Virus record (IMG/VR): IMGVR_UViG_3300044613_002635
Location: 1-52,885 of that record
Source of the DNA: a virus
Reading direction: 5' to 3' (one strand)
DNA length: 52,885 bases
The notes beneath the pieces are model-generated. The model did not search any database, was not told where the DNA came from, and saw nothing but the letters and a program-made list of their open reading frames with translations. Both the position numbers and the translations under genes were made by a program. Below are positions 1-52,885 of this stretch, piece by piece. Each line of letters opens with the position of its first letter. Position 1 is the stretch's first letter.

Positions 1-60
1 ATCATAATAATATAAACCATCAGAAATTCGCTTAAAGGGCGAATTTCTGATAGTAGCTCA
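1..60 (-). repeat. Partial copy (E0) of a structured repeat element
   Basis: Arms ATCAGAAATTCGC (19-31) and GCGAATTTCTGAT (39-51) form a 13-bp hairpin, followed on the + strand by TAGTAGC. The flanks (ATCAG before the stem, CTGATAGTAGC after it) match three fuller copies at 3744, 5248 and 6338, while the inner stem sequence is entirely different. The window start cuts off the other half of the element. It lies beyond the 3' end of the minus-strand gene at 110-355. Confidence 0.6.
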
Positions 61-64
61 AAGA

Positions 65-90
65 ACAACCCCCGCTTGCGCGGGGGTTGT
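65..90 (-). terminator. Hairpin terminator after the 110-355 gene
   Basis: ACAACCCCCGC, loop TTGC, GCGGGGGTTGT form an 11-bp GC-rich stem. Read on the minus strand it is followed by TTCTTTG. It sits 20 bases beyond the stop of the 81-residue membrane protein, as expected for an intrinsic terminator. Confidence 0.75.
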
Positions 91-109
91 GAGGGGCTGA
101 CCTAGCAGA

Positions 110-355
110 TTAGCCGGTCGTGTTGTAGTAGTTCTTCTCCGACTTGCACTCGTTGGCCTTGCAGCACTTCTCAAGGGTCACGATGCGCTGCCACATCTTC
201 TCGTTCTCGCTGTAGAGATCCTTGACCATTTCGTCTTGATGACGAATGATGTTGTTCAACTTCTCGTTCAGTCGAACGCGGAAGTAGGCGATGGCGAAGT
301 AGGCGGCACCTGCGAGGGTGATGACGGTAACGAGCGTGTTGGGATCAATATTCAT
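110..355 (-). CDS. Small single-pass membrane protein (81 aa), unknown function
   Basis: I do not recognise the family. Residues 7-25 form one hydrophobic segment (VTVITLAGAAYFAIAYF). A charged stretch follows that looks like a short coiled coil (RLNEKLNNIIRHQDEMVKDLYSENEKM split over 30-55), then a Cys-containing tail (CCKANEC). The start is fixed by the promoter: TTGACA-16-TATACT, then six bases, then ATG, so translation probably begins at the first transcribed base with no Shine-Dalgarno site. It stands alone, with a hairpin terminator behind it. The composition is GC-rich, unlike the late genes. Confidence 0.75.
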   Translation of the reverse strand: MNIDPNTLVTVITLAGAAYFAIAYFRVRLNEKLNNIIRHQDEMVKDLYSENEKMWQRIVTLEKCCKANECKSEKNYYNTTG

Positions 356-361
356 GTCTTT

Positions 362-389
362 AGTATACCTCGGGGTTTGGGGTTGTCAA
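362..389 (-). promoter_or_regulatory. Sigma70-type promoter, leaderless geometry
   Basis: On the minus strand: TTGACA (384-389), 16-base spacer, TATACT (362-367), six bases AAAGAC, then ATG at 355. The A of ATG falls on predicted +1. Confidence 0.75.
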
Positions 390-404
390 GCAGGAAACAG
401 AAAA

Positions 405-480
405 TAGAAGGGGCGGGAGTTGCACCCACATATTCACGCTTATAAGGCATGCGCTCTAACTACGATTCAGCCACCCTTCT
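405..480 (-). tRNA. tRNA-Ile (anticodon UAU)
   Basis: The minus strand folds as a cloverleaf. The acceptor is AGAAGGG/CCCTTCT. The D arm is a short GCT/AGC stem. The anticodon stem is CATGC/GCGTG with loop CTTATAA, so T33 is followed by anticodon TAT. The variable loop is AATAT, and the T stem is GTGGG/CCCGC. The T loop reads TGCAACT instead of TTCRANY, which is unusual. No CCA is encoded. UAU reads AUA, a codon very common in the AT-rich late genes here and often rare in hosts. The anticodon is assigned by position; no search program was run. Confidence 0.75.
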
Positions 481-590
481 GTGGTGGAGCCTTTTTACGG
501 ATGCTTCCTTGTCCGTGCAACCGTAGGTTGCCTCTATACGGTTGTTGTAGTTACCGCCAAACTCTCTAATAATATAATCTGATTGAGGTA
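481..590 (-). other. Structured leader RNA upstream of tRNA-Ile
   Basis: These bases lie between predicted +1 (about 585) and the tRNA 5' end. On the minus strand they contain a perfect hairpin GCAACC-TAC-GGTTGC (517-531) inside CCGT/ACGG. An overlapping alternative stem ACGGA/TCCGT (about 497-516) cannot form at the same time. One frame (about 440-590) is open and reads protein-like but has no start codon. Its role is unknown; it could be a precursor leader, a small RNA or a gene remnant. Confidence 0.35.
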
Positions 591-591
591 C

Positions 592-620
592 ATTGTACCA
601 CCTCTTTGGTTGGTTGTCAA
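592..620 (-). promoter_or_regulatory. Sigma70-type promoter for the tRNA-Ile transcript
   Basis: On the minus strand: TTGACA (615-620), 17-base spacer, TACAAT (592-597). Unlike most promoters in this arm it has no ATG at +1; it feeds the 481-590 leader and tRNA-Ile. Confidence 0.7.
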
Positions 621-630
621 GTCTGTGATG

Positions 631-733
631 TCAAGCAAAAATTTTGCGGATCTGCTGGTAGCCGTAGTATGCCATCACGGACACTCCCATGACGATGGCT
701 GCGGCTTTGATGTACTTCCAAAAGTTATTCATG
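631..733 (-). pseudogene. Frameshifted small membrane peptide gene (about 33 codons)
   Basis: A good Shine-Dalgarno site (AGAAAGGAAAA) precedes ATG at 733, and the first codons read MNNF. A run of five T then throws the frame. Dropping one T gives WKYIKAAAIVMGVSVMAYYGY and onward to a stop at 631-633, a typical single-span membrane peptide. As written, the ATG frame gives an Arg/His-rich sequence unlike a membrane peptide. Possibilities are a homopolymer error, a real one-base insertion, or slippage. It is the last member of the 1581-753 operon. Confidence 0.4.
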
Positions 734-752
734 GCTTTTTCCTTTCTGTGTT

Positions 753-1124
753 TCAGTTGATGACTTCTGCTGTGACGGGAACGGGCTTTGACCGCTTCCC
801 ATACTTCTTATAGATGGTGTAGGCAAGGTAGGCAAACGCCGCCAAGACACCCATCTTCAACAGGGACGAGAACCATCCGCTGCTGGGCTTCTCATTGGGC
901 TTGCTCTCCGCTTCCTCGGTGTGTGCGTGGTTCTTCTTGCAAGCACATCCCGAAAAGTAGAGACTGCTGTAGTGGCGCAACTCGGATTCAAGATGACGAA
1001 TCTTGTTGTCCTTGCTCAAGAGTTTCCACTTGGTGTCATACAAGTGAATCACGTAGAGCAAGAACACCACGACGAATCCGACTGTGGAAAGTCCAAGCAA
1101 AATGTTGAGATTGTGTGGGGTCAC
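753..1124 (-). CDS. Two-span membrane protein (123 aa), unknown function
   Basis: The start is GTG at 1124 (VTPHNLNILLGL...), because AGGAGG lies seven bases upstream and the GTG overlaps the TGA of the preceding gene (GTGA). The first membrane span is about residues 8-27 (LLGLSTVGFVVVFLLYVI). It is followed by a charged region with a Cys/His patch (GCACKKNHAH) and a second span about residues 90-107 (LLKMGVLAAFAYLAYTIY). I do not recognise the family. The two-span layout and its neighbours (another small membrane peptide and a helical protein) suggest an envelope role such as lysis or exclusion, but that is inference. Confidence 0.7.
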   Translation of the reverse strand: MTPHNLNILLGLSTVGFVVVFLLYVIHLYDTKWKLLSKDNKIRHLESELRHYSSLYFSGCACKKNHAHTEEAESKPNEKPSSGWFSSLLKMGVLAAFAYLAYTIYKKYGKRSKPVPVTAEVIN

Positions 1125-1408
1125 TTGCCGTCCTCCTGTGGAAAGCAGTCCCAACCGTGGTTCTTCGCAATATCAAACGCATCAGGTTGCACATCGCGGG
1201 ATACCCGCCCGCAGTACATCCGCCTCGCCTCGTCTCGCTCGGCGGTGATGGTTGCGATCTCCTGCCGCAGTCGCTTGTTTTCCTGCCATGCCTTTTCGAT
1301 CATCGAAACTGCTTCGGTCGGAGTCATCTCCACGATCACTTCTCCTTCGCACCCCATCAACGTAACGGGGCAGGAAGCATCAATCGTCTTTGGTTTCTTC
1401 TTGCTCAC
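1121..1408 (-). CDS. Small protein with helical mid-region (95 aa), unknown
   Basis: It starts at GTG 1408 with GGAGG nearby upstream, and its start overlaps the preceding gene's stop (GTGA). The N-terminal part (CPVTLMGCEGEVIVEMTP) has two Cys. The middle (about residues 35-60, EKAWQENKRLRQEIATITAE) is predicted coiled coil, and the C-terminal part is Asp/Trp-rich. I do not recognise the family. It is translationally coupled to its neighbours on both sides. Confidence 0.7.
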   Translation of the reverse strand: MSKKKPKTIDASCPVTLMGCEGEVIVEMTPTEAVSMIEKAWQENKRLRQEIATITAERDEARRMYCGRVSRDVQPDAFDIAKNHGWDCFPQEDGK

Positions 1409-1581
1409 TTGCCTTCCTCCTTCCGTAGCCGCTGCACTTCCTTCATGTTTTCCTCCAACGCTGACCGCAGTTCTTCGATGAGTTGCGTGGCGTTTGGTGT
1501 CGCTCCGCTCAAGCCTCGCGTCTTGGCGAGGATGCGGTCGGACTTCTGTGCGAGTGTCATGGCGCAGGTGTTACTGAACAT
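1405..1581 (-). CDS. 58-aa helical protein, first gene of a small operon
   Basis: ATG at 1581 has a clear Shine-Dalgarno site (AAGGAG). The protein is mostly helical and charged, and ends in LRKEEGK. The stop overlaps the GTG of the next gene. The promoter upstream is TTGACA-17-TACACT, with an mRNA leader of roughly 15-20 bases, so this gene is not leaderless. The function is unknown. Confidence 0.7.
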   Translation of the reverse strand: MFSNTCAMTLAQKSDRILAKTRGLSGATPNATQLIEELRSALEENMKEVQRLRKEEGK

Positions 1582-1602
1582 GGCGAGTCTCCTTGTGGGT
1601 GT

Positions 1603-1631
1603 AGTGTAGCAGTTAGGGGTGCGGGTGTCAA
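1603..1631 (-). promoter_or_regulatory. Sigma70-type promoter of the 1581-to-631 operon
   Basis: On the minus strand: TTGACA (1626-1631), 17 bases, TACACT (1603-1608). The -35 hexamer contains the TGA stop of the upstream 57-aa gene (1628-1630), so stop codon and promoter share bases. Confidence 0.75.
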
Positions 1632-1801
1632 GGCTTGATCTGATTATCGTTGAGAGCCTTGAGGATGTTCATTTCCTCCATCTCATCGATCTTTTCGGGA
1701 GTGTATCCCTTTGCCTTCAGTTCGTCTGTCTTGATGGACTGTGCCTTCAACTGGGCGTAGAAGGCGTCAGCGTCAACATGGATGATGGTGGTCTTGCACA
1801 T
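1628..1801 (-). CDS. 57-aa protein of unknown function, leaderless start
   Basis: ATG at 1801 stands exactly six bases after TATAAT, so it lies at predicted +1. The sequence starts MCKTTIIHVDADAFYAQ and ends in a short helical region (KIDEMEEMNILKALNDN). The motif HVDADAFYA resembles the N-terminus of Y-family polymerases, but the protein is far too short for that. The middle (LKAKGYTPEKIDEME) resembles the 3449-3688 protein (LKEEGYTPDEIKRMMG), so the two may share a small helical domain. Confidence 0.7.
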   Translation of the reverse strand: MCKTTIIHVDADAFYAQLKAQSIKTDELKAKGYTPEKIDEMEEMNILKALNDNQIKP

Positions 1802-1807
1802 GGTTGT

Positions 1808-1835
1808 ATTATACCTCGGGGTTTGGGTTTGTCAA
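1808..1835 (-). promoter_or_regulatory. Consensus sigma70-type promoter, leaderless geometry
   Basis: On the minus strand: TTGACA (1830-1835), 16 bases, TATAAT (1808-1813), ACAACC, ATG (1801). Confidence 0.85.
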
Positions 1836-1858
1836 GTGTCGTAGAGAAATACATTCAA

Positions 1859-1932
1859 CGTTCCCGGCAGGATTCGAACCTGCAACCTACAGATTAGAAA
1901 TCTGTGGCACTATCCAGTTGTGCTACGGGAAC
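1859..1932 (-). tRNA. tRNA-Arg (anticodon UCU)
   Basis: Minus-strand cloverleaf: acceptor GTTCCCG/CGGGAAC, D stem GCAC/GTGC, anticodon stem ACAGA/TCTGT with loop TTTCTAA (anticodon TCT), and T arm GCAGG-TTCGAAT-CCTGC. It reads AGA, the main Arg codon of the AT-rich late genes. No CCA is encoded. It lies four bases downstream of the structured element 1937-2025 and is probably cotranscribed with tRNA-Leu. Confidence 0.93.
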
Positions 1933-1936
1933 AAAT

Positions 1937-2025
1937 GGAAGGGGTACTTACGGCCTTTGCGGAAAGAATATGTTTTTCTTTGAACATATTCCGTGACCCG
2001 ACTATATCCGACTATTCGCCCTTCC
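1937..2025 (-). ncRNA. tRNA-like or other structured RNA between two tRNAs
   Basis: The ends GGAAGGG (minus 5' end, 2019-2025) and CCCTTCC (1937-1943) would make a seven-base acceptor-like stem enclosing 75 bases. Inside is a perfect 9-bp hairpin, GAATATGTT-CAAAGAAA-AACATATTC, and a small CTTT/AAAG hairpin. There is no TTCRA T loop and no good anticodon arm, so I cannot call it a tRNA. Its placement between tRNA-Leu and tRNA-Arg argues for a processed RNA, a decayed class-II tRNA or a spacer element. Confidence 0.4.
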
Positions 2026-2058
2026 GTGTTGGGTGCCTTGAAGAAGGACACCCGGTAA

Positions 2059-2131
2059 TAGCGCGAGTGGGAGTCGAACCCACACTTTGTTGATTTTGAG
2101 TCAACTGTCTCTGCCTTTGGACTACCGCGCC
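2059..2131 (-). tRNA. tRNA-Leu (anticodon CAA) on a class-I backbone
   Basis: The 73-base molecule follows canonical numbering: acceptor GGCGCGG/TCGCGCT (G-U at both ends), D stem GTC/GAC, anticodon stem GTTGA/TCAAC, loop CTCAAAA with T33 and anticodon C34-A35-A36, variable loop AAAGT, T arm GTGGG-TTCGACT-CCCAC, and A73. The anticodon reads UUG. Leucine tRNAs are normally class II with a long variable arm; this one has only five variable bases. No CCA is encoded. Confidence 0.88.
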
Positions 2132-2140
2132 ATGATACCC

Positions 2141-2169
2141 ATTTTAGAACAGATCGGGGGTGCTGTCAA
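2141..2169 (-). promoter_or_regulatory. Promoter of the tRNA-Leu/Arg transcript
   Basis: On the minus strand: TTGACA (2164-2169), 17 bases, TAAAAT (2141-2146). Predicted +1 is about 2134, only three bases before the tRNA. The promoter lies within the last codons of the 2144-2440 gene, whose TAA stop is part of the -10. Confidence 0.75.
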
Positions 2170-2440
2170 GATTTTTCTTTTTGTTTTCCGTCAGCCCAAA
2201 CTTCTCATGCAGTTGCTCGTAGAACTCTGCGTTGGGTCGAACCACCTGTTCGTGGAGTCGGTTGCCGTTGATGGCAATCTGTGCTCCCTCTACTGCATCG
2301 TAGTAGGCGTTGATCAGATCCTGTGGAGGGTTGGCATTGCCTTCAAGCCAATGTTCCATGATCAGGTCTGCCACGATTGCAACCCTGTCGTACATCTGCA
2401 GGGCGAAGATTTTTTCATCGAAGTCTAGTGGGGTGTTCAT
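2144..2440 (-). CDS. 98-aa protein of unknown function behind tRNA-Lys
   Basis: The start at 2440 (MNTPLDFDEKIFA) is chosen because GGAGAA lies just upstream; the longer frame runs back into the tRNA-Lys gene. The protein is acidic and helical, with NPPQDLINAYYDAVEGAQIA in the middle. No family is recognised. It is apparently cotranscribed with tRNA-Lys, since the only promoter seen lies upstream of that tRNA. Its 3' end carries the next promoter. Confidence 0.65.
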   Translation of the reverse strand: MNTPLDFDEKIFALQMYDRVAIVADLIMEHWLEGNANPPQDLINAYYDAVEGAQIAINGNRLHEQVVRPNAEFYEQLHEKFGLTENKKKNLDSTPDLF

Positions 2441-2455
2441 GTTGTTTTCTCCGAA

Positions 2456-2528
2456 TGGGATCGGTGGGACTTGAACCCACAACCAATAGATTAAAAGTCT
2501 ACTGCGCTACCGATTGCGCTACGAACCC
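2456..2528 (-). tRNA. tRNA-Lys (anticodon UUU)
   Basis: Acceptor GGGTTCG/CGATCCC has one T-T mismatch. The D stem is GCGC/GCGC. The anticodon stem GTAGA/TCTAT has loop CTTTTAA (anticodon TTT), and the T arm is GTGGG-TTCAAGT-CCCAC. It is 73 bases with discriminator A and no CCA. It reads AAA, the dominant Lys codon of the late genes. The promoter lies eight bases upstream of the tRNA. Confidence 0.9.
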
Positions 2529-2536
2529 GAATGCCC

Positions 2537-2565
2537 ATTATAACCGATGGGCTGCGGCTTGTCAA
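2537..2565 (-). promoter_or_regulatory. Consensus promoter directly upstream of tRNA-Lys
   Basis: On the minus strand: TTGACA (2560-2565), 17 bases, TATAAT (2537-2542). Predicted +1 is about 2530, giving a two-base leader before the mature tRNA 5' end. Confidence 0.85.
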
Positions 2566-2566
2566 G

Positions 2567-2923
2567 TCAGGAGTCGAAGTCCTCGTCCGCATCCGGGTCA
2601 AACGGGTAGTGTTCCCGCTCCGTCTGACCTGCGTACTCCTCGTAGGTCATCTCCATGATCTGCGCGAGCATCATCATGAAGGCGGCGAACCCCAAGTGAA
2701 TCTCGGGCATCCGTCCATCCGCCTTCTCACCCACCATCCAGTCGGTGACGTACTGGATCCCCTTGGCGACGATCATGCGCTGACCCTCGTGCTTGTAGAA
2801 GTTCGGGTGTTCACCTGCGAACTGCATCAGGGTCTTGACGACATCCAACGGGTCGGGCTTGAAAGCCCCCATGTCGATGTCCTTGCGGCTGAAGAAACCA
2901 TCGTACTTGTTCTGCGGTGACAT
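2567..2923 (-). CDS. 118-aa protein of unknown function
   Basis: ATG at 2923 overlaps the upstream stop (TAATG) and has a Shine-Dalgarno site (AAGGAG), so the two genes are translationally coupled. The stretch MQFAGEHPNFYKHEGQ resembles FVTEHPNWADHDED in the upstream protein, suggesting a shared small helical module. The C-terminus is very acidic (DPDADEDFDS). No family is recognised. Confidence 0.7.
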   Translation of the reverse strand: MSPQNKYDGFFSRKDIDMGAFKPDPLDVVKTLMQFAGEHPNFYKHEGQRMIVAKGIQYVTDWMVGEKADGRMPEIHLGFAAFMMMLAQIMEMTYEEYAGQTEREHYPFDPDADEDFDS

Positions 2924-3138
2924 TAGCGAATCTCCTTGAGGGTGGTGTGCAGGGACATGACGAACTCGTACTCCTCATCGGTGACCATATCAGGACCGCT
3001 GATCTGCGTCAGGATGAAGTAGCCTTGAGCGAGGCGGGCAATGTCCTCATCGTGATCTGCCCAGTTGGGGTGTTCGGTGACGAAGTTTGCGATCTCGTTG
3101 ATGAGGTCGGAGATGTCGGTGGTGGTGGGCTTTCTCAT
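2923..3138 (-). CDS. 71-aa helical protein, leaderless first gene
   Basis: ATG at 3138 lies six bases after TACAAT. The protein is helical and acidic (ISDLINEIANFVTEHPNW...). Residues 17-60 look like a shorter version of the core of the next protein, so the pair may be diverged paralogues. The function is unknown. The promoter is embedded in the 3' end of the 3135-3452 gene. Confidence 0.7.
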   Translation of the reverse strand: MRKPTTTDISDLINEIANFVTEHPNWADHDEDIARLAQGYFILTQISGPDMVTDEEYEFVMSLHTTLKEIR

Positions 3139-3452
3139 GTCGGTATTGTAACAGGTTCGGGGTACGGTGTCAAGGTCACGCTGCGAAAATGTTTTACTTG
3201 TTTTGCGAGGCGGATGAAGGTCTGGAACTTCTCATCCGGCATCTCAACCAACAGGTCTAGATTGTAGGTTCCGATGCCGAAAACAAAACTCTGATCTAAC
3301 GATGTGACGATATGAACATCGAACATCCCGGTCGGATCTGCGAAGGCCAGGCATTGGAACACGCTCTTGACCATCTTCTGCAACCTGCGCCGATGCCATC
3401 CCATGGAATTGGTCAACGGGGAGTGCATCTCAATGTGGACGGTGGCTTTCAT
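3135..3452 (-). CDS. 105-aa protein of unknown function
   Basis: ATG at 3452 overlaps the previous stop (ATGA). The N-terminal half is basic (GWHRRRLQKMVKSVFQCLAF); the C-terminal half has short beta-like stretches (FDVHIVTSLDQSFVFGIGTY). No family is recognised. Its last codons (VTLTPYPEPVTIPT) contain the promoter of the next gene, a clear case of overlapping coding and regulatory use. Confidence 0.65.
   Translation of the reverse strand: MKATVHIEMHSPLTNSMGWHRRRLQKMVKSVFQCLAFADPTGMFDVHIVTSLDQSFVFGIGTYNLDLLVEMPDEKFQTFIRLAKQVKHFRSVTLTPYPEPVTIPT
3145..3173 (-). promoter_or_regulatory. Sigma70-type promoter, leaderless, inside a coding 3' end
   Basis: On the minus strand: TTGACA (3168-3173), 17 bases, TACAAT (3145-3150), ACCGAC, ATG (3138). 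Confidence 0.85.
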
Positions 3453-3688
3453 TCGAAGTCCCCATCATCAACAAAGTCGGGAACATCCCGGTCAAGGTCA
3501 TCGTCACCGTAGCAGTAGTCATCGGCCTCGTAGTCGCCCATCATGCGCTTGATCTCATCGGGCGTGTAGCCCTCCTCCTTCAGCATGGCGCGGACTTCGC
3601 TGTCGCTCATGCCTTCAAGGTCGCAGTCATCGTAGGGCAGCACAAGTTCGGTGTCGTTGGACGGGTAGTCGTTGGTGTGGTCGTTCAT
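3449..3688 (-). CDS. 79-aa very acidic protein, leaderless start
   Basis: ATG at 3688 lies six bases after TACCAT. The protein is extremely rich in Asp and Glu, especially at the C-terminus (DDDLDRDVPDFVDDGDFE). A central motif (MLKEEGYTPDEIKRMMG) could be a small helix-turn-helix-like or UBA-like fold and recalls the 57-aa protein at 1628-1801. A DNA mimic is one possibility for such acidity, but this is inference. Confidence 0.7.
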   Translation of the reverse strand: MNDHTNDYPSNDTELVLPYDDCDLEGMSDSEVRAMLKEEGYTPDEIKRMMGDYEADDYCYGDDDLDRDVPDFVDDGDFE

Positions 3689-3694
3689 GCCGGC

Positions 3695-3723
3695 ATGGTA
3701 CCATAGGATCCGGGGGAAGTCAA
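3695..3723 (-). promoter_or_regulatory. Sigma70-type promoter, leaderless geometry
   Basis: On the minus strand: TTGACT (3718-3723), 17 bases, TACCAT (3695-3700), GCCGGC, ATG (3688). Confidence 0.75.
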
Positions 3724-3743
3724 GAGAAAGAGAAAATATATTT

Positions 3744-3824
3744 GGCGTCCGATAACGTCCTGTCCGGGCTACTATCAGGTGGCGCATAAAAATCAGCGGC
3801 CCCCGGGGGCCGCTGATAGTAGCC
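3744..3824 (-). repeat. Structured repeat element E1 with terminator hairpin
   Basis: On the minus strand there is GGCTACTATCAG, then an uninterrupted palindromic stem (ATCAGCGGCCCCC and its complement, 3792-3817), then TTTTTATG, a spacer, CTGATAGTAGCC (3767-3778) and GGACGTTATCGGACGCC. The hairpin plus T run makes a rho-independent terminator for the 4864-3834 operon. The outer GGCTACTATCAG/CTGATAGTAGCC repeats could pair instead of the inner stem. Confidence 0.7.
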
Positions 3825-3833
3825 TCCATATTT

Positions 3834-4130
3834 CTAGTTCATGTTCAGCATCTTCTCCGTCTTCTTGGAGAAGGCTGCGATCCCGTCAATCTTATCCTCA
3901 CCGATCAGGATCCAGTCCTTCTTGATGATGTCGAAGGCGCAGATGTAGCCTTCGGTGGTGTGACGAGTCCCAGTCGGCAGGTTGCCTCCCAGTTGCTTGA
4001 TGAACACGGGGTCAGCCGTGATCTCACGCGAGGTTGGGGTGCCGTCCTTCTTCCTGAACGACACGAACAGCGTATCGTTGTTGGCGAGAGCAAGACGGAG
4101 AATCGTGGACATCGGAAGTTCGTTGATCAT
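3834..4130 (-). CDS. SH3-barrel-like small phage protein (DUF2693-like, 98 aa)
   Basis: The pattern LFVSFRKKDGTPTSREIT ... YICAFDIIKKDWILIGEDKI matches the common phage family in which a 'V.F.KKDGT.R' strand pair is followed by a 'v.D.....wrsF....i' strand (DUF2693/SH3-like, from memory). Two paralogues lie at 6599-6943 and 11412-11981. The role is unknown. It is the last gene of the operon starting at 4864, with AAGGA about 11 bases before ATG 4130. Element E1 follows as terminator. Confidence 0.7.
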   Translation of the reverse strand: MINELPMSTILRLALANNDTLFVSFRKKDGTPTSREITADPVFIKQLGGNLPTGTRHTTEGYICAFDIIKKDWILIGEDKIDGIAAFSKKTEKMLNMN

Positions 4131-4162
4131 GTTCGTATTGTTCCTTGTGTTTGGGTGAACTT

Positions 4163-4190
4163 CCTCCCGGCCCCTTGCGGGGCCGGGAGG
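4163..4190. other. Perfect GC-rich intergenic hairpin
   Basis: CCTCCCGGCCCC, loop TTGC, GGGGCCGGGAGG: a 12-bp stem with no T run on either side. It lies between two genes of one minus-strand operon, so it is more likely an RNA processing, stability or partial-termination site than a full terminator. Confidence 0.6.
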
Positions 4191-4207
4191 CTACATGCAC
4201 CACCATG

Positions 4208-4597
4208 TTAGATCGGAAAGTTGACCTTGCCAAACTCGGCCAAGTGTCGGCGCAGGCACTCCTTCACGATGTCCTGCAGCGGCATGACGCGGATGCCCGT
4301 TTCGCGGAAGGAGGTCTCGGATGCCTGGGCGTAGTAGGACACAGATCCGTCACGGACGCTTTCCACGAATTCTTCCCAGTTCAGACCCAGTTCCGTCACG
4401 ATCATGAGGACGAGGGTCTTCTCGGCATCCGTGAACCATCCGAACGGCAGGGACACGGTGATCTCGCACAGGGCGAGGGCCGCGTTGATCTCGGCGGGGT
4501 TGTCCTTGAACTCCGGCGTGTTGTTGGCGGTCAGGACGAGGGAAACAACGAGGTCATCAATCTTGGCGAGGCGGACGGGCTTGGTGGTGTTCTTCAT
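4208..4597 (-). CDS. 129-aa protein of unknown function
   Basis: ATG at 4597 has AAGGA upstream. The protein is mostly helical with hydrophobic stretches (LVVSLVLTANN; ALALCEITVSLPFGWF; LVLMIVTELGLNW) and no clear membrane span. No family is recognised. It is the middle gene of a three-gene operon (4864 to 3834). Confidence 0.65.
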   Translation of the reverse strand: MKNTTKPVRLAKIDDLVVSLVLTANNTPEFKDNPAEINAALALCEITVSLPFGWFTDAEKTLVLMIVTELGLNWEEFVESVRDGSVSYYAQASETSFRETGIRVMPLQDIVKECLRRHLAEFGKVNFPI

Positions 4598-4615
4598 GGT
4601 GGTGTTCCTTGTGGG

Positions 4616-4864
4616 TTAGGCGTTGAGGCACTTCTTCATGCGTTCGTCTGCTCGGCGGGACATATCCGCATCCAACTCACTCGCCAACTTTGCTTCTTCC
4701 TTCATGCGGCGGAGGAGGTACTGGAGCGCCCGCAGGTCGTGTTCGTTCGTGTTTTCTGCGAGGTTGCCCAAGTACCAAAGCGAGGAGGTGACATAACCGT
4801 AGGCGTAGGCGTGGTCGTGGGTGACGGAGGCGGGGATCTTGACGGTGGTGGTGCTGTTCTTCAT
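4616..4864 (-). CDS. 82-aa helical protein, leaderless first gene
   Basis: ATG at 4864 lies six bases after TACAAT. The protein is helical and charged at the C-terminus (LRRMKEEAKLASELDADMSRR). It starts MKNSTTTVKIPASVTHDHAYAY; the next gene also starts MKNTTKPV. The function is unknown. Confidence 0.7.
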   Translation of the reverse strand: MKNSTTTVKIPASVTHDHAYAYGYVTSSLWYLGNLAENTNEHDLRALQYLLRRMKEEAKLASELDADMSRRADERMKKCLNA

Positions 4865-4870
4865 GTCGGT

Positions 4871-4899
4871 ATTGTAACAGGTCGGGGTGCGAAAGTAAA
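4871..4899 (-). promoter_or_regulatory. Sigma70-type promoter, leaderless geometry
   Basis: On the minus strand: TTTACT (4894-4899), 17 bases, TACAAT (4871-4876), ACCGAC, ATG (4864). The -35 sits in the T-rich tail of the preceding terminator. Confidence 0.75.
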
Positions 4900-4934
4900 G
4901 GGGGACAGAAAGAATATTTCGCTTTCTGTCCCCC
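4900..4934 (-). terminator. Hairpin terminator after the 4944-5192 gene
   Basis: GGGGGACAGAAAG (4900-4912) pairs with CTTTCTGTCCCCC (4922-4934), a 13-bp stem. The minus-strand continuation TTTACTTT serves both as T run and as the next -35 region. Confidence 0.75.
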
Positions 4935-4943
4935 CACAGGGGT

Positions 4944-5192
4944 TCAGGTGAGCGGGATTCCGTACTTCGCCTCAAGGGCTTCCTTCAGTCCGGCGAGAAC
5001 CTTCTCGCGGTTGCCCTTCAGACCGTATTCCTTCTTGGCGAGGGCGTAGCAGGAGACGCCACGGGTGAGGCGCATCGGGGTGCCACGGGCTGCGGTCTTG
5101 ATTTCGAACTTCAGACCGTTGTAGATCATCAGTTCACGGTAGGCGCAGATCTGTGCGGGAGTGTTCAGGACGATGTCGTTGGTGGTGGTCAT
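4944..5192 (-). CDS. 82-aa protein of unknown function, leaderless start
   Basis: ATG at 5192 lies six bases after TACAAT. The N-terminus is MTTTNDIVLNTPAQICAYRE; the middle and end are basic and helical (GNREKVLAGLKEALEAKYG). No family is recognised. It is a single-gene transcript with its own promoter and terminator. Confidence 0.7.
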   Translation of the reverse strand: MTTTNDIVLNTPAQICAYRELMIYNGLKFEIKTAARGTPMRLTRGVSCYALAKKEYGLKGNREKVLAGLKEALEAKYGIPLT

Positions 5193-5198
5193 GCGTAG

Positions 5199-5227
5199 AT
5201 TGTAACACACCTTGCCGGGAAATGCAA
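5199..5227 (-). promoter_or_regulatory. Sigma70-type promoter, leaderless geometry
   Basis: On the minus strand: TTGCAT (5222-5227), 17 bases, TACAAT (5199-5204), CTACGC, ATG (5192). Confidence 0.7.
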
Positions 5228-5247
5228 CCACAAAGAAAGAAATATTT

Positions 5248-5340
5248 GGCGTCCCATAACGTCCAGGTGCGGTGGGCTACTATCACGCGCCGTCCTATAA
5301 TAAAATCAGGCAGGTCCTAGGACCTGCCTGATAGTAGCTC
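5248..5340 (-). repeat. Structured repeat element E2 with terminator hairpin
   Basis: This is the same plan as E1: inner stem ATCAGGCAGGTCC-TA-GGACCTGCCTGAT (5305-5332), followed on the minus strand by TTTTATT, then the outer repeat TGATAGTAGCC (5275-5285) and CGTTATGGGACGCC. The stem sequence differs from E1 but pairing is perfect. It abuts the stop codon of the 5339-5479 gene and probably ends that operon. Confidence 0.7.
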
Positions 5341-5479
5341 AGCCCTCGCTGGCCACTTCCCTTTTCCCCTCCCTCCTTGCCTTCCGGGGGTCTCGGCTCT
5401 TCTTGCCCCAGGTCTTGGAGCGAAGCCGGATTCCCTCCCGGAAGGCATCATGGACGAATTTACCGGGTCGGTTGTTCAT
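5339..5479 (-). CDS. 46-aa basic protein
   Basis: ATG at 5479 overlaps the upstream stop (ATGA). The protein is rich in Arg and Lys (RSKTWGKKSRDPRKARREGK), with an N-terminal MNNRPGKFVHDAFREG. It could bind nucleic acid. It is the last gene of the 6269-5339 operon. It rests on coupling and composition only. Confidence 0.55.
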   Translation of the reverse strand: MNNRPGKFVHDAFREGIRLRSKTWGKKSRDPRKARREGKREVASEG

Positions 5480-5706
5480 TGTCGTAGCGTCCTTTCTATC
5501 TTGGCCTGCAGGCTCTGTAGCGTCCTGCGTTCATCATTGGCCTCGGTGCGGAAGTCATCATGCCGCTCTTCCGTGTAGGTGTTGATTTCTAGCATCGTGT
5601 CCACGAGGCCCCGAAACACGAGGCGATCTAGGACAATCAATTCTTTCCTTGTCAAGCCCACCCCGATGGTCGGGGTGGGCTTGATCCGTTCGATGGTCGG
5701 GATCAT
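5476..5706 (-). CDS. 76-aa helical protein of unknown function
   Basis: ATG at 5706 overlaps the stop of the upstream gene (ATGA), and the stop overlaps the next ATG. The N-terminus is MIPTIERIKPTPTIGVGL; the rest is helical and charged, probably coiled coil (ERHDDFRTEANDERRTLQSL). No family is recognised. Confidence 0.65.
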   Translation of the reverse strand: MIPTIERIKPTPTIGVGLTRKELIVLDRLVFRGLVDTMLEINTYTEERHDDFRTEANDERRTLQSLQAKIERTLRQ

Positions 5707-6269
5707 TCGGCCTTCCCCCGAACGATGATCCAAAGCAGGGCCTGCAGCGTGGCGGGGGCCATGCACACGGCACCCGTCCCGGCGATGGTGCGGATCGCGT
5801 CTGCAATGGCCCGGTACTCGGTCGCGTTGGGCGCATCCTTGCCCAGTCCGGCAGCGCGGCACATCCACACATCCACCACCACCGCGTCACGGTCTCCGGC
5901 GATGGCACGGGCAAACGCGTTCGTCTTGGGGCCGCGAAGGCCGTTGAAGCCCTGCCGGACGCATCGGTCGGCAGCGTCCACGTGGGAGCGGAGGCCCTTC
6001 GGCGTGATGCCCTGCGCGTACTGGTACGCCTTCGCCTTATTGTGCGCCCACGTCACGCGGGGCGAGAACGCGGAGACAACGGACGCGGACACTTCCATGC
6101 TCCACTCGGGGCGCAGGACGCGCAGCGACTCCGCGAAGTCTCCGGCCTCGGCGTACCACTTCTGCGCGGCAGCGTAGTCGAAGAGGGTAGCCGATGCGAG
6201 GTGGCCGATGAACGCTTCGATAGCGGTGGTGCGGACGGTTTCGTAACGATTGGTGCGGGTGGTGCTCAT
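5703..6269 (-). CDS. 188-aa protein resembling a HhH-GPD-type glycosylase fold
   Basis: The start ATG 6269 lies six bases after TACAAT; the longer frame runs through element E3 and is not used. The order VSAFSPRVTWAHNKAKAY, GLRGPKTNAFARAIAGD, then AVVVDVWMCRAAGLG resembles phage and actinobacterial proteins I remember as DUF7178, with a helix-hairpin-helix glycosylase-like pattern ending in an invariant Asp (VDVW). A DNA repair or base-excision role is inference. It is the first gene of a three-gene operon. Confidence 0.6.
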   Translation of the reverse strand: MSTTRTNRYETVRTTAIEAFIGHLASATLFDYAAAQKWYAEAGDFAESLRVLRPEWSMEVSASVVSAFSPRVTWAHNKAKAYQYAQGITPKGLRSHVDAADRCVRQGFNGLRGPKTNAFARAIAGDRDAVVVDVWMCRAAGLGKDAPNATEYRAIADAIRTIAGTGAVCMAPATLQALLWIIVRGKAE

Positions 6270-6275
6270 GCGTAC

Positions 6276-6304
6276 ATTGTACCATACCATGCCGGCCATG
6301 TCAA
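6276..6304 (-). promoter_or_regulatory. Sigma70-type promoter, leaderless geometry
   Basis: On the minus strand: TTGACA (6299-6304), 17 bases, TACAAT (6276-6281), GTACGC, ATG (6269). Confidence 0.85.
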
Positions 6305-6337
6305 TGGGTGGGGGCGGAATATTATAATATTCTTTCG

Positions 6338-6430
6338 GTCCGATAACGCATCCAGGTGGGCCGGCTACTATCAGGCTCACCGCGTCCAGTCCCATAACAT
6401 CAGCGGCCTCTGAGGCCGCTGATAGTAGCC
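6338..6430 (-). repeat. Structured repeat element E3
   Basis: Outer GGCTACTATCAG (6363-6374) and TGATAGTAGCC (6420-6430) enclose the inner stem ATCAGCGGCCTC/GAGGCCGCTGAT (6399-6423, one-base centre). After the hairpin the minus strand reads GTTATGGG instead of a T run, so it is a poorer terminator than E1 or E2. The CGTTATCGGACC box is kept. Confidence 0.65.
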
Positions 6431-6439
6431 CCCACAAAC

Positions 6440-6513
6440 AACCTAGCCCCGAACGAATCGGGGCAGGGAACGAATCCTCTTCGGTTGTAACAAGCACCAC
6501 CTCGTTAGTTCGT
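6440..6513 (-). ncRNA. Candidate small noncoding RNA
   Basis: A strong promoter (TTGACT-17-TATAAT) has no ATG at +1; the transcript would start ACGAACTAA. It then has hairpin AACGAG-GTGGTG-CTTGTT and hairpin GCCCCGA/TCGGGGC (6446-6464) followed by a moderately T-rich tract, and then E3. No open frame of useful length starts near +1. Size would be about 75 bases, or about 115 if it ends in E3. Confidence 0.5.
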
Positions 6514-6519
6514 GTCCGC

Positions 6520-6548
6520 ATTATACCATGTCGTGGTGCGGAAGTCAA
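6520..6548 (-). promoter_or_regulatory. Consensus promoter for the small RNA
   Basis: On the minus strand: TTGACT (6543-6548), 17 bases, TATAAT (6520-6525), six bases GCGGAC, then ACG where other promoters here have ATG. Confidence 0.8.
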
Positions 6549-6552
6549 GCAG

Positions 6553-6589
6553 GGGGGAGAGAAAGATTTATTATTTCTTTCTCTCCCCC
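6553..6589. terminator. 14-bp hairpin, terminator of the 6599-6943 gene
   Basis: GGGGGAGAGAAAGA (6553-6566) pairs with TCTTTCTCTCCCCC (6576-6589). It lies ten bases beyond the stop of the 114-aa gene. The T run after it is poor, so efficiency is uncertain. Confidence 0.6.
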
Positions 6590-6598
6590 GTGAAATGG

Positions 6599-6943
6599 TT
6601 AGTGGTTATTCTCCGCGCACTCCGCGTCGATCCCGCAGACTTCCACCTGCGACACGCGGAAGGAACGCAGTCCGCCGCTGATGTAGTCGTAGTAGAGGAC
6701 GTTGGAGTCTGCCATGAGATCGGACTCCCAGTCACGCAGGGCCTTGACTTCTGCAGCCGTACCGTAGGCCTTGACGATGGTGGGGTTGCGGGTGCAGAGA
6801 CGGCTAGTGCGGGTACCGTCATTCTTCAGGTACTGGACGCGCACCCACCCGGAGTCAAGCGCGGTGTAGAGGAACGCGGCACGATCACGGGTGAGGGTGG
6901 GAAGGGGGAGGACGATGACGTTACGGGTGGAGGTGGTGCTCAT
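6599..6943 (-). CDS. SH3-barrel-like small phage protein (DUF2693-like, 114 aa)
   Basis: ATG at 6943 lies six bases after TACAAT. The segments WVRVQYLKNDGTRTSRLCT and NVLYYDYISGGLRSFRVSQV match the 'KKDGT.R ... D...g.rsFr...v' pattern of the family and align with the 3834-4130 protein. It has its own promoter and hairpin. The function is unknown. Confidence 0.7.
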   Translation of the reverse strand: MSTTSTRNVIVLPLPTLTRDRAAFLYTALDSGWVRVQYLKNDGTRTSRLCTRNPTIVKAYGTAAEVKALRDWESDLMADSNVLYYDYISGGLRSFRVSQVEVCGIDAECAENNH

Positions 6944-6949
6944 GCGTAC

Positions 6950-6978
6950 ATTGTAACCGATGGCAGGAGGAAAGTCAA
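6950..6978 (-). promoter_or_regulatory. Sigma70-type promoter, leaderless geometry
   Basis: On the minus strand: TTGACT (6973-6978), 17 bases, TACAAT (6950-6955), GTACGC, ATG (6943). Confidence 0.8.
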
Positions 6979-7014
6979 GTGCAGGAGGAAAGAAATTTAT
7001 TTATTCTAGTGGGC

Positions 7015-7043
7015 TTGACATGCGCGGCTAACTATGATACCAT
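7015..7043 (+). promoter_or_regulatory. Sigma70-type promoter, leaderless geometry
   Basis: TTGACA (7015-7020), 17 bases, TACCAT (7038-7043), ACACGC, ATG (7050). It is divergent from the 6943 gene. Confidence 0.8.
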
Positions 7044-7049
7044 ACACGC

Positions 7050-7316
7050 ATGAGCACCCCCACCACCAACCACGAACACGAACACTTCCCCTGTGACTGC
7101 CACCGCCCCGAGCACGCCTACACGGACTCACTGTGCCCGATGTGCGAGGAGCAGCGGGAGCGCGAGCAGGAGGCCAAGCGCGAGGCGCGCAAGCAGCACG
7201 ATGATGAGTACGCAGCAGATAACTCCGCGTTCATCGATGCGGCGAGCCGGATGAGCCGCGAAGACTGGGACGCCGATAACGACTGGCTAGCCAGCGCAGG
7301 ATGGGGCGAGATGTGA
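7050..7316 (+). CDS. 88-aa acidic Cys/His protein, probable zinc-binding
   Basis: ATG at 7050 lies at predicted +1. The N-terminal third has a Cys/His cluster (HEHEHFPCDCHRPEH ... CPMCEEQ) that could hold one zinc. A highly charged helix follows (REREQEAKREARKQHDDEY), then an acidic Trp-rich tail. The N-terminus MSTPTT resembles the MSTT starts of three other leaderless genes nearby. The function is unknown; it could be a small early regulator. Confidence 0.7.
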   Translation: MSTPTTNHEHEHFPCDCHRPEHAYTDSLCPMCEEQREREQEAKREARKQHDDEYAADNSAFIDAASRMSREDWDADNDWLASAGWGEM

Positions 7317-7355
7317 GCCCTATGGGAAGCCCGTGACCTGCAATGCCTAGCCAAC

Positions 7356-7388
7356 CTGCCGGCCCCCTCTGAGGGGGCCGGCAGTGTT
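7356..7388 (+). terminator. Intrinsic terminator after the 7050 gene
   Basis: CTGCCGGCCCCCTC, centre T, GAGGGGGCCGGCAG, then TGTTATT on the + strand. Confidence 0.8.
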
Positions 7389-7413
7389 ATTGAAGAAATT
7401 TCTACCATGCAGG

Positions 7414-7442
7414 TTGCAATGCGCGGCCTGGTGTGGTATCAT
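7414..7442 (+). promoter_or_regulatory. Sigma70-type promoter, leaderless geometry
   Basis: TTGCAA (7414-7419), 17 bases, TATCAT (7437-7442), ACCTGC, ATG (7449). The spacer begins TGCGCGGC, as in the 7015 promoter. Confidence 0.75.
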
Positions 7443-7448
7443 ACCTGC

Positions 7449-7670
7449 ATGAGCACCACTCAGAACAACACGGCTGAAACCTCCCGCCCCTGCTGCTGCG
7501 TTTGCGGCGCTGATCACGTGGACGATGACGTTCGCGCAACCGAGTACGGTACGCTGTGCGTCATGTGCGTGGACGATGTGCGCGCAGACATGGCATGGGA
7601 CGCGCATGAGCGCGCCATGGGCTACGAAGGCGACGACGACCCCTACTGGGAGCAGCATGCGGAGGGCTAA
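7449..7670 (+). CDS. 73-aa zinc-ribbon-like protein
   Basis: ATG at 7449 lies at predicted +1. Two Cys pairs (CCCVCGADH and CVMCVDD, about 30 residues apart) give a treble-clef or zinc-ribbon pattern. The tail is acidic (GYEGDDDPYWEQHAEG). Its neighbour at 7050 is similar in size and style and has the same promoter spacer start, so the two may be distant relatives. The function is unknown. Confidence 0.7.
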   Translation: MSTTQNNTAETSRPCCCVCGADHVDDDVRATEYGTLCVMCVDDVRADMAWDAHERAMGYEGDDDPYWEQHAEG

Positions 7671-7685
7671 CCTCCCAGCCCACCA

Positions 7686-7722
7686 GATGCCCCCCGCGAA
7701 GCGGGGGGCATCTTTATTATTG
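7686..7722 (+). terminator. Intrinsic terminator after the 7449 gene
   Basis: GATGCCCCCCGC, loop GAA, GCGGGGGGCATC, then TTTATTATT. Confidence 0.88.
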
Positions 7723-7960
7723 AAGAATTAACATAGGTGGGGGGTTGGCGGTGTCCAAACAGTGTAACGGGTCCCATATAGGATTCCGGTTATCGGAACG
7801 GCTAGCTCCCCCCTTCTCTCAAAATTCTCTAAAATTCTCAAAATACCTCATATGCCATAAAAAATTTTCGGCACCCCCTATCGCCAAAAACCTCATATGC
7901 CATAAAAAAATTTGGGCCCCAAAAGGAGCCCAAAAGTTTATCTAAAAATTTTAAGTAAAA
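7723..7960. other. Gene-free junction between GC-rich and AT-rich halves
   Basis: No convincing gene is seen. The first 110 bases are GC-rich with a G run, a TTCCG/CGGAA hairpin and a C run. From about 7820 the sequence becomes AT-rich. It contains CAAAATTCTCTAAAATTCTC-type direct repeats and two copies of CCTCATATGCCATAAAAAA (7850 and 7891). A third version, CCTTATATGCCATAAAA, lies at 8845. Confidence 0.6.
7904..7936 (-). terminator. Terminator for the 7961-8827 gene
   Basis: On the minus strand TTTTGGGCTCC, TTTT, GGGGCCCAAA, then a run of seven T. The same terminator is duplicated at 8858-8890. Confidence 0.75.
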
Positions 7961-8827
7961 TTATTTTTTAGGAGCAATACTTTGCATCAGTCTTCTTGCC
8001 ACATTTTGTCTAATTTGATCCATTGGTGTTGTTTTGGTAAATGGATTCCAATCTTGTTCTGCATCTGAACGTTCAATTTCTGAACGTACTGCTCTGACAG
8101 CTGCTGGAGATATATCTGATGCGGCACCTGCTTGAGTAATATTTCCACTGCTATATGGAAGTCCTGCTTGATTATTTGTTGGATATCCGCCTTGATCGAA
8201 ATCACCCAATTGTGTTCTTTTTTCAGAATATCTTGTACCTTGTCTTGCAGAGAGTTCTCTCTGTGCTTGTTTTTGCGCCGCCAAATCAAGTTCCTTACTG
8301 ATTAAAAGATCTCCTTGTCTTTTATAATCAACTTCGCGGAAAGGTCCTTGTACGTCGTGTGCCTGAACATGCATTCTTCCAAGATTTGCTGGTTTGGATG
8401 CAGCATCATCGATATATGGCATTTTTTCAGTTGTGCCAGGTAAAGTTAATGAACCTCGCTCTGTTCCTATTAAAGTTGATTTTACCTTTCCTGTACTTGG
8501 ATCTACATCACCGCTTCTATAAACACCTACATTACCAGCAGAATTTCTTCCTACTACTCTAGATGGTGCAGGTTCTTCCATATCTCCTAAAGTAGAATAA
8601 TCTTGATCTCTTGGAAGTACTCTTGGATCTTCTTGCATTTCAGGACTGCCCGCAGCACCAACTGAAACATATTTTTCTTCTTCTGGTGTTAGATTGACAT
8701 TACTTGGAACTGATAAACGCCCTCCAGCAGTGTATACTGTTCTGGAGTTTTCTTTATTTTGAGCTTCTAAAATTTGTTTAGCAGCGTCTTGAAGATTGTT
8801 GGAGAAAAATTGGTAGTCTTTAAACAT
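7961..8827 (-). CDS. 288-aa predicted capsid-internal protein
   Basis: The start is ATG 8827 (MFKDYQFFSNNLQDAAKQ), placed exactly five bases after TATAAATA. The N-terminal 21 residues form an amphipathic leader ending in ILE before AQNKEN, matching the gp21 protease rule (L/I)-x-E. The rest is polar, Gly/Pro/Asp-rich and repeat-poor (PGTTEKMPYIDDAASKPAN), with no known enzyme motif. Together with 8918, 9587, 10260 and 14324 it forms a set of proteins with cleavable leaders. I infer that it is packaged in the head, as T4 internal proteins are. Confidence 0.65.
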   Translation of the reverse strand: MFKDYQFFSNNLQDAAKQILEAQNKENSRTVYTAGGRLSVPSNVNLTPEEEKYVSVGAAGSPEMQEDPRVLPRDQDYSTLGDMEEPAPSRVVGRNSAGNVGVYRSGDVDPSTGKVKSTLIGTERGSLTLPGTTEKMPYIDDAASKPANLGRMHVQAHDVQGPFREVDYKRQGDLLISKELDLAAQKQAQRELSARQGTRYSEKRTQLGDFDQGGYPTNNQAGLPYSSGNITQAGAASDISPAAVRAVRSEIERSDAEQDWNPFTKTTPMDQIRQNVARRLMQSIAPKK

Positions 8828-8832
8828 GGAAA

Positions 8833-8840
8833 TATTTATA
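8833..8840 (-). promoter_or_regulatory. T4-type late promoter, leaderless geometry
   Basis: TATAAATA on the minus strand, TTTCC, ATG (8827). Confidence 0.75.
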
Positions 8841-8857
8841 AAAACCTTATATGCCAT

Positions 8858-8890
8858 AAAAAAAATTTGGGCCCCAAAAGGAGCCCAAAA
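8858..8890 (-). terminator. Terminator for the 8918-9274 gene (duplicate of 7904)
   Basis: On the minus strand TTTTGGGCTCC, TTTT, GGGGCCCAAA, run of T. About 40 bases around it match the 7891-7940 region almost exactly, including the ATATGCCATAAAA part. Confidence 0.75.
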
Positions 8891-8917
8891 GTTTATGATA
8901 AAATTTTTAAGTTATTT

Positions 8918-9274
8918 TTATGCTCTGCGGATTTCGCTCTTGTTGACCTTAATGGCTTTCCCGGTCGTATAGATGTTATTTTTATCAGCATCACCACTGG
9001 CTAGTTCTTGTGCATGATGAATTTCAGTCTGTTTAGATTCTCCGGGAATTGCGCGTCCTGGTTCAATATCGACTTGTCTGCCACGCTTTGCACCCTTGCC
9101 TTTGGCAAGACGGCCTTGAAGAGTTGGAATATCTTCACCCTCTTCTCTTTCTGCGTCATCAATGATTACATCTTCAGTTTTTCTTTGAGCTTCTAAAATT
9201 GCTTGATTTAAAAAATTGACTTTTTCTTGAAGTTGCTCAGATAGGTTCTTGTAATAGTTGGTTAGGTAATTCAT
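8918..9274 (-). CDS. 118-aa predicted capsid-internal protein
   Basis: ATG 9274 lies five bases after TATAAATA. It begins MNYLTNYYKNLSEQLQEK; the first 17 residues are identical to those of the 9587-10258 protein, while the remaining parts share nothing obvious. LQE at 15-17 fits gp21 cleavage. The predicted mature part is charged and flexible (GRLAKGKGAKRGRQ; HHAQELASGDADKN). A common leader on different cargo is what a capsid-targeting signal should look like. Confidence 0.65.
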   Translation of the reverse strand: MNYLTNYYKNLSEQLQEKVNFLNQAILEAQRKTEDVIIDDAEREEGEDIPTLQGRLAKGKGAKRGRQVDIEPGRAIPGESKQTEIHHAQELASGDADKNNIYTTGKAIKVNKSEIRRA

Positions 9275-9279
9275 AAAAA

Positions 9280-9287
9280 TATTTATA
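9280..9287 (-). promoter_or_regulatory. T4-type late promoter, leaderless geometry
   Basis: TATAAATA on the minus strand, TTTTT, ATG (9274). Confidence 0.78.
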
Positions 9288-9320
9288 AAACCGAAAAAAC
9301 GGAGGGGGGTGATGAGTGGC

Positions 9321-9327
9321 CTAAATA
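9321..9327 (+). promoter_or_regulatory. Late promoter CTAAATA of the 9346 gene
   Basis: CTAAATA followed by a short leader with TAAGGAG before ATG 9346, so this late gene does use a Shine-Dalgarno site. Confidence 0.6.
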
Positions 9328-9345
9328 ATCTTTTAAGGAGATACT

Positions 9346-9507
9346 ATGTTAGATAAGATTAAGAATTTTGTGAAGTCTGTTTCGTCCACTACTTGGTTGG
9401 TCATTGCTGTCGGGGTTCTCGCTGCAATCCTTTTAACTTGGGTCAGCAACCACGCTAAGGCACCCGAAGCCGTTCCAGCAGCTGAGAAGGCTCCTGCGGC
9501 TAAGTGA
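9346..9507 (+). CDS. 53-aa single-pass membrane protein
   Basis: TAAGGAG precedes ATG 9346. The N-terminus is basic (MLDKIKNFVKSV), one hydrophobic span covers about 17-34 (WLVIAVGVLAAILLTWV), and the tail is Ala/Pro/Glu-rich (KAPEAVPAAEKAPAAK). Late promoter, size and topology would suit a holin, spanin or other envelope peptide, but there is no sequence proof. Its GC content is higher than its neighbours. It is flanked by a terminator. Confidence 0.65.
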   Translation: MLDKIKNFVKSVSSTTWLVIAVGVLAAILLTWVSNHAKAPEAVPAAEKAPAAK

Positions 9508-9533
9508 GCCTATAAGTCATTCTAGGGCATGAA

Positions 9534-9566
9534 AAAGGGATCCAATTTCTGGATCCCTTTCTTTTT
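9534..9566. terminator. Bidirectional terminator
   Basis: AAAGGGATCC, AATTTCT, GGATCCCTTT followed by CTTTTT on the + strand and by TTTTTC on the minus strand. It lies between the convergent genes 9346 (+) and 9587 (-). Confidence 0.85.
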
Positions 9567-9586
9567 GTAAAATTTTGTATTAAGTT

Positions 9587-10258
9587 TTAAGACATTCTGT
9601 TATCAAATGGTGTCATTCCAAACTTTTTTCTTTGTTCTGGAGTTTGTGGAATGATACCGTATTCTTCTTTGTTTTTATCTAAAAGGTTTGGAAACTTATC
9701 TTTGAGTACTGGACTTGGTTTTGGATATGGAATTGAACCACCACCAATATTTGGTCTCATTTTTGGTTTTGGAAAAGATTCGCTACCAATCAATCTTCCG
9801 TCTGGCAGTTGTTTGGTTCTGCGGATTGGCTCCCTTACCATGTCCTGTGGAATGCCTCCTTGATCTGCCGCGGTTTGTCTCATTGCAAATATATCGTCGT
9901 CAGTTTCTGTGGCAAGTTCTCCTCTTTCAGAATATGGCATTGGAGCAGAAGTTTCTTTTGTTTCTTGTGAACGAATTAGTTCTTTTGTGGATTTAATAGG
10001 AACGAAGCCTGCTTCTCCTCTACGTGGTTTGGTTGATAACAACTGTTTGATATTACCTTCAGTGTTAGAATCTTCTTCTTTTTCTAACTTTTTCATCGAT
10101 TGACCAAGAGATTGAGCAAGAGTTAGTTTTGCTTTTTGATCCATTTTAGAACGTTCCATACCGGGAGCATAATATTCATTTAATGCAACTTGTAGTTGAT
10201 TTACCCGCTCTTGAAGTTGCTCGGATAGATTCTTGTAATAGTTGGTTAGGTAATTCAT
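9587..10258 (-). CDS. 223-aa predicted capsid-internal protein
   Basis: It begins MNYLTNYYKNLSEQLQER, with the same leader as the 8918-9274 protein and LQE as possible gp21 cut. The mature part is polar, basic and Pro/Gly-rich (MRPNIGGGSIPYPKPSPVL), with no enzyme motif seen. ATG 10258 lies just after the TAA of the upstream gene, so it is probably cotranscribed and coupled with it. Packaging in the head is inferred from the leader. Confidence 0.65.
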   Translation of the reverse strand: MNYLTNYYKNLSEQLQERVNQLQVALNEYYAPGMERSKMDQKAKLTLAQSLGQSMKKLEKEEDSNTEGNIKQLLSTKPRRGEAGFVPIKSTKELIRSQETKETSAPMPYSERGELATETDDDIFAMRQTAADQGGIPQDMVREPIRRTKQLPDGRLIGSESFPKPKMRPNIGGGSIPYPKPSPVLKDKFPNLLDKNKEEYGIIPQTPEQRKKFGMTPFDNRMS

Positions 10259-10259
10259 T

Positions 10260-10799
10260 TTAGTTCTTTCTTCCTTGTTTGAAGAAACTAGCAGCCATTT
10301 CTGCTGGAGTAGGGAATAACTTGCTGCCTCTCAATATTGGTTGCTGACGGATTGCAGCGGCTCTGGGATCGGTTCCCATGCTTCTTATTGCTGCGTCTGT
10401 TTTGACTTCTAGGGCGCTTCCTGTAGTGTCTGCGTCCATTGGGCTGTCCGAAGCATCAGGAGACATATCAACATTCCTTCCAGTAGCAATAGCCTTTCTC
10501 ATGTCAGAGATGTCGGCCATTCCTTCTTCTGGGAAATCGGTGCCATAGACACCCTTGTATCTTTCCTTGGCAGCACGGTTGGCGGCTCTTGCAGCCTCTA
10601 CCTTTTCGCTTCCGGGAGAAGGCATGCCGGTGTCCTTGATGTCAGCAGCAACACGAATAAGAGATGGATCTTTGGATCCCTCAATATTCTTTAGCAAAGA
10701 TGCACGCTTTGCTGCGGCTTCTGGGCTTCTGCCTCTGGCGAGCATTTGCTCTGGGCTATAAATTTCTGCTTCTTGTAAATATTCCTTGAATGATTTCAT
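10260..10799 (-). CDS. 179-aa predicted capsid-internal protein with T4 Ip-like leader
   Basis: The start ATG 10799 lies five bases after TATAAATA. The leader MKSFKEYLQE-A closely matches the T4 internal-protein leader as I recall it (MKTYQEFIAE-A), including the (L/I)-x-E cut. The mature part is Ala/Arg-rich and helical (SPEAAAKRASLLKNIEG; KVEAARAANRAAKERYKG) and could bind DNA. No enzyme motif is visible. It would be cut by gp21 during head maturation and perhaps injected with the DNA. Confidence 0.7.
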   Translation of the reverse strand: MKSFKEYLQEAEIYSPEQMLARGRSPEAAAKRASLLKNIEGSKDPSLIRVAADIKDTGMPSPGSEKVEAARAANRAAKERYKGVYGTDFPEEGMADISDMRKAIATGRNVDMSPDASDSPMDADTTGSALEVKTDAAIRSMGTDPRAAAIRQQPILRGSKLFPTPAEMAASFFKQGRKN

Positions 10800-10804
10800 A
10801 AAAA

Positions 10805-10816
10805 TATTTATAAATA
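10805..10816. promoter_or_regulatory. Palindromic bidirectional late promoter
   Basis: TATTTATAAATA reads TATAAATA on both strands (overlap of four bases). Minus: five bases then ATG 10799. Plus: TTTCC then ATG 10822. Both start codons lie at predicted +1. Confidence 0.75.
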
Positions 10817-10821
10817 TTTCC

Positions 10822-11040
10822 ATGTATAATAAAAATAATGGAAAATCACTAGAAGAAACCATTCGGTTATTACATAAAAAATATAAAAATGCTCCAAGTC
10901 CTCTAAAAAATTTGTCTGAGCATAATGTTGGGTTTACACCAACACAAATACCAGATAATATGAGACCTCTAGAAGATCTTAGAGCTGGACTATTAGATAA
11001 TTTTAAACCATCTAATAATACTTTTGGTAGTTATTATTAA
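10822..11040 (+). CDS. 72-aa protein of unknown function
   Basis: The start ATG 10822 is chosen because it lies five bases after TATAAATA; an upstream in-frame ATG at 10786 would lie inside the opposite gene. The sequence MYNKNNGKSLEETIRLLHKKYKN is helical and basic, followed by a Pro-rich part. LEE at 10-12 might be a gp21-type cut, but this is weak. The function is unknown. Confidence 0.6.
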   Translation: MYNKNNGKSLEETIRLLHKKYKNAPSPLKNLSEHNVGFTPTQIPDNMRPLEDLRAGLLDNFKPSNNTFGSYY

Positions 11041-11163
11041 AGATACTTAAGATACTATTTTATAGTTTAATTTATATTACTATAGATAACCTATAGTTAT
11101 CTGTCAGTATTTAATTTTCTGTAAGAATATCACAGTACTTTTATTAGTCAAATAAATACTTTT
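11041..11163 (+). promoter_or_regulatory. Intergenic region with late promoter ATAAATA
   Basis: ATAAATA (11152-11158), CTTTT, ATG 11164: leaderless geometry. An AGATAAC/GTTATCT hairpin lies near 11090. Nothing else is seen. Confidence 0.65.
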
Positions 11164-11412
11164 ATGATTACCGAGACTTCCAAACTTCTCACGACTTACA
11201 TTACTTTAAGTCCGGATCAAAAGCAACAAGACCCATTGATAATAAAAAAATTAATGGAAAAAATAAAATCAAAACAACGTGAGCCATTTGCAAAAATTTT
11301 TGTAACTTTGCATCCTATGTTTTTACCTGCAGTTTTACATTCTTTAAACACAAACAAAATTAATATCAAGAATATGGGTTCAGACAAAAAAGTTTTTAGC
11401 ATAGAACTATAA
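11164..11412 (+). CDS. 82-aa protein of unknown function
   Basis: ATG 11164 lies at predicted late +1. The protein is helical and Lys-rich (LIIKKLMEKIKSKQREPF) with a hydrophobic centre (KIFVTLHPMFLPAVLHSL). The stop overlaps the ATG of the next gene (TAATGG). No family is recognised. Confidence 0.65.
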   Translation: MITETSKLLTTYITLSPDQKQQDPLIIKKLMEKIKSKQREPFAKIFVTLHPMFLPAVLHSLNTNKINIKNMGSDKKVFSIEL

Positions 11413-11981
11413 TGGATAAAGAGCAACAAAGTTTTAATGACAGACTTACTGAACAGCTTCTTAGTTCAGAAAATGGCATTGCATCAAAACAAATTCAAGG
11501 ATACAGTGGTTCCAAACTTCAACTAGAAACATATATGTTTTTAGAGAAGGATGATTTAATCTACAAACAGTTTATAACTCGTCAATATGGATCATTTGAT
11601 AATTTTATGTCTCAAACAAGAATAAATCAAGACATAAATGTGTTTGATCCAACTATTGATTATATTATTGATACAACTGTAATAAATGAAGATAGCGCAT
11701 ACAAAACAGACCATCTTTCCGCTCAAGAATTAATAATGGAAAATTTGTCAGGAATATGTACAGTTTGGTTCAATAAAATGGATGGCTCAACACGAAGACT
11801 GAATTGTACTTTGGACAGAAAATATTTACCAAGCAAAGAATTGAATGTTCGTGCTGCCTTCTTTACTCCAATGGGAAACGACAGAGTTGGTGTATGGGAT
11901 TTGAATACACAATCATGGAAATCTTTTTACATGAGTAAAGTGTTTAAGTTTGTCCGTGATGATACAGTTGGAATTGAATAA
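11412..11981 (+). CDS. 189-aa protein with C-terminal SH3-like (DUF2693-like) domain
   Basis: The C-terminal third (about 115-189) contains CTVWFNKMDGSTRRLNCT and VGVWDLNTQSWKSFYMSKV, the 'F.K.DGs.R...T ... vWD.....wksF...kv' pattern shared with the 3834 and 6599 proteins. The N-terminal 110 residues are helical and acidic and not recognised. The stop is followed after nine bases by the next small gene. Confidence 0.65.
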   Translation: MDKEQQSFNDRLTEQLLSSENGIASKQIQGYSGSKLQLETYMFLEKDDLIYKQFITRQYGSFDNFMSQTRINQDINVFDPTIDYIIDTTVINEDSAYKTDHLSAQELIMENLSGICTVWFNKMDGSTRRLNCTLDRKYLPSKELNVRAAFFTPMGNDRVGVWDLNTQSWKSFYMSKVFKFVRDDTVGIE

Positions 11982-11990
11982 ATAAGATTG

Positions 11991-12164
11991 ATGGCAAATG
12001 ATTCCAAAAGTTCTGATCATTTACATGCAATCCTTTTCCGAGAAGCGAAAATTATTCTTTCAAAATATGAAGACTATCTTCGGGATAAGATTACATCAAA
12101 AGAATTAGCACAGATGATGTTGAATCTTCGTGATGCCATCAAAAGAATAGAAGACTCAAAATAA
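11991..12164 (+). CDS. 57-aa helical protein
   Basis: The sequence starts MANDSKSSDHLHAIL and is almost all helix (REAKIILSKYEDYLRDKI; ELAQMMLNLRDAIKRIED). It follows the 11412 gene closely and probably shares its transcript. A weak TAAATA lies nine bases upstream. No family is recognised. Confidence 0.6.
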   Translation: MANDSKSSDHLHAILFREAKIILSKYEDYLRDKITSKELAQMMLNLRDAIKRIEDSK

Positions 12165-12203
12165 TTATTGACCAATAGTTTCTATATGTTATTATTGTCG
12201 GTC

Positions 12204-13241
12204 ATGATTGTAAACTACGAACCAAAACTAGATTATTCAGACGCACTCATTGTACCTAGACTTTCGGATGTTAAGTCTCGCAAAGATGTAAATCTTGAAG
12301 TTGGTACTACTTTTAATTGCGGATCTTATTGGACTGGTGTGCCAATCATGGCTGCAAACATGTCCACGGTGGGAACACACGAAATGGCTCTTGTATTGTC
12401 AGAGTACAAGATGATTACTTGTTTGAAAAAGGGTGGTGAATATTATGTTACCTTTGCCACCAGTTATCCCGATAAAGAAAAATATGTTTCGTTGACTCTC
12501 GGATTGGATCCCGAGAGTAAATTGTTTGTTGATACTGCAACAATCAACGATCCAACTTTTGTTTGTGTTGATGTTGCAAATGGTTACATGACAGAATTTC
12601 ATAACTTCGTAAAGAAAGTGAGACAAAAATGGCCGAAGTCAATATTGATTGCAGGGAATATCGTGACCCCAGAGGGGGTCGTGGCGTTGTCCGATGCTGG
12701 AGCAGATCTAGTAAAAGTGGGAATCGGGTCGGGATCGATGTGCCTGACACGCAGAGTAGCCGGAGTGGGATATCCCCAACTCTCAGCGGTCATAGAGTGT
12801 GTGGAAACCGCAACAGCGTTAGGTATTGGGATCGTATCTGATGGAGGGATTGTACATCCCGGCGATTTTGCTAAGTCTTTTGTGGCTGGGGCTGCATTTG
12901 TTATGGCTGGAGGTGCATTTGCAGGGCATGACGAGTGTGGTGGAGAAATTCGTCACTCCAATAATAACGCATCACTCACTATGCTTCATTATGGTATGTC
13001 CAGCAAAACCGCAAATGAAAAATACAACGGCGGACTTAAGGATTACCGTGCTTCCGAGGGCCGCACTGTGGAAGTACCTTATCGGGGATCTGTACATCAC
13101 ACTGTTCAAGAAATTCTTGGTGGATTGCGCTCTGCTTGTTCGTATGTTGGTGCTTTTAATTTGCCTGACCTGTATTCGCGTGGTACAATGGTTAAGGTCA
13201 ATCGTACTATAAACAACATTTTTGAGAATCACGAAATATAA
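12204..13241 (+). CDS. guaC: GMP reductase (345 aa)
   Basis: It belongs to the IMPDH/GMP reductase TIM-barrel family. The catalytic loop GIGSGSMCLTRRVAGVGYPQ has the Cys and the TR..AGVGYPQ signature of GMP reductase. Further signatures are the phosphate-binding VSDGGIVHPGDFAKSF and GGAFAGHDECGGE. C-terminal EVPYRGSV...ILGGLRSACSYVGA is typical of GuaC. There are no CBS domains and the length fits (E. coli GuaC is about 347). Reaction: GMP + NADPH to IMP + NH3 + NADP. Start 12204 is chosen by alignment. TTGACC-17-ATTATT lies just upstream, with seven bases to ATG. A role in shifting purine pools toward A for an AT-rich genome is inference. Confidence 0.88.
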   Translation: MIVNYEPKLDYSDALIVPRLSDVKSRKDVNLEVGTTFNCGSYWTGVPIMAANMSTVGTHEMALVLSEYKMITCLKKGGEYYVTFATSYPDKEKYVSLTLGLDPESKLFVDTATINDPTFVCVDVANGYMTEFHNFVKKVRQKWPKSILIAGNIVTPEGVVALSDAGADLVKVGIGSGSMCLTRRVAGVGYPQLSAVIECVETATALGIGIVSDGGIVHPGDFAKSFVAGAAFVMAGGAFAGHDECGGEIRHSNNNASLTMLHYGMSSKTANEKYNGGLKDYRASEGRTVEVPYRGSVHHTVQEILGGLRSACSYVGAFNLPDLYSRGTMVKVNRTINNIFENHEI

Positions 13242-13279
13242 ATAATTTTAAACCCACTTGAGATAGCATCTCTTGTCCG

Positions 13280-13316
13280 ACAACCTCCATAAAAACTGGA
13301 GGTTGTTTCTTTTTTC
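13280..13316 (+). terminator. Intrinsic terminator after guaC
   Basis: ACAACCTCCA, TAAAAAC, TGGAGGTTGT, then TTCTTTTTTC. Confidence 0.88.
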
Positions 13317-13357
13317 TTTAATACTTTGTGATAAACATAAATAAAATTTGTGTTTGT

Positions 13358-13364
13358 CTAAATA
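13358..13364 (+). promoter_or_regulatory. Late promoter CTAAATA, leaderless geometry
   Basis: CTAAATA, TTTAT, ATG 13370. Confidence 0.7.
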
Positions 13365-13369
13365 TTTAT

Positions 13370-13867
13370 ATGAAAAAATGTAGAAATTGTAAAATAAACA
13401 AACCAATAGAATCTTATCAAAAATGGATACACCCAAAAAATAATAAAGAATATATTAGGCATACTTGTAGAAGTTGTATTAATTTGAGAACTCAAAAAAG
13501 AAAAACTCCAGCAGATTTGAGAGCACAATCAATTAGAGAAAAAAAGAGAAGAGAGGATCCAGCATATCGGATGTATCATGGAGCAAAACAAAGAGCAAAA
13601 AAACAAAATCTTCCTTTTGATCTTGATCAAAAATATATAAAAGATTTAATTCCGACACACTGTCCTGTGTTTGGTATTCCACTTATAAATGGAACAGATA
13701 TTTTTCATGATAATTCTTTGAGTCTTGATAAATTAATACCTTCTAAAGGTTATGTCAAAGGAAATGTTTGTGTAATATGTGATAGAGCAAATAGAATAAA
13801 AAGAGATGCAACACTTGACGAATTAAAAAAACTGGTGTATTATATTGAAACTAAAGGAGCCTTATGA
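13370..13867 (+). CDS. HNH-type homing endonuclease-like protein (165 aa)
   Basis: The N-terminus has a zinc ribbon (CRNCKINKPIESYQ ... CRSC). The C-terminal half, CPVFGIPLING ... LSLDKLIPSKGYVKGNVCVICDRAN split by short gaps, is the 'LDri.p.kGYv.gNv.v.c..aN.iK' core of phage HNH/endonuclease VII-like proteins. The Asn in GNV and the N-R-IK end are present. It is probably a free-standing mobile endonuclease. The start ATG 13370 lies at predicted late +1. Confidence 0.75.
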   Translation: MKKCRNCKINKPIESYQKWIHPKNNKEYIRHTCRSCINLRTQKRKTPADLRAQSIREKKRREDPAYRMYHGAKQRAKKQNLPFDLDQKYIKDLIPTHCPVFGIPLINGTDIFHDNSLSLDKLIPSKGYVKGNVCVICDRANRIKRDATLDELKKLVYYIETKGAL

Positions 13868-14424
13868 ATATCTTTGTAGTTGATTATGATGCCGCCACAG
13901 CCGCCCGAATGCTTTGTGATTCTCATGTAGTTAAAATGATACTAGAATCTTGTCAGTTGCTTTCAACTGCTCATCATGTTTTGGATGGTGATCCGTTGGA
14001 AGTAAATACTGGTAAGCGTAGATATGTTACGCATGTATGCACAAAGAAGAATATCTGCAAGGCTGCAATGATTAATCATCCATGCAATATTTGGACTCGC
14101 ACTACTTCAGAAAATTATCTTTGGCTTTGGAAACATGCATACGCTCTGTGCAAGGAATACACTCGGCGTTATGGCAAAGTTCATTCGATGGAATCTATGT
14201 TGTTGAATGAATTGTATGACTGCCCTGTTAATTTGCCCAAAGGTAAGCTGACTACTTTTGTTCAGGCAATGCCAGAACAATATAAGAATGAAAATGCAGT
14301 AGTTGCTTATCGCAGTTATTATATTAACGAGAAGGCGGCGTTTGCGAAGTGGAAAACGACTGAGGTGCCTGATTGGTTTTTGGAGCGGGTTGCTGAGGTT
14401 TTTGAGGAGGAATTGTCTTTTTAA
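13864..14424 (+). CDS. Pyr_excise-like conserved phage protein (186 aa)
   Basis: The N-terminus MNIFVVDYDAATAARMLCDSH, followed by VKMILESCQLLSTAHHVL, matches a family widespread in T4-like phages. I associate it with the pyrimidine-dimer glycosylase (Pyr_excise) group. The ending YRSYYINEKAAFAKWKTTEVPDW also fits. Activity on DNA photodamage is not proven. It starts within the HNH stop (ATGA). Its last 101 bases overlap the convergent 14324-15007 gene. Confidence 0.55.
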   Translation: MNIFVVDYDAATAARMLCDSHVVKMILESCQLLSTAHHVLDGDPLEVNTGKRRYVTHVCTKKNICKAAMINHPCNIWTRTTSENYLWLWKHAYALCKEYTRRYGKVHSMESMLLNELYDCPVNLPKGKLTTFVQAMPEQYKNENAVVAYRSYYINEKAAFAKWKTTEVPDWFLERVAEVFEEELSF

Positions 14425-15007
14425 CTTCGGCTCCCTTAAAGGCTTCTCTGAAGCGCTTATAATAACGTGAGTCGTTTTTTTCATCTTCTCCACGCCAGCT
14501 TCGGATAAAAGTATTTAAACCTTCATCAGAAAGAGGCTTGGTTAAATCAAGCCCTTTTTCTTTTGCTTTTCCTTGAATTATAGCAACTGACATTTTTTGA
14601 TAATCGTTATTATACTTCTCATCACAAAGATCACCAACACATCCAAGTCCATATTTTGGATCTTTTACATCAGCTTTTAAAAATTTATTTCCTTGGTCTA
14701 CATATTGCTTGGTATAACCTTCTATTGATTTGAATAAATTTGGTTGAGTTTTCATAAAACCTTTTGCGGTGCTTACTGTAATTTGTGTTGGGCCATAGGC
14801 TGTAGATTTACCACCACCAGCTTTTGTACGGATATATAAATTTTTATCAAAGGCAAAAGGATCTTTTGGTTTTGCTCCTTCATGCTCTGCTGCTACAGCT
14901 GCACCATATAATTTTTTAAGTTGTTCATTTCCACTAAATGGATCATCATTTTGTTGTGCTGCTGTTGGTGGTGCCATTTCGATTAAAAATTGTTGAAATG
15001 ATTTCAT
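14324..15007 (-). CDS. Predicted capsid-internal protein with muramidase-like domain (227 aa)
   Basis: The start is ATG 15007 (MKSFQQFLIE-MAPP). The leader matches T4 internal-protein leaders, with LIE as gp21 cut. From about residue 35 there is AVAAEHEG, then YIRTKAGGGKSTAYGPTQIT, then a helical part to about 185. This order (Glu, then G-x-Q-x-T) resembles lysozyme/lytic transglycosylase folds. The last 40 residues are Pro/Gln-rich low complexity, and this part overlaps the opposite gene. The enzymatic role is inference; E in AEHEG would be the candidate catalytic residue. Confidence 0.6.
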   Translation of the reverse strand: MKSFQQFLIEMAPPTAAQQNDDPFSGNEQLKKLYGAAVAAEHEGAKPKDPFAFDKNLYIRTKAGGGKSTAYGPTQITVSTAKGFMKTQPNLFKSIEGYTKQYVDQGNKFLKADVKDPKYGLGCVGDLCDEKYNNDYQKMSVAIIQGKAKEKGLDLTKPLSDEGLNTFIRSWRGEDEKNDSRYYKRFREAFKGAEVKKTIPPQKPQQPAPKTNQAPQSFSTSQTPPSR

Positions 15008-15018
15008 ATTATTGTTAC

Positions 15019-15046
15019 TTGCTATTGTTAAAACGCCTGCTATAAT
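15019..15046 (+). promoter_or_regulatory. Sigma70-type promoter upstream of the Sm-like gene
   Basis: TTGCTA (15019-15024), 16 bases, TATAAT (15041-15046), then a short leader with AAAGGAAA before ATG 15068. Confidence 0.55.
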
Positions 15047-15067
15047 AAAACTCTGTAAAGGAAACAT

Positions 15068-15379
15068 ATGAACGTAAAACTATTTAGACTAAACTCCGGT
15101 GAAGAAATTCTCGCACGATTTGAAGATCAAGGTGATTCTTGGCTTCTCAAAGATCCAGCTATTCTTATTCCAGTAGGCGAAGGCAATATTGGTTTGATGC
15201 CTTGGATGATGTATACTAAGGCTGCAAAGGGCGTTACTATTGCAAAGTCATTTGTGCCGTTCACTGTTGATCCTTTGGATGAACTAAAGAATCAGTATGA
15301 TACGGGTGTCAATAAGGGCCTTGTGACTCCTTCTAGCAAAGGCGTTGATCCGCTCAGTAAGCTGAAGCTGACGACGTAA
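15068..15379 (+). CDS. Sm-like phage protein (103 aa)
   Basis: The sequence starts MNVKLFRLNSGEEILARFED, with WLLKDPAILIPVGEGNIGLMPWM following. It matches the small Sm-like fold family known from putative cyanophage proteins ('KL.SGEEi.a.....g....l.dP.....g..ig..pw'). Two relatives lie in this window (25232-25534 and, for the N-terminal part, 52212-52880). Sm proteins form rings that bind RNA; whether this one does is unknown. AAAGGAAA precedes the start. Confidence 0.75.
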   Translation: MNVKLFRLNSGEEILARFEDQGDSWLLKDPAILIPVGEGNIGLMPWMMYTKAAKGVTIAKSFVPFTVDPLDELKNQYDTGVNKGLVTPSSKGVDPLSKLKLTT

Positions 15380-15382
15380 AAT

Positions 15383-15757
15383 ATGAATATAGACCACGTG
15401 ATTGAAAATTATCTTCCTATTGCCAAGCCTTTGTCGATGGCGATGGAAAGACAAAAAAAGCATATCTCGTTGGTGATATATAAGCGCAAAATTATCGCGG
15501 TGGGTCAAAATGTGTTCAAGACCCACCCCGATACTGTGCGTTTGGGATATAGATGTGCAGACATGCATTCTGAGTTGGATGCTTATAGAAAAGTTCCAAA
15601 ATCATTGCGTGGTGAAAAGTTGGTTCTTCTTAACTTTAGATTCAACCGTTTTGGCAATTTTAGAAACTCCAAGCCGTGTCCTGTGTGTGCCAAGTGGTGT
15701 GGTGAAGTATTTCATAAAATTTATTATACCGATGATAACGGTATTCAAGTTATATAA
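15383..15757 (+). CDS. Cytidine/dCMP deaminase-like protein (124 aa)
   Basis: ADMHSELDAYRKVP and SKPCPVCAKWCG give the HxE ... PCxxC zinc-deaminase signature: His60 region, Glu as proton shuttle, and two Cys. The length fits the deaminase fold. The substrate (dCMP, cytidine or an RNA base) cannot be told. It follows the Sm-like gene by three bases and is probably cotranscribed. Confidence 0.75.
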   Translation: MNIDHVIENYLPIAKPLSMAMERQKKHISLVIYKRKIIAVGQNVFKTHPDTVRLGYRCADMHSELDAYRKVPKSLRGEKLVLLNFRFNRFGNFRNSKPCPVCAKWCGEVFHKIYYTDDNGIQVI

Positions 15758-15760
15758 ATA
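15753..15760 (+). promoter_or_regulatory. Late promoter TATAAATA, leaderless geometry
   Basis: TATAAATA, TTTTT, ATG 15766. It overlaps the stop of the deaminase-like gene. Confidence 0.75.
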
Positions 15761-15765
15761 TTTTT

Positions 15766-15975
15766 ATGGCACGAGGTAAAATTCAAAATAAAAAGAAAAA
15801 ACCAACTGAATGTGCCAGTTATTATTTTGTGGCTCATGTAGATTCTACAGGAGAGGTAACCCCTCTCCTTCTAACCGATCCTGAATATCGTAAAGCACAA
15901 AAAAGAGCTGAACGAAATCCAGAAGATGTACCAGAAGATTTTATAACTTTTTCACAACAACACAGGAAACATTAA
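15766..15975 (+). CDS. 69-aa basic protein of unknown function
   Basis: The sequence starts MARGKIQNKKKKPTECASYYF, then a short beta-like part, then charged helix (YRKAQKRAERNPEDVPEDF). No family is recognised. The start codon lies at predicted late +1; the stop overlaps the next ATG. Confidence 0.6.
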   Translation: MARGKIQNKKKKPTECASYYFVAHVDSTGEVTPLLLTDPEYRKAQKRAERNPEDVPEDFITFSQQHRKH

Positions 15976-16337
15976 TGTCTTGCATTAAAATTATTTTAAA
16001 CTTTCAGAATGAACTTCGCCTTCACCACTGGGGCACCCAATCATATGCTGCACATAAGGCTTTAGGAAAAGCATATGAATCAATTGATGCTCTTTTGGAT
16101 ACTTTTGCAGAGACATATATGGGTGCTCTTGGAAAAGAAGAACTGAAGCAAATCAATGAATTGCAATTAAATGGTCCTTATCGTACTTCTGCGATGCAAG
16201 TATTGAATTCATTCCAAGATTATTTAATGAATGAACTTCCAAAAGAAATAGATGACTCTCAAACAGAACTGTTAAATATACGTGATGAGATGCTTGGAGT
16301 CGTACAACAAACCAAGTATCTCCTAACGTTAAGTTAA
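15975..16337 (+). CDS. Helical-bundle phage protein (DUF5856-like, 120 aa)
   Basis: LRLHHWGTQSYAAHKALGKA followed by YESIDALLDTFAETYMGALG is the signature of a phage family with a Dps/ferritin-like helical bundle (DUF5856, from memory). His and Glu residues could hold metal. The role is unknown. The start overlaps the previous stop. Confidence 0.65.
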   Translation: MSCIKIILNFQNELRLHHWGTQSYAAHKALGKAYESIDALLDTFAETYMGALGKEELKQINELQLNGPYRTSAMQVLNSFQDYLMNELPKEIDDSQTELLNIRDEMLGVVQQTKYLLTLS

Positions 16338-16347
16338 GGAGTTACAG

Positions 16348-16713
16348 ATGAAAATCCCAGAGCTAGTTTACGAAATTCGCAACTTGGCTCGCAAAGAAGA
16401 AGATCCCGTCAAAAAGGATCTTTTTTATCAATGCGCCAAATCAATGGAAATTCTTGGCAATCTTGCCAAGATATCAGATCTTGCGGTTGCAGAACATGCA
16501 GCAGCAGAAGCCCCGGCCATAAACGAAGACGACAACATCAAATGGAATGTTGATGATGTTACTTTAAAAATGCTGGATGAGCATATAGATGCTTTGGTGC
16601 ACTACGGATTTATGGACAAAGATGATAGATGGCCCTATGGCGATCAACCATTTACAAAATTTGTATCAAAATATCTAAAATCTCAGATTGTAAACGATTC
16701 TAAGACCGAATAA
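16348..16713 (+). CDS. 121-aa acidic helical protein, unknown
   Basis: TAAGGAG precedes ATG 16348. The N-terminal half is helical (MKIPELVYEIRNLARKEEDP) with an Ala/Glu-rich linker. The C-terminal part is WNVDDVTLKMLDEHIDALV then KFVSKYLKSQIV. No family is recognised. The last 31 bases overlap the convergent metalloprotease-like gene. Confidence 0.6.
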   Translation: MKIPELVYEIRNLARKEEDPVKKDLFYQCAKSMEILGNLAKISDLAVAEHAAAEAPAINEDDNIKWNVDDVTLKMLDEHIDALVHYGFMDKDDRWPYGDQPFTKFVSKYLKSQIVNDSKTE

Positions 16714-17282
16714 ACCTTCGGTGGGATCGTTTTATGGCTCAGTACGGCCATATTTGATGGCATAATTTTCAAAACATACTTGCTATAGTATGGATTTCGC
16801 TTGTAAGAGTGAAATTTACGAGTTTTTTCCATCAAAAAATGGCTGTAAATGTACACATGAGCTCTTTTTGCGTACATTTTGCTGTTAATTGATAGATTAA
16901 AGTCCTTGATAATCTTCATTGCCCGTCTTTCACAATCTCTTTCCATTGCACGTACAATAAAAAATGCTCTTTTTACCTTTTTAATAGGATAATTTTTGCC
17001 TTTTAACCAAGCATCCACAATAGTAGAAGCCTCATAGGATTTGTTATAAATTTGAGAGTTATTAATATATTGTAAAAAATGGCAATATTCATGCACCAAA
17101 ACTTGCATAAATTCATTTGCTTTGCCGCCTACGGCAATAGCCTTACCAGATTCATCAAAATAGCCAGAACAACGGAAACCATCTACATTTACATGCTTTC
17201 CACGGCCAATAATAAGTTTCATACCGTATTCTGCAAGATGCTGTCTCACAAATTTTACGAACTGACGATTGCTCTGTCCCAT
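16683..17282 (-). CDS. Zinc metalloprotease-like protein (199 aa)
   Basis: VLVHEYCHFLQY contains the HExxH zinc motif (about residue 63). It is followed 50 residues later by helical ERDCERRAMKII, whose Glu may be the third ligand. Overall it resembles SprT/peptidase-like phage proteins, but the family is not certain. AAGGAGG precedes ATG 17282, and CTAAATA lies about 20 bases upstream (late expression). Confidence 0.65.
   Translation of the reverse strand: MGQSNRQFVKFVRQHLAEYGMKLIIGRGKHVNVDGFRCSGYFDESGKAIAVGGKANEFMQVLVHEYCHFLQYINNSQIYNKSYEASTIVDAWLKGKNYPIKKVKRAFFIVRAMERDCERRAMKIIKDFNLSINSKMYAKRAHVYIYSHFLMEKTRKFHSYKRNPYYSKYVLKIMPSNMAVLSHKTIPPKVYSVLESFTI
16690..16735. terminator. Compound hairpin between convergent genes
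   Basis: AAACGAT ... ATCGTTT encloses ACCGAA-TAAACC-TTCGGT, with TTTTA on the + side. It lies over the ends of both convergent genes and probably acts on both strands. Confidence 0.55.
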
Positions 17283-17303
17283 AGGGCCTCCTTCAGTCAG
17301 AAT

Positions 17304-17310
17304 TATTTAG
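17304..17310 (-). promoter_or_regulatory. Late promoter CTAAATA for the metalloprotease-like gene
   Basis: CTAAATA on the minus strand, about 21 bases before ATG 17282, with AAGGAGG between. Confidence 0.6.
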
Positions 17311-17318
17311 GGAATTCC

Positions 17319-17346
17319 TTGACAGTTGGGCTATATGGTGTATATT
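17319..17346 (+). promoter_or_regulatory. Sigma70-type promoter of the winged-helix gene
   Basis: TTGACA (17319-17324), 16 bases, TATATT (17341-17346). It has a leader of about 24 bases with a Shine-Dalgarno site before ATG 17377. Confidence 0.8.
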
Positions 17347-17376
17347 ATGGCAACTTCTTATAAGAAAGGAAAGTTT

Positions 17377-17613
17377 ATGGAAATTACTACTGTTGATCGT
17401 CCGACCAAGATTCAGAGAGTGTTTGATTTTATGCGTAGCGGTGCCTCTTTGACCGCTGGCGAGGCTCGCAAGCGTTTCCGCGTTACTAACATGCGCGCAA
17501 CGATGCATGACCTCCGTGAGGCTTTTGATCGTTTTGACATGAACTACACCGTAGTTCGTGAGACAAAAAATGGTCGTTCGTACTACCGCGTAGTCCGTAA
17601 TCGTTCTCGCTAA
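17377..17613 (+). CDS. Winged-helix/HTH DNA-binding protein (78 aa)
   Basis: AAAGGAAA precedes ATG 17377; upstream in-frame ATGs lie inside the promoter. TKIQRVFDFMRSGASLTAGE, followed by ARKRFRVTNMRATMHDLREA, is a typical short winged-helix pattern (helix, turn, recognition helix with RATMHDLR). Basic wing-like strands follow (GRSYYRVVRNRSR). The separate sigma70-type promoter suggests early or middle expression and a regulator role. Targets are unknown. Confidence 0.7.
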   Translation: MEITTVDRPTKIQRVFDFMRSGASLTAGEARKRFRVTNMRATMHDLREAFDRFDMNYTVVRETKNGRSYYRVVRNRSR

Positions 17614-17633
17614 AATTTAGTAAAGTTTGTAGC

Positions 17634-17668
17634 AACAAAAGCTCCAAAAAAGGAGCTTTTGTTGTTTT
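17634..17668 (+). terminator. Intrinsic terminator after the winged-helix gene
   Basis: AACAAAAGCTCC, AAAAAA, GGAGCTTTTGTT, then GTTTT. Confidence 0.85.
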
Positions 17669-17672
17669 GGTG

Positions 17673-17680
17673 TATAAATA
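17673..17680 (+). promoter_or_regulatory. Late promoter TATAAATA of the giant gene
   Basis: TATAAATA, 17 bases, ATG 17698, with GGTGAG as a possible Shine-Dalgarno site. Confidence 0.65.
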
Positions 17681-17697
17681 CATGGTGAGATCTTATT

Positions 17698-20600
17698 ATG
17701 CCTAAAAAATTATGTTGCTGTGATGTTGCTGTTGATGACTATTGTTTAACAAATCAATTTGTTACAATATTTGGACCTTTATTAGACAGTGCCGTACCTG
17801 TTTCATCTGGTGATTTAATTTCTTTAAAAATTAATAGACCCGAATCAAAAACAAGAAATAAAGAATTATCACATCGTCTCGATGATTTCGGCGCCCAACC
17901 TTGTCCATCGTGTTGTACGCCATGTGCTGTTGAGGCATGTCAGGACTGTCCTTTAGTTTCTGTATGTGAGAATAATAGATGTACGGGTCCTCAAGAAGGT
18001 CAAGAGCCATATATTGCCTCTGGAGCTGGAAGAAGTGAGTATGGTAAACCATGCATAAGATGTTGTTCTTCGTGTGGAGGTGATCAAGACGGAGATAAAG
18101 GACCCGATAATGAGAATCCTCCTCCATTGCTACGCCAAGCAACTACAGTATTTTTAGACAATTCTCCATTTAATGTTTCACGAATGTTTAAAAAATTATT
18201 CAATCGTGGAACACAAACACCAATGGAATATGGCACATCTTACAATATTAAAACTTTTGAAGAGATGGCCCAAGAAAATATTAAAAAAGCACAAAAAAAT
18301 AATTTAATTAATTCAAATATAAATTTAAATTCAAATCAAGTTAATTCACCCATAATAGTTCGTTCATCAAATGAAATATTTAAAAATAAATTAGATAATT
18401 TATATCCTGCCTGCAAAGAATGTTTAATTGAAAATGGATATGATATTGATTGTATAAGAAATAATTCACCAAATTGTGTAAATAAAAATATTGATTTTTG
18501 TAAAAATTGTAAAAAAGAATGCGAAGCATATTGTAGTCCTTATTTTGGAGACACTATAAATCAACAAAGAAATATAAGTAATTTATTTGGTTTGCCAATT
18601 TATACTACAAATTATGATTTAGCAAAAGGTTCAACTTTTAATAATTCAGATTTATATCTTGGAAATATATTGGTAAATGGAACTGGTTTGATTAAAAAAA
18701 TAGATCCATTGGAAACCAGTCTAGATCAGTCAAGAAGTTTATTAGCTGGTGGTGCTGAAACAGATGCTTTTTATGGGCCGGAAGTGGATGGTCCAGATAC
18801 GGTTCCAGCAGATGATCCAAACGAACCATTTAAATTAGCTCAAAGTTGCTTGCCTTATAGTTGTTCAGTATGTAATTTCAATGGTGGTGCTCCTGGATCT
18901 GATCCATTATATTTTATATATCGATATGCTGGATGTCACATGGTGTGGTATCCACCAGAATATATTTTTAATTATCAATTAAAAATTCCACAAGGGTCAG
19001 CATATTATAAAAAGCAACGAGTAATTAATTCAGATGGTATAGGATCAATGAGAGACCTATTAAAAAGTTGTGATTTTTTAATAAGTGCGGGTGGCCACCA
19101 AGAAGATGGTAATGTAAGCGGAATTGAACGAAATTGTTCTGGCAATTATTTTAATGATGGTCAGGCTTGCAGCCAAGGAGGATGTCAATGTCGTGACGCC
19201 ACAACATATCCATGTCAGTGTATGCGATTTCCACATTTAAGTGGTGGATTTACAGATACGGTTAAAAAAAGATTTAATGTCTCACAAAGAATTAATCAAG
19301 GAGGGTATATTCCTTCACTTGATCCATTTTTACCAAAAATGTATGTACAAGAAGCAGGTTGCTGTTCTTGTGCCAATACATCAGGTACGCCTCCATATAC
19401 TGCATGTAATCCTGGATTTGATATTATAAGAAATAAAAGATCAGAATGGCCAAGAGCAAGTGGTAATGGAAAATCTCCTCCTACATTAGGACAATTTTGT
19501 AATGTTGATCAAAATCAAAATCAAGATAATGGTCCATTCTACAATCCAAGATATAATAAAGCATGTTTTGAAAGAGGAATATCTCCATATTTAAGTAGAA
19601 TATCTCAAAAATTATTTGTTGCTGCCAGAGACATATTCCATTATGGATCAGTCGATCCTAAAAAACAAGAAATATTAGGTCCATTTTACACATCAACTAT
19701 ACTGCAACCAAGACCTTTTGGTTGGAGTAGGGCTGGGTTTAAAAAGACTTTTAATAAAAAAAGCAATTTATTTCATAAAATGGTTGGTTTAATTGGAATG
19801 GACCATCATTTTGAATGCTGGGCATATCACAGCAAAGCTTTATTTACACCTGCTCCACCAATAGCAATGAATCATTGTAATATGTTGATTACTCCATATG
19901 AAAAACCTTATGGAGGAGAGTGGACTGAAAGAAATTTTACTTATGATCCAAGAGAAGCATTTAGATATCAAGCTATGCGGCATTTCCCACGCAGAGTTAT
20001 GTATGGATCTTCAGTTATTCCGTTATTTCATTCTGATTTGCATGCTATGGAAGAACTTTCTGAAGCCAAAGAGATTAAAGTAAATGGTGACGTTTTTGAC
20101 GGCGAAAGATTTTTAGAAGCATTTTATCTTTATTTTTATAATAGAATTACAGATCCAGGAGATACACTATACGCAGAACCAGCAATAGAACAATCAGATG
20201 TAGATCAATATGATTATGTATCTTCTTGGTTAAAGGAAATGATAAAAGCCAATGTCATAAGTGTTAAAGATCATGCCGACGACATTGGTAAAGAATTGAT
20301 AGAATTATTAGATGGTGTATATCTAGAACCAATAGATCCAGAACATCCACCCATCGATAATCGTCCTGATCCAGACTTTATTGATGACACTACTGAATCA
20401 TTTTTAGGTAATAAAGCTGGCTATTATGAAATGATTGATTGGTTAAAGACTAATATTTTAGCACAATATCCAGAAGCAAATTTTTCTAATACAGATTATT
20501 TTACTATATGGGCGGCAATGAAACCGTATATAACGGCCAAATTCATAAAAAATGTTTTAATAAATCCACTCCAAGATAATTTGGTTACTAGAATTCCTGG

Positions 20601-23600
20601 CCCAATGTTTGCTGGTCCACGTAGAGCAAAATTGTGGCCATGCCCCAATTCAGCTGGTTTAACAAGCTGGGGGTGTACCGGCACTAATGCATGTTATGAC
20701 AAAGAAAATGTTTTAAATGTTATAACAAATCAAGATCCAGATAACTTATTAGAATATAATAAATTGTTTGGTGGACAACAAACATGGTTTGCTATAACAA
20801 ATAATGGAAAAGTTAGAGCATTTGGACGAGGAGCAATACCCCCCAGCGGCAATGATGATCCTACAGAAATAGGTTGTTCACCAGATTATGCATATGAATG
20901 TGATGTTGAACCTTCCTGCCCCGCACCTGATCATTCTCCAATATGTGATGGATCTTATTATGATACAGATGTTGGAGCTGTACCATGTCATTTATCAGTA
21001 TTACCTGAACTTGGAATATTATATGATGAAGACCAGGCAAATAATACTCTTCCAGATGGAATAGTACAAAAAATATCCAGTAAAGGAAACTTTGCTGTAG
21101 CTTTGGTGGAATATCAAGAAGGTGTTGTTCCTGGTATAGCTTTATGGCATACAAATCAAAATTGTAATCAAATAAATTATCGTAGAAAGAAATTTTCAAA
21201 TTCTGGATGGGAAATAGGTGGAGCACCAATTTATGAATTCCCACCTTATTCATTTACCTGTGCTGACACAGATAATGCTGACGTTTATACTTTGAAAGCG
21301 TGGGGCAAAGGAAATAATGGGGATGATGATGCTGATATTGATTATGGAATTTTTTATAATGATACGCGTTATGTTAGTGATTACACTCAACCAAATTGTA
21401 ATCCTTTAGCTGTTGGATTTATTAATAGTCTTAATAATAAATTTTTTATATGGAAAGATGTGGCATGTGGAGCCAAGCATACCATTGCCATAATATCTGG
21501 TGGTTATTTGTTTGCAACGCCAACCAGCGACAATACGTATAACCAATCATCATATGGTTATCCAACAATATCAGGAAAAAGAGAGCTTGATGAAGATAGG
21601 GCTACTCAACGTCTAAGTGCTTCAATTGGATCTGAACCATTATTTTATTATTATAATCTTCCAAAACCAGGATACTTTACAGAAGATGAATGGAATACTT
21701 TATTTCCTAGAAATTCTTTTCAAACTTTACCAGAAAATAAAGATTGGTGGAATAGAACTTATTGTGCAAATCTAAATGAACCAAACGATGAATCGTGGAG
21801 TGCAGGAGAAAATGCTATTCCATGTGATATTAGATGTCAACTCTTTGTACTAAACCAGAGTGGTGAGAGGGTGTCTTTGCTAACAGAACGTGGCAATCCA
21901 TGTGGTGCAGCCTATGGATATAGTTGTCTAAAAGCCATTGAGCCAGATTTTCCCGTATACACAAAAGTTGCAGCTGGCCATTATCATAGTATTGCATTAT
22001 CTGATGATAATAATTTAAAAATATGGGGATCATATGTAAAAGTAGATGAAAACGGGGAACCGGTAACTGGAGAAACTAGTTTTACAAGCACAGATCCTAT
22101 ACCTGTATTTTTACCAGATAGTGAAATATTTAAAGATGAATGGATACTTGGACCTGTTGGGGGAGTAACTGGATGCCATGATTCGTATGCACGTGCGCCA
22201 GCCGAAGCCCCGGAGGGGTATGACCACTCAAAATATAAAGTATACACAACAGCCGACAAAACTGTTTATAGTTCTGCCAGTATCTTTGCAATAGATGGTG
22301 GTCCAGATTATAGTATTATGGCACGTAAAGCCGGAGACAAACATAGATTAGTTGTATGGGGAAATTCTGAAATGGTAAAAGCAGTATCTGGTGTTACTTA
22401 TTCTGGTCTTACTGCTTTTTATGGAAAAAATTATGATGTAATAGATGAAATTGTTGCTGGACCAAATGCCATTGGTGTTATTTGGAAAAGAAAGAATTCT
22501 CCTAAGAAAAGACTTGATATATTTCAAAGACCAGATGCCGATAGAGGACTTACTATTGGAATTGATAAAAATCGATATAGTGATATTTGTTTTACAGCTG
22601 GAAGTGTCTCTGCAATTTTTTCAAGTGGATTAAAAGCCCAAGAATGGAAGGCGTCGTCTTTTGATATAGACCATGCCAAATTACAATTTAAAAATTTTAA
22701 TAATTTACCTTTATATTTTAAAACCCAAGCATTCTTCAGAGCAGTTCCTGGAAGATGGGATTTTTCAAAATGGCTTTTTGGTATGCCCTGCAATCAAATA
22801 GGTACTGATGTAGCAGAAAATGTTGTTGGTAACCCAGATTATACCAGTCCATATTATACTGTAGCCAGAGATGTAGAAAGATCTTACAGTGGACATCCAC
22901 AATATTATTGGATGAGACCAGATCAAAGACGAAAACAACAAGCCACACCTTTGCATACTTATGAACCATATCCCGGTAAGGTGTGTGGCATGATGCGAGA
23001 TAGATTTGGTAGAGATGGTTTGAGACCACAAGATGAATTTGGTGGGGGTGGTGATCCAAATGGTCCAATGGCTTCTGCAAATAGAGCATTAAATAATGAA
23101 TTGGGTGGCTGTTATGGTGGAGATATATGTTGGGTTGGTGATGGTAGTCCATCGTCTTTTGCATATTATTCAGAGGGTTATAGTCCCCCAGCAGTATGTC
23201 CACGGCCCAGTCCATATTGTGTATGTAATGAGTTGGAATGTGGATGTCCACCGGGTAAAAGATGGCCGCAAGTAGTTGATTGTAGTGCGGGTCCTTTTGG
23301 AAATCGAAGTTGTTTTGCTTATGTTAATAATAGAATAGGATTTTACAATAATAAAGATTATTTTGTGCAATCTTCAAAATCATTTGGTCAAATTTCGGAG
23401 GCTGGATCTGGTATAGGATTAGGATATTGTTGTGGTGTAATTAAAACAAATATTACTGCATTCTTTTACGCTAAAAGAAATTATTATTATGGTTATAATG
23501 AAGAAACATCTTTATATGAAGTTCAAAATGCACCTCTACCATATAGATCTCACTTTGTGGGAGCTTTATATCCAGAACCGGGTAAATCATATGGAATGAC

Positions 23601-24549
23601 TTCTTCGGAACTTGTTAATGCAATAATGACACCAAGAAATGCAATTTTAACAGCATATACTGTTCAGTCTGCATTTCCTTATCCCTATGTATTTCTTGGT
23701 GGCCGAGTACTTAAAAAATTGCAATTAAACTTGGAAATAGCTGTGGTAGAACCTGGTTGCGACAGATGCAATCCTCCACCTCCAGATTCTCCGTGTTATA
23801 CAGAGACTAAGTGTGGTTATCCTCCGGGTGGCGATATATGTCGAGCAAGCGTAGGAAATCTAGTTGGACCAGGGGGGTGGGTTAATACTTATGGTCGGGA
23901 TATATGTAATGATGGATCACCTCTTCAAATAACAATAGGAGGGGCGATGAACGATTCTATCAATGGTGATCTTAATTCTATGCTATACCTAGAGACCTGT
24001 AAAACCGATCAATGGCTTGGACCATTAGTTTCCTTTACAGGTTACACAGGTCCACTTCCACCAGGAATGACTATCACTTGTAATTGTTGGTGTGGCGACA
24101 ATACATCTTTTACATCATCTGATCGACCTTGTAGTTGTTCCAGAGATCAATATCCTTCAGGAAGTTGTCCGAACAATGATCGTTCGTGTCCTGGATGTAA
24201 ATTTTGTTGTAAATTAAATGAAAATTTAATATATCAGATAGATACAGAAAGTTCTATAGATGATCCTAAATTCTATTATCCAGCAGATAAACGTTTACCA
24301 GGAATGGGTGACAATGATGAAAGCATACCCGTTGGATTTATTGGTGGATTATGGAGAATATATGAAGAAATACCTTCATCGTATAATTCTTTAGGATGCA
24401 CGGGTTATACTTTAGGAGCACCACAGTGTTTCTTAGGACTTGAGGGATTAACAAATCCTGGAAAATTTAATGCAAAATGTGATTCTGGTGTTCCAGTTGG
24501 TAGAGTATCTGCCATTGAATGTGTTGAAGTACAAAGATCACAGGAATGA
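17698..24549 (+). CDS. Giant Cys-rich virion-type protein with RCC1-like region (2283 aa)
   Basis: The first 200 residues and the last 250 are crowded with Cys pairs (CCSCANTSG, CSRDQYPSGSCPN, CPGCKFCCK). The middle, about 1020-1580, has repeated units like FAITNNGKVRAFGRG, VACGAKHTIAIISGGYLFAT, VAAGHYHSIALSDDNNLKIWGS and HRLVVWGNSE, which is the RCC1 beta-propeller pattern. No signal peptide or enzyme motif is seen. A late promoter and structural-gene neighbours suggest a tail fibre or other surface protein. The Cys richness could mean metal sites or disulphides; this is inference. It is the largest gene in the window. Confidence 0.7.
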   Translation: MPKKLCCCDVAVDDYCLTNQFVTIFGPLLDSAVPVSSGDLISLKINRPESKTRNKELSHRLDDFGAQPCPSCCTPCAVEACQDCPLVSVCENNRCTGPQEGQEPYIASGAGRSEYGKPCIRCCSSCGGDQDGDKGPDNENPPPLLRQATTVFLDNSPFNVSRMFKKLFNRGTQTPMEYGTSYNIKTFEEMAQENIKKAQKNNLINSNINLNSNQVNSPIIVRSSNEIFKNKLDNLYPACKECLIENGYDIDCIRNNSPNCVNKNIDFCKNCKKECEAYCSPYFGDTINQQRNISNLFGLPIYTTNYDLAKGSTFNNSDLYLGNILVNGTGLIKKIDPLETSLDQSRSLLAGGAETDAFYGPEVDGPDTVPADDPNEPFKLAQSCLPYSCSVCNFNGGAPGSDPLYFIYRYAGCHMVWYPPEYIFNYQLKIPQGSAYYKKQRVINSDGIGSMRDLLKSCDFLISAGGHQEDGNVSGIERNCSGNYFNDGQACSQGGCQCRDATTYPCQCMRFPHLSGGFTDTVKKRFNVSQRINQGGYIPSLDPFLPKMYVQEAGCCSCANTSGTPPYTACNPGFDIIRNKRSEWPRASGNGKSPPTLGQFCNVDQNQNQDNGPFYNPRYNKACFERGISPYLSRISQKLFVAARDIFHYGSVDPKKQEILGPFYTSTILQPRPFGWSRAGFKKTFNKKSNLFHKMVGLIGMDHHFECWAYHSKALFTPAPPIAMNHCNMLITPYEKPYGGEWTERNFTYDPREAFRYQAMRHFPRRVMYGSSVIPLFHSDLHAMEELSEAKEIKVNGDVFDGERFLEAFYLYFYNRITDPGDTLYAEPAIEQSDVDQYDYVSSWLKEMIKANVISVKDHADDIGKELIELLDGVYLEPIDPEHPPIDNRPDPDFIDDTTESFLGNKAGYYEMIDWLKTNILAQYPEANFSNTDYFTIWAAMKPYITAKFIKNVLINPLQDNLVTRIPGPMFAGPRRAKLWPCPNSAGLTSWGCTGTNACYDKENVLNVITNQDPDNLLEYNKLFGGQQTWFAITNNGKVRAFGRGAIPPSGNDDPTEIGCSPDYAYECDVEPSCPAPDHSPICDGSYYDTDVGAVPCHLSVLPELGILYDEDQANNTLPDGIVQKISSKGNFAVALVEYQEGVVPGIALWHTNQNCNQINYRRKKFSNSGWEIGGAPIYEFPPYSFTCADTDNADVYTLKAWGKGNNGDDDADIDYGIFYNDTRYVSDYTQPNCNPLAVGFINSLNNKFFIWKDVACGAKHTIAIISGGYLFATPTSDNTYNQSSYGYPTISGKRELDEDRATQRLSASIGSEPLFYYYNLPKPGYFTEDEWNTLFPRNSFQTLPENKDWWNRTYCANLNEPNDESWSAGENAIPCDIRCQLFVLNQSGERVSLLTERGNPCGAAYGYSCLKAIEPDFPVYTKVAAGHYHSIALSDDNNLKIWGSYVKVDENGEPVTGETSFTSTDPIPVFLPDSEIFKDEWILGPVGGVTGCHDSYARAPAEAPEGYDHSKYKVYTTADKTVYSSASIFAIDGGPDYSIMARKAGDKHRLVVWGNSEMVKAVSGVTYSGLTAFYGKNYDVIDEIVAGPNAIGVIWKRKNSPKKRLDIFQRPDADRGLTIGIDKNRYSDICFTAGSVSAIFSSGLKAQEWKASSFDIDHAKLQFKNFNNLPLYFKTQAFFRAVPGRWDFSKWLFGMPCNQIGTDVAENVVGNPDYTSPYYTVARDVERSYSGHPQYYWMRPDQRRKQQATPLHTYEPYPGKVCGMMRDRFGRDGLRPQDEFGGGGDPNGPMASANRALNNELGGCYGGDICWVGDGSPSSFAYYSEGYSPPAVCPRPSPYCVCNELECGCPPGKRWPQVVDCSAGPFGNRSCFAYVNNRIGFYNNKDYFVQSSKSFGQISEAGSGIGLGYCCGVIKTNITAFFYAKRNYYYGYNEETSLYEVQNAPLPYRSHFVGALYPEPGKSYGMTSSELVNAIMTPRNAILTAYTVQSAFPYPYVFLGGRVLKKLQLNLEIAVVEPGCDRCNPPPPDSPCYTETKCGYPPGGDICRASVGNLVGPGGWVNTYGRDICNDGSPLQITIGGAMNDSINGDLNSMLYLETCKTDQWLGPLVSFTGYTGPLPPGMTITCNCWCGDNTSFTSSDRPCSCSRDQYPSGSCPNNDRSCPGCKFCCKLNENLIYQIDTESSIDDPKFYYPADKRLPGMGDNDESIPVGFIGGLWRIYEEIPSSYNSLGCTGYTLGAPQCFLGLEGLTNPGKFNAKCDSGVPVGRVSAIECVEVQRSQE

Positions 24550-24586
24550 TATTTATAATGAACATAAATAATATGAAAGGTAATAT

Positions 24587-25210
24587 ATGAATTTTCAAGA
24601 CAATGTATTTGTTTCTAACACAATGTATACAAATTATAATAATGGTACTTTGTCTATTGATCCCAATGTTGTAAATGAAAAACTTATAGATAAAGAAAAA
24701 TATCAAAATGATATTGAAGAACAAAAAAATTATTTATATTATAAAGTAATAAATTTAAATTTTAAATTTGAAAAAGTATTTAAAATTAAATTAAATTTTG
24801 TAAGTTTACATATTGGTGATATAATAGACTATATTACTAAAAAAACAGGAATTAAAAAGTTAATTATAAAATTAACAAATGGAAATTGTGGTTGTGAAGC
24901 TAGACGAATTAAATTTAATAAATGGTTTCAGATTCCAATATTATCTTTTAAATTTGATAAATTAAATTTTAAAAATAAAATGGATATTGTAATAGCTGAA
25001 GAATTTAAAGAAAATAATATAAAACAAAAACAAATTAAAAATGAAGAATTAATTGAGCAAGTTAAATTAAATATGATCAATAAACATTATGGCATAGAAA
25101 ATAATTTATATGTACACAATAATTCAAATGATACATCTACAAATAAAAAACCAGGTGGGTGTGGCTGTGGTGCCAAGAAAAACTATGCAAAGCGCGTAAA
25201 TCACGTATAA
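24587..25210 (+). CDS. 207-aa Cys-motif protein
   Basis: GAAAGG lies before ATG 24587. A central motif, LTNGNCGCEARRIKFNKWFQ, resembles a 'GC..C..R...LN..f' motif seen in many phage tail-region proteins. The C-terminus carries GGCGCGAKKNYAKR. The rest is Lys/Asn/Ile-rich and helical. The two CGC clusters could bind metal. The function is unknown; it follows the giant gene and is probably cotranscribed. Confidence 0.6.
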   Translation: MNFQDNVFVSNTMYTNYNNGTLSIDPNVVNEKLIDKEKYQNDIEEQKNYLYYKVINLNFKFEKVFKIKLNFVSLHIGDIIDYITKKTGIKKLIIKLTNGNCGCEARRIKFNKWFQIPILSFKFDKLNFKNKMDIVIAEEFKENNIKQKQIKNEELIEQVKLNMINKHYGIENNLYVHNNSNDTSTNKKPGGCGCGAKKNYAKRVNHV

Positions 25211-25231
25211 TTAATATAAAGAAAGGTTATT

Positions 25232-25534
25232 ATGGATTTAGTATATTTTAAAATTTTGTCTGGTGAAGAAGTTATTTCCAAAGGAAAAAAAGTAAATGGA
25301 GGATGGTATGTTGAAGATCCTGCAATGCTTGTCCATATGAAAGATTATAAAATAGGTTTGGCAAATTGGTTGCCATATACAAAAATTAATGAAGGTACAA
25401 CTATTCCAGATTCTGCTATTGTTTTTGCAGTAGATGTTGCCGATGATATGGCAATATATTACACCAAATGGGCAAACCCAGATATTGAAACAAATGAAGC
25501 TCCCACTAAAGAATCATCTGAAACTTTAATTTAA
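25232..25534 (+). CDS. Sm-like phage protein, second copy (100 aa)
   Basis: The sequence starts MDLVYFKILSGEEVISKG, then WYVEDPAMLVHMKDYKIGLA, then NWLPYTKINEGTTIPDSAIV. It aligns along its length with the 15068 protein (SGEE, dP, ig...W.pyTk...g.tI..s.v.F.vD). AAGAAAGG precedes the start. It is likely the same fold with a separate role, here within the virion-gene region. Confidence 0.7.
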   Translation: MDLVYFKILSGEEVISKGKKVNGGWYVEDPAMLVHMKDYKIGLANWLPYTKINEGTTIPDSAIVFAVDVADDMAIYYTKWANPDIETNEAPTKESSETLI

Positions 25535-25535
25535 A

Positions 25536-25817
25536 ATGTTTAAAGGAAACTATAAATCTAAAAACTCCAATGGAACAGTTTTTGTTTATAGTAAAGGTGA
25601 TTCAATACTGTTTCAAGGAAAACTTTATGAAGCAGAAAAATCAACATATTTGTCTCCTATACAGCAAGCAGATGCATGGAATTATAAAGGAGTATCGGAA
25701 ATATACACATCTGATAATCCTCCATTAAATCCTGTTGTTGGACAAATATGGAATACCAACGGTAGATACTATTCTTATTTTTATGATGGAAATAGTTATA
25801 CTTGGGTTGAAATTTAA
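25536..25817 (+). CDS. 93-aa small beta protein, possibly carbohydrate-binding
   Basis: FVYSKGDSILFQGKLYEAEK ... GQIWNTNGRYYSYFYDGNSYTW has the aromatic-rich look of small chitin/carbohydrate-binding or tail-fibre domains ('GD.v...Gk.Y.a'). No firm family is assigned. Its stop overlaps the convergent 25814 gene by four bases. Confidence 0.5.
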   Translation: MFKGNYKSKNSNGTVFVYSKGDSILFQGKLYEAEKSTYLSPIQQADAWNYKGVSEIYTSDNPPLNPVVGQIWNTNGRYYSYFYDGNSYTWVEI

Positions 25818-27136
25818 GAAATTACTACACTTAGTATCATAGTAGTTTCTCGTGCAAGTTTTAAATAGATACTCTGCAGAGAATTGGGGCGGTCGGAAAA
25901 ATAAATAAAGGCCGCTCCTTCTCTGCCGGGTGTTCCATTAATTCTATAATTTCTTGTCAATGGTACAGAACATGCATAATCAGTATATGCTGAAATTGTC
26001 ATGTCTTTGTTTCTGGCATCCGATAAATCTATTTTAAAATTTCTACTAATTGCAGTACTGTTACTAATAAAGTTAAGAGTAGCAACATCATTATTGTCAA
26101 TTAATATTGTATTATATATTTCTTCACCACTTACAGTAGGAACATCTAAAATTGCAGAAGTTGAAAATAAAGGTTCACGAATTGTGTCATAAACAAGTTG
26201 ATATATTTTAGAAAACACATAACTTCCAAATGTATATGCTTCAATATCGGATGAACCAAAATTAACTAATGTTGTGTTGGGATACCAATAATAATTGATT
26301 GGATACGGTGGATTTAAAAGTTCTCTTAATAAATATTGTTGTTTGTTTTGATTTTCAAGTAATTGTGTGTAGATACCAGGATATGTATTTGATATGCGCA
26401 ATACACCATTTAATGTTTCATCGTAATTGATATCATCTGGAGACAAAATTCCTCTCATATAAATGTCAACTAATGACTGTTGAAAATACAAGTTTTCATT
26501 TGTAATACTAACAGTTGGATCAATGTAAATTACTTCTGTACCATCATTTAACTTCAATACATTTTTAATAAGTATTCTTTTTTGATTTGATGTACTCGTA
26601 TTTACTTGCAAATATTCTTCAAAACTATAATCACTTCCATATATTCCCAGATAAGTAAAATTTAAAGGATCCATATCTGGTGATTTATTTACTAGCAATG
26701 CAGCAGTGGCTCCGGTGACTGCAGTAAATTGAAGTGGTGTTGTAAAAAGATTTCTATCATATATGCCACCAGAAAATCCAGATGTTCCAGATAATCCACT
26801 AAAGTATAAGTACTGATTGTATGCTCCTGTTTTTCCTAGTAATGTAAATTGTCCATCCCAGGATAATACTGATCCAGTAGTAATATTTGTATATTTGCCG
26901 GAGCTAAAAGCAAAGGTAGATCCAATTCCAAGTTTATCAAAAAACAGTTTTAAAAACTTAAAATCATTAGCATTTTTACTTTGCGAATAATTAAAGAAAA
27001 AACTGTTTCCAACTAGTTGAACTTGTGGCGACGACTCCAAATAACCCTTAGTCAAACAAGGATCGGCAGTAGAACCAATAAATTCTAATGTAAATGATTG
27101 TGTTGATTTTACTACTGTTAAAGCTGCACTACTCAT
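25814..27136 (-). CDS. 440-aa virion structural protein, unknown role
   Basis: The sequence is beta-rich and Ser/Thr/Gly/Tyr-rich (e.g. GLSGTSGFSGGIYDRNLF), typical of phage fibre or decoration proteins. No conserved motif is recognised. It follows the 27139 gene by two bases on the same strand and likely shares its late promoter. Confidence 0.55.
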   Translation of the reverse strand: MSSAALTVVKSTQSFTLEFIGSTADPCLTKGYLESSPQVQLVGNSFFFNYSQSKNANDFKFLKLFFDKLGIGSTFAFSSGKYTNITTGSVLSWDGQFTLLGKTGAYNQYLYFSGLSGTSGFSGGIYDRNLFTTPLQFTAVTGATAALLVNKSPDMDPLNFTYLGIYGSDYSFEEYLQVNTSTSNQKRILIKNVLKLNDGTEVIYIDPTVSITNENLYFQQSLVDIYMRGILSPDDINYDETLNGVLRISNTYPGIYTQLLENQNKQQYLLRELLNPPYPINYYWYPNTTLVNFGSSDIEAYTFGSYVFSKIYQLVYDTIREPLFSTSAILDVPTVSGEEIYNTILIDNNDVATLNFISNSTAISRNFKIDLSDARNKDMTISAYTDYACSVPLTRNYRINGTPGREGAAFIYFSDRPNSLQSIYLKLARETTMILSVVIS

Positions 27137-27138
27137 TT

Positions 27139-28122
27139 TTAGCTAGCCATATAAGATACTATTTGTGAAGAAGTTTTTGCTCTTAAATAAATGGTATTAA
27201 GATTTTGAACATCCAAGAATATATTCTGTCCAGGATCTAGTTCATATCCAAGGGCAGCTACACCATCAGAGTTTATGTAAATAATATCTGTATTGGATGA
27301 TGATGCTTTGATGTTGATACCAGAAATGGTCGTATATCCAGCAGGATATATTCCAGTTACACCGGTTGTAATAGTTGACCTACCACTGATAAACGTTGTT
27401 GGTCGGCTGATACCAAGAGTTCCAAGGTTTGTATTTAAGGTGTTGATTGCGCCATATATGGCTGTCAAACCATTGGTAATATTTGTATCATAAATTCCAA
27501 CAGTATTACCTACAGTTGTTGGTAATGATGTACCACCCGAGAAACCTTGTACTCTTAGTGCTGTTCCAGATTGGTTGGTTACACCAACCGTTGGGTCAAT
27601 AGTTACGCTAATGGTTGCACCAATTATATTGGTGTACATTGGATTACCGGAACTTCCAATTGGAGTTCCAGTGCCATCTACTAGATTTGCATAAAGCCAA
27701 GTACTTCCACTTGGTCCAAAAACAGAAACACTATCATTAAGTCTACTTAAATATCTTCCGCCAGTAACTTCTACTCTGCAGCTAGGTGCAGTTTGTACAT
27801 ATACTGGAGAGGCCGTTAGACCCGATACAACTACGCTTCCGCCTACGGTAACAGCCTGTCCACCTACAGTTCCTACGATTGATATCGGGCCAGAAAAGCC
27901 AGAAATTGTTGCTGTTAGGCCAGTTGCAACGGTTACTGGGAAAGGATTACTGGAAGTAACTGGAGTAAATGCACCAGTTGCCCCGAAACCCATTTTATAG
28001 TACTGTACATAATATGAATAACCACCAGAAATATTGGTAACAGGGTCAGCACCTACGGCAAAGGTGGCTCCGCTGTTAATTACTACGTAATCTGATCCAT
28101 AATAAGGTGATGGAAATGGCAT
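27139..28122 (-). CDS. 327-aa virion/tail fibre-like protein
   Basis: The sequence is low-complexity beta, rich in Gly/Ser/Thr/Val. It has repeated short units such as TSSNPFPVTVATG, GSSGNPMYTNIIG and VTIDPTVGVTNQSG, as seen in myovirus structural proteins. AAAGGAT lies before ATG 28122 and CTAAATA about 30 bases upstream, so it is a late gene. The exact virion position is unknown. Confidence 0.6.
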   Translation of the reverse strand: MPFPSPYYGSDYVVINSGATFAVGADPVTNISGGYSYYVQYYKMGFGATGAFTPVTSSNPFPVTVATGLTATISGFSGPISIVGTVGGQAVTVGGSVVVSGLTASPVYVQTAPSCRVEVTGGRYLSRLNDSVSVFGPSGSTWLYANLVDGTGTPIGSSGNPMYTNIIGATISVTIDPTVGVTNQSGTALRVQGFSGGTSLPTTVGNTVGIYDTNITNGLTAIYGAINTLNTNLGTLGISRPTTFISGRSTITTGVTGIYPAGYTTISGINIKASSSNTDIIYINSDGVAALGYELDPGQNIFLDVQNLNTIYLRAKTSSQIVSYMAS

Positions 28123-28152
28123 ATTTTATCCTTTAAATTTCTTCTTCAAGAA

Positions 28153-28159
28153 TATTTAG
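28153..28159 (-). promoter_or_regulatory. Late promoter CTAAATA of the 28122-25814 operon
   Basis: CTAAATA on the minus strand, with a leader of about 30 bases containing AAAGGAT. Confidence 0.65.
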
Positions 28160-28172
28160 ACTCTTTTATATA

Positions 28173-28200
28173 TTGAATAGATTAAATTATATGCTATAAT
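28173..28200 (+). promoter_or_regulatory. Sigma70-type promoter of gene 33
   Basis: TTGAAT (28173-28178), 16 bases, TATAAT (28195-28200), AGAAT, ATG 28206; the start lies within a base of predicted +1. Confidence 0.7.
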
Positions 28201-28205
28201 AGAAT

Positions 28206-28439
28206 ATGTACATAGATGAATCCGCAAAAGAACAATTTTCAAATAAAGTTATAAACAGAGTAAAAATAACACAAATGACATTTATGGATTGTGTGTTAGA
28301 AATTTCAGAAGAAATGGGTCTGGATCCCAGTGCAGCTGGAAAACTTCTAACAAAACCAATTGTCGAAAAAATTCAACAAGAAGCCAACAATCTTCATTTA
28401 CTCAAGAAGAAGAAATCCAAACGCCTTCCGCTTGACTAA
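28206..28439 (+). CDS. gp33: gp33-like late-transcription co-activator (77 aa)
   Basis: TFMDCVLEISEEMGLDPSAA, followed by LTKPIVEKIQQEANNLHLL and a basic KRLPLD end, fits T4 gp33 and its cyanophage relatives ('y.dav...cee.gle......l....k.kI..ea..l..l....rLp'). gp33 bridges RNA polymerase and the sliding clamp for late transcription with gp55. Its position next to gene 32 matches T4. A sigma70-type, nearly leaderless promoter fits early or middle expression, before the late promoters it would serve. Confidence 0.75.
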   Translation: MYIDESAKEQFSNKVINRVKITQMTFMDCVLEISEEMGLDPSAAGKLLTKPIVEKIQQEANNLHLLKKKKSKRLPLD

Positions 28440-28459
28440 ATGAAACCGTGATACATAAT
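28432..28459 (+). promoter_or_regulatory. Promoter of gene 32
   Basis: TTGACT (28432-28437), 16 bases, CATAAT (28454-28459). The -35 overlaps the last codons and stop of gene 33. A leader of about 40 bases with GGGGAAAG precedes ATG 28506. Confidence 0.6.
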
Positions 28460-28505
28460 ACTAGAACTCATAGGCCAAGGTAGATCCTTGGGGAAAGAAG
28501 ATACT

Positions 28506-29363
28506 ATGTCAAACTTTGCTGATTTTAAGAAAAAGAGTAAGAACTCAGTCGCATCTCTAACCGAGCGTATGGATAAACTCACCTCCAAGGAGAGTTACAA
28601 GGACGAGCGTCTTTGGAAGCCCGGTATTGATAAGTCGGGCAATGGATACGCTGTAATCCGCTTCCTGCCTGAAATTGAAGGTGAAGATACTCCCTTTGTA
28701 TCTGTGTATAGCCACGCATTCAAGGGTAAGGGTGGTTGGCTGTTTGAAAACTGCCCAACCACAATTGGTGAAAAGTGCCCAATTTGTCAGGGTAACACAG
28801 AACTTTGGAATAGTGGTATTGAAGATGACAAGAACATTGCACGGAATCGTAAGCGCAAGTTGACTTACTTTTCCAATATTCTTGTCATTGAAGATCCTGC
28901 CAATCCAGAGAATAAGGGAAAGGTTTTCCTTTACCAATATGGCACAAAGATCTTCCAGAAGATCCAGAGCCTCGCTCACCCTGAGTATCAGGACGAGGTT
29001 GCTGTTGACCCATTCAACTTCTGGACTGGTGCAGACTTCAAAATCAAGATTCGTAATGTCGGAGGTTACGTTAACTATGATCGTTCAGAGTTTGCATCTC
29101 CCGCCCCACTTCTTGGTGGTGATGACAAAAAGCTAGAGGAACTTTGGAAGAAGCAATATCCTCTAAAGCCATTTGTTGACAAGAGCCAGTTCAAGAGTTA
29201 TACAGAACTCTCTGAACGTTACAAGAAGGCTGTCGGTGATGATGTTCGTGCTCAGTTTACTGAAAGCAAGAGCATTGAGGATGATGTGGCAGACACTGTA
29301 GTGTCTGAAGACATTGAGGAAAAGGATCCTCTAAAGTACTTCTCCGAGATGGAGAACGATTGA
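28506..29363 (+). CDS. gp32: gp32 single-stranded DNA-binding protein (285 aa)
   Basis: The N-terminus MSNFADFKKKSKNSVASLTE carries the basic cooperativity region. The core includes YAVIRFLPEIEGEDTPFV. The zinc site follows T4: H-x12-C-x7-C-x2-C (HAFKGKGGWLFENC ... CPIC). The C-terminus is acidic, for partner binding (EDIEEKDPLKYFSEMEND). Length is near T4 gp32 (301). Start 28506 is preferred over 28488 because GGGGAAAG fits it. Codon use is more GC-tolerant than in its neighbours, as expected for an abundant protein. Confidence 0.95.
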   Translation: MSNFADFKKKSKNSVASLTERMDKLTSKESYKDERLWKPGIDKSGNGYAVIRFLPEIEGEDTPFVSVYSHAFKGKGGWLFENCPTTIGEKCPICQGNTELWNSGIEDDKNIARNRKRKLTYFSNILVIEDPANPENKGKVFLYQYGTKIFQKIQSLAHPEYQDEVAVDPFNFWTGADFKIKIRNVGGYVNYDRSEFASPAPLLGGDDKKLEELWKKQYPLKPFVDKSQFKSYTELSERYKKAVGDDVRAQFTESKSIEDDVADTVVSEDIEEKDPLKYFSEMEND

Positions 29364-29364
29364 G

Positions 29365-29391
29365 AAAAGCCCCCGCAAGGGGGCTTTTTTT
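29365..29391 (+). terminator. Intrinsic terminator after gene 32
   Basis: AAAAGCCCCC, GCAA, GGGGGCTTTTTTT. It touches the 3' end of the convergent 29390 gene. Confidence 0.92.
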
Positions 29392-29812
29392 ATGCCCATC
29401 GGGGAAATTCTGAAAATCTTTCTCGTCTGGCCTCAAATATTAAATTAGTAGGTTCTGTCAGAGGACGTTCTTCAAATTTTTCAGCAGGCCTTGGATATGG
29501 TAGCCAAGAGTCTCTGGCATTACTTGCCAGAGAAGATATAGATGACTGTATACCATCAACAGATGTTCTTAATTCTTTATATTGTGCTTCTGCATCAAAT
29601 TTAATTTTTAAATCAACTGCCGTTTTTGAAACTTCAGCTTGAGCTGAATTTTTAATATCTGGTTGGGTGGCCGTATAAGAAATTGATTCTGGTAAAACAA
29701 CATTTTGTTGTTCAGAAGAAACTTCTGCAGATTGTATGCTTGAAGGCATTAATGATGCAGAAAAAGATTTTTGTTCTGCTGATACGTCTATTGATACTTC
29801 ATTTTCATTCAT
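29390..29812 (-). CDS. 140-aa protein downstream of gp26, unknown
   Basis: The sequence starts MNENEVSIDVSAEQKSFSAS; it is Ser/Gln/Glu-rich, helical in the middle (YKELRTSVDGIQSSISSLAS) and ends in a Pro/Arg-rich part. Its ATG overlaps the stop of the gp26 frameshift extension (ATGA), so translation may be coupled to that extension and not to gp26 itself. In T4-like baseplate clusters this position could belong to a hub assembly factor; that is inference. Confidence 0.55.
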   Translation of the reverse strand: MNENEVSIDVSAEQKSFSASLMPSSIQSAEVSSEQQNVVLPESISYTATQPDIKNSAQAEVSKTAVDLKIKFDAEAQYKELRTSVDGIQSSISSLASNARDSWLPYPRPAEKFEERPLTEPTNLIFEARRERFSEFPRWA

Positions 29813-30018
29813 AGATTCATTCCTCTTCCCATATCATAATGTGATGACATTTGTTCGTGTTTTTTCTGTTCTTGGTAATCCACTAATATCTTTACGTAAA
29901 TTTCTCGTTCCCACCAAATCATATCGTCCAGATCAAATAGATTCCAATTAAAATTATTTATTAAGGTAAAATTTGTTGTAAAATAATCTTTTAAATCAAA
30001 AAACTTTACCGAAAGGTA
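29809..30018 (-). CDS. gp26 -1 frameshift extension (69 aa added)
   Basis: After the heptamer T TTT TTT (30018-30024) the -1 frame runs on for 69 residues past the gp26 stop: YLSVKFFDLKDYF ... DLDDMIWWEREIYVKILVDY. The first in-frame ATG comes only in the middle of the conserved-looking part, so independent initiation is unlikely. An AGGAGG lies 16 bases before the slippery site and could stimulate slipping. The 'D...M.WWEREIY...L..y' segment resembles tail assembly chaperone extensions in other phages. The fusion would be 286 aa. Confidence 0.65.
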   Translation of the reverse strand, partial: YLSVKFFDLKDYFTTNFTLINNFNWNLFDLDDMIWWEREIYVKILVDYQEQKKHEQMSSHYDMGRGMNL

Positions 30019-30668
30019 AAAAAACGCAATAACCCATTGACCTCCTTGTCACCATCTTTTGTTTCTAATACAACAAACAATTCTGGTTGGGTTTTCATAA
30101 ATTCTTCAAATTTTGGTAAAATGTTTAAAGGTAGATTATCTAAAATAGTTTTAATGTCTTCGGAAATAAATTTATTAACATGAAAAACTTCTCCACCTAC
30201 ATTGACTTTTTTAATACATGCTTTTAGAAAATCTTCTTTATCTAATGTGTCTAATTTTAATAAATCTTTTATAGTTGGAGTTTCTAATGTAATAAAAACA
30301 CTATTTGTGAGTGTAACTGTATCGGATGATATTTCATTTCTGTGTTTAATATCTGGTATATAAACTTGAATTTTTTCTTGATTGTAAATCAAATTTAATT
30401 GTTCATCTACACTTTTAGATCTGATTTGTAAAAATAAAAATTCAGCATCGGCCATACAAAGATTCATTATGTTTACATTTTCAGTATTGTTTTTTAATAA
30501 CTCAACTAATGATATCAATGCTAATTTTTTATTTTCTTCTTGAAGAATAACAGAAATGCTTTTTGCATCTTTTACTTTAAAGGGTCTAAAAATAACTTTT
30601 TGTTTAGAAAAAGGTAAAATAGTTTCGTAAGTGGGTAGCAGGCTTTTTAAAGAACTCATCAAATCCAT
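30006..30668 (-). CDS. gp26: gp26-like baseplate hub assembly protein (220 aa)
   Basis: SKQKVIFRPFKVKDAKSISV at residues 20-40 is the hallmark of T4 gp26-type proteins (T4_baseplate family; T4 gp26 is 208 aa). The rest is helical and Leu-rich (FISEDIKTILDNLPLNILPKF). It is needed for baseplate hub assembly in T4. Near its end lies the slippery site T TTT TTT that may send some ribosomes into the 29809-30018 extension. Confidence 0.75.
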   Translation of the reverse strand: MDLMSSLKSLLPTYETILPFSKQKVIFRPFKVKDAKSISVILQEENKKLALISLVELLKNNTENVNIMNLCMADAEFLFLQIRSKSVDEQLNLIYNQEKIQVYIPDIKHRNEISSDTVTLTNSVFITLETPTIKDLLKLDTLDKEDFLKACIKKVNVGGEVFHVNKFISEDIKTILDNLPLNILPKFEEFMKTQPELFVVLETKDGDKEVNGLLRFFTFR

Positions 30669-30671
30669 AAA

Positions 30672-31280
30672 TTAAATTCCTTGATAAAAATTAAAGTCTC
30701 TGAACAGCATAAGAACTGTATATGTTGAATAATCATTAGACTTCAACATATTTAATTCAATTGGTAAACATTCAACAGGATATACTTCAAAAAAATTATA
30801 TGAAACATTTGGATTTCCATTTGGATCTAATAAAGAGATCTTCATTTGTGTTTGTGCAATAATATCGTCATAAAACTGAACTTGATATGGAAAACGTGTA
30901 GCGTTTCTGGCATTATTAGTTGATGATGCTTTTGGTGATTGTCTTCCTCCAGAATATATTAAATTAAACCATGAATTAAAAAACAATGTAATAAAATTAT
31001 CATTAGTTACTGGAAAGGTCAAAAGTATACCTTGAGGAAACTTTTGAGATCTTGGAATTGTTCTACCGGGTCCATAGCCAGCCAAGCCATCTGCAACACC
31101 ATCTATAGCTCTGGCACCTATTGTTATTGCTAATGGATTTAAATCGTTATTTGATATAGTTGGTAGGGTAGCTGGCAAATTTGAAAAAGATAATGTAAAT
31201 CTATTAGATCTTTGAAGACCATTGTGGCGATCAAAAAAGTCTTTTATTGATAAAATTGAATTGTTATTTGGAATTGGCAT
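30672..31280 (-). CDS. Tail-tube-fold baseplate protein, possibly gp54-like (202 aa)
   Basis: IKDFFDRHNGLQRSNRFTLS resembles the start of gp19-type tube proteins ('f...gg...nrf.v'). The C-terminal half QVQFYDDIIAQTQMKISLLD ... FFEVYPVECLPIELNMLKS fits the tube pattern ('y..y..wP..i..i.l.'). In T4 the tube fold recurs in gp48 and gp54 of the tube start; this short protein next to gp26 and gp4 may be the gp54 equivalent. The family fit is fair, the exact role uncertain. Confidence 0.55.
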   Translation of the reverse strand: MPIPNNNSILSIKDFFDRHNGLQRSNRFTLSFSNLPATLPTISNNDLNPLAITIGARAIDGVADGLAGYGPGRTIPRSQKFPQGILLTFPVTNDNFITLFFNSWFNLIYSGGRQSPKASSTNNARNATRFPYQVQFYDDIIAQTQMKISLLDPNGNPNVSYNFFEVYPVECLPIELNMLKSNDYSTYTVLMLFRDFNFYQGI

Positions 31281-31692
31281 TGGAGAATAAATCTTTTTCT
31301 GTTAAAATTTTAAAAACAAAACTATTATTATTGCAATAGTTTTTAGCAGCATTCCATTTGGCATTGTTTATGATCCAGGTTACCTTTTCTTTTTTTGAAG
31401 CATTCTCTTTTAAAAAAGTTTGTTTCTTTGGTTTGACCTCAACCATCCAAGTGTGTACTCCTTCAGAATTTTTAAACTGTATTAAAAAATCTGGATAGTA
31501 GTTGTGTATTTTTTTATCAATTGGACTAACATAAGGTATGGCTATTTCTTCAGAAGACCATTTAATTATGTTGGGATGTTCATCACAAAAATTACATACA
31601 TTGCGTTCCCACAAGGATCGGCATACAATTTTAGATGAATCCCCAGCATATTTTTTGGGATTCTTTGGGTTAAATATTGTTCTGTATGCCAT
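31264..31692 (-). CDS. gp4: gp4-like head completion protein (142 aa)
   Basis: TIFNPKNPKKYAGDSSKIVC followed by RSLWERNVCNFCDEHPNI and PDFLIQFKNSEGVHTWMVEV match T4 gp4 (gp50/65), a head completion protein with a TnsA-like nuclease fold (E, D...VEVKPKK). Length is close to T4 (150 aa). It overlaps the next gene by 17 bases. ATG 31692 lies five bases after CTAAATA. Confidence 0.88.
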   Translation of the reverse strand: MAYRTIFNPKNPKKYAGDSSKIVCRSLWERNVCNFCDEHPNIIKWSSEEIAIPYVSPIDKKIHNYYPDFLIQFKNSEGVHTWMVEVKPKKQTFLKENASKKEKVTWIINNAKWNAAKNYCNNNSFVFKILTEKDLFSNANSK

Positions 31693-31697
31693 AATAA

Positions 31698-31720
31698 TAT
31701 TTAGAGAAATTATCTAAATA
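31698..31720. promoter_or_regulatory. Divergent pair of late promoters
   Basis: CTAAATA on the minus strand (31698-31704), TTATT, ATG 31692. CTAAATA on the plus strand (31714-31720), seven bases, ATG 31728. Confidence 0.75.
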
Positions 31721-31727
31721 TTCATAT

Positions 31728-32552
31728 ATGGCACGAAATCAATTTCAATATCCTTATGGTTTGGCTGCAAAAGAGCAACCACTGTGGATGCAGTTTTATA
31801 GTGCTGAGTATTCTTTAAAAAACTTTGAGCGTACCCGTGCAGGGGTTATTAATAGAGCATTTGCAAGAATAAGTCTACCAATGCCAAAAGAACCGGGATA
31901 TTTGGCAGCACACGAATTTGGTGAAAGTAATAATAATCCGGTCGGTCCAATGATTTCTAGAGCAGGAATTGCAAATGCTGGCAGCGGTGGTGCGTTAAAC
32001 ATATTAAAACGAGCAATACAACCAGCCACATTTTATTGGGAAAGAATGTTTGCTACCTCTACCTATAGAAGATTTAGTAATATAGCAGAAATGAGCATGG
32101 TTTCAGAAGCAAGAAAAAAATACTTTTTTCAATATGCTTTAATACCAAAAAATAAAGAAGAATCAATACAAATTGAAAATATTATAGGTACGTTTAGAAA
32201 GTGTTCATATCCAACAGTAGCTACCGGATTGCCGGAAAGAAGTTATCCACAAAATTTATGGGCATTAGAGGTAACCAGTGGAAATCAAGTTGCTTTAGGA
32301 TCTGGAAGTCGTGGTGGCGGTGAAGCAAATCTTACTGCAAACTGGCTTGGTGAACCTTTAGTGTGTGTATTGGAAACAGTCAAAGTTCAAAAAAATGATG
32401 AAAGCGATCCTGTTATTAGGTATTTGCCAAATGGAGCATCATCTATTACTTTGCTGGGATTAGTTTTTAGTGAATTTGAAACAGGAACTTTTGATCCTTC
32501 ATATGGTGGCATTCTTTCTAAATCTGAAATCTCTACAAAGTATATGAGATAA
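31728..32552 (+). CDS. gp48: gp48-like baseplate tail tube cap (274 aa)
   Basis: FQYPYGLAAKEQPLWMQFYS followed by YSLKNFERTRAGVINRAFAR is like the 'YP.dl......mmf....' start of T4 gp48-type proteins. The C-terminus has the tube-fold ending CSYPTVATGLPERSYPQNLW. In T4, gp48 caps the baseplate and starts the tail tube with gp54. It is followed by gp53 and hub genes. The assignment rests on order and partial motif fit. Confidence 0.6.
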   Translation: MARNQFQYPYGLAAKEQPLWMQFYSAEYSLKNFERTRAGVINRAFARISLPMPKEPGYLAAHEFGESNNNPVGPMISRAGIANAGSGGALNILKRAIQPATFYWERMFATSTYRRFSNIAEMSMVSEARKKYFFQYALIPKNKEESIQIENIIGTFRKCSYPTVATGLPERSYPQNLWALEVTSGNQVALGSGSRGGGEANLTANWLGEPLVCVLETVKVQKNDESDPVIRYLPNGASSITLLGLVFSEFETGTFDPSYGGILSKSEISTKYMR

Positions 32553-32557
32553 ATTTA

Positions 32558-33409
32558 ATGAAATTTTTTAATAATCTTCCAAAAACTGTATTTACCAGTA
32601 GCATAGGTGATTTTCGAATCTCCGATTTTTTTACTTATTTGGATGTTGAGCGTACAACAATAGAAGAAGGCACGATTACTATAGATAACAAAACAACGTT
32701 ATTGGAAGCAGCTTATACCGTATATACTGATTCAGATAGCTTTTGGGCTATTGTTGCTGCAAATAATGTGATAAATCCATTCTTTTTATTAGAAGATAAT
32801 GCTTCAATATATTCAAAAAATAATGAAGAAAAAATTAATATGACTTTATTTCCTACAGCCGGAGCCACAACAGGAGGAGTAGCTTTTCCTGTGGGTAGCA
32901 TTGTGCTTCCGTACATAGGAAATACTGGACCAGTATATAATTATGGGTCTACTGGTAATTTTCAATTAAATGGACCATTTGCTATTATTGAAGAAACATC
33001 TTTTTATGACGGCAGTATGGTTATTGGGCCTCAACGTGGTGGTACTGGTCCCTTTATTATAGTCAACGCAACTCAAGACCTCGTTGCCGTAATCCAATTA
33101 AATTCTGATGGTTCGTATTCATCTGCTGGAAATTATTATACAGCAGATAAAACAAGTTACTTAAATAAAACTATATCAGTTTCGACACCACAAGATGCTA
33201 AAACAATTTATAAACAACCTAAATCATCAAATGTAACAATCGATGAAGAACTTGAAATGGTAACACCCGGAGACCCAAGTCTATTGGTAACAGAAACCAC
33301 AGTATCTGTGAAACAGTATATTGATACTGTATCTAAAATCGTCCAAGCATATGTTCCAAGCCAATTGGGGCTGGTTCAGAGCTCTTTTATAACAACTAAG
33401 TATAAGTGA
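32558..33409 (+). CDS. gp53: gp53-like baseplate wedge protein (283 aa)
   Basis: LLEAAYTVYTDSDSFWAIVA, then ANNVINPFFLLEDNASIY, is the LysM-like 'ly.....yW.il..Nn..dPf' core of T4 gp53, which joins neighbouring wedges. It is longer than T4 gp53 (196) because of a Gly/Thr-rich insert around 105-170 (GPQRGGTGPFIIVN). It follows gp48 by five bases. Confidence 0.65.
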   Translation: MKFFNNLPKTVFTSSIGDFRISDFFTYLDVERTTIEEGTITIDNKTTLLEAAYTVYTDSDSFWAIVAANNVINPFFLLEDNASIYSKNNEEKINMTLFPTAGATTGGVAFPVGSIVLPYIGNTGPVYNYGSTGNFQLNGPFAIIEETSFYDGSMVIGPQRGGTGPFIIVNATQDLVAVIQLNSDGSYSSAGNYYTADKTSYLNKTISVSTPQDAKTIYKQPKSSNVTIDEELEMVTPGDPSLLVTETTVSVKQYIDTVSKIVQAYVPSQLGLVQSSFITTKYK

Positions 33410-33410
33410 T

Positions 33411-35423
33411 ATGGCAAATACACAGTCCAGATTTAATCCAGCGTATTCTACAATAAAATCAATTTATTTAGGCAATCTTGATATTTTAAGACAAAATACA
33501 GAATGCCAATTTGAAAGATTGGAAATAGTCGAAAACATTAATGATGTTCTTCCGTCTGGAGCATTATTGGTAAAAGACAAACAAGATATTGCCAGTGCTA
33601 TTCAACTAAATGATGTCACAACTTTAACTATTGAATTTTTTAATGGCGATAAATGGGAATGTGATATTACAAGTGTTTCATATAGTAATAACGCAGCATC
33701 TGATTCTGAAGAAACTTTATTAGTAATAAATTTTACAAATCATTATTATAGATATTTTTCTACCAATTCTTTAAATCAATTATTGGGATATAAAAGCCCA
33801 CAAGTTTATACTGTGGATGAATTTGTAGCACAAATGGTCTTTACATTTGGTGAACGACCAGAAGCAAAAGGATATCGTGATTCGGCATCAAATTATTTCT
33901 TATACAGACCATTTATACCTTTTAATAATAGAGAAGAAGCGCTGCCAGATAATGCGATTGAAATGATGAATTATTTGTCAACCATGGCAGTTGATCAAAA
34001 CAAAAATCCTAATTTTTTCTTTTGGACTTCTATGAATGGGGCATTTAATTTTAAATCTTTTTCAAGAGAAATGGTATCTGCAGAAGATGAAGAACCAGTA
34101 AATGTTGCTGTTTATAATGGTGATGCTGTTGAAGAAAGATTATCTGACGGAAAACAATATCGTAAGGCATATTTCTTGGCCACAAATCCAGCTTACCAAT
34201 GGATATCTAAGAATTATTATTACATTAGAAAAACTCCAAAATACTTAGATACAAATAATGTAACAGTACCTGACGGCCTTAGTGGAGATGCACTTTCGGA
34301 TGCTATTAATGCTGCACAAAATAATGCTTTAAAAAATTTAACTTTTCAATTTCAAGATGACGGTCAAAAATATAATATTGATGTAGTTAGTGTTGCTGGA
34401 AGAGCAACTGAAGCTCCTTCTGGTGGTGATTTAATTTATCCTGAAAATTCTTGGGGATATTATGATGGGGGCACACCAACTAATGACAGATCCATTACAA
34501 ACATGTTGGGAAATCAATATGGCATGGAATCATCATATGGTGTATTGAATTTAATGGGTGATAAAGGCTATATGGCATTTTTGGATAGCCCTGATATGTG
34601 GAAAAATATGTTTGATTTGACACCAATTCATCCAAATTATCCTAATGAAAATGATACCGATGCAACTAGTACTACATCTATTATTCCTGGTGAGAGTACC
34701 AATTTACAAAAAGTAATGGATATTAGGTATAATACATTTAAAGCTTTGACGACTGGAAACTGTGGTTCTAGTGAATTTGCAGGTCCATCTGGTAGTTCTA
34801 AAATACAAAATACCATAGAACAATTAAGAAAAATAGAACAGCAAAACTTTGTTATTCATTCTCTATGTTGTATGGGTAAAAGAGGAGAAAATTGTTTCTT
34901 TGCTGTATTACAGCGATACGAGCCAGATACTGCTTATTATGGTGCTACCGGTACAGGTGGTACTGGTGGTAATTTTCAACCACAAACAGAAACAACACCA
35001 GAATTACCAAGTGGTGCAAAATTTTATAGGTATAAATGGAACAAGATACTGTTTTCTTCTGGAATATCAGGAGCATGTGGTTCAGCTTCTGGAGCATGTG
35101 GTGGATCGGGAAATACTTATTATCCGCATTTGTTGGAGCAATGGTCATTAGATCCTTCAGCAAAATCAAATGACAGTCAAGATGCAACATGGGCCATAAA
35201 TTTAAATGAAAGAGGCTTAAGCGGAGCATATTTGCCACCGGGTTGGTCAAATACATCAGCCGCATCTGGATTTGGATACAGACCAATTGGCGCACCAGCT
35301 ACAGCTACATTTGCAGAATCTGCAAATATAATGCATATTGCAAAAGTATGCATTGAACAGATCGATCCCAACAATAGTGTTACATATTTCTGGGCTGAAA
35401 ATGTTGTAGACGGAACTTGTTAA
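33411..35423 (+). CDS. Baseplate hub protein, gp27-like (670 aa)
   Basis: The N-terminal 150 residues have the hub beta-barrel look (NDVTTLTIEFFNGDKWECDI; SEETLLVINFTNHYYRYFST). YTVDEFVAQMVFTFGERPEA and FFFWTSMNGAFNFKSFS are typical of gp27-type hub domains. The C-terminal 300 residues are Gly/Ser/Cys-rich and not recognised. T4 gp27 is 391 aa, so this has a large extension. Its place between gp53 and gp25 supports a hub role. Confidence 0.6.
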   Translation: MANTQSRFNPAYSTIKSIYLGNLDILRQNTECQFERLEIVENINDVLPSGALLVKDKQDIASAIQLNDVTTLTIEFFNGDKWECDITSVSYSNNAASDSEETLLVINFTNHYYRYFSTNSLNQLLGYKSPQVYTVDEFVAQMVFTFGERPEAKGYRDSASNYFLYRPFIPFNNREEALPDNAIEMMNYLSTMAVDQNKNPNFFFWTSMNGAFNFKSFSREMVSAEDEEPVNVAVYNGDAVEERLSDGKQYRKAYFLATNPAYQWISKNYYYIRKTPKYLDTNNVTVPDGLSGDALSDAINAAQNNALKNLTFQFQDDGQKYNIDVVSVAGRATEAPSGGDLIYPENSWGYYDGGTPTNDRSITNMLGNQYGMESSYGVLNLMGDKGYMAFLDSPDMWKNMFDLTPIHPNYPNENDTDATSTTSIIPGESTNLQKVMDIRYNTFKALTTGNCGSSEFAGPSGSSKIQNTIEQLRKIEQQNFVIHSLCCMGKRGENCFFAVLQRYEPDTAYYGATGTGGTGGNFQPQTETTPELPSGAKFYRYKWNKILFSSGISGACGSASGACGGSGNTYYPHLLEQWSLDPSAKSNDSQDATWAINLNERGLSGAYLPPGWSNTSAASGFGYRPIGAPATATFAESANIMHIAKVCIEQIDPNNSVTYFWAENVVDGTC

Positions 35424-35433
35424 AGGATATTAA

Positions 35434-36243
35434 ATGGCAAATCAGATTATTACATATGGTACTAACTATTCACAAGAAACATTCTATCCTGTAGCAAGTA
35501 AAGATGCATATGAATGTGCTAATGCAGCAATAACCAGAGGGGCGACGGGAATCCCCTCCTCGTTACAAGAATGTTTTGATAGATTTCCTGGAGTTTTAGA
35601 AATCGCAGAAGCTATTGGGTTTTATACAGCCACCAAAGGCTCTTGTGGAAGCACAGAAAATTTTGTTGGTGGAGGTGGATGTGGAGGATCTGGTTCAAAT
35701 TACACTCTTTGGACTGGGCCTTCAACCGTTCCTTCTTTAAATACAACACAACCCATCGATCTTTATTTTGATGTTGTAAATGAAGAATGTAATCAAATTA
35801 ATACAAAATTGGGACTGGATTGGATGGGATGTTTATGGGCAACTCCTTCCGCACCATATAGTTGCCTGTGTCCTGATATTAAGCCAAATTATGAAGCTTA
35901 TATAAAACTAAGATTAAATGTTGCATCTTTTTGGAATACCCCAGTTGAAACACCAGTCAAACGAGCAGAATTTCTAGATGCAATTAAATACGGAAGAAAA
36001 GTTGATGTGACGATTGCTGGCGATTTTACATTAAAGGTTGGTCAGCTTGCTAACCTTAGTATAAATGGTATAAGTGGATTTCCTTACGCATCAACAAATT
36101 CTGTTTTAAATGCAACATATTATGTTACAGGTATTAAACATGTAATTACAAATTCTGGAACACATGAAACAGCACTTTCACTTACGCAAATAGCACCATT
36201 AGATGTTGGTGGTAAATCGGCAGTGGCTCGATATTATTCATGA
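35434..36243 (+). CDS. Hub-associated baseplate protein (269 aa)
   Basis: The C-terminal 80 residues (DVTIAGDFTLKVGQLANLSI ... YYVTGIKHVITNSGTHETAL) match the tail-spike/hub domain found at the end of gp27/gpD-type proteins ('g...l..G.lv.l.......y.V..i.H....g.y.t.l.l'). The N-terminal part is Cys/Gly-rich. It may be the split second half of a hub protein. It follows the 33411 gene by ten bases. Confidence 0.55.
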   Translation: MANQIITYGTNYSQETFYPVASKDAYECANAAITRGATGIPSSLQECFDRFPGVLEIAEAIGFYTATKGSCGSTENFVGGGGCGGSGSNYTLWTGPSTVPSLNTTQPIDLYFDVVNEECNQINTKLGLDWMGCLWATPSAPYSCLCPDIKPNYEAYIKLRLNVASFWNTPVETPVKRAEFLDAIKYGRKVDVTIAGDFTLKVGQLANLSINGISGFPYASTNSVLNATYYVTGIKHVITNSGTHETALSLTQIAPLDVGGKSAVARYYS

Positions 36244-36251
36244 TATAAATA
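36244..36251 (+). promoter_or_regulatory. Late promoter TATAAATA, leaderless geometry
   Basis: TATAAATA, TTATT, ATG 36257 (gene 25). It overlaps the previous stop codon. Confidence 0.78.
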
Positions 36252-36256
36252 TTATT

Positions 36257-36637
36257 ATGGCGCTCAAAGATTTTTCAATATTATTAGAAAAAGTTAATTC
36301 CAAATCTTCTAAAAAAGATATTGGTATGGTGAGCGGATTTAATGCTTATTCTCAATATATTGAAAATGTTCTCAAAACACAAAAAGGTGAACTTGTTTCC
36401 AATATGAATTTGGGATCAGATTATTTTAGTTATATTTTTTCTGGTCAGGCTCAAGTAGGTCCACTGGAATCTGGTTTGGCCGCATATATAGAATCTGCTA
36501 TTCCAGTAATGAATAATGTTAAAGTTAGATTGGAATATGCATCTGATACTCAATTTCAATTTTTTATAACATATTCATTAAATAATGGAATTAATGGGCA
36601 ATCAAATTCTAGCACAACGATAGAGGTAGAACTATAA
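36257..36637 (+). CDS. gp25: gp25 baseplate wedge protein (126 aa)
   Basis: ENVLKTQKGELVSNMNLGSD then YFSYIFSG is the conserved gp25 core ('i...l.T..Ge...n..fG......lf'). VRLEYASDTQFQFFITYSLN is the final strand pair. Length matches T4 gp25 (132). gp25 forms the wedge core with gp6 and gp7. Start 36257 is chosen from the promoter; the longer frame overlaps the upstream gene. Confidence 0.88.
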   Translation: MALKDFSILLEKVNSKSSKKDIGMVSGFNAYSQYIENVLKTQKGELVSNMNLGSDYFSYIFSGQAQVGPLESGLAAYIESAIPVMNNVKVRLEYASDTQFQFFITYSLNNGINGQSNSSTTIEVEL

Positions 36638-37716
36638 TGACATACCAGTTAAAAAATCTTAATGTAGCATCATTAGATTTTAGTGATATTAGAACCTCTT
36701 TAATTAAATTTTTTAAAGAACAACCTGATTTAGCTGATATTGATTTTGAAAATAATGCTAGCGCTGCAAATATGTTGATTAACATTTTGGCTACAGCTAC
36801 TGCTTATAATGGTATATACGCACAATTTGGATACGTGAATTCATTTGCAACAACTACTACTTTAATGCAAAGCATATTGGGTATTGCTGCAAATAGCTCT
36901 GTATTGATTGCCCCTGTTCAAGGAGCATCTACAAATAGAACGGTTAATGCTGTTGGTGCAACTCTTGAAGATTATTCTACTTTTTTGGCAACTACCACCA
37001 CAGCAGCTCAAACTTATTTCTTTAATATTGATACTATTTTACCAAATCAAAGTAATTCTATTCAACTTTATTCTGGAAAAAGTGTAACAAGCTATACAAA
37101 TTATGATTACGCAACGCAATCGTGTGAGTTGCCCTATACAGTAGATCCTAGAACTATTAGTTTTTATGAAACTGTTACTGGTACTGGAGTAGTAACTAAA
37201 TGGACCCGTGTTGACAAAGGAACTACTTCTACTACTGACAATAATAACACATTTACCGTTATTAATGGGCCACAGGGTTATATTGTAACAAATAATTTTA
37301 TTACTGCTAAAGAAATACCTACTTCAAGTACTGTTCTAATTCGTGCCGTTGTATCCAATGGTTCGGCAGGAAATAATGCTTCAGTAAGTACTAGATCAAA
37401 TGGCGTTTTTGTGGCCTCAACTGTACCTGCTGGAGGTTATGATGAAATATCAGTTACTGAAGCCAGAAGCAGATTGTTGTTTAAAGCCACCGGACAAGAC
37501 AGATGCGTAACATTAAATGATTATACTAATGCAATTATTGGTTCAAGTATTGCGGGAACATCCGATTCATCTTTGGTAACAGTTCAAAATGATTGTTGTA
37601 TTCCGGGAAGAGTAAAAGTTTATGTTACTGGATTGTCAACAACTAATCAAACAGCACTGATGGCTTATTTGGGAGCAAGATCAGTTGCGGGAATAAATTT
37701 GGTATACGAACAATGA
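36637..37716 (+). CDS. gp6: gp6-like baseplate wedge protein (359 aa)
   Basis: LDFSDIRTSLIKFFKEQPDL ... DFENNASAANMLINILATAT followed by AYNGIYAQFGYVNSF is the gp6/baseplate J start. RLLFKATGQDRCVTLNDYTN is the typical 'P......r.vT..Dy' motif. C-terminal GRVKVYVTGLSTTNQTALMA also fits. T4 gp6 is 660 aa, so this is a short form like gpJ of P2. It overlaps the gp25 stop by one base. Confidence 0.82.
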   Translation: MTYQLKNLNVASLDFSDIRTSLIKFFKEQPDLADIDFENNASAANMLINILATATAYNGIYAQFGYVNSFATTTTLMQSILGIAANSSVLIAPVQGASTNRTVNAVGATLEDYSTFLATTTTAAQTYFFNIDTILPNQSNSIQLYSGKSVTSYTNYDYATQSCELPYTVDPRTISFYETVTGTGVVTKWTRVDKGTTSTTDNNNTFTVINGPQGYIVTNNFITAKEIPTSSTVLIRAVVSNGSAGNNASVSTRSNGVFVASTVPAGGYDEISVTEARSRLLFKATGQDRCVTLNDYTNAIIGSSIAGTSDSSLVTVQNDCCIPGRVKVYVTGLSTTNQTALMAYLGARSVAGINLVYEQ

Positions 37717-38351
37717 TTGTTTTATACAGTAATCAAAAAATTGAATTGCAAACAAAAGCACAATTGGCTGCTGAAAGTTGTTTTACAGTATTAGGTAGTG
37801 ATTTTCGTGATACAATACTAAAACCATGGTTTGGAGATTTACTTACAGTACAGTCTTTATTTCCAGAATGGATTTTAAACTCATATGAAAGCGATACAAC
37901 AAATTCTGTAACTATAATACCAATTATTAAAAATTATTTAAGATGGCTTTTTAGCCAAGATTATGGCTACGGTGCACAGCTTAATTGGGAAAATATACGC
38001 GTTCCTTTGTATATGCACTCTTTATTTTTAGAAGCTTTATTTGATTTTTATTTTCCAAACGCCAATTTATCTTCATCTCAATTAAGTTCTATTTTACCAA
38101 ATTTAAGAATATTTTCTATAAAAGCAGATGAAAATTATTTTAATATCAAAGGAACTCCTCCAGCTATAAAATATTTGATCTGTGCTTTACTTGGTTTTGG
38201 AATTACAGAAGTGTATGTTACGACAACAACATATTCAAATATACAAATATCTGTAACAAGCTCCAAATACGATACTTTACAAAACTATAAAACGTTCTTA
38301 GAACAACACGTAATACCAGCAGGAATTGTAATAGATTATAAGGTGATATAA
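37713..38351 (+). CDS. gp7/gpI-like baseplate wedge protein (212 aa)
   Basis: IIKNYLRWLFSQDYGYGAQL, then NYFNIKGTPPAIKYLICALL and a C-terminal IQISVTSSKYDTLQNYKTFL, follow the tail protein I pattern ('ik......K.Gt..ai...l...g'). In T4 this fold is the N-terminal part of the 1032-aa gp7; here only the small form exists. It overlaps gp6 by four bases. Confidence 0.6.
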   Translation: MIVLYSNQKIELQTKAQLAAESCFTVLGSDFRDTILKPWFGDLLTVQSLFPEWILNSYESDTTNSVTIIPIIKNYLRWLFSQDYGYGAQLNWENIRVPLYMHSLFLEALFDFYFPNANLSSSQLSSILPNLRIFSIKADENYFNIKGTPPAIKYLICALLGFGITEVYVTTTTYSNIQISVTSSKYDTLQNYKTFLEQHVIPAGIVIDYKVI

Positions 38352-38354
38352 TTT

Positions 38355-38807
38355 ATGTTTAATAAGATGATAATGTTTGCGGCATCGTTGGCATCCAGAG
38401 GATTGGGAAACAAAAAAACTGACTTACAAACAAAACAACTCAGAGTTTTGTCTTGTTTTGGTGGTTTGGAAGTCAATACCCCTTGTCCTTATTTAAAAGA
38501 AAGTTCAGTTGAACCACAAAAATATTTTTGTAATAAATGTGGCTGCGGTGACAAAAAGCATACTTGGTTGATGCAAAATAATGAAGAATATTCAAAATTA
38601 GATTATCCTGTATTAAATTGTCCACTTAAAATGCCAGGATTTAGTAATTATGATCCAAATCATAAACCAGCCGAAATAAGAGATAGAAAAGAACAAATAG
38701 AACAAATAGATCCTGAAAACTTACAATATATTCAAGTTACATTGGGAGCAAGTGAAGAAAAAGAGAGAATTATAGATCAAGTAAATAAAATAATAGAGAA
38801 TACATAA
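38355..38807 (+). CDS. Cys-rich conserved protein (150 aa), zinc-binding type
   Basis: LRVLSCFGGLEVNTPCPYLK, YFCNKCGCGDKKHTWLM and LNCPLKMPGFSNYDPNHKP contain seven Cys arranged as CPY.K ... CxxCxC ... C, probably one or two zinc sites. I recall similar proteins in other marine T4-like phages but no function. It lies between wedge and neck genes. Confidence 0.6.
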   Translation: MFNKMIMFAASLASRGLGNKKTDLQTKQLRVLSCFGGLEVNTPCPYLKESSVEPQKYFCNKCGCGDKKHTWLMQNNEEYSKLDYPVLNCPLKMPGFSNYDPNHKPAEIRDRKEQIEQIDPENLQYIQVTLGASEEKERIIDQVNKIIENT

Positions 38808-38810
38808 ATA
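38804..38810 (+). promoter_or_regulatory. Late promoter ATAAATA, leaderless geometry
   Basis: ATAAATA, TTTGT, ATG 38816 (gene 13). It overlaps the preceding stop. Confidence 0.72.
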
Positions 38811-38815
38811 TTTGT

Positions 38816-39646
38816 ATGGCTATAACCACCCGACAGGATTTTATCAATTATGCATTTAGAAAACTGGGTGCCCCAGTACTTCAAATAAACATAGATCCTC
38901 AACAAGCTGAAGATCGTTTAGATGAATCTTTGGAGTATATGCATGAACGTCATTTTGACTTTAATCAACGTGCACAGTTTGTTGTTCCGATTACACAAGA
39001 TAATATAACTGGCAAATATTTTGATGTAACAAAATTTGGATACGCAGTTGGAGCTCAAGGCGTAACTTCAAGTACAAGCGGAAGCACTGCATACTGGCCA
39101 GCTGCATCTGACATTCGAACCATTAGTCAGGTTTATAGTCCAAATAGTACCGTTGGCGATTATATGTTTGATTTGAGATATCAAATGACACTATTTGATT
39201 TCTTTGGTTTATATTTTAACCAAGGTGGTCTATCACAAGGACCAATGGCTTCATATATGGAAAGTATGCAGTACCTTAGTTTAATAAATGATGTGTTTAA
39301 TTATCCTGTATCATTTACATATACAAAAACAACAAATAGATTATTTTTAGAAGTAAAAGATTCTAGAATGGACCATATAAATTTTCTTATGGTCGAAGCA
39401 TATGTTCAAGTTAATCCAGATTATTATATAAAGGCATGGGATGATCGCATCTTCCAAAGGCATTATACGGCATTACTTAAAAAACAATGGGCGCAAAACT
39501 TAATAAAGTTTACAGGAATGCCATTGCCTGGTGGTGCATCACTAAATGCTGCAGCAATAATGCAAGATGCCGTCAAAGAATTAGAAGTAATAGAACAAAT
39601 GCTGTTGAAGACTCAAGAACTTCCAGTTGATCCAATGATCGGATAA
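38816..39646 (+). CDS. gp13: gp13 neck protein (276 aa)
   Basis: FINYAFRKLGAPVLQINIDP followed by QQAEDRLDESLEYMHERHFD is the conserved gp13 start. AYVQVNPDYYIKAWDDRIFQ with YTALLKKQWAQNLIKFTGMP is the C-terminal signature. Length is near T4 (309). gp13 and gp14 form the neck that joins head and tail after packaging. Confidence 0.92.
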   Translation: MAITTRQDFINYAFRKLGAPVLQINIDPQQAEDRLDESLEYMHERHFDFNQRAQFVVPITQDNITGKYFDVTKFGYAVGAQGVTSSTSGSTAYWPAASDIRTISQVYSPNSTVGDYMFDLRYQMTLFDFFGLYFNQGGLSQGPMASYMESMQYLSLINDVFNYPVSFTYTKTTNRLFLEVKDSRMDHINFLMVEAYVQVNPDYYIKAWDDRIFQRHYTALLKKQWAQNLIKFTGMPLPGGASLNAAAIMQDAVKELEVIEQMLLKTQELPVDPMIG

Positions 39647-39647
39647 C

Positions 39648-40325
39648 ATGGCAACAAATCCATACATCAATACCACTTCTGTTGTAACAGAACAACGTTT
39701 AATCGAAGATTTGACGGTAGAATTAATCCAAGGAGTGGGTCAGGATTGTTTCTATGTTCCTAGAAAATATTTTAACATTGATAAAATATTTGGTGAAGAC
39801 CCATCTTCTTCTTTTGAAAAGATCTATACAATAGAAATGTATATACAGTCCTATAAAGGATTTGATGGTACGGATGTTATAACTCAATTTGGATTAGAGA
39901 TTAAAGACAAAATTTCTTTATTAATGGCTAGACGCAGATTTAGAGATGAAGTTACGGCTATCGATAGCACCATAACAAGACCAAGAGAAGGAGATTTAAT
40001 TTATTTTCCTTTATCAAAATCATTATTTGAAATTAATTTTGTCGAACATGAAAATCCCCTTTATCCTTTGGGTAAACTTTATTCGTATCAGATAACCGCG
40101 GAACTCTTCACATACAGCTATGAAAAGATTCAGACTTTGAATAAGGATATCAATTCCCCATATACATCAACTACAGCAGGACTTTCTGGATCGGTAATTA
40201 TACCAATTGCAAATAATTTGGGCATAACATTGGGAGTAAATGATCAATTACAGACAGAAGGTAATTCATATGGATTTAATCCCAATGATCCATTCAGTGA
40301 AGACGGCTGCACAGGAGGCTCATAA
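39648..40325 (+). CDS. gp14: gp14 neck protein (225 aa)
   Basis: TEQRLIEDLTVELIQGVGQD then CFYVPRKYFNIDKIFGEDPS, IEMYIQSYKGFDGTDVITQF and RPREGDLIYFPLSKSLFEIN are conserved gp14 segments. It starts one base after the gp13 stop. Length is close to T4 (256). Confidence 0.92.
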   Translation: MATNPYINTTSVVTEQRLIEDLTVELIQGVGQDCFYVPRKYFNIDKIFGEDPSSSFEKIYTIEMYIQSYKGFDGTDVITQFGLEIKDKISLLMARRRFRDEVTAIDSTITRPREGDLIYFPLSKSLFEINFVEHENPLYPLGKLYSYQITAELFTYSYEKIQTLNKDINSPYTSTTAGLSGSVIIPIANNLGITLGVNDQLQTEGNSYGFNPNDPFSEDGCTGGS

Positions 40326-40327
40326 AA

Positions 40328-40978
40328 ATGTTTGGTTATTTTTACAATGAAAATTTGAGAAAACTAGTAGTTGGTTTTGGATCATTGTTTAGCAATATAG
40401 AAGTTGCTCATATTGATCCAGATACATCTAGTGCACAGAATATAAGAGTGCCTATTCATTATGCACCTCAAGAAAAATTTATTCAAAGACTATTGCAGCC
40501 TTCTTCTATTACACCGGGAACTCGTATTGAAACACAACTTCCGATTATAAGTTTTTCAATGAATAGTATTGTATCGGATGCGTCTAGACGATTGGGCAGA
40601 AAGGTACAGCCTAATAATGTTGGAGCTCCACCATGTGGTCCAGTAGGAAGTGCTATATCAAGCCAAATACCCGTAAATGTATCTTTTAATTTGTATGTTT
40701 ACACAAGACACACAGATGACATGTTACAGATTATAGAACAAATAATGCCATTCTTTGTTCCCGAACATATAATCACTTTAAATATGAATGCGGCACAGAC
40801 AAATTTACAGATACCAATTATAATGGTAAGTAATAATTTGACTGAAAAATACGAAGGTGATTTATCAAGCCGTAGGCTGAATATAGCCTCATTTCAGTTT
40901 TTGGCCAAATCGTGGATATTTGGTGAAATTAAATCTGTCACAGGAATTACATCATCAAATATTGTAATAATAGATTGA
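40328..40978 (+). CDS. gp15: gp15 tail terminator/sheath stabiliser (216 aa)
   Basis: MFGYFYNENLRKLVVGFGSL, then FSNIEVAHIDPDTSSAQNIR and VPIHYAPQEKFIQRL, closely follow T4 gp15 (MFGYFYN...; RVPI.YA.KE.F). YVYTRHTDDMLQIIEQIMPF matches the T4 segment 'iFTRyeDDmfQIvEQIlPyF'. It caps the finished tail. Confidence 0.93.
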   Translation: MFGYFYNENLRKLVVGFGSLFSNIEVAHIDPDTSSAQNIRVPIHYAPQEKFIQRLLQPSSITPGTRIETQLPIISFSMNSIVSDASRRLGRKVQPNNVGAPPCGPVGSAISSQIPVNVSFNLYVYTRHTDDMLQIIEQIMPFFVPEHIITLNMNAAQTNLQIPIIMVSNNLTEKYEGDLSSRRLNIASFQFLAKSWIFGEIKSVTGITSSNIVIID

Positions 40979-40982
40979 GTAT

Positions 40983-41423
40983 ATGAATAAAAATTTATCA
41001 AAGTTATTTAATTTAAATGAAGTTGCAGAAACGCCAAAAGATAAAGTAATTTCTGGTGGAACATTTGATTCTTCTTCTTTTCAAAAAGATTATGCAACCG
41101 TACAATCAAATCTAAAAGATTTGATTGGTAATGGTAATGTAGCACTTGAAGCTGCATTAAAAGTTGCCACTGAATCGGATTCACCGAGAGCATTTGAAGT
41201 GGTAGCTATTTTATTAAAAACTATGGCAGACCTTAACAACAATGTTTTGGATGTGCACAAAAAAGCAAAAGATACAACTTCATCTACTACGACAAAAGTT
41301 ACGCAAACAAACAATTCTGTTTTTGTTGGTTCAACCAAAGATCTGCAGAATCTATTAAATAAAGATAGAAGTACGGATAAAGTGATGGATGCAGAGGTAA
41401 TTGATAGTGAGTCAAAACAATAA
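40983..41423 (+). CDS. gp16: gp16 small terminase subunit (146 aa)
   Basis: SFQKDYATVQSNLKDLIGNG, then NVALEAALKVATESDSPRAF and EVVAILLKTMADLNNNVLDV, form the coiled-coil core of gp16. The C-terminal NNSVFVGSTKDLQNLL is also typical. Length is near T4 (164). It recognises DNA and regulates gp17. The stop lies 16 bases inside the gp17 gene. Confidence 0.9.
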   Translation: MNKNLSKLFNLNEVAETPKDKVISGGTFDSSSFQKDYATVQSNLKDLIGNGNVALEAALKVATESDSPRAFEVVAILLKTMADLNNNVLDVHKKAKDTTSSTTTKVTQTNNSVFVGSTKDLQNLLNKDRSTDKVMDAEVIDSESKQ

Positions 41424-43062
41424 TAATCAAGGTTACAGAAACAACCCAAAGTTAAAACCTCCTGGCGTTGAAATACCTTATACAAAAGAACAACTGGAAG
41501 AATATGTTAAATGTGCAAATGATCCAGTATATTTTTGCAGTAAATATGTAAAAGTAAAAACACTTGATAAAGGTGTAATGCCGTTTAAATTATATGATTA
41601 TCAAGAAAGATTTGTCAGAGAAATACATAAAAATAGATTTGTTATTTCTAAATGGCCTCGCCAATCTGGTAAATCAACTTCAGTAATTGGTTATATATGT
41701 CATTATGTTACATTTAATCAAAGTGTTAACGTAGCTATTTTGGCAAACAAATTAAAAACTGCTAAAGACGAATTATTTGCCAAACTACAGCTGGCTTATG
41801 AAAATCTTCCACAATTTCTTCAACAAGGCGTGGTAGAATGGAATAAGACGAGTTTTAAACTGGAAAACGGGTCTAGAGTGGTATGTGATGCAACATCGTC
41901 TTCAGCAATCCGTGGTGGTTCTTATAACTTACTTTTATTGGACGAATACGCGTTCTTGCCATCGCATATTGCAGAAGAATTCTATTCATCTACTTATCCA
42001 ACTATTTCAGCAGGTTTAACTACAAAACTTATTATTGTTTCAACCCCAAATGGAATGAACCATTTTCATAAACTTTGGGTAGATGCAAACAGACAAGAAG
42101 GCCATAAATTAAAAAACAGATTTATCCCAGTAGAAGTAAGCTGGAGAGATGTTCCAATTACTCCCGGTGGTCCTAAAAGAGATGATGTGTGGGCTGAAGA
42201 ACAGATAGCCAACACAAGCCCGGAACAATTTGAGCAAGAATATGGATGTAGCTTTTTAGGGTCTTCTAATACTCTTATTTCTTCCACCAAATTAAATGTA
42301 TTGGCACCAGAAGAACCAATATCTGAAAATGCCGAAGGGCATAGAGTATATGAAACCCCTCAAAAAGATAAAACTTATTTTTTACAAGCAGATGTTTCTA
42401 GAGGACAGGGTTCAGATTACTCAGCATTTACTGTAATTGAAGGCTCAAGTACCCCTTATAAGGTTGTTTGTAGTTATAGAAACAATACTATAAGTCCTTT
42501 TAATTTTCCAACAGTTATACAAAATGTTGCTAAAGCATATAATAATGCTTATGTTTTAATTGAGACAAATGATCTGGGAGGTCAGGTTTCCAACATACTT
42601 CATACAGATTTAGAATATGAAAATGTATTGATGACTAAAGTTATGGGAAGAAAAGGTCAAGTTTTATCTCAGGGATTTGGTGGTATTGGAAAAAATGAAA
42701 TGGGTATACGTACTACCGCACAAACCAAAAAAATTGGTTGTGCTATATTAAAGCGATTAGTAGAAGAAAATAAAATTTTGTTAAATGATGATAGAATTAT
42801 AACAGAATTGATGTCATTTGTCTCCAAATCAAATACATATAAAGCTGAAGATGGACAAAATGACGATTTAGTTATGACTTTGGTATTTTTTGCTTGGTTA
42901 ACTCGACAAGAATACTTTGCAGATCTTATAGAACAGTCAAAATTTAACTATGAAGAAGCTATAAAACCAGAAGATGATAATGTTTTATTTGCTCCAAATC
43001 AAAATAATGATGAAGATGATGGTGAGTTTGTAGAAAACGGTGTCGTTTGGTATCCTTCGTAA
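41407..43062 (+). CDS. gp17: gp17 large terminase subunit (551 aa)
   Basis: The start is GTG 41407 (AGAGGT upstream); the TTG at 41401 is less likely. The ATPase has Walker A FVISKWPRQSGKSTSVIGYI and Walker B YNLLLLDEYAFLP. The nuclease domain has LQADVSRGQGSDYSAFTVIE and ends DGQNDDLVMTLVFFAWLTRQ. All match T4 gp17 (610 aa). It packages DNA into the prohead through the portal. It is translationally nested with gp16. Confidence 0.96.
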   Translation: MSQNNNNQGYRNNPKLKPPGVEIPYTKEQLEEYVKCANDPVYFCSKYVKVKTLDKGVMPFKLYDYQERFVREIHKNRFVISKWPRQSGKSTSVIGYICHYVTFNQSVNVAILANKLKTAKDELFAKLQLAYENLPQFLQQGVVEWNKTSFKLENGSRVVCDATSSSAIRGGSYNLLLLDEYAFLPSHIAEEFYSSTYPTISAGLTTKLIIVSTPNGMNHFHKLWVDANRQEGHKLKNRFIPVEVSWRDVPITPGGPKRDDVWAEEQIANTSPEQFEQEYGCSFLGSSNTLISSTKLNVLAPEEPISENAEGHRVYETPQKDKTYFLQADVSRGQGSDYSAFTVIEGSSTPYKVVCSYRNNTISPFNFPTVIQNVAKAYNNAYVLIETNDLGGQVSNILHTDLEYENVLMTKVMGRKGQVLSQGFGGIGKNEMGIRTTAQTKKIGCAILKRLVEENKILLNDDRIITELMSFVSKSNTYKAEDGQNDDLVMTLVFFAWLTRQEYFADLIEQSKFNYEEAIKPEDDNVLFAPNQNNDEDDGEFVENGVVWYPS

Positions 43063-43067
43063 GAATG

Positions 43068-43074
43068 CTAAATA
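43068..43074 (+). promoter_or_regulatory. Late promoter CTAAATA of gene 18
   Basis: CTAAATA followed by a 23-base leader with AAAAAGGA before ATG 43098; a late gene with a Shine-Dalgarno leader. Confidence 0.7.
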
Positions 43075-43097
43075 TTTTGACAGAAAAAGGAAATTAA

Positions 43098-44423
43098 ATG
43101 CCATCACTCAGCTCCTTTATAAGCTCTAACCAATATTCGACAGAAAGCACTACTAATACCCTAGTAGCTGGTATGATCGCCGGAAATACATACAACAGCG
43201 GTTTGACATTTAATGGTATTTCTGGTGCTGCTGGCAATGATCCCGGTGGATTGTTTGGGTGGCTTATATACTCAAGGTCCAGAACATGGGGAAATACTGG
43301 ATCTGGAACCCCCGCAAAAGGTACTACTTTAGACAAATATATTGTTTATACCACACCACAAGATTTTATCGGAGATTTAAATTCATTAGGTGGAGTTACG
43401 GCATGTCTGGTATCAGATCCCGGTGCAGGTGGAACATTTGGATTTTTTCAAACTGCCGGAGTAGAAAATAACTCTGTTCGTCTAACACCATTGGCTGCTG
43501 GTACAGATATGTTGTTTGCCATAAATTATATGGCTTACGGTGGTTCTTTGGTTTTGTCTGGATCTGCAGCTGGATTGGACCAATATATTATAGATGAGCA
43601 AAATTATTTTGATATAGTAATTGGCCAACAAGCAGGAACCACATTATGCCAATGGCTCATAGATCAACCATATACTGTAGGTATATTCCCAAGCGTTGCC
43701 GATAGTTCGGGAGTTACGGGAGCTGGTTATACTATGGCAAACTATGCAACTTTGTTTGGATCGTCTGCCTATGTCACCGGAACACAAGTTGCCAACAGAA
43801 TATTCAATGTTTGTGGTTTAAAAACTGTAACAGATCTAGATACAACTTCGTTATTAAGCACTAGCAAAATCACATATACCTTGCCAGCAGTTTCTGATGT
43901 AGGTGGATTCTTTACCAGAGCTTTAAATCGAAATGAAGAGTATTTGACTGTAGCTGGTATAGATAGAGCAACTGTATTAAATGGAAATGTATCAAATTCT
44001 ATTGATTGGTTTGATAATTTAAAAACGGTTTTAAGAAATAATAGAGTCAATTTCTTTGTAAACTTTAATCCTAAATTTTTAGGATCAGATGTTGTTGGAG
44101 CTACTGCAAACAATTCTGGTGTAGTATCATCTGACGAAAGAATAGGCCCATCAAGACTTCGTTCAGCTTTAGCGCAAGCTATTAATGACATTGCATTGAA
44201 ATACCTATTTGATGTAAATAATGCCGCCACCCGTGCACAAATTACTTCTGAAATAGATACTGCAATAGATCCATTTACTCCATATATTGATAGCACAAAA
44301 ACTCAAATTATATGCGACGCATCTAATAATACTGATAATTCATCAAACTTGACGGTTCAAGTAATAATCAAGCCAATTCTCAGCATTGATAGCTTCATAA
44401 TCGATATAACCCTAACACAATAA
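43098..44423 (+). CDS. gp18: gp18 tail sheath protein (441 aa)
   Basis: The C-terminal domain (RLRSALAQAINDIALKYLFD, SEIDTAIDPFTPYIDSTKTQ, VQVIIKPILSIDSFIIDITL) is the sheath domain that engages neighbouring subunits. The middle YFDIVIGQQAGTTLCQWLID fits the sheath alpha-beta core. T4 gp18 is 659 aa; this lacks the extra outer domain and is closer to simple sheaths. It is followed directly by tail tube genes. Confidence 0.85.
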   Translation: MPSLSSFISSNQYSTESTTNTLVAGMIAGNTYNSGLTFNGISGAAGNDPGGLFGWLIYSRSRTWGNTGSGTPAKGTTLDKYIVYTTPQDFIGDLNSLGGVTACLVSDPGAGGTFGFFQTAGVENNSVRLTPLAAGTDMLFAINYMAYGGSLVLSGSAAGLDQYIIDEQNYFDIVIGQQAGTTLCQWLIDQPYTVGIFPSVADSSGVTGAGYTMANYATLFGSSAYVTGTQVANRIFNVCGLKTVTDLDTTSLLSTSKITYTLPAVSDVGGFFTRALNRNEEYLTVAGIDRATVLNGNVSNSIDWFDNLKTVLRNNRVNFFVNFNPKFLGSDVVGATANNSGVVSSDERIGPSRLRSALAQAINDIALKYLFDVNNAATRAQITSEIDTAIDPFTPYIDSTKTQIICDASNNTDNSSNLTVQVIIKPILSIDSFIIDITLTQ

Positions 44424-44965
44424 TGGCATCAAAAAATTCAATAATTAATTTTAAAGATGGTTTTAATGGTGGAACTCGTGCCAATAGGTTCGTGGTGATG
44501 CCAAAGTGGCCAAATGGAATTAGTATTGATAAAAATGATGCGGCATTTAAAATGGTATCCGCATCTTTGCCTGCTACACAGATTAATACAATATCTGTCC
44601 CATACCGTGGAAGAATGATTACATATGCTGGGGATAGAATTTATAGTACTTGGGCTATAGGCATTTACGACGATAATAATACCAAAAATATATGGAAAGC
44701 ATTACACACTTGGTCGGAGCAAATGGACGGCCATTATACCCACAAAGTTATTAGAAATGATTATTCTTATAAAACTCTTCAAACAACTTGGCAAATAAAA
44801 CAATTGGATTTAAACGGAAATCCTATAAAAACAATTACTCTTTATAAATGCTGGCCATCGGTTGTCGGAGAAATTAATCTTAATATGGGTGAAGTTGGCT
44901 TTGTTGGTTTTAGTGCAACACTTACCTTCGATTATCTTAGAATTCAAGACAATTATAATAGCTAA
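44423..44965 (+). CDS. gp19: gp19 tail tube protein (180 aa)
   Basis: FKDGFNGGTRANRFVVMPKW is the 'f..gf.gG.raNRF.v..' start of tail tubes. VSASLPATQINTISVPYRGR, WAIGIYDDNNTKNIWKALHT and YKCWPSVVGEINLNMGEVGF complete the T4 gp19 pattern. Length is near T4 (163). Its ATG overlaps the sheath stop (TAATGG). Confidence 0.9.
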   Translation: MASKNSIINFKDGFNGGTRANRFVVMPKWPNGISIDKNDAAFKMVSASLPATQINTISVPYRGRMITYAGDRIYSTWAIGIYDDNNTKNIWKALHTWSEQMDGHYTHKVIRNDYSYKTLQTTWQIKQLDLNGNPIKTITLYKCWPSVVGEINLNMGEVGFVGFSATLTFDYLRIQDNYNS

Positions 44966-44968
44966 ACT

Positions 44969-45499
44969 ATGCTCATAGATTTTAAAACAAATTTCTTTGG
45001 AGGATCACGATCTAACCGATTTAAAATAATCGGTAGTTTTCCCACAGGTGGAAAATTTACGGATTATCATGTAAGAGCAGCTACAGTACCTAACGCAGCC
45101 TCCAAGACTATAAGCTATGATCATTTTGGTAGAAAATATCATTATCCTGGTGAAAAAGATTACGGTACATGGTCTTTCACGGCGTGGGATGATACTGGAT
45201 CAAATAATATTTGGGGAAGAATTCAAAAGTGGCAAGATCTTATAAACAACCACGATACCAATAAATCTTCCACACTTCCAAAAAGATATAAAGCGGATAA
45301 TTGGAAAATACAACATTTAAATTTAAATGGTGAAGATGGTCCAAATTCTGTTTTAAAAGAATATAAATTGTACGGCTGCTGGCCTGCAGGAATTCAACCA
45401 ATAAACCTAAACATGGGTAATCCAAACACGTTAAATAGTTTTAACGTTATCATTGTTTTTGATTATATTGAGATAACTAATGTTACAAGAAGAAACTAA
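44969..45499 (+). CDS. Second tail tube-like protein (176 aa)
   Basis: FKTNFFGGSRSNRFKIIGSF, AATVPNAASKTISYDHFGRK, WSFTAWDDTGSNNIWGRIQK and YGCWPAGIQPINLNMGNPNT align with the 44423 protein in every conserved block. It is therefore a tandem paralogue three bases downstream. It may build a minor part of the tube or alternate with the first. Confidence 0.85.
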   Translation: MLIDFKTNFFGGSRSNRFKIIGSFPTGGKFTDYHVRAATVPNAASKTISYDHFGRKYHYPGEKDYGTWSFTAWDDTGSNNIWGRIQKWQDLINNHDTNKSSTLPKRYKADNWKIQHLNLNGEDGPNSVLKEYKLYGCWPAGIQPINLNMGNPNTLNSFNVIIVFDYIEITNVTRRN

Positions 45500-45507
45500 G
45501 GTGAAAT

Positions 45508-47070
45508 ATGGAAATTGATATATTTGGATTTCAGTTTGGAAAAAAACAGCCAACAAAGGCTGATGCCCGAGAGCAAGCGGTACAAGCATTTGCTGCTCCA
45601 GAGATGTTTGATGGTACTGTAACTGTTGAAGCTGGTGGATTTTTTGGAACTGCTCTGGATTACGCTGCAACAATGCGTGATGAACAACAGTCTGTTATTC
45701 AGTATCGTAATATGTCGGTATATCCAGAACTAGATAATGCTATTGATGAAATTGTAAATGCTGCAATTGTTCCCGGCACCGATCACAAGCCAGTAAAATT
45801 AGATTTATCGAATTGCAACATTTCAGAAAATATTAAAACAAAAATATACAAAGAATTTGAAACGGTTTTACATCTGTTAGATTTTAATCACAGATCTTAT
45901 GAAACCTTTCGTCGTTGGTATATTGATTCCAAGATTTATTATAATCTTGTAATTGATAAAGACTTACCAATGGAAGGTATTCAGGAAATCATTCCAATTG
46001 ATCCATTAAAGATTAAAAAAATCCGTAAGCTCAAAAAAGAAATGGACAAGGGAACAAACGGAACTCCTGTTCAGTTAGTCAAAGATATTGAAGAATTTTA
46101 TGTGTATACAAATACAGATAAAGAATCTTATATCATGACTGGACCACAAGGTCTCCATCTATCTTTGGATAGCGTTGTTTATGTTCCATCTGGATTGGTA
46201 GATCTAAACAGCAAGCGAGTTTTGGGTTATTTGCATAAAGCAATCAGACCATTAAACATGTTGCGTCAAATGGAAGATGCATTGCTTGTTTATAGAATTG
46301 CCCGTGCCCCAGAAAGAAGAGTATTTTACGTAGACGTTGGTCAGCTTCCAAAACAAAAAGCCGAACAATATATGCGTGATATGATGAGCCGTTTCCGCAC
46401 TCGGTTAATTTATAACCAAGATACTGGTGAAATCAGAGATGAGCGCAAATTCATGTCTGTTCTGGAAGACTATTGGTTACCTCGCCGTGAAGGATCACGT
46501 GGTACAGAGATCACCACTTTGCCGGGAGCACAATCTCTTTCCCAAATTGAAGATGCCGAGTACTTCAAAAAGAAACTTTATGGTGCCCTCAATGTACCAC
46601 TAAGCCGCTTGACTCCAGAAAGCAATGGTTTCAACATGGGTAGATCTACTGAGATCACTCGTGAAGAAATTAAATTCTATAAGTTTATTGACAGATTAAG
46701 ATTTCAGTTCTCCAAATTATTCTTGGATACACTCAGAGTTCAGTTGCTCCTTAAAGGAGTAATGACAGACGAGGATTGGAGACAGCTCAAAACAGATATC
46801 AAAGTAGTTTTCAACACCGACAACTATTTCTGGGATCTAAAAGAAGCAGAAATTCTTTCAGAGCGTATAAAGATGCTTTCTTTTGTTGAGCCATACATTG
46901 GTAAATATTTCTCTACAGATTATGTAAAAACCAATATCTTGAAATATTTGCCTGAAGATCTGATTGAACTAGAAAAACAAATGCAGATTGACAGACAACG
47001 AATAGCACAGGAGCAGGCAGCAATGGCTGCACAGCAAGCCGCACAAGCCCAAGAAGGCCAGCCTCAGTAA
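45508..47070 (+). CDS. gp20: gp20 portal protein (520 aa)
   Basis: YRNMSVYPELDNAIDEIVNA, then RRVFYVDVGQLPKQKAEQYM with RDMMSRFRTRLIYNQDTGEI, then YWLPRREGSRGTEITTLPGA and LTPESNGFNMGRSTEITREE are hallmark gp20 segments. Length is the same as T4 (524). It forms the twelve-fold ring through which DNA enters. The Gln/Ala-rich C-terminus is typical. Confidence 0.96.
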   Translation: MEIDIFGFQFGKKQPTKADAREQAVQAFAAPEMFDGTVTVEAGGFFGTALDYAATMRDEQQSVIQYRNMSVYPELDNAIDEIVNAAIVPGTDHKPVKLDLSNCNISENIKTKIYKEFETVLHLLDFNHRSYETFRRWYIDSKIYYNLVIDKDLPMEGIQEIIPIDPLKIKKIRKLKKEMDKGTNGTPVQLVKDIEEFYVYTNTDKESYIMTGPQGLHLSLDSVVYVPSGLVDLNSKRVLGYLHKAIRPLNMLRQMEDALLVYRIARAPERRVFYVDVGQLPKQKAEQYMRDMMSRFRTRLIYNQDTGEIRDERKFMSVLEDYWLPRREGSRGTEITTLPGAQSLSQIEDAEYFKKKLYGALNVPLSRLTPESNGFNMGRSTEITREEIKFYKFIDRLRFQFSKLFLDTLRVQLLLKGVMTDEDWRQLKTDIKVVFNTDNYFWDLKEAEILSERIKMLSFVEPYIGKYFSTDYVKTNILKYLPEDLIELEKQMQIDRQRIAQEQAAMAAQQAAQAQEGQPQ

Positions 47071-47071
47071 T

Positions 47072-47485
47072 ATGAAAAATATCACTACTACACTATTAAA
47101 AAACAGTATTGAAGGATTGTTATCCAAAAATGAGAAATTTTTTAAACAAAATTTAACTCAAGCTTTGGCAATAAAACTTCATGAAAGCTTTTTGCAAGTC
47201 AAAAATAATGTATCTAAAAAGTTATTGTATACTGAAGAACAGACGCCTGATTCTATTGAATTAAAAGAATTTATTGATTTCACAGAAAATTTTAATCCAG
47301 GGATACATAAATTTAAAAATGGTTTTAGTATAAATATCTCAGAGTCTGATGTAGTTTTGTTAAAAAAACTTTTTGAATCTTTGAGTCCTGAAAATAGACA
47401 AAAAATGGTATCAGAGATTTTAACAAATGAAGAAGCTTTAAAACAACATCTAACATTTTCACAGAAAGTAAAAAATTTAATATGA
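47072..47485 (+). CDS. Prohead core protein, gp67/gp68-like (137 aa)
   Basis: It lies directly after the portal, where T4 has genes 67 and 68. The N-terminal part (LLKNSIEGLLSKNEKFFKQN; ALAIKLHESFLQVKNNVSKK) has the pattern of small prohead core proteins. The remainder is helical and charged. The assignment rests on position and composition. Confidence 0.6.
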   Translation: MKNITTTLLKNSIEGLLSKNEKFFKQNLTQALAIKLHESFLQVKNNVSKKLLYTEEQTPDSIELKEFIDFTENFNPGIHKFKNGFSINISESDVVLLKKLFESLSPENRQKMVSEILTNEEALKQHLTFSQKVKNLI

Positions 47486-47646
47486 AAAACAACATCCGCC
47501 AAATGATCAAAAATGTAGTACAAGAAAACGCCGTATCCTTTAAAAATGAAACCTCAAAGGTTCTTTATAACAAGGTAGGGCAACGTCTACAAGAACAGTA
47601 CAAAACTGTTGCCAAAACCATTTTAGGCAAGAAAGAACAAGAATGA
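47482..47646 (+). CDS. Small prohead core-like protein (54 aa)
   Basis: The sequence starts MKNNIRQMIKNVVQENAVSF and continues with NETSKVLYNKVGQRLQEQYK. It is a basic helix similar in type to the N-terminus of the previous protein (a helix, then '...s..l..kv...l.e..k'). It overlaps the upstream and downstream genes by ATGA on both sides. Its place between portal and protease genes suits gp67 or gp68. Confidence 0.65.
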   Translation: MKNNIRQMIKNVVQENAVSFKNETSKVLYNKVGQRLQEQYKTVAKTILGKKEQE

Positions 47647-48290
47647 AGCTAATCACGGAACTAACAGAAGACATCAAGTACATCAAAGAGAATGTAGGAA
47701 ATGGTGAAAAGACCTACTTCATTGAAGGTGTCTTCATGCAATCTGGCGTAAAAAACCGCAATGGCCGCATATATCCACAAGGCACTTTATTAAAAGAGTG
47801 CAAGCGTTATATCAATGAGTATGTTGACAAAGGTCGTGCATTGGGTGAATTGAATCATCCAACTGGCCCAACAGTCAATCTTGACCGAGTATCCCATATT
47901 GTCAAAGAACTTCATGAAGATGGTCAAAACATCTATGGTAAAGCTAAAGTTTTAGATACCCCAATGGGAAAGATTGTAAAAAATCTTATCGATGAGGGTG
48001 CACAGCTTGGTGTATCAACTCGTGGTATGGGTTCTCTAAAAGCTAAGAATGGTTACCAAGAAGTTCAAGAAGACTTTATGTTGGCCGCTATTGATATCGT
48101 TGCCGATCCATCTGCTCCAAATGCCTTTGTAAACGGTATCATGGAAGGCAGAGAATGGATGTTTGTTGAAGGATCGTGGCAAGAAAGAGAAGCTGCCGAA
48201 GCAAGAAAACTTATTAAAACATCACCTTCCAGACTTCTTAATAGAAATATTGTCAACGTATTTGAAGAATATTTTCGTAAAATAAAATAA
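47643..48290 (+). CDS. gp21: gp21 prohead protease (215 aa)
   Basis: GVFMQSGVKNRNGRIYPQGT, ALGELNHPTGPTVNLDRVSH (catalytic His), then GAQLGVSTRGMGSLKAKNGY (catalytic Ser) and AAIDIVADPSAPNAFVNGIM are all conserved in T4 gp21. Length is the same (212). It cleaves core and shell proteins after (L/I)-x-E; likely targets in this window carry that motif near their N-termini. Confidence 0.95.
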   Translation: MKLITELTEDIKYIKENVGNGEKTYFIEGVFMQSGVKNRNGRIYPQGTLLKECKRYINEYVDKGRALGELNHPTGPTVNLDRVSHIVKELHEDGQNIYGKAKVLDTPMGKIVKNLIDEGAQLGVSTRGMGSLKAKNGYQEVQEDFMLAAIDIVADPSAPNAFVNGIMEGREWMFVEGSWQEREAAEARKLIKTSPSRLLNRNIVNVFEEYFRKIK

Positions 48291-49030
48291 TGTCCCACTT
48301 ACCAGAACAAGCCAAGTTATATTTGGTTGAATCTTTAAATAATAAAATATTTGAAGAAAAAACCAAAGAAAAAACATTTAAATCAATTACTGGTTCTGAT
48401 CCAGGAATGGGCGTTGGTACACCCGAACCAAAAGGTAAGAAAAAAGAACCAAATGTATTGTTTGGGGACACCGAAGATTTTAATGTTGCTGGAGTTTCAC
48501 TAAGTCCAGAAGTTGTTGCAACAGGATTATATGGTGTAGGAAAGGCTGCTGATTATGCAGCCGATTGGCTTGATGCCTCTGGAGCACAAAAACTTGGTGG
48601 TGCTGCTGCAAAGGCTATCAACGCATCCGGTGTTGGTAATAATAAGGTTCTTGGTGGTATAGTAGGTGCAATTGGCTCAGGATTAGTTTCTGCTATCCCC
48701 GGCGCAGCATCAACACTTTTAAGACAAGTTTCAGATATAAGTGGTGCTAATTGGTTTGATGCAAATATTAAGAAAATTGGTAGAAGCACACAAGAATTGG
48801 CTGCACAGGGAGCCGGAAGCCCATGGACTGCTCTTGCAATACCCGGACAAGCAAGATCTGAACGAAAACCATATGACCCAAATAAAGAACAAGATGATGC
48901 CATAAAACAAGCTAAGCGTGAAGATGAACTTCAACGCTTCTCTGAGAGAGATCAAGATAACGCTATAAGACAGGCCAGAAGACAAGAAGAGATTAAAGGT
49001 TTGCGATCTAAGGGTTATAAAATTCCATAA
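48290..49030 (+). CDS. 246-aa protein between protease and scaffold genes, unknown
   Basis: The N-terminus MSHLPEQAKLYLVESLNNKI contains LVE, a gp21-type site. The middle is Gly/Ala-rich and weakly hydrophobic (GLYGVGKAADYAADWLDASG; VLGGIVGAIGSGLVSAIPGA). The C-terminus is a charged helix with two copies of (Q)D(D/N)AI(K/R)QA(K/R)R. T4 has no gene here. It may be an extra core protein or a packaged protein that meets membranes on injection (inference). Confidence 0.6.
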   Translation: MSHLPEQAKLYLVESLNNKIFEEKTKEKTFKSITGSDPGMGVGTPEPKGKKKEPNVLFGDTEDFNVAGVSLSPEVVATGLYGVGKAADYAADWLDASGAQKLGGAAAKAINASGVGNNKVLGGIVGAIGSGLVSAIPGAASTLLRQVSDISGANWFDANIKKIGRSTQELAAQGAGSPWTALAIPGQARSERKPYDPNKEQDDAIKQAKREDELQRFSERDQDNAIRQARRQEEIKGLRSKGYKIP

Positions 49031-49042
49031 GTATCAGAACTA

Positions 49043-49049
49043 CTAAATA
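49043..49049 (+). promoter_or_regulatory. Late promoter CTAAATA of gene 22
   Basis: CTAAATA and a 20-base leader with CAAGGA before ATG 49070. Confidence 0.68.
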
Positions 49050-49069
49050 ATTTACAAGGATTCCTTTTT

Positions 49070-50098
49070 ATGAAAAACACACGCAAGAATAATATTACAG
49101 AAGAAAACGCAGCCATGGCTGGATACCCAATATCCGCTGGTGGCTCAGATAGAGATATGTCGGGAAGAGGCTCCCAAATTGCATCACCCATTGTTGCTGG
49201 CATTCCTGCAGTAATGGCTGGAATTGGTAAGCCCGGAGTTCCCGCAACAATGTCTGCTTCAGCTGGAATGGCCGCTGCTCCCAAGCAATCTTCTTCCGAT
49301 GAGTCTGAAGAAGAAACCGAAGAAGTCGAAGAAGGTGGCGAAAATGAACCCGTTGAAACTAATGAAGAACTAAAGGCAGAATTTCATGATGCTTTGATTT
49401 CTCTTCTTGGTGAAGACGTTTCTCCATCGCTAATCAATCAACTAGAAGCTATCTTTGAAGCAGCCGTCACTGAGCGCGTTGAAACCAAAGTTGCCAAGAT
49501 TCTAGAAAACGTTGATGGTAATGTAAAGAATTATCTTGATAATGTCACCGAATCTCTAGTTGAGAAGGTTGATGATTATCTAGATTACGTCGTAGAAGAA
49601 TGGATGACCGACAATGCTGTTGCAGTTGAGCAAGGTGTCAAGACACAAATTGCAGAAAACTTCATCAGCGGTCTAAAGAATCTCTTTGAAAACCACTACA
49701 TCGACGTTCCTGCCGAGAAGTACAATGTTCTTGATGAACTCTATGCTTCAAACCGCGAACTAGAAGCTAAACTCAATGAAGCCGTTAAGTACAATATGAA
49801 CCTCAAGAAGGAAGTTTCTTTGACAGAATGCGCAGGCATCTTTGTTGCTGAAACCAGAGAACTTGCAGATACACAAATTGTCAAGCTACAAAATCTAATG
49901 GAAAATGTAGCCTTTACCAGCCCCGAAGAATACCGCGAAAAGCTCGTTGCTATTCGTGAAAATTACCTAACTCGTTCTCGTCCAGTTTCCTCAAGAAATA
50001 TTGAACCAGAGCAAACTTTCGTTCCCGTCAAACAAACATCAACAAACCTCGTAGAAAACTACGCTGGTGCACTTGGTAGACTCAATAAAAAAGTCTAA
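49070..50098 (+). CDS. gp22: gp22 prohead scaffold protein (342 aa)
   Basis: It sits between protease and major capsid genes as in T4. An acidic central part (ESEEETEEVEEG as parts of 75-95) and long helical coiled-coil regions (LEAIFEAAVTERVETKVAKI; EVSLTECAGIFVAETRELAD) fit gp22. The end YAGALGRLNKKV is typical. The N-terminus NNITE-E and other sites allow gp21 cutting. T4 gp22 is 269 aa; the extra length is the Gly/Ala-rich N-terminus (about 15-75). Confidence 0.85.
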   Translation: MKNTRKNNITEENAAMAGYPISAGGSDRDMSGRGSQIASPIVAGIPAVMAGIGKPGVPATMSASAGMAAAPKQSSSDESEEETEEVEEGGENEPVETNEELKAEFHDALISLLGEDVSPSLINQLEAIFEAAVTERVETKVAKILENVDGNVKNYLDNVTESLVEKVDDYLDYVVEEWMTDNAVAVEQGVKTQIAENFISGLKNLFENHYIDVPAEKYNVLDELYASNRELEAKLNEAVKYNMNLKKEVSLTECAGIFVAETRELADTQIVKLQNLMENVAFTSPEEYREKLVAIRENYLTRSRPVSSRNIEPEQTFVPVKQTSTNLVENYAGALGRLNKKV

Positions 50099-50110
50099 AC
50101 TTTCACTTTA

Positions 50111-50117
50111 CTAAATA
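50111..50117 (+). promoter_or_regulatory. Late promoter CTAAATA of gene 23
   Basis: CTAAATA, then a 30-base leader with TTAGGAGA before ATG 50148. The most highly expressed late gene keeps a Shine-Dalgarno leader. Confidence 0.75.
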
Positions 50118-50147
50118 ATTTTACTCAATTAGGAGATAATAACTACA

Positions 50148-51605
50148 ATGAATTTTCAAGAAAACACACCATATGACATTCTCACAGAAAAGTGGGATCC
50201 TGTCTTAAGTCATGAAGCCCTTCCCGCAATCAAAGATGACTATCGCAAGAAAGTCACCGCAGTTCTTTTAGAAAACCAAGAACAAGCTCTTCGCCAACAA
50301 CATCTCTATGAAGATATGGGTGGCAACGCCAATCTTGGTGGCCCATCCACTTCAACCGGATACAACACCGGTGCAGTATCTGGTTATGACCCCGTTCTAA
50401 TCAGCCTCATTCGTCGTTCTATGCCAAATCTAATGGCATACGATATCTGCGGCGTTCAACCAATGACTGCCCCAACTGGCCTCATCTTTGCTATGCGTGC
50501 TAATTACCAATACGCTGGTACTGGTAAGACTTATGCTGAGTCTGGTTACGTTGAAGCAATGTTCCAAGAACCACAAGCTTCTTACGGTGGTTCAGGTTGG
50601 ACTTTGGGCTCAACCTTTGCCAACTCTAAGGGTCTATCTGCTGGTTATAATGCTGCTGCAGGTATTATTCCAACTGGTACCGAACTCCAAAATCTCCGCG
50701 CTATCCTAACTTCCAGTGGTGAAGGTATCGGTAACAACCCCCTCATCGCAGGTGCTTGCGGCGCAGGCATTGGTTTGAAGTATACCAATGGTCAATATGC
50801 TACATGGAATCAAATGGCATTCAGCATCGACCGCGTTGCTGTACAAGCCAAGACCCGTGCTCTAAGCAGCAACTATACTGTCGAACTAGCCCAAGATCTC
50901 AAGGCTGTTCACGGTCTAGATGCCGAAGCAGAGTTGGCTAACCTACTCAGCACCGAAATTCTTGCCGAAATCAACCGTGAAATCGTCAAGACCATTTACT
51001 ACGTTGCTAAGAGTGGTTCACAACAAAATGACCTCACAACCAAGGGAACCTATGATCTTGATGATGATTCAGATGGCCGTTGGTCTGCCGAACGTTTCCG
51101 TGGCTTAAGTTTCCAAATTGAGCGCGAATGCAATGCAATCGCCAAGGAAACCCGCCGTGGTAAGGGCAACTTCATCATCTGCGATAGCGATACCGCAGCC
51201 GCCCTCGCAATGTCTGGATTCATGAGCCTAAGCCCTGCTATCTCACCACAAATCAATGCTGATGATACTCAAAGCACCTTTGCTGGTGTTCTAAGTGGTA
51301 AGATCAAGGTTTACATTGATCCATATAGCCCACTCGGTTATAACTTCTTCGTTGCTGGTTATAAGGGTGAATCGCCATATGATGCTGGATTGTTCTACTG
51401 CCCATACGTTCCGCTACAAATGGTACGTGCAGTTGATCCAAATACTTTCCAACCTCGTATTGCCTTCAAGACCCGTTATGGTGTAGTTGCTAACCCATAT
51501 GTTCTCAATAGCAGCAACGTCCCAGACGCTGATACCTTGACTGCCGGTCTCAACCAATACTACCGCTTGACCAGAGTTACCAACCTCCACGGTAACACCA
51601 TCTAA
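50148..51605 (+). CDS. gp23: gp23 major capsid protein (485 aa)
   Basis: DPVLISLIRRSMPNLMAYDI with CGVQPMTAPTGLIFAMRANY is the signature of T4-type major capsid proteins. ELAQDLKAVHGLDAEAELAN and GKIKVYIDPYSPLGYNFFVA with GYKGESPYDAGLFYCPYVPL also match. The gp21 cut is probably after HLYE (about residue 49), near the T4 position 65. Codon use is noticeably more GC-tolerant (optimised) than in its neighbours. Confidence 0.97.
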   Translation: MNFQENTPYDILTEKWDPVLSHEALPAIKDDYRKKVTAVLLENQEQALRQQHLYEDMGGNANLGGPSTSTGYNTGAVSGYDPVLISLIRRSMPNLMAYDICGVQPMTAPTGLIFAMRANYQYAGTGKTYAESGYVEAMFQEPQASYGGSGWTLGSTFANSKGLSAGYNAAAGIIPTGTELQNLRAILTSSGEGIGNNPLIAGACGAGIGLKYTNGQYATWNQMAFSIDRVAVQAKTRALSSNYTVELAQDLKAVHGLDAEAELANLLSTEILAEINREIVKTIYYVAKSGSQQNDLTTKGTYDLDDDSDGRWSAERFRGLSFQIERECNAIAKETRRGKGNFIICDSDTAAALAMSGFMSLSPAISPQINADDTQSTFAGVLSGKIKVYIDPYSPLGYNFFVAGYKGESPYDAGLFYCPYVPLQMVRAVDPNTFQPRIAFKTRYGVVANPYVLNSSNVPDADTLTAGLNQYYRLTRVTNLHGNTI

Positions 51606-51639
51606 TTGATGGGGTCTTGAGAAAAGTAGGAAACCTTTC

Positions 51640-51676
51640 GAAGTCCTCCCCAGAAATGGGGAGGACTTCTGTTTTG
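51640..51676 (+). terminator. Intrinsic terminator after gene 23
   Basis: GAAGTCCTCCCC, AGAAAT, GGGGAGGACTTC, then TGTTTTG. Confidence 0.88.
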
Positions 51677-51678
51677 GG

Positions 51679-51685
51679 ATAAATA
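51679..51685 (+). promoter_or_regulatory. Late promoter ATAAATA, leaderless geometry
   Basis: ATAAATA, ATTTT, ATG 51691. Confidence 0.7.
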
Positions 51686-51690
51686 ATTTT

Positions 51691-52215
51691 ATGAGCTGCA
51701 ATTCAAACATCAATCCACTTTACAACAGTTATTTTACCTTAGTCTTTGGAAGAGGTACAAAGCAGTTTGAATTGAATTGCCAGAGAGTCAATCTTCCCGG
51801 ATGCACCGTACCAGACACAGCACAACCTACAATTTTTGGAACAACGGTACCAGTTCCAACTATGCAATTTAACTATGAAACTTTAAATGTAGAATTTATA
51901 GTTGATTCAAGATTGGAAAATTGGAAGAGTTTATATTCGTGGATGCGCAATTTGGCAAATATTGAAAACGACGACCAAAACAATATCAAATATCAAGATT
52001 GGCACAGAAGTGCAAATTTATTAATATACGATCCAACATCAACTTGTACAAATTTAACAGTAACTTTTAAATATATTGTTCCAACAAATTTAAGTGGAGT
52101 TATATTTCAATCAGATAGTGCTGATGCGATTTTGCAAAAAGCAAGTTGTAAATTTAAATTTTCGTATTATACGTTAGATCCTGATGCCCCCGATGATCTG
52201 ACAAATCAAGTTTAA
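51691..52215 (+). CDS. Tail tube-like/baseplate-type protein (174 aa)
   Basis: YFTLVFGRGTKQFELNCQRV, then NLPGCTVPDTAQPTIFGTTV, LNVEFIVDSRLENWKSLYSW and CKFKFSYYTLDPDAPD follow the tube-fold order ('f.v.......f...v..v..P.......p......g......y..l.v.f.vd....nw..i..w'). It would be the fourth tube-fold protein of the window. The role is unknown; the family fit is fair. Confidence 0.6.
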   Translation: MSCNSNINPLYNSYFTLVFGRGTKQFELNCQRVNLPGCTVPDTAQPTIFGTTVPVPTMQFNYETLNVEFIVDSRLENWKSLYSWMRNLANIENDDQNNIKYQDWHRSANLLIYDPTSTCTNLTVTFKYIVPTNLSGVIFQSDSADAILQKASCKFKFSYYTLDPDAPDDLTNQV

Positions 52216-52880
52216 AGATAATCTTTAGGATCATCTGACCAGCTTTCAGCTGATTTTGGGTCCCCTTCTGGATTAAAAGGCAGTTTTTTAATCTCAGGAT
52301 TCATTGTACGGCGTTTCTTTGGTTTGGGTGGGCTTGGAGCCTCTTCTTGTGGAGTATCCATTATAGCCGATTCTGCTTCAGATTCTTCTATTTCCTCAAT
52401 ATCATCATCTTCTATTAAAATTTCAGCAGCTTCAAAACTATCGATCATGTCATTTACAAAATTTACAAAATCTTCATTTGTAAAAAGATCGTTCAACATT
52501 TGAAGCCCTGCTTCATGGCCAAATTTCATATCATCTGGCATTGGAGCAATTGTTGTCTTCGAATCTGTCTGCATGGTCATGAAGAATACTTCATACATTT
52601 TTTCTAATTCTAATGCTGGAGAACCCATGTAGACTATTACATTTCGTGATAATGAAATTTCATAACCACGTATGTTTGAAAGATAGTTTGTAAGTTTTAC
52701 GTATTCTATTAGTTCACTTTTTTCATCACGAACTACATATGTTTCAATACGAGCAGGTAACTTAATTGAAATTCTATCGGGGTATGCTTCATTTACCATA
52801 CCAATTATTTCTTCACCTGAAGTAAGCTTAACAACTCGCAATACACCGCCAAAAGAATTCTCGGGAAGTGATTCGGACAT
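52212..52880 (-). CDS. Sm-like N-terminal domain protein (222 aa)
   Basis: LRVVKLTSGEEIIGMVNEAY resembles the start of the two Sm-like proteins at 15068 and 25232 (K.L.SGEE). NYLSNIRGYEISLSRNVIVY continues the barrel. From about residue 110 the protein becomes an acidic, partly disordered tail (IEDDDIEEIEESEAESAIMD; PPKPKKRRTMNPEIKK). ATG 52880 lies at the window edge, so upstream signals are not visible. It overlaps the convergent 51691 gene by four bases. Confidence 0.6.
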   Translation of the reverse strand: MSESLPENSFGGVLRVVKLTSGEEIIGMVNEAYPDRISIKLPARIETYVVRDEKSELIEYVKLTNYLSNIRGYEISLSRNVIVYMGSPALELEKMYEVFFMTMQTDSKTTIAPMPDDMKFGHEAGLQMLNDLFTNEDFVNFVNDMIDSFEAAEILIEDDDIEEIEESEAESAIMDTPQEEAPSPPKPKKRRTMNPEIKKLPFNPEGDPKSAESWSDDPKDYL

Positions 52881-52885
52881 ATGTA

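Follow-up and report, generated by a model that had tools for sequence, protein, structure and literature searches.

A shared palindromic late-promoter box is predicted to start two divergent leaderless genes in a T4-like phage

The 12-bp palindrome TATTTATAAATA, located between two divergent genes in a 52,885-bp stretch of viral DNA from IMG/VR (record IMGVR_UViG_3300044613_002635; hereafter, the window), is most probably a bidirectional gp55-type late promoter that has been compacted until both of its messages are leaderless. The palindrome is identical on both strands and lies exactly where the sequence-only reading had placed it. Divergent ATGs stand 5 bp outside the core (10797-10799 on the minus strand and 10822-10824 on the plus strand), and an interval of 22 bp (10800-10821) separates the two genes, both as described earlier. 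The length of the palindrome, however, had been given too short, since the 12-bp core is real but lies within a perfect dyad of 18 bp. The core holds two opposite TATAAATA sequences, which qualify as late-promoter boxes with tolerance at position -13; they overlap by 4 bp, and the central TATA (10809-10812) is common to both. Under Markov models of order 1-3, the 12-mer is expected 0.02-0.12 times per window, and the composite CAT-N5-palindrome-N5-ATG was found in none of 600 windows simulated with Markov models. Coordinates of the features are collected in Table 1.

The window encodes T4-type portal, major capsid, terminase, scaffold and prohead protease proteins as well as tail genes, and no direct DNA similarity between it and cultured phages was found. 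The gene for the late sigma factor gp55 is absent from the window, which is an incomplete genome fragment; gp55 is encoded by the relatives G002, G003, G006, G018 and G020, and gp55 and/or gp23 are encoded by most of the larger contigs carrying the palindrome. Late (virion) genes are preceded by N5 promoters in the window, namely the neck, tail-tube-like and baseplate-like genes. In addition, an ORF of 2283 aa (17698-24549, within 17673-24549) has TATAAATA at 17673-17680, 17 nt before its ATG, as in an ordinary leader. Two perfect GC-rich palindromes of 26 and 28 bp (ATCAG...CTGAT) were also seen at 3792-3817 and 5305-5332. They have a common framing, ATTTGGCGTCC...AACGTCC...CTACTATCA...AAAATCAG...CTGATAGTAG, and form a repeated intergenic element.

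Table 1. Features of the palindromic locus and single late promoters elsewhere in the window
Feature	Position	Strand	Remark
72-aa gene, SLE[DE]xI...KNxPSPL family, seen only in environmental phages	10822..11040	+	43 homologous loci
179-aa gene, N-terminus MKSFKEYLQEA, capsid-targeting-leader-like, [LI]xE prohead-protease site	10260..10799	-	likely internal head protein
Perfect 18-bp palindrome AAATATTTATAAATATTT	10802..10819	.	core TATTTATAAATA 10805-10816 kept upstream of many plus-gene homologues
Late-promoter box TATAAATA, plus-strand gene	10809..10816	+	-13 to -6 (position from PMC1524935)
Late-promoter box TATAAATA, minus-strand gene	10805..10812	-	-13 to -6 (position from PMC1524935)
Predicted +1, A of ATG	10822..10822	+	spacer TTTCC; N5 spacing peak, pyrimidine/A step
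Predicted +1, A of ATG	10799..10799	-	spacer TTTTT; N5 spacing peak, pyrimidine/A step
Single leaderless late promoter AATAAATA-N5-ATG (predicted)	11151..11166	+	before next plus gene 11164-11412
Single leaderless late promoter TATAAATA-N5-ATG (predicted)	8825..8840	-	
Single leaderless late promoter TATAAATA-N5-ATG (predicted)	9272..9287	-	
Single leaderless late promoter (predicted)	15753..15768	+	
Single leaderless late promoter (predicted)	36244..36259	+	before baseplate-wedge-like gene
Single leaderless late promoter CATAAATA (predicted)	38803..38818	+	before head-tail adaptor (neck) gene
Single leaderless late promoter GATAAATA (predicted)	51678..51693	+	before tail-tube-like gene

The late box of T4 spans -13 to -6 (PMC1524935), so that an ATG placed five bases beyond such a box puts +1 on the A of the start codon. 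Exactly this spacing was found for 9 of the 22 late boxes in the window, and NATAAATA-N5-ATG was observed 9 times against 0.6-0.75 expected under Markov models. Box-to-ATG spacings have their peak at exactly 5 in the window (9/13), in G002 (8/21), in G003 (9/24) and in the pelagiphage HTVC008M (9/18). In contrast, the spacing is absent from T4 and Syn9 and occurs once in S-PM2; in these three phages the ATG almost always lies at least 10 nt past the box, and mostly 17-36 nt. In larger sets the spacing is bimodal: it falls either at 5-9 or from about 15 upward, and values of 10-14 are almost missing. Such a split would be expected of messages that either lack a leader or leave enough space for one. 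The base at -1 was a pyrimidine in 86 of 87 N5 promoters of the window's clade (99%), compared with 50% at 636 other starts, and in about 95% of the 168 N5 promoters of the palindrome set; both ATGs at the palindrome (10799, minus; 10822, plus) are likewise preceded by a pyrimidine. A pyrimidine/purine step is typical of bacterial transcription start sites. Furthermore, ATAAATA-NNNNY-ATG occurred 58 times in 8 records, and the reversed-pattern control did not occur. Within the stretch checked, the annotated gene starts of HTVC008M match the N5 positions; in that genome (NC_020484), ATAAATA-N5-ATG is present at nine places, before neck, baseplate and other genes. Note that a Shine-Dalgarno comparison was left out of the evidence because the box fills the same bases, which biases it. 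Taken as a strong inference from sequence, late mRNAs appear to start on the A of the ATG. A survey of the open-access literature turned up no previous account of leaderless late transcripts in T4-like phages; one candidate (PMC9004378) was discarded, as the word "leaderless" stands there only in a reference title.

The same layout recurs well beyond the window; the sequence-only reading had missed both its generality in this phage group and its presence in T4. CAT-N5-TATTTATAAATA-N5-ATG was present in 112 IMG/VR stretches, a number that includes related contigs; of the 80 fetched, 73 were flanked on each side by an ORF of 50 aa or longer. Together with the window, the N5/N5 loci represent 17 distinct unrelated gene-family pairs. 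By comparison, an N6/N6 control gave 12 stretches, with both ORFs in 2. The N4/N4 arrangement gave 46 stretches with both ORFs in 34, mostly from a separate jumbo-phage group, and its frequency means that N5 spacing is not universal. Members of this group (L142-L187; for example G026 of 291 kb and G027 of 411 kb) have the N4/N4 palindromic promoter and only weak gp55 matches; in large phages, a diverged sigma factor may go along with a changed spacing. The earlier proposal of two overlapping opposite late promoters, each with an ATG at +1, is supported by the box position known from T4, by the pyrimidine/A step and by this recurrence.

We then consider the genes on either side, both of which are evidently real genes. 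The plus-strand gene, whose presence in relatives was essential to the reading, was found at 43 homologous loci in IMG/VR, and its product has 15 invariant residues among seven diverse members; tblastn against 50,697 cultured phage records returned no match. The palindrome core, for which conservation in relatives had been suggested as a check, is kept in well over a dozen plus-gene homologues. Several of these homologues have, at the same 22-bp spacing, a divergent partner that opens with a [DN]YLxxYYKN leader instead, a leader type that also opens the neighbouring minus genes in the window (9274, 10258). L008 and L275 retain the palindrome, but their minus gene diverges after the MKSFK leader and begins 53 bp away from the plus ATG. 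The palindrome, or any late box at all, is missing from some plus-gene homologues (L311 and L312, in an operon). The changed partners indicate a module made up of promoter and leader, around which partners are exchanged. For the minus-strand gene, one homologue that is 89% identical was found (L007), in which the differences fall mostly on third codon positions (16/6/41); it has an N5 late box of its own, without the palindrome. Searches of Pfam and PHROGs gave nothing above threshold for either gene.

The leader of the minus-gene product contains an [LI]xE cleavage site (MKSFKEYLQE|A), and a gene for a gp21-type protease is present in the window (47643-48290). A short N-terminal [LI]xE leader, diverse bodies and a gp21-type protease are shared with the internal proteins of T4 (PMC3012670, PMC9391042). 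However, the body of the minus-gene product has no detectable homology to any family. The minus gene likely encodes an internal head protein. Across N5 gene families, [LI]xE lies within residues 5-26 in 48%, compared with 23% of other families, suggesting capsid-targeted internal proteins as the products of many N5 genes. As a further observation, the leader M[DN]YLxxYYKNLxEQLQE occurs on diverse bodies and in tandem copies, both in the window (9274 and 10258, minus strand) and in L276-L278, L286, L293, L306 and L314; these are candidate capsid-targeted cargo leaders.

The palindrome is also found in T4 itself. The T4 genome (NC_000866) has one TATTTATAAATA, at 116450-116461, exactly between the divergent genes 26 and 51, so that in T4 and in the window the same 12 bp lie between divergent late genes. 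It is kept in Merlin (Moonvirus), Kpn6N (Jiaodavirus), UGJNEcP2 (Mosigvirus) and ECML-359 (Gaprivervirus), and is absent in G37-3 (Krischvirus); five Tevenvirinae genera, including that of T4, therefore retain the 12-mer despite diverged flanks. More generally, the window shares with T4 late promoters (gp55/gp33/gp45) the TATAAATA box, an A/T-rich downstream segment and late structural genes. On the other hand, the T4-type 26/51 locus has 16-24 nt between box and ATG with a Shine-Dalgarno-like sequence on both sides, whereas the window has 5 nt and no such sequence. The conservation at 26/51 indicates that the two-way box is an old device of the T4 family, of which the doubly leaderless form is a variant here. 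No prior description of the shared palindrome at T4 26/51 was found in the open-access literature.

Could two ordinary late promoters simply have come to overlap in an AT-rich, gene-dense genome, with the two-way form itself unselected? The window has many single N5 promoters, partner genes vary around the same palindrome, and a form with an overlap of 2 (TATTTATATAAATA) is real although rarer than N5/N5 (33 stretches, both ORFs in 25), all of which would fit such an origin. However, 17 unrelated gene pairs use the palindrome, five genera keep the 12-mer while its flanks diverge, and gapped box pairs, among the matches listed, amount to at least 81 sites (28 with both ORFs), none with N5 on both sides. 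We thus regard coincidental overlap as unlikely, while noting that compaction could be the selective cause, in which case this explanation merges partly with the preferred one. It is still harder to maintain that one box works and the other half is drift or a vestige, with the second gene read from elsewhere. The minus box of L008 is the case that speaks for it: no ATG lies at N5 from this box, and the minus gene begins well past it, indicating that a strict double N5 is not required. Against it, an N5 ATG and an ORF of at least 50 aa are found on both sides in the window and in 73 of the 80 fetched stretches, and a pyrimidine precedes both window ATGs, making this explanation very improbable. 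That the palindrome serves a dimeric repressor as operator, or forms a hairpin or terminator, as the perfect 18-bp dyad might suggest, is hardly credible: in the fetched loci palindromy mostly does not extend beyond the 12-bp core, the core is an exact fusion of two late boxes and the ATG spacing is fixed. The palindrome also lacks G-C pairs and was not flagged as a terminator, and this reading was rejected.

Under the preferred reading, that of a bidirectional late promoter, host RNA polymerase carrying a gp55-type late sigma would bind the symmetric box in either orientation, and initiation would take place on the A of the ATG, 6 nt beyond each box. The products would be leaderless mRNAs for the small conserved gene (plus) and the internal-head-protein-like gene (minus), and we infer that both strands are transcribed and both messages translated without a leader. 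Since the predicted starts are 23 bp apart, the element would hold one polymerase at a time; judged from this geometry, mutual exclusion would be unavoidable where simultaneous occupancy is concerned. The recurrent, conserved layout would fit two late genes placed back to back.

This arrangement resembles the bidirectional promoters of bacteria described by Warman and Grainger, in which a symmetric -10-type element directs opposite starts 7-25 bp, usually 18 bp, apart (PMC10268837, PMC12825309). In both systems, the element is symmetric and read two ways, and one binding event excludes the other; in the window, too, the two directions share a box, and the predicted opposite starts (10799/10822), at 23 bp against the usual 18 bp, fall within that range. 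The window differs in that a late phage sigma, not sigma70, would be used, and in that both transcripts are coding and predicted to be leaderless. For the bidirectional promoters of E. coli, such competition has an effect only if one of the two directions is strong (PMC12825309). In T4, the polarity of the sliding clamp selects the direction that is activated (PMC2988020), which makes testable a more speculative and rather doubtful idea, namely that replication reads the palindrome as a direction switch, at which the polarity of clamps left by the fork, and not the DNA sequence, would pick the gene.

A large group of T4-like phages, most of them uncultured, together with HTVC008M, apparently expresses many late genes from leaderless mRNAs, and this sets the group and HTVC008M apart from T4 and the cyanophages. 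Late-promoter prediction in the cyanophage style was unsuccessful in pelagimyophages (PMC7029224), and the N5 leaderless layout may help to explain that failure. The symmetric two-way late promoter recurs at many unrelated gene pairs and is kept in T4, where genes 26 and 51 provide a laboratory model for the choice of direction by polymerase and sliding clamp.
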